IMG/VR virus record: IMGVR_UViG_3300035698_025839
Span: 1-24,973 of that record
Direction: 5' to 3' (one strand)
Source: a virus
Length of the DNA stretch: 24,973 nt
Shown here piece after piece: positions 1 to 24,973 of the stretch. Under the pieces are notes generated by a model, which worked only from the letters and a program-made list of their open reading frames with translations, was not told the DNA's origin and did not search any database. Position 1 is the first letter of the stretch, and each line of letters opens with the position of its first letter. A program made the translations under genes and the position numbers.

Positions 1-1910
1 GTTCCATCAACGTCAATTTTTAATATGCCACCTGTCGTTATGTTAGATGTTCCATTATCAATAGCACCAAATCCAGATGTAATAGATCCTGCATTAAGTG
101 CCCCGACCGTTGTTAAGCTAGAGGTTAAAACACCTGTTCCGAGAGTTGTCGCATTTAAAACAGATACTGAATTAATATAGTAAGCATTTCCGGTAATTGT
201 ATTTATACCAGATGCATCAAACGTTGTCTGAATCGCCCCAGCGGTTGTTATGCTTAAAGCATCTGTGGCATGAACATACGTTAAAGCACCTGTATTGGCT
301 GTACTATCTGAAAATCCAATTATACTTAACCCAGTGGTAGCGCACACAAGTTGCAGTGCTGCTGATGTGTCGCCCTCAATGACAATGCCATCAGAATTCG
401 GATTAAAAGACGGATTTCCGCTTGAGTTTGTCGCTACTGTGACATGCAATACCGCTTCCGGCGCAGCATTTCCAAAACCCGTAAACCCACTGCTTGTATC
501 TACAAATAAGTCAGTCGTATTAACAATAAAATCGCCCGTGGTAGACAGAGCAACATTTAATGACTGGCCAGCCAATGGCGTAATATCTACTGATCCACTA
601 GTTGAACTAATCGTATTACCATTTAAATTTAAGTTGTCCACCTGAAGCTCAGTCAAGGTGCCTAAGTTAGTAAGGCTTGAGTTAACAACAGTGGCGCCTA
701 AAGTCGTGGCATTTAAAACACTAACGGCATTAATATAGAATTCTTTACCGGTTACTAAATTTATACCATTATCATAAATATCTAATATGCTGGTGCCATC
801 AACGCTAAATCTAAACAGCCCTTTATTGGCTGCAGCAGAGGCTACATCTGTCTCAAATAAAACATAATCTAATGTCTGTGCACCAGTATCATAAATAGCT
901 TGAAAATGAACCTCTTCAGCGTCGGTCGCCCCCATTCTTATCTGAGGGTTACCATCGTTAACCGCCTCATAAATAGTGATTGTGTCATCATTTAAGTTAA
1001 TACTGTCGACAATAAGCTCACCTACCGTGACAGTTGCTGTAGAATCAATTAATGTAGTTAATGTTGCACCTGAACCAGAGGTAATAATACCATTAGAGCC
1101 GGTTGCTGTAATAGAACCAGACGAAGGTGTAACAGTACCTGAGTCTGTAACAATTGAGGTTAATACAATACCTGAAGTAGTTAATGTATTATTCGTCTTT
1201 GTAATACCTGTTCCAGCTACGACATTAGACTCAAATGTTATTGCATCCGTACCAATAATAGCAACATCACTCGTTACTAACCACTGAGTTTTTGCATTGA
1301 TTGTTCCATTTGAAACACCTACCATGTCTCCATTTTCTATATTTTCAGAATTATCAAAATCCAATGTTCTTTCAATTATCCAAGCAACCGCACCAGAACC
1401 TGCATTAATTACTTTATATATACCATTTTGGAATGTTGTCGTCTGATTCTTGACTAAAATTCTATCATTTACAACTAGATTTACACTATCAATAGCTAAC
1501 AATGCGAGTGTTCCACTGTTAGTTAAACGAGCGCCAACACCCAGAGCCCCATTGTCATAGGTAGACACAAGATTTGCTGTTGTTCCAACCTTTGCAATTT
1601 GCTGAACATTGGTGTCCTGAACGGCATCATCAACATACTGCTTAGTAGCGGCCTGAAGTGCAGTTGATGGGTCTCCAGCAAGAATTAAAGCCCCTGTCAT
1701 TGTTCCGCCTGACAATAATAATCTAGCAGCCAAGTCAGTTGTCAGATTGGTAACCTGTAATTCTGTTATTTGAATATTATCTTGAATATAATCAAGCAAT
1801 ATTGTCACAGTGGTACGATAGGTAATCCCACCACTGATCGGGTCAACTAAAATGTTATCTGTATTTTCAAGAGTCTCTCTTAACGTGTGAGTTCTAACTG
1901 GATTAGACAT
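1..1910 (-). CDS. tail fibre protein, N-terminal part (runs off left edge)
   Basis: The minus-strand frame is open from an ATG at 1910 to the window edge (636 codons), so the C-terminal end is missing. The start has an AGGA Shine-Dalgarno site and lies 3 bases after the previous gene's stop. Around residues 65-95 it carries the common phage-fibre motif LSGGTMTGALILAGDP followed by AATKQYVDD. The rest is Ser/Thr/Asn/Gly-rich, as in trimeric beta-structured fibres. A block ending in YINxVSVLNATTLG occurs twice (654-768 and 100-209). No enzymatic motif is seen, and any receptor-binding tip or intramolecular chaperone would be outside the window. Its place last in the virion block, after the receptor-binding protein, fits a long side or tail fibre. 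The fibre call is fairly sure; its exact role is inferred. Confidence 0.8.
   Translation of the reverse strand, partial: MSNPVRTHTLRETLENTDNILVDPISGGITYRTTVTILLDYIQDNIQITELQVTNLTTDLAARLLLSGGTMTGALILAGDPSTALQAATKQYVDDAVQDTNVQQIAKVGTTANLVSTYDNGALGVGARLTNSGTLALLAIDSVNLVVNDRILVKNQTTTFQNGIYKVINAGSGAVAWIIERTLDFDNSENIENGDMVGVSNGTINAKTQWLVTSDVAIIGTDAITFESNVVAGTGITKTNNTLTTSGIVLTSIVTDSGTVTPSSGSITATGSNGIITSGSGATLTTLIDSTATVTVGELIVDSINLNDDTITIYEAVNDGNPQIRMGATDAEEVHFQAIYDTGAQTLDYVLFETDVASAAANKGLFRFSVDGTSILDIYDNGINLVTGKEFYINAVSVLNATTLGATVVNSSLTNLGTLTELQVDNLNLNGNTISSTSGSVDITPLAGQSLNVALSTTGDFIVNTTDLFVDTSSGFTGFGNAAPEAVLHVTVATNSSGNPSFNPNSDGIVIEGDTSAALQLVCATTGLSIIGFSDSTANTGALTYVHATDALSITTAGAIQTTFDASGINTITGNAYYINSVSVLNATTLGTGVLTSSLTTVGALNAGSITSGFGAIDNGTSNITTGGILKIDVDG
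100..209 (-). repeat. tail fibre internal repeat, copy 2
   Basis: This is the second copy of a roughly 37-residue block in the fibre gene. It encodes a segment from GIN..TGNAYYIN through SVSVLNATTLG to SSLTTVGAL and aligns without gaps to the copy at 654-768. The two copies are about 550 bases apart. Repeats of this kind usually mark a repeated shaft or knob unit in a fibre. Confidence 0.6.
654..768 (-). repeat. tail fibre internal repeat, copy 1
   Basis: This is the first copy in reading order. It encodes GINLVTGKEFYIN, then AVSVLNATTLG, then SSLTNLGTL. The core VSVLNATTLG is identical in both copies, while the DNA has diverged at synonymous sites, so the duplication is old or under protein-level selection. 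Confidence 0.6.
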
Positions 1911-1913
1911 AAT

Positions 1914-2267
1914 TTATCCTAATAATAAGTAAAATGAAACGCCTACTGATGCTGCTGTATCACCTGAAAGAAACCGTAATGTAGTGCCACCTACAATCGA
2001 TCTTACCTCAGGATTATAAGACGCATTTGTTGCAGCAAAAGAACCTGCTCCAGCTACTGTAATAGCAGAACCGCTGTTAGCAACTAACGTTGTCGAACCA
2101 TAAGAGTACGAAAAAACCGCATTATAGACCTTAGTTGAATCACCCGGAACAGTTAACGTTAACTCAGTATCTTGTGCTAAATCAGATGCATAGTTAATAT
2201 CAGAACATTGTAGGGACGGACTAACGTTACCTTCGATATCTCTATTTAATTTGTATTGAATTGACAT
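1914..2267 (-). CDS. small virion-associated protein (117 aa), unknown function
   Basis: A 117-residue protein without Cys/His clusters or membrane segments except a slightly hydrophobic C-terminus (VSFYLLLG). It has alternating hydrophobic/polar stretches and many Ser, Thr, Ala, Val and Gly residues, as expected of a small beta-sandwich. The start has AAGG about 7 bases upstream. It lies between the receptor-binding protein and the long fibre, with gaps of 9 and 3 bases, so it is almost certainly part of the same late transcript and probably a tail or fibre component. I do not recognise a named family. An adhesin knob or a fibre-attachment protein are possibilities, but this is inference from position. 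Confidence 0.6.
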   Translation of the reverse strand: MSIQYKLNRDIEGNVSPSLQCSDINYASDLAQDTELTLTVPGDSTKVYNAVFSYSYGSTTLVANSGSAITVAGAGSFAATNASYNPEVRSIVGGTTLRFLSGDTAASVGVSFYLLLG

Positions 2268-2276
2268 AATTTTTCC

Positions 2277-4658
2277 TTAATATTTAATCATATATTTAAC
2301 ATATTTTTCACGAGTTCTTACCTGGTAACTTCCTTGTGGTTTTACATGAATGGGAATAGTTCCCGCAGGTGAGTTATCTCCCTGCAATTCAATATAATCA
2401 GAGCCATGGTCATTATGGTTACCAGTAGTAATAGCATTGTGAACATGGCTTTGATTATTATCCAATGAAAATGTACCAACATTATCACCAAAATAAACAC
2501 CAAAAGTACCATTGCTTAGACGTCCAGTTATATCTGGATCAGTACTTGATCCATCATTCCAACCTCTTAAATTCCAATCACGATAATCAGGGACTGCGAC
2601 GTAAAACTTATTTACTGCTTGAATTGTTTTTGTAGTGACTTGAGTAGATGTATCACCCGTTGATATATTTATAGGAACACTTAGCTGACCAGCTGGTGTT
2701 GGATCAGTTCCTAAAGAATCAATTTTATACCAAAAATAAATCTGATTAAATCCAGTTAAATTATCTACATAAACTTTAAAATAATCTGCAGCTGTTATAG
2801 AGCTTTCAGCAGGAATAGTCACTTGAGTTTGTTGAAAGCCAGATAATGCAGAAGAAAGAATACAAACAAGATCTACAACAGACCACGTTGAATCAACATC
2901 TAAAAATATACCTGTTCTAGAGGCAACAACTGGGTCAGTTCCAACACCATCCAGCTTGAACCAAAAATAGTAATCAATAGAGGAATCACTGAAAAAGAAA
3001 TAACTCCCTGCTGCAGGAAGTGCGCCAATAACAATAGTGAATCTTTGAGGGGCTACTACTTCTGGAATTGTATCATAACTAACAGAATCTGATTTTCCTA
3101 TATCTTGTACAATAGAAAAACCACTGGTTTCAGCCGATGCCTCTTCATTAGGCTGAGCCCACTCTTTTCCTTCAACTATAATAACTTGATTACTTATTGT
3201 AATCGCAGATCTATAGGCTTCAATATTATAATCATCACCATCATGAGGATATTTTAATGTAAATACTGATCCAGGCTGAAAAGTTTGAGTGACCGCTCCA
3301 GTTTTGTTTGTCTGAATTAATAAATCACCATTAGAAGCAACTAGAGATGTTACATAAGTACTTCCAGTTCCATAAGCAAAAACATTAAGATCAGAGTCCC
3401 AATATTTATCAGCTAATCGACTGTAAGGAATTCCTTCAGATGATTTGTCTGAATATTTAAAATTTAAGCCATCTCCAAATATAAGTCCATCTGTTTCTGT
3501 AGGGTGGTCATAAGAATAACCAATAACATTACCAATAGCACTGTCATCAAAGCTAAATCCTTTTAAGCCCATAACAATAGGTAAACCTATCTTTGATCCA
3601 TCAAAAGTATCTTTATAAGGGATAGCTCCAGATAACATAAGTGCTGTTTGTTGAAAATCGGTTTGGTCTGGAAATTGAGATAAGTTTTGCTCATCATCAG
3701 AAAAACAAGAAGAAGTATATTCAACAGTACCAATAACTCCACTTGGGAATTCAAATCCAATTTGCAAAAAATCATCATTTTGTGAGCTTAATACTTTGCT
3801 AGTATCTACTGGTAAACTAATATTAAAATTAAATTTAGTGTCAGTAGGTGTTAGCCTAAAAGTAGATACAATAATCCTTTCTTCATCGTCTCCGTCTGTT
3901 CCATAGTTTTTTATTATAATAACTTTACAGTTATCAATAGATGAGCCAACAGAATTTGCCTCAAAATAAAAGTTATATACTTTTGAGTTTGAATCTAAAC
4001 AGTTAACACGTCCTAGATTTACACGCAAATCTTTATAGACATCACTTCCTGCGCCAGTAACACTCAATCGGCATTTATAACGAGGATTACCTGAAGGTAT
4101 TGTACCAATAGAACCAACTCGTTCAAACGTTACATCCGCTGTTGCTGTCGTTGGGAAGGTATGCTCATAAGTCCATCCGCCAGGAGCGATATCTGTAATA
4201 CCTTTTGTATTTACTAACGTAGATTCATGATCGTTGTGAAATAAATACTGTGGATTTGGAATTAAATTTATTACGTCTTGCCCATCAGAACCAGAAGATT
4301 CAGATATTCTAGGCCATCCTTCAATAGAAGCATGCTGAACAGCATCATCCTCATCATAAACTGCAATATAATATAATTCTAAGTTATCATCAGTATCATA
4401 TGGGTAGTAAATTGGAACAACTTGAGCATCATTGCTATCAATAAGAATGCCGCCAGCTCCTGTTCTAGCTGGATTAGGTAAAGGAACATAGGAATAATCA
4501 GGAGGGTTTCCTGTAAGACCATAAGCATTCTTTAAGACAGTTCTTTCTGAGTCTTTAAAAAAATACACTTTCGCATTAACTAAAGGCTCACCAGTATCCT
4601 TGTTTATCAAGTACATTTGAAGATTAGGGGCTACTACATATTTATCATTAAGAGCCAT
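2277..4658 (-). CDS. tail receptor-binding protein (tailspike/fibre-like)
   Basis: A 793-residue protein in the syntenic place of the P22 tailspike, directly after the ejection genes. The N-terminal ~120 residues (PNLQMYLINKDTGEPLVNAK onward) look like a virion-anchoring domain: short beta-strands describing a value-substituted property, a style typical of fibre N-termini. Residues about 563-602 and 640-683 are an internal duplication sharing (Y/I)YFW(F/Y)K(L/I)D..GTDP. The C-terminal 60 residues contain SHVHN (His738, His740) and NHNDHG (His748, His751), resembling metal-binding His motifs near the tips of collar fibres such as T4 gp12. No glycosidase or lyase motif is evident, so binding is better supported than depolymerase activity. 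It overlaps the preceding gene by 11 bases and uses GGAG upstream of the ATG. Receptor choice cannot be read from sequence. Confidence 0.72.
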   Translation of the reverse strand: MALNDKYVVAPNLQMYLINKDTGEPLVNAKVYFFKDSERTVLKNAYGLTGNPPDYSYVPLPNPARTGAGGILIDSNDAQVVPIYYPYDTDDNLELYYIAVYDEDDAVQHASIEGWPRISESSGSDGQDVINLIPNPQYLFHNDHESTLVNTKGITDIAPGGWTYEHTFPTTATADVTFERVGSIGTIPSGNPRYKCRLSVTGAGSDVYKDLRVNLGRVNCLDSNSKVYNFYFEANSVGSSIDNCKVIIIKNYGTDGDDEERIIVSTFRLTPTDTKFNFNISLPVDTSKVLSSQNDDFLQIGFEFPSGVIGTVEYTSSCFSDDEQNLSQFPDQTDFQQTALMLSGAIPYKDTFDGSKIGLPIVMGLKGFSFDDSAIGNVIGYSYDHPTETDGLIFGDGLNFKYSDKSSEGIPYSRLADKYWDSDLNVFAYGTGSTYVTSLVASNGDLLIQTNKTGAVTQTFQPGSVFTLKYPHDGDDYNIEAYRSAITISNQVIIVEGKEWAQPNEEASAETSGFSIVQDIGKSDSVSYDTIPEVVAPQRFTIVIGALPAAGSYFFFSDSSIDYYFWFKLDGVGTDPVVASRTGIFLDVDSTWSVVDLVCILSSALSGFQQTQVTIPAESSITAADYFKVYVDNLTGFNQIYFWYKIDSLGTDPTPAGQLSVPINISTGDTSTQVTTKTIQAVNKFYVAVPDYRDWNLRGWNDGSSTDPDITGRLSNGTFGVYFGDNVGTFSLDNNQSHVHNAITTGNHNDHGSDYIELQGDNSPAGTIPIHVKPQGSYQVRTREKYVKYMIKY

Positions 4659-6483
4659 TTTGTGGTTCTCCTTGCATAGTTGTGAGCAAAGGATTCGTTG
4701 ATTTTTGAAGTGCCTGTGCTAAATATTTGCTTATTCCAAAGTTTGTGCCACCCTCTCTTAAATAGTTAGAGGGTTTAGACATTATTTTTGATGCGATAGA
4801 ACGGTAAAGAATAGGTATACCAACACCGGCTACAGCGCCAATAGCGGCTACTGTTTTACCACCTAGCAAACCAGGAGCAGCGCCTAAAGCTGCTCTGCTA
4901 GCGCCCTTCATTAACTCTGACCTTAAATCCATCTTTGATAATGATTTCGGGTATTTTTTTAATGCAGAATTTAGTTTATTTATTTTCATCAAGTCCTCAG
5001 AATCAAAAAGATACTTTTGCCTTTCGGGACTTAGTTCATTAAATTTCTTTATAAACTTAACAGGATTTTCTTCTGTTAAAGCATTTATAAAAATATGATG
5101 CTTCAATGTATTCTTGGCAAAACCTTCATCTCCTACAATCTTAGCGAACTGCTGCATCTTTCCAATGCCTTTTGAGTCTTTTGTAGGTAAATAATCTTTA
5201 ACAAAGTCACTGGTATCAACCATAGGCTTTAAATCATCTAGTGTTTTGTTTAACGTATCTGAGTATTTAGAGAATGCACTTTCTCGTGGTGTTCCACGTG
5301 GACCCAAAACCTTATCGAATAAGACATTTTTTTCATGAGTTAATGCATTAGCTTTATTCCAAGATTTTCCAAGAGTATCTTGAAGTCCTTGAGCATCAAT
5401 ATTTTTGTTTAAAGCGTCACGTATCTGTTGTCTAGCAAAGTTTATATGCTCAATAGGAATATTCTTATCAGAATCTACATTTCTTGAATAAAGTTTATTA
5501 AGTGAATGATAATGATCTATAGCATCTGAAAAAGTACCATGCGCATCATTATTTATAGCGTTATCTAGAAAATCAATAGACTTATTATAGTCTTTAGCAT
5601 ATCCCTGTTGACGAGATGACTTACTTGAAAGCTTATCTTTTAAATCCTCTAAACTAGATTTATATCCAGAATCATCAAATTTCTTCTGATCAGCACTTTC
5701 TGAGTGATTTTCAACATCAGACCACGCCTCTTTTTCAGCCTCTTGCTTTTTAATATAGTTCAATTTAGATAAATCAAAGGTGTCTTGATCCTTATCATTA
5801 GTTAAATCTTTCATTGGCTCAGAACTTTTCATAACATCAGAAGCCAACCCAGGTGTTTTATGAGGCATCATTCCTTCAGAAAATCGTTCAGCTAAACCAC
5901 GAAGTAATTGTCCAGCCGCTTCTCCTGTAAATCCACCTAACAAACCACCCATTAGAGTACTTTTTGGATCTACAGCCCCATAGGCACCGCCTGATGCTCC
6001 TTGAGATGCGTATCTTGCAGCTGCTGTAGCTTCCGCTCCTGCTGCTAATTCACCAGCACCACCATAAGGTAGATATTGTATAATATTAGAAGCTACTTTT
6101 TCAGGACCACTTAAGTTATTCACACCAAGATCTTTTATTCGATCTCTAGGAGTTACCAGTGGTTGAAGATAGGAAGCTGCATGTTGGCTAATAATATGAT
6201 GAGCCGCCAAAGCTTTAGCTATCTCACTGGGCGCATTTACAATATTCTGAGCACCTTGTTCAGCAGACCCAATTCCAATCTTTGCATATCTTTCTGTATT
6301 AGAAACCATATTAGAAATTTCATTTGCCATCTGTTGATGAATATTCATTGGATTTTGATTTATTCCACGTCTTTTCAACTCAGCATCAATTTCGTCTGAT
6401 GAATATTGTCGCTCACCAGTATCTGGGTTTATCCCTCTACTTTTAAGCTCATCATCAATTTGTTGGCTAGTATACTGTGCCAT
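4648..6483 (-). CDS. DNA ejection protein, P22 gp16-position
   Basis: A 611-residue protein, close to the 609 residues of P22 gp16, in the same syntenic place. Such proteins leave the virion with the DNA and help form a channel across the cell envelope. The N-terminus has two near-identical 16-residue units, YTSQQIDDELKSRGIN (4-19) and YSSDEIDAELKRRGIN (27-42). Gly/Ala-rich hydrophobic stretches occur near residues 135-195 and 540-565 (ALGAAPGLLGG followed by a VAAIGAVAGVGIPIL segment) and could insert in membranes. The middle is highly charged and helical. Its ATG overlaps the previous gene's stop by 1 base (TAATG), with AGAGG 8 bases upstream. The ejection role rests on synteny, length and composition, not on a catalytic motif. 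Confidence 0.62.
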   Translation of the reverse strand: MAQYTSQQIDDELKSRGINPDTGERQYSSDEIDAELKRRGINQNPMNIHQQMANEISNMVSNTERYAKIGIGSAEQGAQNIVNAPSEIAKALAAHHIISQHAASYLQPLVTPRDRIKDLGVNNLSGPEKVASNIIQYLPYGGAGELAAGAEATAAARYASQGASGGAYGAVDPKSTLMGGLLGGFTGEAAGQLLRGLAERFSEGMMPHKTPGLASDVMKSSEPMKDLTNDKDQDTFDLSKLNYIKKQEAEKEAWSDVENHSESADQKKFDDSGYKSSLEDLKDKLSSKSSRQQGYAKDYNKSIDFLDNAINNDAHGTFSDAIDHYHSLNKLYSRNVDSDKNIPIEHINFARQQIRDALNKNIDAQGLQDTLGKSWNKANALTHEKNVLFDKVLGPRGTPRESAFSKYSDTLNKTLDDLKPMVDTSDFVKDYLPTKDSKGIGKMQQFAKIVGDEGFAKNTLKHHIFINALTEENPVKFIKKFNELSPERQKYLFDSEDLMKINKLNSALKKYPKSLSKMDLRSELMKGASRAALGAAPGLLGGKTVAAIGAVAGVGIPILYRSIASKIMSKPSNYLREGGTNFGISKYLAQALQKSTNPLLTTMQGEPQNGS

Positions 6484-8009
6484 TATTTAGACCTCTGTGA
6501 CTCACGAAGCTGTGCTTCTTTTCTAAGTTTAAATAATTGTTCTGGCGTTAAACCAGAAAGACTCGAGCCAGATGATTTGTTCGATGAAGATTGATTACCA
6601 TAAGAAGGCTCACCAGTTAATGGTTGCATAATAGATGCTTGCTTCAAAGTATTAGGAACACCTTTTGCAGCCCACTTAGAATCAGTATAAATAGATGGAA
6701 GCATACCGTCTTTATACTTGTGATTAAATGATAATGTATGAGCATTATGCATCTTTATAAAATATCGTCTTACCAGTTCTTGAGCTCGCCTGTATTCCTG
6801 AGGAGTAACAGTGACGCCAGGAATCTTATAACTACCCGCAGATTCTTCTGCAACACCCTCAATAGCACCCCAAGCCCTTGTGTTAAAGTTTGCTTGGCTT
6901 AACCTGTTTATAGTAAATTCAGGCGTAACAGATTTTGCAGCAATAAATGCTGAAATACCATTTGGATTTTTTCCCCTAACAGAATCAACTATTTGTTTCA
7001 TTGAATAACCATCTGCTGTTTTTGCAAAAGGTGCTACTGCATCTGCAATATCAGTTTGAATAGAATTAGATATTGCCGAACCTATGTCTGACTTTTCTTT
7101 CTCAGTAACAACTTTTGGAGTTGGAGAATATACCTTATTTCCCCATGTGCTTTGATCACTTGGATCTTTACCCTTGTTTTCAGCCATCTGAGACAGAGAA
7201 GCTCCGGACATAAAAAGCCTATTGGCTTCATCTCTGTTATAACCTAGCCCAACACCTTGAGCAATTAAAGCATTTTTATCATTAGTACCTAGGTTTTTAA
7301 AATCAAAAGCCTGATTTCTTAAACCATAATACTTAGTTAACTCTATATTCTTCTTATTTTGAATATCATTCATATTCTGAAGTTGATCAGCATAATTAGG
7401 CTCAGAAGGTTGCCCCTGATTTTGACCCATTTGCTGAGCAAGTGCTTGTGCTTGACTAGGCTGAGGATTCATAGCCCTAGCCATTTCTTGTTTTATTATT
7501 TTATCTTGTATATCAATTTGATTTTTTTCTGCAGCAGGTGGAATATCATTTTTTGTAAATCCAGGAGTATCCTGAAGAACAGGAATACCCTGAACTAAAG
7601 AATTCAAAGGATTAACCGACTGTCGTACAGAACCAAGAGATTCTTGTGGCGAAGCACCTTGTTGTTGTGCAGATCCTGATTGTGCGTCCATAGCGCTCGC
7701 TATTTTTTTTGCAGTATGCATAGACAAGGCATGAGCAATGACTGCTTTTTTCAATTGCTGATCTCTCAGATACTGTTCTGCACCAATTTGACCAGCAGAT
7801 CCTCCAACACCTACCAAAGGATACTTTAACTTAAATTCAGCAAGTTTAGCCTCATCTTGGGCCTTCTGAATAGATAACGGATTCATTCTAGATTGAAGAG
7901 CATTTTGCAACGCTTCCTTTCTCATATTCTGCGCAGCTTCAATGCCAACCATAACCGGATTAGCTTGAGCAAATGTTTCAGGTTCAAAATTTAAAACTGG
8001 GAATCCCAT
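6483..8009 (-). CDS. DNA ejection protein, P22 gp20-position
   Basis: A 508-residue protein (P22 gp20 is about 471) in the middle of three consecutive ejection genes. It is rich in Gln, Asn, Ala and Ser, with a Gln-rich central tract around residues 110-220, and is predicted largely helical. There are no transmembrane spans or enzyme motifs. The N-terminus MGFPVLNFEPETFAQ resembles the MG(L/F)P start of the preceding protein. A strong GGAG lies 9 bases before the ATG. The C-terminus ends in a Ser-rich linker and a charged helix (LTPEQLFKLRKEAQ). Known ejection proteins of this kind are stored in the capsid and delivered before the DNA. The assignment is by gene order and composition. Confidence 0.6.
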   Translation of the reverse strand: MGFPVLNFEPETFAQANPVMVGIEAAQNMRKEALQNALQSRMNPLSIQKAQDEAKLAEFKLKYPLVGVGGSAGQIGAEQYLRDQQLKKAVIAHALSMHTAKKIASAMDAQSGSAQQQGASPQESLGSVRQSVNPLNSLVQGIPVLQDTPGFTKNDIPPAAEKNQIDIQDKIIKQEMARAMNPQPSQAQALAQQMGQNQGQPSEPNYADQLQNMNDIQNKKNIELTKYYGLRNQAFDFKNLGTNDKNALIAQGVGLGYNRDEANRLFMSGASLSQMAENKGKDPSDQSTWGNKVYSPTPKVVTEKEKSDIGSAISNSIQTDIADAVAPFAKTADGYSMKQIVDSVRGKNPNGISAFIAAKSVTPEFTINRLSQANFNTRAWGAIEGVAEESAGSYKIPGVTVTPQEYRRAQELVRRYFIKMHNAHTLSFNHKYKDGMLPSIYTDSKWAAKGVPNTLKQASIMQPLTGEPSYGNQSSSNKSSGSSLSGLTPEQLFKLRKEAQLRESQRSK

Positions 8010-8021
8010 AATATATATCTC

Positions 8022-8666
8022 CTAAAAAAGATCACCAATACCAGCACCAATCATGCCTAAAGCACCACCCAATCCTTTATTGCTATTAGCAGCACCCGCA
8101 TAAGCAAGCTTTGCCTGTGATCCTAACATTCCATTGAGTGCCTTAGCTAACTCATCAGAAGCATCAAAACCCATTGTACTCATAGACTGTTCGCCACTCA
8201 GACCTTTACCGTACAATCCCATCATATTAGCTAAATATTTATGAAAATCTTGGCTAGATAAATTCTGTGATATCTGTGCAGACTGAGTTTGACTCTGAGG
8301 CGTTCCCCCCATACCTCCAGCAGCAGCAGCATTATTAGCAGCCTCTAGATCCTGCTTTTTCTCAAAGTTAAAACCAGGTGATTGTTTATAGCCTGATGCA
8401 AGCTTGTTATATATAGCACTAGGGTTACTCATAAGAGTATCGTACTGACCTCCTAGAAGACCCATGCTCCTAAGCCCAGCAGTAATATATGGCTCATATA
8501 TAGGCCTTAGCTGACCCGGTATCTTATCTAAATACTTTCCTGCTTCATCAGCAGGATTTTCAGCCCCAAATACATTAAATAAACCGCTTAGAAGACCTCC
8601 CCCGATCATCCCGCCTGCTCCACCTAGGAGGCCTCCTCCACCAGGTATTGGTAATGGTAATCCCAT
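8022..8666 (-). CDS. DNA ejection/transfer protein, P22 gp7-like
   Basis: A 214-residue protein (P22 gp7 is about 229). The N-terminus is very Gly/Leu-rich (MGLPLPIPGGGGLLGGAGG), as is the C-terminus, and both could interact with membranes. The central region (about residues 75-160) has the recurring phage DNA-transfer signature: a YNKLASGYKQSPGF segment, then AANNAAAAGGMGG, then SSQDFHKYLANMMGLYGKGL. This signature, with its place before the gp20- and gp16-position proteins, is the basis of the call. AAGGA precedes the start. It ends 12 bases before the next ATG. Confidence 0.7.
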   Translation of the reverse strand: MGLPLPIPGGGGLLGGAGGMIGGGLLSGLFNVFGAENPADEAGKYLDKIPGQLRPIYEPYITAGLRSMGLLGGQYDTLMSNPSAIYNKLASGYKQSPGFNFEKKQDLEAANNAAAAGGMGGTPQSQTQSAQISQNLSSQDFHKYLANMMGLYGKGLSGEQSMSTMGFDASDELAKALNGMLGSQAKLAYAGAANSNKGLGGALGMIGAGIGDLF

Positions 8667-8684
8667 AATATTTATCCTTATGCC

Positions 8685-8954
8685 CTAGGGCTTAACTTCT
8701 ATCTCATGAAACGTTCCGTCATTTAATCGGAGTTTCATTGCATTGTTCGTAACGTCGTGAACTAATGTTCCCTCTGGGGCATTTGGTTCAATAAGATTTA
8801 CGGTGTCTTGGTCTAGCTGTGTAACCTGATAACCTTCTTGTCCAACCCCTTGAATAAGAGATAAAAATGCCTGTTCAAACATATTTTTAGCTCCTGGAGT
8901 AAACATTCCATGCTCATCAACAACTTTTATGTCTTCAAAATTAGGTATATTCAC
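8685..8954 (-). CDS. small virion-associated protein (89 aa), GTG start
   Basis: An 89-residue protein starting at GTG that overlaps the tail-hub stop as GTGA, a sign of translational coupling. It is acidic and soluble, with no Cys motifs. It ends with a strand-rich segment (GTLVHDVTNNAMKLRLNDG, then TFHEIEV) of a type seen in small phage structural proteins that describe display of a value on a fibre surface. In P22 this gene slot holds the tail needle gp26 (233 residues), but this protein is far too short for that trimeric coiled-coil needle. It may be a tail plug, a head-tail accessory or a fibre piece; I do not recognise it with confidence. Confidence 0.55.
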   Translation of the reverse strand: MNIPNFEDIKVVDEHGMFTPGAKNMFEQAFLSLIQGVGQEGYQVTQLDQDTVNLIEPNAPEGTLVHDVTNNAMKLRLNDGTFHEIEVKP

Positions 8955-10453
8955 TTATAAATCCTTATCGTTCCACTTCCTATAACAAATCTGCCCAAAC
9001 CATAAAATCTAAATTGAGGTATAAAATCATTCGCAGACCCAAGCCTATTTATCGGAATTCTATTCGGGTAAGTTCCAAAATCATTAAAATCAAACTTATT
9101 CCAATCTCCAAAACTATGACCACCATTTCTAGAAACTGAAATCATCATTGCAGACTCAACAGATTCAGCACCAAAATCAGTAATCGGATTTCCAGAGAAA
9201 TCAGTGATGATATCACCGTCGTAATCTGTAATATTTAGATCTCTTTGTCTTTCAAACTGAACACCTTGCTCAGTCTGAATTGTTATTTCATTAATAATAA
9301 ATCTAGATGAATCTTTTAACCTGAAATTTTTAGGTATCCTAATTCTAGGAATCTCTTCACCAGAATTATTCTCAAATCTAGTGCTTAACTCATAAATGTT
9401 TCCATCTTTGAAGCTAACAAAATAATATTTACCATTAAAATACGTTATTCTTTTTGCAATGTGTGCTGTCATGTCTGCATTGCATAAAGAAAAAAATTCT
9501 TTAGTGTTAAAGTCATAAACATAGCTCAACTCATCATCAGGAAATGTAAATTGATAGAGCATATGCCCTTCTTGCTGGAATAAAAATCCATAAGAATTTT
9601 TTGGGTTTGTTAAATTAGAAAACTTAAAATCTAAACCATCATTAGAAATCCTCTGAGCATTTCCACCTGTAGAATAAAACAAGCTAGGTCCTGACTTATC
9701 ATTTGATCCAAGCCATACTATTATGTTGTCATTGTAAGCAATAGTAGCTGCATTTAAGCAACCAAAATCAATATTTGATACAGTATTTTTTCTATATGGA
9801 AATAATGATAGCCCAGGTATTTCTTGCCACATCTCGGTAACTGTCTCACCAAAAACAAATAATAAGTTACCTTTTCCTGGAACGCCTTGAGCAGCTACAG
9901 CAACATCTGTTTTAGTTTCAATAGCACCAATATACTGAGCTGTTTTTGGCCAAGATAAACCTTGAGAATTTTCAGACAATCTCCATTGATTACTATCTCT
10001 ATCAACTGATATAAACTTTTCATTTTTAAATGAAACATATCCTGGCTTAAAATTTATGTTTGCAGAAGTAAATGAACCGCTTGAAGTATTGTATATATAT
10101 ATCTTTTGCCTATCACAAATAGCAACTTGATTTCCATTATTTTCAGAAATATAAACATCACCTGTATAGGTTTCAATTGTTCCTATAAGAGAAGGAACTA
10201 AACCATTTGGAATAATATAAACAGCATTTCCTATTACAGATACCATATGCCTAAAATTAACACTTGTGTGTATAGCTCTTCCCTGATAATTATCACTTAC
10301 TTTAATGGTAACCTCAGATCCTGCGTAAGGAACTAACCAACCATCAGAAATAATCATATTAAACGTTTGTTCTTGAGATATCTTAGGATAACGCCCAAAG
10401 TGGGTTCCACCTACCATTCCAAGATCAACTGTTTGATATTTAATATTACTCAT
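8951..10453 (-). CDS. tail hub / packaged-DNA stabilisation protein, P22 gp10-like
   Basis: About 500 residues, near the 472 of P22 gp10, in the right place after the gp4-like adaptor. The sequence is beta-propeller-like with repeated short strands. It includes features typical of the gp10 stabilisation family: YQTVDLGMVGG at the N-terminus, FVFGETVTEMWQ and FPYRKNTVSNIDFGCLNAAT in the middle, and a C-terminal domain ending in FYGLGRFVIGSG. The protein closes the portal channel and holds tail components. I place the start at the internal ATG at 10453 because it makes an ATGA overlap with the preceding stop and has GGA at proper spacing. The upstream ATG at 10465 (4 residues more) has poor spacing but cannot be excluded. 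Confidence 0.82.
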   Translation of the reverse strand: MSNIKYQTVDLGMVGGTHFGRYPKISQEQTFNMIISDGWLVPYAGSEVTIKVSDNYQGRAIHTSVNFRHMVSVIGNAVYIIPNGLVPSLIGTIETYTGDVYISENNGNQVAICDRQKIYIYNTSSGSFTSANINFKPGYVSFKNEKFISVDRDSNQWRLSENSQGLSWPKTAQYIGAIETKTDVAVAAQGVPGKGNLLFVFGETVTEMWQEIPGLSLFPYRKNTVSNIDFGCLNAATIAYNDNIIVWLGSNDKSGPSLFYSTGGNAQRISNDGLDFKFSNLTNPKNSYGFLFQQEGHMLYQFTFPDDELSYVYDFNTKEFFSLCNADMTAHIAKRITYFNGKYYFVSFKDGNIYELSTRFENNSGEEIPRIRIPKNFRLKDSSRFIINEITIQTEQGVQFERQRDLNITDYDGDIITDFSGNPITDFGAESVESAMMISVSRNGGHSFGDWNKFDFNDFGTYPNRIPINRLGSANDFIPQFRFYGLGRFVIGSGTIRIYK

Positions 10454-11163
10454 CTTGGTGTCCATCCATTAGAAAACACACTCAAAATAGCTTCACTAGC
10501 AAAATCTGACGACGCACGGTTTCTAAACTGTGAAACAGTACGTACTGTTAAATCGGGTACAGAAACATCTCTAATTGTTTTTTCTAAAGATAATAGCTCT
10601 TTATCAAGTCCTGGAGGCGTATTAAATCCAAATTCAATACATATTCTGCTAGCTATTTTATACCGCAAGTATTCTAAATAAAATTCATCATACGTAAGAG
10701 ATAAGTCTTGATTTAAAGTAACACTTGCAAGTCCAAACTTTCCAACTATTGTAAGTGAATAATTTGATGCAGGCTTAGGATATAATGATAAATTAGATCC
10801 ACCTTTAACTCTTGTTAGGTTCCAAGTAAACGGCAAAGAATTTACATTAACTCTGCTAGCTCCAAAATATTCTTTTCTTGGAACATATGTCATACCAAAA
10901 CGAACACCATTATTTTCAAATGTTACAGTTTCAGCATCAACAAGATTAGGAATTAAATAAGTTTCTTGTCCAGCAACAAGAGAAGTTGTGTATTCAGTGT
11001 AGTAATTAACTAACTTAGTTGTAGCAGAGGTTAACGATAGAAGGCTATTTAATATTAAAAGCCCATCTGATATTTTCTCGCCATCAACAGTGTCTAAACC
11101 ACGAGAAGAAACTCCAGATAAATAAAATGAACGCGTAAGTAATTTTGTGGTTGTATACGACAT
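10450..11163 (-). CDS. head-tail adaptor / DNA stabilisation protein, P22 gp4-like
   Basis: A 237-residue mostly helical protein between the capsid genes and the gp10-like hub. In P22-like phages this place belongs to gp4, which binds the portal ring and starts tail assembly. The N-terminal half has SYTTTKLLTRSFYLSGV and a helix (DGLLILNSLLSLTS) typical of adaptor proteins. The C-terminal half includes a YDEFYLEYLRYKIASRICIE helix. It is longer than P22 gp4 (166 residues) but close to adaptors of other podoviruses. AAGGG lies 8 bases upstream of the ATG. The stop overlaps the next ATG (ATGA). The identification is by synteny and fold-like pattern. Confidence 0.7.
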   Translation of the reverse strand: MSYTTTKLLTRSFYLSGVSSRGLDTVDGEKISDGLLILNSLLSLTSATTKLVNYYTEYTTSLVAGQETYLIPNLVDAETVTFENNGVRFGMTYVPRKEYFGASRVNVNSLPFTWNLTRVKGGSNLSLYPKPASNYSLTIVGKFGLASVTLNQDLSLTYDEFYLEYLRYKIASRICIEFGFNTPPGLDKELLSLEKTIRDVSVPDLTVRTVSQFRNRASSDFASEAILSVFSNGWTPR

Positions 11164-11244
11164 TTCAACTACCCTTTAATATCTATTAATTAATTTAGGC
11201 GGCCCCCAACAGAAGGATGAAGGGGGTGCACAAGGACTTAGAGA
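11164..11244 (-). other. 81-base intergenic gap with a GC hairpin
   Basis: The gap between the 245-residue virion gene and the gp4-like gene holds CCCCC and GGGGG separated by 14 bases (11206-11229 region), which could form a short stem. There is no T-tract after it, so it is not a convincing intrinsic terminator. It may slow or process the transcript, or be chance. No ORF or promoter is seen. Confidence 0.3.
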
Positions 11245-11982
11245 TTACAAATATTCTTTGAATCCTAATACCCAAAGAGAAAGAGTTCCAGTCCCAGTTT
11301 CATGATAATCAACAGACTGAGAAGTGTCCGTAGGCATGTTAACTTCAACACCATTTGCTTTAGTTGCAACAGATCCAGCATAAGATACTAATTCGGTTAA
11401 ACCAGATCCAGTAGGTCTCAAGAAGAACTTATCATCAGCCGTTTGTGGCTTATGTTCTGCTCTCAACATAACAGTCTGTGAAGTAGTCGGCATAAGCGCA
11501 CTAAGATCTACAGCCGTATAAGCATCATCACTACCTGCAGCAAGAACAACCGCAACCGCAACTTCAATATTCCAGAAGTAAGTACGTTCATGGCTATTCC
11601 CAAAGATATAACAATCTAAGAATTGAGCTGAACCGTTTGTACGCATAACACCAAGACGTCTGAAACTATCATAACCTAATGGCAATGTTGGAGCAGTTGA
11701 AGAAGTAGAAATAATACCTGCCACAGCATTATAGTTTCTAGAATCTGCGATCAAATGAACATAATACCAAGTATTGTTTGCCAATGAACCAGCGTCTAGA
11801 CCATTTGCACCGTTAACAGCACCGTCAATGGTAACTAAACTTAACAGAGCCATGTCTGTATTGTTAGTTGAGTTACGACACTGACCTGCAGCAATACTTA
11901 CGGTAGTTGTGCTAGCACGTGTCACTTCAAGGTTATTCACATATTGAACACCAGCATTAAAAATATTTACTAATTGACTCAT
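11245..11982 (-). CDS. probable capsid decoration / head structural protein (245 aa)
   Basis: A 245-residue beta-rich protein directly after the coat gene. It has the motif set VSIAAGQCRNSTNNTDMAL, then GANGLDAGSLANNTWYYVHL, then IADSRNY, then LPLGYDSFRRLGVMRTNG, which I know as a recurring pattern in small virion proteins encoded beside coat genes of podoviruses. P22 itself has no gene in this slot. Likely roles are a capsid-surface decoration protein or a head fibre. There are no membrane spans or enzyme motifs. AAGGA precedes the ATG at good spacing, and the upstream coat gene ends 26 bases away, so expression at a high level with coat is likely. Confidence 0.6.
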   Translation of the reverse strand: MSQLVNIFNAGVQYVNNLEVTRASTTTVSIAAGQCRNSTNNTDMALLSLVTIDGAVNGANGLDAGSLANNTWYYVHLIADSRNYNAVAGIISTSSTAPTLPLGYDSFRRLGVMRTNGSAQFLDCYIFGNSHERTYFWNIEVAVAVVLAAGSDDAYTAVDLSALMPTTSQTVMLRAEHKPQTADDKFFLRPTGSGLTELVSYAGSVATKANGVEVNMPTDTSQSVDYHETGTGTLSLWVLGFKEYL

Positions 11983-12008
11983 AATTTTTTCCTTATAAAA
12001 AAATAATA

Positions 12009-13328
12009 CTAATTATCCAAGAAAATTACACGCATACAGTATTTTGGTACCGCGGTACATCCCATAATTGCATCATGAGAAAAACCAGTTGTGTTTTTAC
12101 CCATAATGAAACCGTGATACGTTCTCATGGAAATACCAGTTTGCATATCAGTATCTACAGATGAAGCATATGGGTCTGTGTCTGGTAATTTTGGCATAGC
12201 CAAATAGAACGAATCGCCACTCGTTAACAATGCACACTTATGATTTGGAAGCAGTTTAATTTGCATACCAGCTACAATGTCAGTATTAATTGTTTCTAAT
12301 GCATTATTAGATGAGTTTAAAGAAGCGAAAACACTAAATGTTACATTTCCAGCAGAAGATGATGCATCCGCAGTAATTCTAAATTGACCAGGTTGACTTG
12401 TCTCATGACCACCAATTTCAGTTAATAATCTAACATTTGGTTGTCCAGAAACTGCATCTTGAAACTGCCCTAAATCACCTGATTTAATAGCATCAGAATC
12501 AGTACCAGCACCAGAACATGTAATTGTTGCAATGTAACCATTAGAATCAGTTGTTACAGATGTAACTGTTAAAACAGTTTGATCTTGACCCAAAGTACCA
12601 GCTACGTGACGTGGTAGTAAGTTTGATTTATAAACTTCAATATCACCTAACGCACCAATTTCCCACTTTTTAGCCCATACATCATTTCTAACAGGAACGA
12701 ATTGATTCATAGCGCTTGAAACAATAGCCGAACACTTAGTGCTTGGGATATATAGTTTAAGCTTTCCAGCAGTTCCAGTTTCTTCAAACTTTTCACGCAT
12801 ATCAAATAACTGATTAACACTTGTAATATCAGTTAATCCGTTACCATAGAACCTAAAAGGTCCAGAGTTAGTATAAAGAGCACCGGTCGGAACTGATTGA
12901 CCATCCGAATTTTCCGTATAAACAGGCATAGAGCTGTTTGCATTTAAAGCAATTCGATGATCAATTTCAGCTGATACATTTTTTACGCCTGACTCAAAGA
13001 AAGATGGAAGTATAGGGTTACCTTCCTTTTTAAGCTGAAAAATAGCTTGTTGTGCAGTCATAGCATAAGCACAGTTAACTGCTTGATCGACAGTTAATTC
13101 ATGCTTTAATGTGTTCAAAGGACCAAATGTTGGAACTAAGCCATTGCTGACTGTCATTTTTGGCGGCAAATCAAAGTTTACAGAAGAACCAAAGTTAGCC
13201 TCAATGCTATCAAAACCGTTAAATTTAGTGTTCAAAGTGTTTTGAAAGCAGCTAAGATTTTCCTGGTACGCAAGACCAGATTTATTGTACGTCGTTACAA
13301 TTTCTAAACTGTTTGTAGGTAAAGACAT
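12009..13328 (-). CDS. major capsid (coat) protein, P22 gp5-like
   Basis: A 439-residue protein, close to the 430 of P22 coat, immediately after the scaffold gene. P22-type coat has an HK97 fold with an inserted I-domain. Here the region near residues 230-330 (TVLTVTSVTTDSNGYIATIT, then SGAGTDSDAIKSGD) is strand-rich and could be that insertion. The N-terminus SLEIVTTYNKSGLAYQENLS and the segment YAMTAQQAIFQLKKEGNPIL match the general layout of this family. The C-terminus (GFIMGKNTTGFSHDAIMGC) is hydrophobic, as in P-domain strands. GGAG lies 6 bases before the ATG, the best ribosome-binding site in the block, fitting high expression. Confidence 0.85.
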   Translation of the reverse strand: MSLPTNSLEIVTTYNKSGLAYQENLSCFQNTLNTKFNGFDSIEANFGSSVNFDLPPKMTVSNGLVPTFGPLNTLKHELTVDQAVNCAYAMTAQQAIFQLKKEGNPILPSFFESGVKNVSAEIDHRIALNANSSMPVYTENSDGQSVPTGALYTNSGPFRFYGNGLTDITSVNQLFDMREKFEETGTAGKLKLYIPSTKCSAIVSSAMNQFVPVRNDVWAKKWEIGALGDIEVYKSNLLPRHVAGTLGQDQTVLTVTSVTTDSNGYIATITCSGAGTDSDAIKSGDLGQFQDAVSGQPNVRLLTEIGGHETSQPGQFRITADASSSAGNVTFSVFASLNSSNNALETINTDIVAGMQIKLLPNHKCALLTSGDSFYLAMPKLPDTDPYASSVDTDMQTGISMRTYHGFIMGKNTTGFSHDAIMGCTAVPKYCMRVIFLDN

Positions 13329-13379
13329 TTATATCTCCATTAATTAGTTAAAACTTAGTAATGGAAATACTTAAATAAC

Positions 13380-14114
13380 TTAAACCATAGATCTAAGATC
13401 ATTTATAGTAAGATTTCCACTACTATTACTCTTAATAGAAGGTCTAAACTTACTTAATGGTTCATTTGGAGAGTTAAATCTTGAAGCTTCTTCATTCTTT
13501 TTCAAGGTTTCAGAAATCTTCCGTAATTCAATTTCAGCCAATTTAGGATTATCTGGGCTTATCTTAATGAGACTCATGATACTCGCAATTTTGCTAGGGT
13601 TTTTCCCCAGGTAATATAAAATATCAGCTGTGTTGTCTGAAGCGTTTGCCAAATAGGCTACACTTGCAGTATCAACATTGCTCAAAGACAAACTGTCAAT
13701 AACCTCATCAAAGTCACCGGATTCCTGATACCTAGATCTACCTTCATCGAGCTTTGACTTTATCTGGCTAGCCTGTTCTTGAGCTACTTTTTGAATAGCT
13801 AAAGCTTGAGCATCTTGCGCCATTTGTTCAGAAATCCTAGTAGCTTCTTCAGAAGCATATCTTCGAACTTCATCTTCCGATAAACGATCACTAACATTGT
13901 TAGTAACTACTTCACTTTGTTGCTTAGATGACATTTCTTCCATTGCTTGAGCCTTTCCTTTTTCAATTGACTTAAAAATTAATTTATTAAGTGCATCTTG
14001 AGAGAGACTAGGCCTTTGTTCTGGAGCCACCAAAGCTACGCTTTGTGATTTTTTCTCAATTAGGTTATCTATTTCATCATTATCCGGAAGTTCAATTCCT
14101 TCAACTTGATCCAT
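13380..14114 (-). CDS. scaffolding protein, P22 gp8-like position
   Basis: A 244-residue, highly charged, Gln/Glu/Ser-rich, almost entirely helical protein between portal and coat genes, the P22 place for scaffold gp8 (303 residues). Residues 60-140 form a likely coiled coil (KAQAMEEMSSKQQ and ASEEATRISEQMAQDAQAL). The C-terminal end, PLSKFRPSIKSNSSGNLTIN then DLRSMV, is the type of short basic/helical tail that binds coat in podovirus scaffolds. AAGGA lies about 7 bases before the ATG. The gene has its own leader of 137 bases after the stem-loop terminator, so its expression with coat can differ from the packaging genes. The function is inferred from place and composition. Confidence 0.75.
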   Translation of the reverse strand: MDQVEGIELPDNDEIDNLIEKKSQSVALVAPEQRPSLSQDALNKLIFKSIEKGKAQAMEEMSSKQQSEVVTNNVSDRLSEDEVRRYASEEATRISEQMAQDAQALAIQKVAQEQASQIKSKLDEGRSRYQESGDFDEVIDSLSLSNVDTASVAYLANASDNTADILYYLGKNPSKIASIMSLIKISPDNPKLAEIELRKISETLKKNEEASRFNSPNEPLSKFRPSIKSNSSGNLTINDLRSMV

Positions 14115-14251
14115 AAGTAATTCCTTCTTAACTATTAACCCCGTTACGGTAAAGACCTTGATTCGGACAAGTGCCGCCTATTTATACCCGATAGATCGGT
14201 AAAACCCACTTATGGTAGTGGTAACCATATATACTTAATAATATACATAGG
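14115..14251 (-). other. leader upstream of scaffold gene with small hairpins
   Basis: This gap separates the packaging genes from the scaffold/coat genes. On the minus strand it contains an AT-rich tract with several TATATT/TATATA hexamers (about 14225-14250) that could be a -10 element, but no convincing -35 at 16-18 bases. It then has three small inverted repeats: CCACT/AGTGG with a 6-base loop, CCGA/TCGG with a 4-base loop, and CCG/CGG around TAA. Last comes the AAGGA of the scaffold gene. A late promoter or an RNA-processing site is possible, but no ORF is seen. Confidence 0.35.
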
Positions 14252-14296
14252 AAATAAACAATGCAAGTGTTTCAACTAAATTTGCATTGTTTATTT
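14252..14296 (-). terminator. stem-loop after portal gene (probable terminator)
   Basis: A perfect 15-bp inverted repeat (14252-14266 with 14282-14296) encloses a 15-base loop, starting 3 bases after the portal stop. The stem begins AAATAAACAATGCAA and so ends in TTTATTT on the transcript. The run of U is interrupted, so termination may be partial, lowering transcription between packaging and capsid genes. A perfect repeat of this length could also be a processing site. Confidence 0.6.
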
Positions 14297-14299
14297 GTC

Positions 14300-16453
14300 T
14301 TAACTTTGATCAGCAACATGATCTCTAACATCTTTAGACATGTTATGAACAACTTCAATCATCTCTTTCACGTGAGACTGCTTCATGTCCATTTCTTTCA
14401 GAGCCATGTCTGTTGCAGCTCTAGCTTTTTCAGCTGAAGCTTTTTCACGAGCAACAGCCTGTTCAGCAGATGCATTATCAATCTGAGACATAGTTTGAGC
14501 TGTTTGGTTGTCTGCGTTTTGTTTTTTAATGTCAATATCAGAAAGCTTTATAGATTGGTCAAACTTGTCATTTTGTATCTTAGCCTGAACCTCAGACTCT
14601 TTAGCTTTCGCCGCTATAAATCTTGGATCGTTCATCATTGCTTGTTGCTGCTCTTGTTTCATTTCTTGTTGCTGTTTAGCTAAGTTTTCCTGATCCTTTT
14701 TAGCAATCTCTTTTAATGTATCAATTCCACGTATTTCAAGATTATCTAAAATAACTGACAACCCTTCAGCCCCCTCCATAAGTTTTGCAAACTCAGGCAG
14801 AGCATGAGATAGAGATTGAATTTGTTGCAATGCTTCAGCTTTTTGTACAGAGAAGTTTGCACCTGCTTTAACTTCTACCCCAAGGGTGTTATCTCCATAA
14901 TTAAGTTGAATAGAACCGGGCTTATTAACATCTTCATAGCCCCTAGAACCATCTGCATTAACAACAGGCATGCTTCTAGGTGTTGTGTAATAAAGAGGAA
15001 TTAAATGCAAGGCAACTCTATATACTTGAGTCCATCCAGCTAAGTAGTTTGTAATGTATGGAACAAATACCGCATTAGAATTTCTTGACCCTTCCATAAT
15101 TGCTCTACCAGATAGCTGGTTATTGTTTATTCCAAGTGAAGAATCATATGTTCCAAGTGTTGTTTGAAGTAAATTATCACACAAACCAATTGTCGCCATT
15201 ATCTCATTAGGTATAGGTGCCGGCATTAACTGCTGAAGACCAGGCAAAGGTATATTAGTATCATCCTGAAATCCTTTTGTTACCAACAAGGATGCCTTCT
15301 GGTTATCAATTAGATTATTAACATAATTCTCATTATCAGGCATTGCCTCCTGAACAATATGAAATTTGCTTTGAACCATCTTTTCAAGCTCATTTGCTAA
15401 AGATTGAACTGCATAGTTTTTCAACTGCTGAACACCTTTTGCATTATAAACAGCAGATCGTGTTTTCTGGTAGTAACTTCCTGTTACTCCTTCTCTCAAC
15501 ATCTCTGAATCACCATCTATAAAAATAATAGGTAAATATTTAAAGTCTGTCTTAACTGGATCTTCAAGAAATTGGTTGTCTATAAATAGGTACCTAGTAA
15601 TGTTGCTTATTTCAGTCCATCTAGGTTTTCCTTTTATACCAGGTGGTGGGACAGTATCATCGCTGTTTTCCCACTCTAAAATCAGATTGTCATACTCTGA
15701 CTTAAACATGACTTTTCCATTAGCTAGCTGAACAAGCCTTTTTCTTTTAGTCTCTTTCAAGAAAAACTCGCAAACCATGAATATAGATTCAGTTTCTGTC
15801 TTATACGCCCAGTTAAAACCCTCTAATGATCTTGAAAATGAAATTTCTCTAAGATCAATATTTGGATTTACAGCCAAGACTTCTTCTTCAGTCATTGGCA
15901 TTACTTCAAAACAGTACCTTCCATCTGACTTATGAGACTCACGAGCGGTAGGATCCCAGCCACACAATGTAGGGTCAAAAACTCTATCTATTTTTAAAAT
16001 TCTCTCAAAAGACATTTCATGCATATAATCTACAGAGATTTTTATAGAACTAAATCCTCCTACAATAGTATCCTTGAAAGATTGATCTCTACATCCAGAT
16101 GAAGAGCTATCGGATATCATATGTCTAAAATGACCCTCTAAAAATTTTATAAGCCTAGGGTCAGCGGTTTCAGCATCATCATAAGATTTAACAATAACAT
16201 CGGGTAATTTTCCTGCAAACTCACCCCTTTGCCTTGCAACAATAGGCTGAACAATATTTGCCTCAATATTTGGCTTGTTAAATGCCTTCATGACTTCATG
16301 CTCATCATCAGATATTGTTGTATTGTAAATGAAGTTTTTTGAGCTTATGAAATCTTTATAGTTCTGTTCAAAATATTTTCTTGAATCTACGACATATTCC
16401 TTTAATTTAATTAAAAGATCGTCATTTTTAGAACTAGAGGAAACATTGTACAT
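14300..16453 (-). CDS. portal protein, P22 gp1-like
   Basis: About 717-720 residues, matching P22 portal (725). The dodecameric portal sits at one capsid vertex, binds the terminase during packaging and then the tail adaptor. Family-like segments are KAFNKPNIEANIVQPIVARQ near residue 60, FKDTIVGGFSSIKISVD near 125, RVFDPTLCGWDPTARE near 165, and NQLSGRAIMEGSRNSNAVFV near 450. The last 150 residues are Gln/Lys/Glu-rich and helical (KQQQEMKQEQQQAMM), corresponding to the C-terminal barrel helix of P22-type portals. I choose the ATG at 16453 because AAGGA lies 8 bases upstream. The ATG at 16462 abuts the AAGG and so has no usable spacing, though it would add only 3 residues. Confidence 0.88.
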   Translation of the reverse strand: MYNVSSSSKNDDLLIKLKEYVVDSRKYFEQNYKDFISSKNFIYNTTISDDEHEVMKAFNKPNIEANIVQPIVARQRGEFAGKLPDVIVKSYDDAETADPRLIKFLEGHFRHMISDSSSSGCRDQSFKDTIVGGFSSIKISVDYMHEMSFERILKIDRVFDPTLCGWDPTARESHKSDGRYCFEVMPMTEEEVLAVNPNIDLREISFSRSLEGFNWAYKTETESIFMVCEFFLKETKRKRLVQLANGKVMFKSEYDNLILEWENSDDTVPPPGIKGKPRWTEISNITRYLFIDNQFLEDPVKTDFKYLPIIFIDGDSEMLREGVTGSYYQKTRSAVYNAKGVQQLKNYAVQSLANELEKMVQSKFHIVQEAMPDNENYVNNLIDNQKASLLVTKGFQDDTNIPLPGLQQLMPAPIPNEIMATIGLCDNLLQTTLGTYDSSLGINNNQLSGRAIMEGSRNSNAVFVPYITNYLAGWTQVYRVALHLIPLYYTTPRSMPVVNADGSRGYEDVNKPGSIQLNYGDNTLGVEVKAGANFSVQKAEALQQIQSLSHALPEFAKLMEGAEGLSVILDNLEIRGIDTLKEIAKKDQENLAKQQQEMKQEQQQAMMNDPRFIAAKAKESEVQAKIQNDKFDQSIKLSDIDIKKQNADNQTAQTMSQIDNASAEQAVAREKASAEKARAATDMALKEMDMKQSHVKEMIEVVHNMSKDVRDHVADQS

Positions 16454-16502
16454 ACTATTCATCCTTAAGATATTATTGCCATTAATGTTACCATATATGG
16501 AA

Positions 16503-18053
16503 CTATCTTCGAATAGAATTTAGTCTTCGCACCCTCTCCCCTATTCTTGATGCTATTTCATCAGATTTCTTGTTATTTTGATCATTGAAAGCTCTTACAG
16601 GAAATGCAAATGTTAAACAAAGAGCGTCAGCCTCATCAGGAGACTTTATACCACGAGTTTTTAAAGAATCTTTTGATTCTATCTTAAGTCGTCCGTTAGA
16701 ATCAGGGCAATAACGCAATGAACATAAATCGGACTGAAGTGAATCTATGTCTGGTATTTGAACAGGATAGTCTATAATCCACTCCTTCATCTCACCCCAC
16801 ATCTCAGATCGTTTATTAAAATACCTATCGCCTCTTAGGGCAACACCACCAAAATTAACACCTACAACGGTTCCTTTAAACCCAAGCTCTATAAGCCTAT
16901 CGTATATTCCAGCTCCAAGGCCACCTATATCAACAAAGCATTTATCTATATTTAAATCAGATATAAGGTTATTTATTATTCCAACAGTCTCCATTGTTTG
17001 CATTTTAGACAGGCTTTTAATATAGGTAACTTTACGTCCCTGTCTAACAACAATTGATGTTCTATCATTTCCAAACCTAGCTGGATCAACACCCATGATA
17101 ATAGGACCAGATGCATCACACTCACACTTTCTAGCGGCCATTACTGATGCATTATCAATAAATATATCATCTCCACTGTAAATAAAAGCCTCGGAAGCAT
17201 TGCATGGATATTCTTGCTTAAAATAAACCTCACCGTTTATACCGCCTTGAGTAAACTCAACTACCTTTATTCGTCTAAACATAAGCTGATGTCTATTTAG
17301 ATTATAAAGCTCAACAAGTTGATGCTCATAATCACTTAAAACAAAATTATCTGATGGTTCGGAAACATACTCATCTTGCCAAAACCAGGGTATGAAGATT
17401 GGAATAAACTCAGATTCTCCATTAATAGCCAGCTGCCATTGATCATGAAAAAAATCACCCATTCCATGGGCAGTAGACTCTAGGTATATCTCAGTACCAG
17501 GTGCATTTGGAACAGCCTGAAAGATACCACGAGCATGCTCACCTGCATTTTTCCAATAAGCTAACTCTGATCCATGAAGAAATTGAATGGTCTGTCCACG
17601 TCCAACGGAGCTATTACCAGCTGTTCCAACTTTGTAACCAGAATCTAAGGTACCAAAAATAAGCTCTTTAGAATTACTTTTATCAACATCAGGCTTTAAT
17701 TCTTTTGGACAGTTATCTAGAAAACGCTCACCCATACTGAACAGATCCTTTGTGGCATCTCCGGTGTTAGTAAGAATAAATGCTCTAGTTCCTGTATGGT
17801 GAGTTACTTTCCAGTACATTCTACCCTGTAATAAGGTGGAACATCCTTGTTGCCTACCCTTAACAATTATAACCCTAACCTTCCCAGTTTTACCTTTCTG
17901 ATTTTCCATTATATTATGGATATGCAATTGGACTTTATTAAGAACAAATTTAGAAATACCACCAATTTTAGGTCTTACCATTAAACAGTTAGCAGCGTAG
18001 AAAGGAAAATCTACCATAAACCGTTTTCTTAAATTAATCTCTTCCTGGTCCAT
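16503..18053 (-). CDS. terL: terminase large subunit (ATPase-nuclease)
   Basis: A 516-residue packaging motor (P22 gp2 is 499). The N-terminal ATPase has a Walker A-like KGRQQGCST at residues 65-73 and a Walker B/catalytic glutamate in QFLHGSELAYW (157-167, Glu163). The C-terminal RNase H-like nuclease has the acidic triad: Asp323 in IIMGVDPARFG, Asp375 in CFVDIGGLG, and Asp473/Asp476 in SPDEADAL. All are intact, so the protein should be active. It cuts concatemeric DNA and drives it through the portal. It lies just before the portal as in P22. It is separated from the small subunit by the accessory island. AAGGA lies about 15 bases before the ATG, longer than ideal. Confidence 0.96.
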   Translation of the reverse strand: MDQEEINLRKRFMVDFPFYAANCLMVRPKIGGISKFVLNKVQLHIHNIMENQKGKTGKVRVIIVKGRQQGCSTLLQGRMYWKVTHHTGTRAFILTNTGDATKDLFSMGERFLDNCPKELKPDVDKSNSKELIFGTLDSGYKVGTAGNSSVGRGQTIQFLHGSELAYWKNAGEHARGIFQAVPNAPGTEIYLESTAHGMGDFFHDQWQLAINGESEFIPIFIPWFWQDEYVSEPSDNFVLSDYEHQLVELYNLNRHQLMFRRIKVVEFTQGGINGEVYFKQEYPCNASEAFIYSGDDIFIDNASVMAARKCECDASGPIIMGVDPARFGNDRTSIVVRQGRKVTYIKSLSKMQTMETVGIINNLISDLNIDKCFVDIGGLGAGIYDRLIELGFKGTVVGVNFGGVALRGDRYFNKRSEMWGEMKEWIIDYPVQIPDIDSLQSDLCSLRYCPDSNGRLKIESKDSLKTRGIKSPDEADALCLTFAFPVRAFNDQNNKKSDEIASRIGERVRRLNSIRR

Positions 18054-18084
18054 TGCTATGATCTTGGTTCCTTACTATTTATTT

Positions 18085-18153
18085 TTAGTGAATTCTATTG
18101 AAGATGGATAAATATACAAGTATTGATTTAATATTTTCATTATCTGTAATCAT
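18085..18153 (-). CDS. micro-ORF, 22 aa, unknown
   Basis: A 22-codon ORF (starts MITDNENIKSILVYL) between the 32-residue membrane ORF and the large terminase. AAGG lies 9 bases upstream and the ATG overlaps the TAA of the previous ORF's end region (TAATATG), so coupling is possible. It has one short hydrophobic stretch only. It could be spurious, since AT-rich gaps give short ORFs by chance. Confidence 0.3.
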   Translation of the reverse strand: MITDNENIKSILVYLSIFNRIH

Positions 18154-18154
18154 A

Positions 18155-18253
18155 TTATAAAACCTTAAACCACAACACAGACCCAACAATAAATGCAATC
18201 AGCACTCCAAAGAATAAGAACATCATTATCATATCTTCTTTGTCATTAATCAC
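18155..18253 (-). CDS. small single-span membrane protein, 32 aa, GTG start
   Basis: A 32-residue ORF with GTG start that overlaps the preceding micro-ORF by 8 bases (GTGATTAA). GAAGG lies just upstream. After an acidic N-terminus (MINDKEDM), residues 9-28 form one hydrophobic span (MMFLFFGVLIAFIVGSVLWF). Alternative ATG starts lie at residues 8 and 10-11. Membrane insertion is well supported by composition; function is unknown. A holin-like or antiholin-like role is conceivable, but no lysis gene is nearby. Confidence 0.5.
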   Translation of the reverse strand: MINDKEDMIMMFLFFGVLIAFIVGSVLWFKVL

Positions 18254-18341
18254 CATGCCTTCCCCATCTATCATACCAATACAATGTTACAACTCCAACA
18301 ACTATTGCAATGCACAATGTAAATATCATAAAACTAATCAT
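18246..18341 (-). CDS. small single-span membrane protein, 31 aa
   Basis: A 31-residue ORF whose ATG overlaps the stop of the nicotinamide transferase-like gene (ATGA), a strong hint of translational coupling. Residues 2-22 are hydrophobic (ISFMIFTLCIAIVVGVVTLY), followed by a charged tail (DRWGRHGD), so the orientation is probably N-out or inserted with the tail in the cytoplasm by the positive-inside rule. It may be part of the NAD+ cassette transcript or simply a linked moron. No family is recognised. Confidence 0.52.
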   Translation of the reverse strand: MISFMIFTLCIAIVVGVVTLYWYDRWGRHGD

Positions 18342-19726
18342 TTTGTGGTAGACATCCTTATATCTTTAATATTTATATTTTCTAGAAGCTTCCCATCACA
18401 AAATACAGTCTTCAAGTCTCCACTTTCCTCTTCTGTCTCGGTACATTTATCTTTAACAACCCCATCATTAATACTTATCAATCCAGTCAATGACTTTTTA
18501 TTAGGATCAGTTATTGGATCTTTGTATATATTTATATAAGACCCATTTATTTTTGCTCTAGTAGCCTTGAATGAAAATCCAAGGTCATCTCTGCTATGTG
18601 ACTGAAGCAATAATCCACCAACTCCTATTGTCAAATTGCTAGAAGCCCATCCTTTTTTATACATAGTCTCAAGAATATTCTCAAAATTATCAAGAGTCAT
18701 TCCATCTCCATATATAACCCCAATCTTCTCATTTAGAACCTTACATCCATGTGAGTTTAAACTGTAACCAAAAACTTCAGACAAAAGTTCAAACACACCT
18801 TTCTGATCTTCAGTTCCATTTAAAATATCATTTGGGTTTCCACTATCAGGCCTAAAAACAACCTTCCCATCACGTGATAATATCTCATCTTTTAATTCTC
18901 TGGCAATAACAGAAACAGTATTAAAAATATCATATGTATCAGCGACTATGCTGACTATTCCAGTAGGGTAATTAGATAACATACTGCGAAACGCCTTAAT
19001 CTCTCCGTCCCTTCCGAAGCTTGCCATAACACTGTGCTCAGATGCTGGAACAGAGCAGCCTATTAAGTAATCATCTTCTAAACCATCAGAGTAAAAATCA
19101 TTTATATACTTCAACGCAACAACCGTATCAGTACCCACAAAATTAACAAGGTGAGCTGCTCCACTTATCATAGCCGTTTCATTTGAAGAAACGCCTCGAT
19201 ATCCAAAATCATGAACAGAATAAGGAAGGTGAGATCTACTGTCACAGGTTGTAAGAGCGTATTTTCTTACAATGTTTTTGTATTTAAAACTAGCTGAAGC
19301 CACGGTAATTGGATTCCATAAATGAAGTAACATAGATTCTAAAAATCCTACGCACCAATAAAAATCTGGATGTGTGTTTACAATTGTCAAAACAACTGTT
19401 TTAGCATCAACAACAGAACCTTCTTTAAGAGCCTTTATTTTTACAGGCCAATACCCGAGCTTTCCTAAAGAATATATCTTCTCCTTAACTGATTCAGGAC
19501 ATGGTCCTAGCATCTGTGCTCTGTATTTAATAAATTCTTCGCAATCTGCCATCGTCACTGTCGACAATAGGTATTTTTTTATCAGGCCTTGAAGTCCAAA
19601 TATAACTATTTTTTTATATTTTCTGTCAGATCTAGTATGCAAATACGAGTATATTTCTGTAGTACCTTGTGGATATTGCTCCATATGGCCCATCTTATAA
19701 ACATCTGTAAGTAATAAAGTATTCAT
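18338..19726 (-). CDS. nicotinamide phosphoribosyltransferase-family enzyme (Namat/NadV-like)
   Basis: A 462-residue member of the NAMPT family (human enzyme 491). Conserved parts: TDVYKMGH (Tyr10), DFGYRGVSS (Phe174, Arg177), FVGTDT (Asp200), SVPASEHS (catalytic His231), ADTYDIFN (263-270), FRPDSGNP (Arg292, Asp294), YGDGM (340-342) and KDPITDPNKKS near 402. The family joins nicotinamide to a ribose pyrophosphate donor. Human NAMPT makes NMN from PRPP, while the phage NARP1 member Namat joins nicotinamide to ADP-ribose pyrophosphate and makes NAD+ directly. The glycine loop reads GVGGLLLQ instead of human GSGGGLLQ, close to the phosphate site. The start is coupled to the synthetase stop (ATGA, GAGG 7 bases upstream). 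With no adenylyltransferase in the window, I favour Namat; classical NMN synthesis remains possible. Confidence 0.88.
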   Translation of the reverse strand: MNTLLLTDVYKMGHMEQYPQGTTEIYSYLHTRSDRKYKKIVIFGLQGLIKKYLLSTVTMADCEEFIKYRAQMLGPCPESVKEKIYSLGKLGYWPVKIKALKEGSVVDAKTVVLTIVNTHPDFYWCVGFLESMLLHLWNPITVASASFKYKNIVRKYALTTCDSRSHLPYSVHDFGYRGVSSNETAMISGAAHLVNFVGTDTVVALKYINDFYSDGLEDDYLIGCSVPASEHSVMASFGRDGEIKAFRSMLSNYPTGIVSIVADTYDIFNTVSVIARELKDEILSRDGKVVFRPDSGNPNDILNGTEDQKGVFELLSEVFGYSLNSHGCKVLNEKIGVIYGDGMTLDNFENILETMYKKGWASSNLTIGVGGLLLQSHSRDDLGFSFKATRAKINGSYINIYKDPITDPNKKSLTGLISINDGVVKDKCTETEEESGDLKTVFCDGKLLENINIKDIRMSTTK

Positions 19727-20565
19727 TCAATTTCCTCATCTGAAAATAATTTTAAAACAGTTAACTTTGGATGATCTTGTTGAGGCAATGAATCCGTTGT
19801 CCCGATCGAATCAATGTGCTCAAAAACATCTAATCCTTTAGAGAAAATTCCATGAGTAACAAACAAGTTAACAACTGATGCGCCGTTTTCTTTTAAAATT
19901 CTAGAGGCTTCAATAAATGTTGCACCTCCATCACAAATATCATCATTTATTAAAACAACCTTTCCTTCAACCTTACCGAGAGCATCTTCAAAACCTTCGC
20001 ATGGAGTCAATTCAACTCCAGAGTCTGTACGCTTTTTATCAAACAAAATATTTTCTGATTCACAAAAACCCTCCATCCCTTCTGAATTAAGAAATGATCC
20101 AATACCATGGTTGAAATTTTTATAATTAATATATGCCCCATGCTTAGATGCATTTATATCAGGAAAACACCAAACATCAGGACATATAACTTTATTTTGA
20201 ATATGCATAGGTAAGAGAATGTCTTCAAGCACGCTATAAGAATTTTGACTGAAATCATTATGAATATCATAAGATGATATTTTAACATTTCTTTTTTCAC
20301 AAAAATCTAGAAAAATACTTAAGGTTACACATTCGCCAATATGATGTATTTTATCTTGGCGTGAATACGGAAGGTAGGGACTTCGAATAATTCTTGTCCA
20401 CGATGGATTATGAGTAATATATGCATCAATCAAACACATCCATTCGAAAATATCAGAATCTTTTGTCCACCTTAATAGCATTGTTCCGCATTTCTTAAAG
20501 CTAAGTAATTTTATACCTATCTCTCCGTTTGGAAATTTCCAAGATTCATATTTTGGCTCAAACAT
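19723..20565 (-). CDS. PRPP-synthetase-family enzyme (Adps/Prs-like)
   Basis: A 280-residue protein (bacterial Prs about 315). Visible Prs-family motifs in order: FPNGE (11-15), PYLPYSRQDK (63-72, ATP-site loop), DIHN (100-103, metal/ATP His), NDDICDGGAT (207-216, ribose-phosphate loop), THGIFSKG (237-244) and TTDSLP (256-261). In canonical Prs the loop is DDxxDTGGT; here Thr and one Gly are replaced (DGGAT). Canonical Prs turns ribose-5-phosphate and ATP into PRPP, whereas NARP1 Adps pyrophosphorylates ADP-ribose to ADPR-PP. The adjacent transferase would use the product. It is the first gene after the tRNA. Its Shine-Dalgarno (AGAAG) is weak. The family is sure, the ADP-ribose substrate inferred. 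Confidence 0.88.
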   Translation of the reverse strand: MFEPKYESWKFPNGEIGIKLLSFKKCGTMLLRWTKDSDIFEWMCLIDAYITHNPSWTRIIRSPYLPYSRQDKIHHIGECVTLSIFLDFCEKRNVKISSYDIHNDFSQNSYSVLEDILLPMHIQNKVICPDVWCFPDINASKHGAYINYKNFNHGIGSFLNSEGMEGFCESENILFDKKRTDSGVELTPCEGFEDALGKVEGKVVLINDDICDGGATFIEASRILKENGASVVNLFVTHGIFSKGLDVFEHIDSIGTTDSLPQQDHPKLTVLKLFSDEEIE

Positions 20566-20586
20566 TAAATTTTCTTCTATTTAAAT

Positions 20587-20662
20587 TGGTGCTGGAAGTA
20601 AGACTTGAACTCACAACCTACTGCTTACAAGGCAGTTGCTCTACCAGTTGAGCTATTCCAGC
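20587..20662 (-). tRNA. tRNA-Thr (anticodon UGU), CCA encoded
   Basis: A 76-base cloverleaf on the minus strand. The acceptor arm is GCTGGAA pairing with TTCCAGC, the discriminator is A, and the 3' CCA is encoded. The D arm contains AGCTCAACTGGTAGAGCA. The anticodon stem ACTGC/GCAGT encloses loop CTTGTAA with anticodon TGT. The T arm has GTTCAAGTC. All arms appear intact, so it should be functional. It reads the Thr codon ACA, which is frequent in this AT-rich phage. It lies between an unknown small gene and the NAD+ cassette. Confidence 0.96.
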
Positions 20663-20688
20663 GCATCAGTGTTGTTAAAAAACATTAA

Positions 20689-20904
20689 TTAACATTCTTC
20701 TACCTTATCCCAAATTCCTTTAAGGCATTTATTTGCACTTTCTCTAGTGTTAAAACAACCAACAATAGTACGCAAACTTGCACCATTATTAAATACTAAG
20801 GTATAAAGGCCATTGTCATCATCTATGGTAACAGACAAAGAGTTAATTTTATCCCAATCAATAATAGACATCTCTTCAAGGTCATCTTCTATTAAAATTT
20901 TCAT
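20689..20904 (-). CDS. hypothetical protein, 71 aa
   Basis: A 71-residue acidic, soluble protein (MKILIEDDLEEMSIIDWDKI at the start). Its pattern is a few beta-strands (SLSVTIDDDNGLYTLVF) followed by a helix (TRESANKCLKGIWDKVEE), a plausible small alpha/beta fold. It has two cysteines not arranged as a metal site. It has a weak AGAAAA-type upstream region, with ATG after GGAGAAAAATAA. I recognise no family. It sits 27 bases before the tRNA, in a run of short accessory genes, and could be a host-takeover or defence-related protein, but nothing in sequence shows this. Confidence 0.6.
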   Translation of the reverse strand: MKILIEDDLEEMSIIDWDKINSLSVTIDDDNGLYTLVFNNGASLRTIVGCFNTRESANKCLKGIWDKVEEC

Positions 20905-20946
20905 TTATTTTTCTCCATTTATTAAAATTCAACTTACTAACCTTTT

Positions 20947-21222
20947 CTAACTAAAAATCACCGTACATTTGTAATTATGAAACTCAACACCTTCTAAGAC
21001 TGACTCGTCATCTTTTTTACTTTTAAGGATATAAGTAAAATCATCGCAATTCTTTTCAGAGAAAATTATGCACTTAATTGGATAATTTTCTAATATTATA
21101 GTTACCGTATCAATTCCACCAACGTCGTCAGAGAATAGACCGCAATATTTATTGTATGGTATTACAAAATCATCAACAGTATGTCCGTATTCATTAAAAT
21201 TTTTAATGAAAATATTATTCAT
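20947..21222 (-). CDS. hypothetical protein, 91 aa
   Basis: A 91-residue acidic protein with five Cys (positions about 27, 51, 59 and 85 among them) and a beta-rich pattern (DTVTIILENYPIKCIIFSEK, later EGVEFHNYKCTVIFS). It has no membrane span. AGGAG lies about 10 bases before the ATG. It is probably cotranscribed with its neighbours from the promoter near 21750-21778. The family is not recognised. Its strand pattern vaguely resembles the 71-residue neighbour, but I see no clear alignment. Confidence 0.6.
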   Translation of the reverse strand: MNNIFIKNFNEYGHTVDDFVIPYNKYCGLFSDDVGGIDTVTIILENYPIKCIIFSEKNCDDFTYILKSKKDDESVLEGVEFHNYKCTVIFS

Positions 21223-21249
21223 TTATCACCATCTCCTGAAATATCCAAT

Positions 21250-21552
21250 TCATTTATCATTATTTCCTAAAAGTTCTATTAGCTTATCAAGCCTTTTCAT
21301 TAAATCTTCATGTCTATCATGCTCTATTTTTCTTTTAAAACTCTCTGTCCTCTCTTTTCTTAAATCATCGTAAATATTATTAGTATTACCAAGCGACATA
21401 TTAATGTAACCTTCAAAGCAATTACTAGAATCTGATTGACTAATAGATCCTAAAGAATCTTTATATTCTGAGGTACCCATAAATTTGTATTTCTCGTTTA
21501 TATCATCCTGACATGACCTAAACCGACTAATTTCTTCTAAAATTTTAAACAT
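21250..21552 (-). CDS. hypothetical coiled-coil protein, 100 aa
   Basis: A 100-residue protein rich in Glu, Lys, Arg, Asp and Ser. The C-terminal third (DDLRKERTESFKRKIEHDRH, then EDLMKRLDKLIELLG) is a likely amphipathic helix or coiled coil. The start region FKILEEISRFRSCQDDIN is also helical. AAAAGG lies 9 bases before the ATG. The preceding micro-ORF overlaps this start by 8 bases. It may be a DNA- or protein-binding accessory protein; no motif allows a firmer statement. Confidence 0.6.
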   Translation of the reverse strand: MFKILEEISRFRSCQDDINEKYKFMGTSEYKDSLGSISQSDSSNCFEGYINMSLGNTNNIYDDLRKERTESFKRKIEHDRHEDLMKRLDKLIELLGNNDK

Positions 21553-21622
21553 AATAATTATCCTTTTGTTTTGTCAGGTCAATAACCATGAATCTAGGGC
21601 AACTTTTATAGTCACTGAACAT
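21545..21622 (-). CDS. micro-ORF, 25 aa, unknown
   Basis: A 25-codon ORF (MFSDYKSCPRFMVIDL then TKQKDNYYV). GAAGAG lies 4 bases upstream of the ATG, inside the end of the 12-codon ORF before it, and its stop overlaps the next gene's start by 8 bases. The tight chain stop-start-stop-start favours translational coupling. It may act mainly to feed ribosomes to the downstream gene. Confidence 0.4.
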   Translation of the reverse strand: MFSDYKSCPRFMVIDLTKQKDNYYV

Positions 21623-21623
21623 T

Positions 21624-21662
21624 TCACTCTTCGCATTTGTAATAAAGTTTATGTTTACTCAT
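21624..21662 (-). CDS. 12-codon leader-peptide-like ORF
   Basis: A 12-residue ORF encoding MSKHKLYYKCEE, preceded by a strong TTGGAG 6 bases before the ATG. It is the first possible coding unit after the promoter and 5' hairpin at 21681-21778. Its stop is 1 base before the next micro-ORF's ATG. A leader peptide that couples or tunes translation is plausible; a chance ORF is also possible, although the Shine-Dalgarno site is unusually good. Confidence 0.42.
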   Translation of the reverse strand: MSKHKLYYKCEE

Positions 21663-21680
21663 ATGAACTCCAATTTAGTT

Positions 21681-21743
21681 ATCCACCAGAGCAACTGACA
21701 TGTTAAGTTAAATTGTTAATTTTAAAACTATACCCTGATGGAT
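21681..21743 (-). promoter_or_regulatory. 5' leader hairpin, copy A
   Basis: The arms 21733-21743 and 21681-21691 pair over 11 bp on the transcript (ATCCATCAGGG with CTCTGGTGGAT, two G-U wobbles) around an AU-rich 41-base interior that can form small inner stems. The stem begins 6 bases after the -10 hexamer of the promoter at 21750-21778, so it would be the very 5' end of the mRNA. Such hairpins can protect mRNA from decay or expose or hide the site TTGGAG that follows. Confidence 0.5.
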
Positions 21744-21749
21744 ATATAT

Positions 21750-21778
21750 AATATATAACTTTTGTTAACTAAAGTCAA
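21750..21778 (-). promoter_or_regulatory. sigma70-like promoter, copy A
   Basis: A -35 TTGACT (21773-21778) and a -10 TATATT (21750-21755) are separated by 17 bases. The -35 matches consensus at 5 of 6 positions and the -10 at 5 of 6. It lies just past the stop of the 148-residue membrane gene and points to the following small genes, tRNA and NAD+ cassette. It shares ACTTTARTTAAC and TATATT at identical spacing with the promoter at 22766-22794, so it is likely host-RNA-polymerase driven and early. Confidence 0.65.
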
Positions 21779-21779
21779 A

Positions 21780-22226
21780 CTATGTTAACTGGTGAGGGTC
21801 AAGTTCATCTATATAGACAACAACATACGTTGGACAGCCCTCTCCCTCACTCAAAATTATAAAATCTCTTGATTTTTCAACCTTAATATCTTGAAAATTA
21901 TACTTAAACCTTTTATCAAGTTTACTTAAATATTCACTCGTGATTTTATCCGGTAAAACAAAAAAATTATTAATAATAAGAAAATTGCTCCTATCAGTAC
22001 CACAAAAAGAAAAATCATCATCAGTCTCATCATCAGTGTTGATATCGTATACTCTTATCATCTTATATTTAGCATAATCCATATTAACTAACCTTTTGTA
22101 ACTATCTGTCAAACAACTTACACCAAGACCATAAAATACAATAGTTAGTATAAATCCAGCAATGGCAGCTAAAGCGGCAGGGAAAAGCAATATGATTAAT
22201 ATCCACATTAAAATTGTAAGAGTCAT
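21780..22226 (-). CDS. membrane-anchored hypothetical protein, 148 aa
   Basis: A 148-residue protein with an N-terminal hydrophobic region (residues 3-36, TILMWILIILLFPAALAAIA then GFILTIVFYGLGVSCL), long enough for one long span or two short ones as a hairpin, followed by a charged soluble domain. The soluble domain has an acidic cluster near residues 64-71 (NTDDETDD) and strand-like stretches (FIILSEGEGCPTYVVVYIDE). AGGA lies 7 bases before the ATG. It belongs to a run of small membrane proteins in the accessory island. The family is unknown; a superinfection-exclusion role would fit this type of protein but is speculation. Confidence 0.6.
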   Translation of the reverse strand: MTLTILMWILIILLFPAALAAIAGFILTIVFYGLGVSCLTDSYKRLVNMDYAKYKMIRVYDINTDDETDDDFSFCGTDRSNFLIINNFFVLPDKITSEYLSKLDKRFKYNFQDIKVEKSRDFIILSEGEGCPTYVVVYIDELDPHQLT

Positions 22227-22235
22227 AATCTCATC

Positions 22236-22349
22236 CTAATTAAAGTATCGGGCTAAACAGTATAATGCAACTCCGCATATGAGCCACAACATAACTAAGA
22301 TCGTTATGCAAAATAACATAAAAAGTATCGCTAGAATATTCTCAAACAT
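22236..22349 (-). CDS. small membrane protein, 37 aa
   Basis: A 37-residue ORF starting MFENILAILFML with a single hydrophobic span covering residues 5-32 and a short basic tail (LARYFN). GAGG lies 7 bases before the ATG, a good Shine-Dalgarno site, and the ORF ends 9 bases before the next gene. No family is recognised. Composition and site make a real gene likely. Confidence 0.55.
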   Translation of the reverse strand: MFENILAILFMLFCITILVMLWLICGVALYCLARYFN

Positions 22350-22411
22350 GATTTAACCTCAACAACCCCATCTTTAATAGATAATTCTTCACTTATAAAT
22401 GAATACTTCAT
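22331..22411 (-). CDS. micro-ORF, 26 aa, overlapping two neighbours
   Basis: A 26-codon ORF (MKYSFISEELSIKDG then VVEVKSCLRIF). Its ATG overlaps the stop of the 85-residue membrane gene (ATGA) and its end overlaps the next small ORF by 19 bases. It has no Shine-Dalgarno site of its own, so any translation would be by coupling. It could equally be chance. Confidence 0.33.
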   Translation of the reverse strand: MKYSFISEELSIKDGVVEVKSCLRIF

Positions 22412-22665
22412 AAGTATTTTAATTTACCAAGAATAATCTCTATATCTTTTTCAATAGACTGTAGTCTTCTAGAAGTCTCGAGTGCATTTTTAAAAGAACA
22501 GTTATAATGTTGTCTTATTCTCTCTCCTAGCGTCCCTTCAATTTTATAAATTCTAGATCCAGACAACTTAGTATCATCACAAATTTTTATATATAGAGCA
22601 TAGATCATAAAAATAAAAAAAATAGCTGCAAATAAAAAAATAAAGCCCAAAGTATCGACCGTCAT
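22408..22665 (-). CDS. small membrane protein with cytoplasmic helix, 85 aa
   Basis: An 85-residue protein with an N-terminal span (residues 5-27, TLGFIFLFAAIFFIFMIYAL) and a basic, helical C-terminal part ending in SRRLQSIEKDIEIILGKLKY, a likely coiled coil. AGGAG lies 6 bases before the ATG. It is the first gene after the promoter-hairpin cassette at 22705-22794. The layout (one span plus coiled coil) resembles spanin-like or envelope-exclusion proteins, but no family is recognised. Confidence 0.6.
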   Translation of the reverse strand: MTVDTLGFIFLFAAIFFIFMIYALYIKICDDTKLSGSRIYKIEGTLGERIRQHYNCSFKNALETSRRLQSIEKDIEIILGKLKYL

Positions 22666-22704
22666 TATTACTCCTAATGATTAATAAAAAATTATATTAA
22701 AAAT

Positions 22705-22757
22705 AGCTACCAGGAAGTTCTTAGCTAGAACCTAAACGAGGATGAAACCCAGTAGCT
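22705..22757 (-). promoter_or_regulatory. 5' leader hairpin, copy B
   Basis: The outer arms 22748-22757 and 22705-22714 pair as AGCUACUGGG with CCUGGUAGCU (10 bp, two G-U). Inside lie two small hairpins: GTTCT/AGAAC with loop AGCTA (22717-22731) and CCT/AGG (22731-22741; the two share base 22731, so they may be alternatives). This looks like a three-way junction. It begins 8 bases after the -10 hexamer of the promoter at 22766-22794, and is followed by an AU-rich stretch and the AGGAG of the 85-residue membrane gene. Outer stems of copies A and B both end in CUGGU on the 3' arm. Confidence 0.5.
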
Positions 22758-22765
22758 AAGGTGTA

Positions 22766-22794
22766 AATATACATCGAAGGTTAATTAAAGTAAA
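22766..22794 (-). promoter_or_regulatory. sigma70-like promoter, copy B
   Basis: A -35 TTTACT (22789-22794) and a -10 TATATT (22766-22771) are separated by 17 bases. The -35 and the first half of the spacer, TTTACTTTAATTAAC, match the promoter at 21750-21778 (TTGACTTTAGTTAAC) at all but two bases, and both -10 hexamers are TATATT. It lies directly after the stop of the 54-residue Cys/His protein and drives the 85-residue membrane gene. Confidence 0.6.
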
Positions 22795-22798
22795 CCTA

Positions 22799-22963
22799 CT
22801 AATATGCTAATTGTATAATACATTCTTCACAAGTAGTGAACCTAGAAAACTTTATATATGAGTCATTATAGAATAGCCAATCAAGCCCATGATCACACTG
22901 ATCACCGGTCTTCTCGCACCACTCACCATCATGTAATACGTGAGTGTGCTTAGGGTCTTTCAA
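22799..22963 (-). CDS. small Cys/His-rich protein, 54 aa, TTG start (paralog)
   Basis: A 54-residue ORF starting at TTG (KDPKHTHVLHDGEWCEKTGD begins after the start) and overlapping the preceding gene by 14 bases. It shares with that 96-residue protein, in the same order, THV, EW, KTG, CxHG and a CxxC (here Cys23, His25, Cys45, Cys48), so the two are tandem paralogs. The Cys/His set could bind a zinc ion. It has no spans. The TTG start is inferred because no ATG or GTG lies in frame and the frame closes just upstream. The gene is below common length limits and easily missed. Confidence 0.62.
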   Translation of the reverse strand: MKDPKHTHVLHDGEWCEKTGDQCDHGLDWLFYNDSYIKFSRFTTCEECIIQLAY

Positions 22964-23240
22964 TTTTATATTTATCAGGTATAGATTCTTTTATTTTTTC
23001 TAGAACATCATCATGAGTGTCATCCATTGAAATATCAATGGTTATATATTTAAAATCTTCATCCTCATTAGCTTCTCTTTCGCATTCAGGACAATATCTA
23101 AGATATGAATAAATTGTTAAATCATCATTAATAAACTTAGGATCATCACCATAAACAAGATCCTTTCCATGCTTACACTTATTGCCAGTTTTCTTAAACC
23201 ATTCGCTCCCTATTTGAACGTGAGTCTCTTCACAAATCAT
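22950..23240 (-). CDS. small Cys/His-rich protein, 96 aa
   Basis: A 96-residue acidic protein with THV (6-8), EW (13-14), KTG (17-19), CKHG (Cys22, His24) and CPEC (50-53). These residues could form a treble-clef or zinc-ribbon-like site. The C-terminal part (residues 60-96) is an acidic tail absent from the 54-residue paralog next door. The gene overlaps the preceding membrane gene by 11 bases and ends within the paralog's start. I recognise no family. Zinc-binding small phage proteins often bind nucleic acid or host polymerase, but that role is inference. Confidence 0.62.
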   Translation of the reverse strand: MICEETHVQIGSEWFKKTGNKCKHGKDLVYGDDPKFINDDLTIYSYLRYCPECEREANEDEDFKYITIDISMDDTHDDVLEKIKESIPDKYKIERP

Positions 23241-23502
23241 TCTTTATCTTTCCTGACTTTTTTAGAAAGTTATCATGTTCTTTTTTAGAATCCATTATAA
23301 GATTTATTATTAAAGCTTCAAGACGACAGCCTAATTCACTACACAGTTCATCTGAATATTTTTTTGAATATTGACAGGCAACTTTAAACTCAAGATGCGC
23401 AATTCTATTATTAGTATTAACTAGAATTCTCAACCTTATCAAAAAACATAAAAAAACTATCACCATAACAAACACAAAAGCACTTAATATATGAATATTC
23501 AT
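23230..23502 (-). CDS. small membrane protein, 90 aa
   Basis: A 90-residue protein with one N-terminal hydrophobic span (residues 4-27, HILSAFVFVMVIVFLCFLIR) and a helical, charged remainder. GGAGG lies 7 bases before the ATG, an excellent Shine-Dalgarno site. The protein has three Cys near the middle (CQYSKK, ELC, GCR). It is the second gene after the small terminase. The one-span-plus-helix layout matches the 85-residue protein further along. Spanin-like or envelope roles are possible; no lysis gene is visible nearby. Confidence 0.6.
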   Translation of the reverse strand: MNIHILSAFVFVMVIVFLCFLIRLRILVNTNNRIAHLEFKVACQYSKKYSDELCSELGCRLEALIINLIMDSKKEHDNFLKKSGKIKNDL

Positions 23503-23520
23503 TCATCATCCTCCAAGTAA

Positions 23521-23601
23521 TCAATCAAAATATAAAAATAGAAATTGTCCAATAATTACACCTACTACAAGTCCAGAAATTATTTCAAATATATGCATCA
23601 T
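23521..23601 (-). CDS. small membrane protein, 26 aa
   Basis: A 26-residue ORF, MMHIFEIISGLVVGVIIG then QFLFLYFD, almost entirely one hydrophobic span. AAGGA lies 6 bases before the first ATG, and the tandem ATGATG overlaps the small-terminase stop (ATGA). Good site, coupling and composition make a real small gene likely. No family is recognised. Confidence 0.55.
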   Translation of the reverse strand: MMHIFEIISGLVVGVIIGQFLFLYFD

Positions 23602-24005
23602 TCTTCATCCTTATCATAAAGACCTGCTGTAAAACTCTTGATAAAGTCGTCATGAGAATTAACACTCACCTCTTTGACGTCTCTCCAATACTTCCTGAAC
23701 CTGATAGACATTTGCTTAGCCCAACAACCATCTTTAAAATTCTTCTCTTTGAGGTTTTCTTGACCCATATCCTGCCACCAAGCAAAAGATAGAGCCGTAC
23801 CTATGCCGATTGCATCGGAAAACTCTTTATGCACTTTATCCCATTCATAGATTGTATCGATATTAACTTTAAATACTGCAGCAAGATATTCTTTAGATTT
23901 ACCCTGAGCCATCCATTCAATAACTTGTTCACAAAACTCAGTCCTGTACTTAGTTGGTCTACCTGTAACATAGCCCTCAGGCTTTTCTACATCACTCATC
24001 TTCAT
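23598..24005 (-). CDS. terS: terminase small subunit (DNA recognition)
   Basis: A 135-residue protein. Residues 14-60 (GRPTKYRTEFCEQVIEWMAQ, then a GKSKEYLAAVFKVNIDTIYE helix pair, then WDKVHKEFSDAI) form a helix-turn-helix of the type found in phage packaging small subunits, including the RPTKY lead. The middle contains a conserved WW-like pair (SFAWWQDMGQ) and a basic stretch (IRFRKYWRDV), and the tail is acidic (DDFIKSFTAGLYDKDEE). The protein would bind the pac or cos site and load the large subunit. The start is either ATG 24005 or 23999; GAGG favours the second by spacing. It overlaps the upstream gene by 14 bases. Confidence 0.85.
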   Translation of the reverse strand: MKMSDVEKPEGYVTGRPTKYRTEFCEQVIEWMAQGKSKEYLAAVFKVNIDTIYEWDKVHKEFSDAIGIGTALSFAWWQDMGQENLKEKNFKDGCWAKQMSIRFRKYWRDVKEVSVNSHDDFIKSFTAGLYDKDEE

Positions 24006-24342
24006 TGTCCTCTATATCACTGTTATGCTTAAGCTCACACATAATAATACCTTTAAAATATTCAACCTCTGCATCATTTATCTTAAATATAAGTAAATCC
24101 TTAATAACCTTATCAAACTCTAGAGATTCTTTGTATTTCTTATAAGAATCAGACATACCATCTGAAACCCGGACTGCAAAATTACTTTCGAAATTGGACT
24201 CCTTTATACATAATTTTCTATGCAATTCAGAAACCTCTTTTAAATTATTCATAAACTCAGGGGAAAGGTGTCCCATTCTTAGTCCATATCGTTTTTTAGA
24301 ATCTAACTCAACAAGCTCTTGTTTTTCACTTTCACTTAACAT
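23992..24342 (-). CDS. hypothetical protein upstream of small terminase, 116 aa
   Basis: A 116-residue charged, soluble, largely helical protein (ESEKQELVELDSKKRYGLRM early, EDNEDE acidic at the end). AAGGA lies 7 bases before the ATG. Its stop region overlaps the start of the small terminase by 14 bases, so the two are likely coupled and it may take part in packaging or its regulation. No family is recognised. Confidence 0.58.
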   Translation of the reverse strand: MLSESEKQELVELDSKKRYGLRMGHLSPEFMNNLKEVSELHRKLCIKESNFESNFAVRVSDGMSDSYKKYKESLEFDKVIKDLLIFKINDAEVEYFKGIIMCELKHNSDIEDNEDE

Positions 24343-24420
24343 AAATTATTCCTTTTTCTTTTCATAATCAGGGTAGAAAAATTCCATCTTCATTTTTTCC
24401 ATAGATTCACAACACTTTAC

Positions 24421-24973
24421 TTATTCTTCTTTAGAACTGCATTTGATGTCAATAAAGCCTGGAGGAAGATCCCAAGAAATTTCTCCAGATTTATTAGAAT
24501 TTTTCTCAAAGTTAGGAGGATTTTGGTAAGGATCGAACATACTTCCCCTCAATAAAGGAATGAAATATCCATATAATTTAAGAGCTAAAAATTTCGTTAA
24601 CGTAACGTTTTTATATGACAGATCCTCAATTAAAAAGTCTATAACGTCGCAAATGTACTCTTTATCTTTCCCTTGAGATTCAAAAAATAAAATAAAATTA
24701 TCTTCAGACATAAAATTCAAGACAATTACGGATTCCCTAAATCTTTCCCCCTGAAGATATGATGTCATAATCTCAAGAATAAAACCTATAAGTTCCTTAT
24801 AATCTTTATTCAACTTTACATTAGTTTCAGTATATTTTTTAACATTCTGTAAACAACATTCGGATACTTCGCTCAAACTTTCAATAAATTTTAATCTTTT
24901 ACTATTACCTCTAATTTTCCCACTTTTAGCTAAATCTTTCCTATAATCTTCAATAAACTCTATTGTATCTTCA
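24421..24973 (-). CDS. hypothetical protein, 5' end outside window (partial)
   Basis: The minus-strand frame is open from the TAA at 24421 to the right edge (184 codons), so the N-terminus is missing. A TTG at 24876 could act as start, but the frame continues upstream with plausible protein (EDTIEFIEDYRKDLAKSGKI), so I treat the gene as partial. The visible part is helical and charged, with a hydrophobic helix (FLALKLYGYFIPLL) and a Pro/Asn-rich end (DPYQNPPNFEKNSNKSGEI). The family is not recognised; it lies two genes before the small terminase. Confidence 0.6.
   Translation of the reverse strand, partial: EDTIEFIEDYRKDLAKSGKIRGNSKRLKFIESLSEVSECCLQNVKKYTETNVKLNKDYKELIGFILEIMTSYLQGERFRESVIVLNFMSEDNFILFFESQGKDKEYICDVIDFLIEDLSYKNVTLTKFLALKLYGYFIPLLRGSMFDPYQNPPNFEKNSNKSGEISWDLPPGFIDIKCSSKEE

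Follow-up and report, generated by a model that had tools for sequence, protein, structure and literature searches.

The podoviral gene pair described here may rebuild NAD+ from ADP-ribose with two enzymes, acting in the manner of NARP1 (Adps plus Namat) but with a different adenine pocket, a reading to which we give an even chance. In the first step, a protein of Adps type would move pyrophosphate from ATP onto ADP-ribose to give ADPR-PP. In the second, a NAMPT-like protein would join ADPR-PP to nicotinamide and so form NAD+ directly, by the usual phospho-histidine chemistry of the NAMPT type, via His231. Such a route would reverse the destruction of NAD+ by defence effectors (TIR, SIR2 or SEFIR) without an NMN adenylyltransferase (NMNAT), and an anti-defence benefit of the cassette is likely by analogy. 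Adenine would be held otherwise than in the Namat enzymes of SpbetaL1 and Bas63, perhaps by His377 together with the loop residue R35. The term NARP1-like can be defended as a description of how the cassette would act. Membership in NARP1 is not established, and we do not file the cassette there because the Namat signature was looked for and is absent from the second enzyme.

A broader proposal, which we hold at slightly less than even confidence, concerns the NAMPT-like ligases that make up, with this enzyme, a third branch in podoviruses, other phages and some bacteria, so far uncharacterised. These ligases would make NAD+ directly from ADPR-PP with another solution to adenine recognition, and the published clamp signature would miss the whole class.

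A coupled gene pair in a P22-like podovirus

The window analysed is the whole of IMG/VR record IMGVR_UViG_3300035698_025839 (24973 bp), which is classed as linear, a class in which records are often fragments. Both cassette genes lie on the minus strand at 18338-20565: a Prs-like gene of Adps type (19723..20565; 280 aa, P0002), recognised by Pfam PF14572/PF00156, phrog_619 and diagnostic residues, is followed by a NAMPT-like gene (18338..19726; 462 aa, P0001), recognised by profile matches, trees and a structure model. Their stop and start codons overlap as ATGA (19723..19726, minus strand), an arrangement that suggests translational coupling, and a GAGGAA stretch resembling a Shine-Dalgarno sequence (19732..19737, same strand) ends 5 nt ahead of the NAMPT-like ATG. 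The sequence-only reading had described just such an overlapping PRPP-synthetase-like and NAMPT-like pair in a P22-like podovirus, and both points hold. The virus type follows from a P22_portal match (4.9e-77, Pfam) in addition to terminase, coat and Hc3-type matches. Terminase comparison places it nearest, among isolated phages, to Pseudoalteromonas phage H6/1, a Vibrio phage and Escherichia phages Pondi and PTXU04 (40-48% identity; 37-62 kb).

The large terminase and P22-type portal genes (14300..18053, minus strand; Pfam and phrog matches) lie directly downstream of the cassette. Two podovirus contigs, L001 and L006, repeat the order NAMPT-like gene, terminase, portal; L001 also has the Prs-like gene, and the L006 contig ends before that point. 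On the other side, a tRNA-Thr(TGT) gene (20587..20662, minus strand) stands 21 nt ahead of the Prs-like start codon. It is a neighbour outside the proposed mechanism and may flag the cassette as acquired cargo. At 3-1910 (minus strand), just after the tail gene region, a 636-aa repetitive, tail-fibre-like frame runs off the end of the record.

Two enzymes that point to different products

Homology of both proteins is well beyond chance. The NAMPT-like protein matches Pfam NAPRTase (2.8e-46) and NAMPT_N (1.2e-15), phrog_448 (7.7e-154) and NF006629 (513 bits against a cut-off of 405). Its core catalytic positions are all retained (D13, Y15, F189, R192, D215, H245, R306 and D308 in Namat numbering), and the catalytic, phosphorylated His231 (codon 19034..19036, minus strand) aligns to H245 of SpbetaL1 Namat and is invariant among the aligned homologues. 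The earlier claim that the motifs needed for both enzymes are present, His231 included, is borne out. Structure models confirm the expected folds. That of the NAMPT-like protein (pLDDT 94) matches NAMPT (Z 46.7), Namat (45.1) and the NadV of H. ducreyi, HdNadV (45.0), and that of the Prs-like protein (pLDDT 85) has only PRPP synthetases as best matches (Z 20-22), no Adps structure being known (PMC12774641). Structure prediction had also been proposed as a check on substrate. We rejected fold comparison as a discriminator between Namat and Nampt, as the ligase scores all fall within about 2 Z units and are uninformative on substrate.

Where, then, does the ligase belong? Its relatives at 45-55% identity come from viral contigs, Pedobacter, Mucilaginibacter and a few MAGs. 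Together with about 20 of these sequences the record's protein forms one branch (98 SH-aLRT), and the same 21 sequences group at 99/99 after removal of the clamp and pocket columns. The Nampt enzymes (human, T4-like and NMNAT-linked plasmid NadV) form a separate set (100 SH-aLRT) that excludes the record's protein. It also falls outside the Namat branch in the trees, a placement to be read with an AU test in which forcing the record together with Namat was not rejected (p 0.086). In these trees the phylogenetic check places the ligase on neither of the two sides that had been foreseen. We conclude that it belongs to a third branch beside Namat and Nampt, common to phages and a few bacteria; with the root of this three-way split not placed, a sister relationship to Namat is not claimed.

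Residues around the pocket are mixed. The Namat signature is GSX..X..X.TRD; its two aromatics, F392 and Y396, and the loop residue R40 pack against adenine by stacking, and the clamp loop supplies Arg, Lys or Tyr as its stacking residue (PMC12774641). In the record's protein the equivalent of the clamp helix (residues 370-380, GGLLLQSHSRD; 18587..18619, minus strand; Namat counterpart GSFTYQYNTRD) lacks this signature, with L at 392 and S at 396 by alignment in Namat numbering. The equivalent of the clamp loop (residues 32-38, RSDRKYK; 19613..19633, minus strand) is shorter and variable, and its R35 aligns with SpbetaL1 R40. At position 397, His377 in the record's protein, 20 of the 21 third-branch sequences have His, Trp or Phe, which are candidate substitutes for the lost Y396. 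Positions that contact AMP or the 5'-phosphate carry Nampt-type residues (G190, G362, G391, L393 and L394, Namat numbering).

This Nampt-like clamp and phosphate pocket suits ordinary nicotinamide salvage, in which the Prs-like protein would make PRPP, the NAMPT-like protein would make NMN, and a host or unseen phage NMNAT would complete NAD+. We consider that explanation the main rival, plausible but less likely than reconstitution from ADP-ribose. HdNadV (L100, the nadV of pNAD1; PDB 9ke8/9keo) is a pertinent precedent: this NMN-forming enzyme lies near Namat without carrying the signature. It nests in the Namat branch, has lost both adenine-stacking aromatics and has been solved in complex with NMN, and it therefore serves as a warning that clamp loss can accompany NMN synthesis. 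HdNadV resembles the record's ligase in having no aromatic clamp; it differs in its place in the tree and in its neighbourhood, where no Prs-like gene turned up. Its natural clamp loss is of interest for product specificity.

The mixed residues would also fit a ligase midway between Nampt and Namat, one that accepts PRPP as well as ADPR-PP and hardly discriminates between them. Over 22 columns diagnostic for Namat versus Nampt, the record's protein agrees with Namat at 7, with Nampt at 9 and with neither at 6. The separate branch favours such dual use as well, as does the retained ability of SpbetaL1 Namat to use PRPP (PMC12774641). On the other side, the unplaced root weakens the case for an intermediate, and we regard dual use as rather improbable.

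ADP-ribose as substrate is suggested by the partner. The Prs-like protein matches Pribosyl_synth and Pribosyltran above the Pfam cut-offs and phrog_619 at 3.5e-39, and scores 93.4 bits against TIGR01251, the NCBIfam model of canonical PRPP synthetase, below its cut-off of 113. Over 15 columns diagnostic for Prs versus Adps, it has the Prs residue at none and the Adps residue at 10. Its ribose-phosphate loop (residues 208-217, DDICDGGATF; 19915..19944, minus strand) is of Adps type, DGGATF replacing the DTGGTL of E. coli Prs (DDMIDTGGTL), and the catalytic residues common to Prs and Adps are mostly retained. At these diagnostic residues the partner looks like Adps rather than canonical Prs, which speaks against NMN salvage.

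The partner trees agree for the group and are less decisive for the record. Third-branch partners intermix with Namat partners (a single-clade constraint was rejected, AU 5.7e-24), and joining them to canonical Prs apart from Adps was likewise rejected (AU 5.1e-5). Canonical Prs forms a clade at 100/100 when the record's partner is left out. That partner is itself a long branch, and joining it to canonical Prs was not rejected (p 0.155; p 0.448 without long neighbours), so that the tree leaves it compatible with the Prs of a salvage pathway. The phylogeny proposed earlier as a check therefore separates the group from canonical Prs and not this one member. A starred pairing of the record's partner with L219 was set aside on the program's warning of two long branches joining, and with L219 removed the partner has no supported place in the tree. 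A search using the Prs-like protein as query found no relatives.

Rapid evolution of the partner could be taken as a sign of decayed or non-catalytic genes, as could two of its residues, N138 and K72, which stand where G and R are almost invariably found. Both frames are nonetheless open and coupled, the other catalytic residues are retained and both genes are kept in relatives, which makes decay very improbable. The two predictors of product disagree: by its residues, the partner would point to ADP-ribose and the ligase pocket to PRPP.

Gene neighbourhoods and known systems

We favour ADP-ribose over NMN salvage and dual use because the partner type, the missing NMNAT and a macro-domain context agree. 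A Prs-like gene is adjacent in 25 of 26 evaluable third-branch loci, 175 of 183 Namat loci and none of 6 true Nampt loci, counts that come from loci seeded by similarity to the record and are not unbiased frequencies. The sole evaluable exception in the third branch is an alphaproteobacterial MAG (L118:5001-6440), whose ligase has the motif GKYLRNFTRD and no Prs-like neighbour. The absence of a Prs-like partner from the true Nampt loci tells against NMN salvage, as does an adjacent NadM-like NMNAT in 3 of 4 viral Nampt contigs, indicated by a GRFQ motif in L228 (which carries the Nampt motif) and L243 and by a weak profile match beside L221.

The earlier observation that the record encodes no NMNAT stands, there being no PF01467 match in this 25-kb linear, possibly fragmentary record, an absence that carries little weight on its own. 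Likewise, the neighbourhood of the cassette showed no NMNAT in 13 third-branch viral records, which are or may be fragments. An NMNAT may sit elsewhere in the genome, as salvage would have it. PF01467 matches in third-branch viral records were considered as hidden NMNATs and rejected, those in G004 and G005 being CoaD-like and those in G009 and G030 HldE-like. For NadR-type NMNATs in the bacterial members, the search gave no full-length match; the partial ones lay for the most part in the C-terminal region, and all were far below the cut-off.

In one relative (L003:7265-7774), a macro-domain gene, of a kind that binds or processes ADP-ribose, lies between both cassette genes (26.3 bits, cut-off 22). 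Independently, Vibrio phage Achelous has a macro-domain gene (L092:2929-3405; 31.2 bits) at the corresponding place, between the two genes of its Namat operon. The insertion within a relative's cassette is a further point against salvage through NMN.

The cassette resembles NARP1 of SpbetaL1, Bas63 and Paenibacillus foliorum in gene order and in the overlap or abutment of its Prs-like and NAMPT-like genes, and also in its Adps-type partner residues, the NAMPT catalytic core and the absence of a visible NMNAT. Unlike NARP1, it has a ligase outside the Namat branch, without GSX..X..X.TRD and both adenine-stacking aromatics, and with Nampt-type G at 190, 362 and 391. The NARP1-like interpretation of the sequence-only reading is supported in part: by the diagnostic residues of the first enzyme, by a gene pair without NMNAT that departs from true phage Nampt loci, and by the macro-domain gene in a homologous cassette. 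It is not supported for the second enzyme, which lacks the published Namat signature and in the trees lies outside that branch, with the AU result given above. NARP2 and NadV-NadM salvage (Nampt plus NMNAT, in T4-like Vibrio phages and plasmids) have the same NAMPT catalytic core as the record's ligase, which resembles Nampt in its pocket residues too, but the record's cassette has a Prs-like partner, no NMNAT neighbour and a ligase on a separate branch of the tree.

An Adps-type partner and an aromatic clamp are the two markers that divide direct NAD+ reconstitution from NMN salvage, and they co-occur almost everywhere in the loci examined except in the third branch. If ADP-ribose is the substrate there, searches based on the signature undercount phage systems that reverse NAD+-depleting immunity, and a second mode of gripping adenine in the NAMPT fold is open to study.

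Bacterial members of the third branch (L106, L113, L117 and L105) carry an NrtR gene (Nudix plus winged helix) upstream of the gene pair, a point for NAD+ reconstitution. On the other side, NrtR regulates ordinary NMN salvage too. These NrtR-linked operons of Prs-like and NadV genes, from Pedobacter, Mucilaginibacter and Paceibacterota and Rhodospirillales MAGs, share the ligase branch and partner type of the record, and differ in being chromosomal, in their regulator gene and in a 10-residue clamp motif, GGILRNHSRD in most. The four loci (Bacteroidota, and Paceibacterota and Rhodospirillales MAGs) are candidate host-encoded versions of the gene pair.
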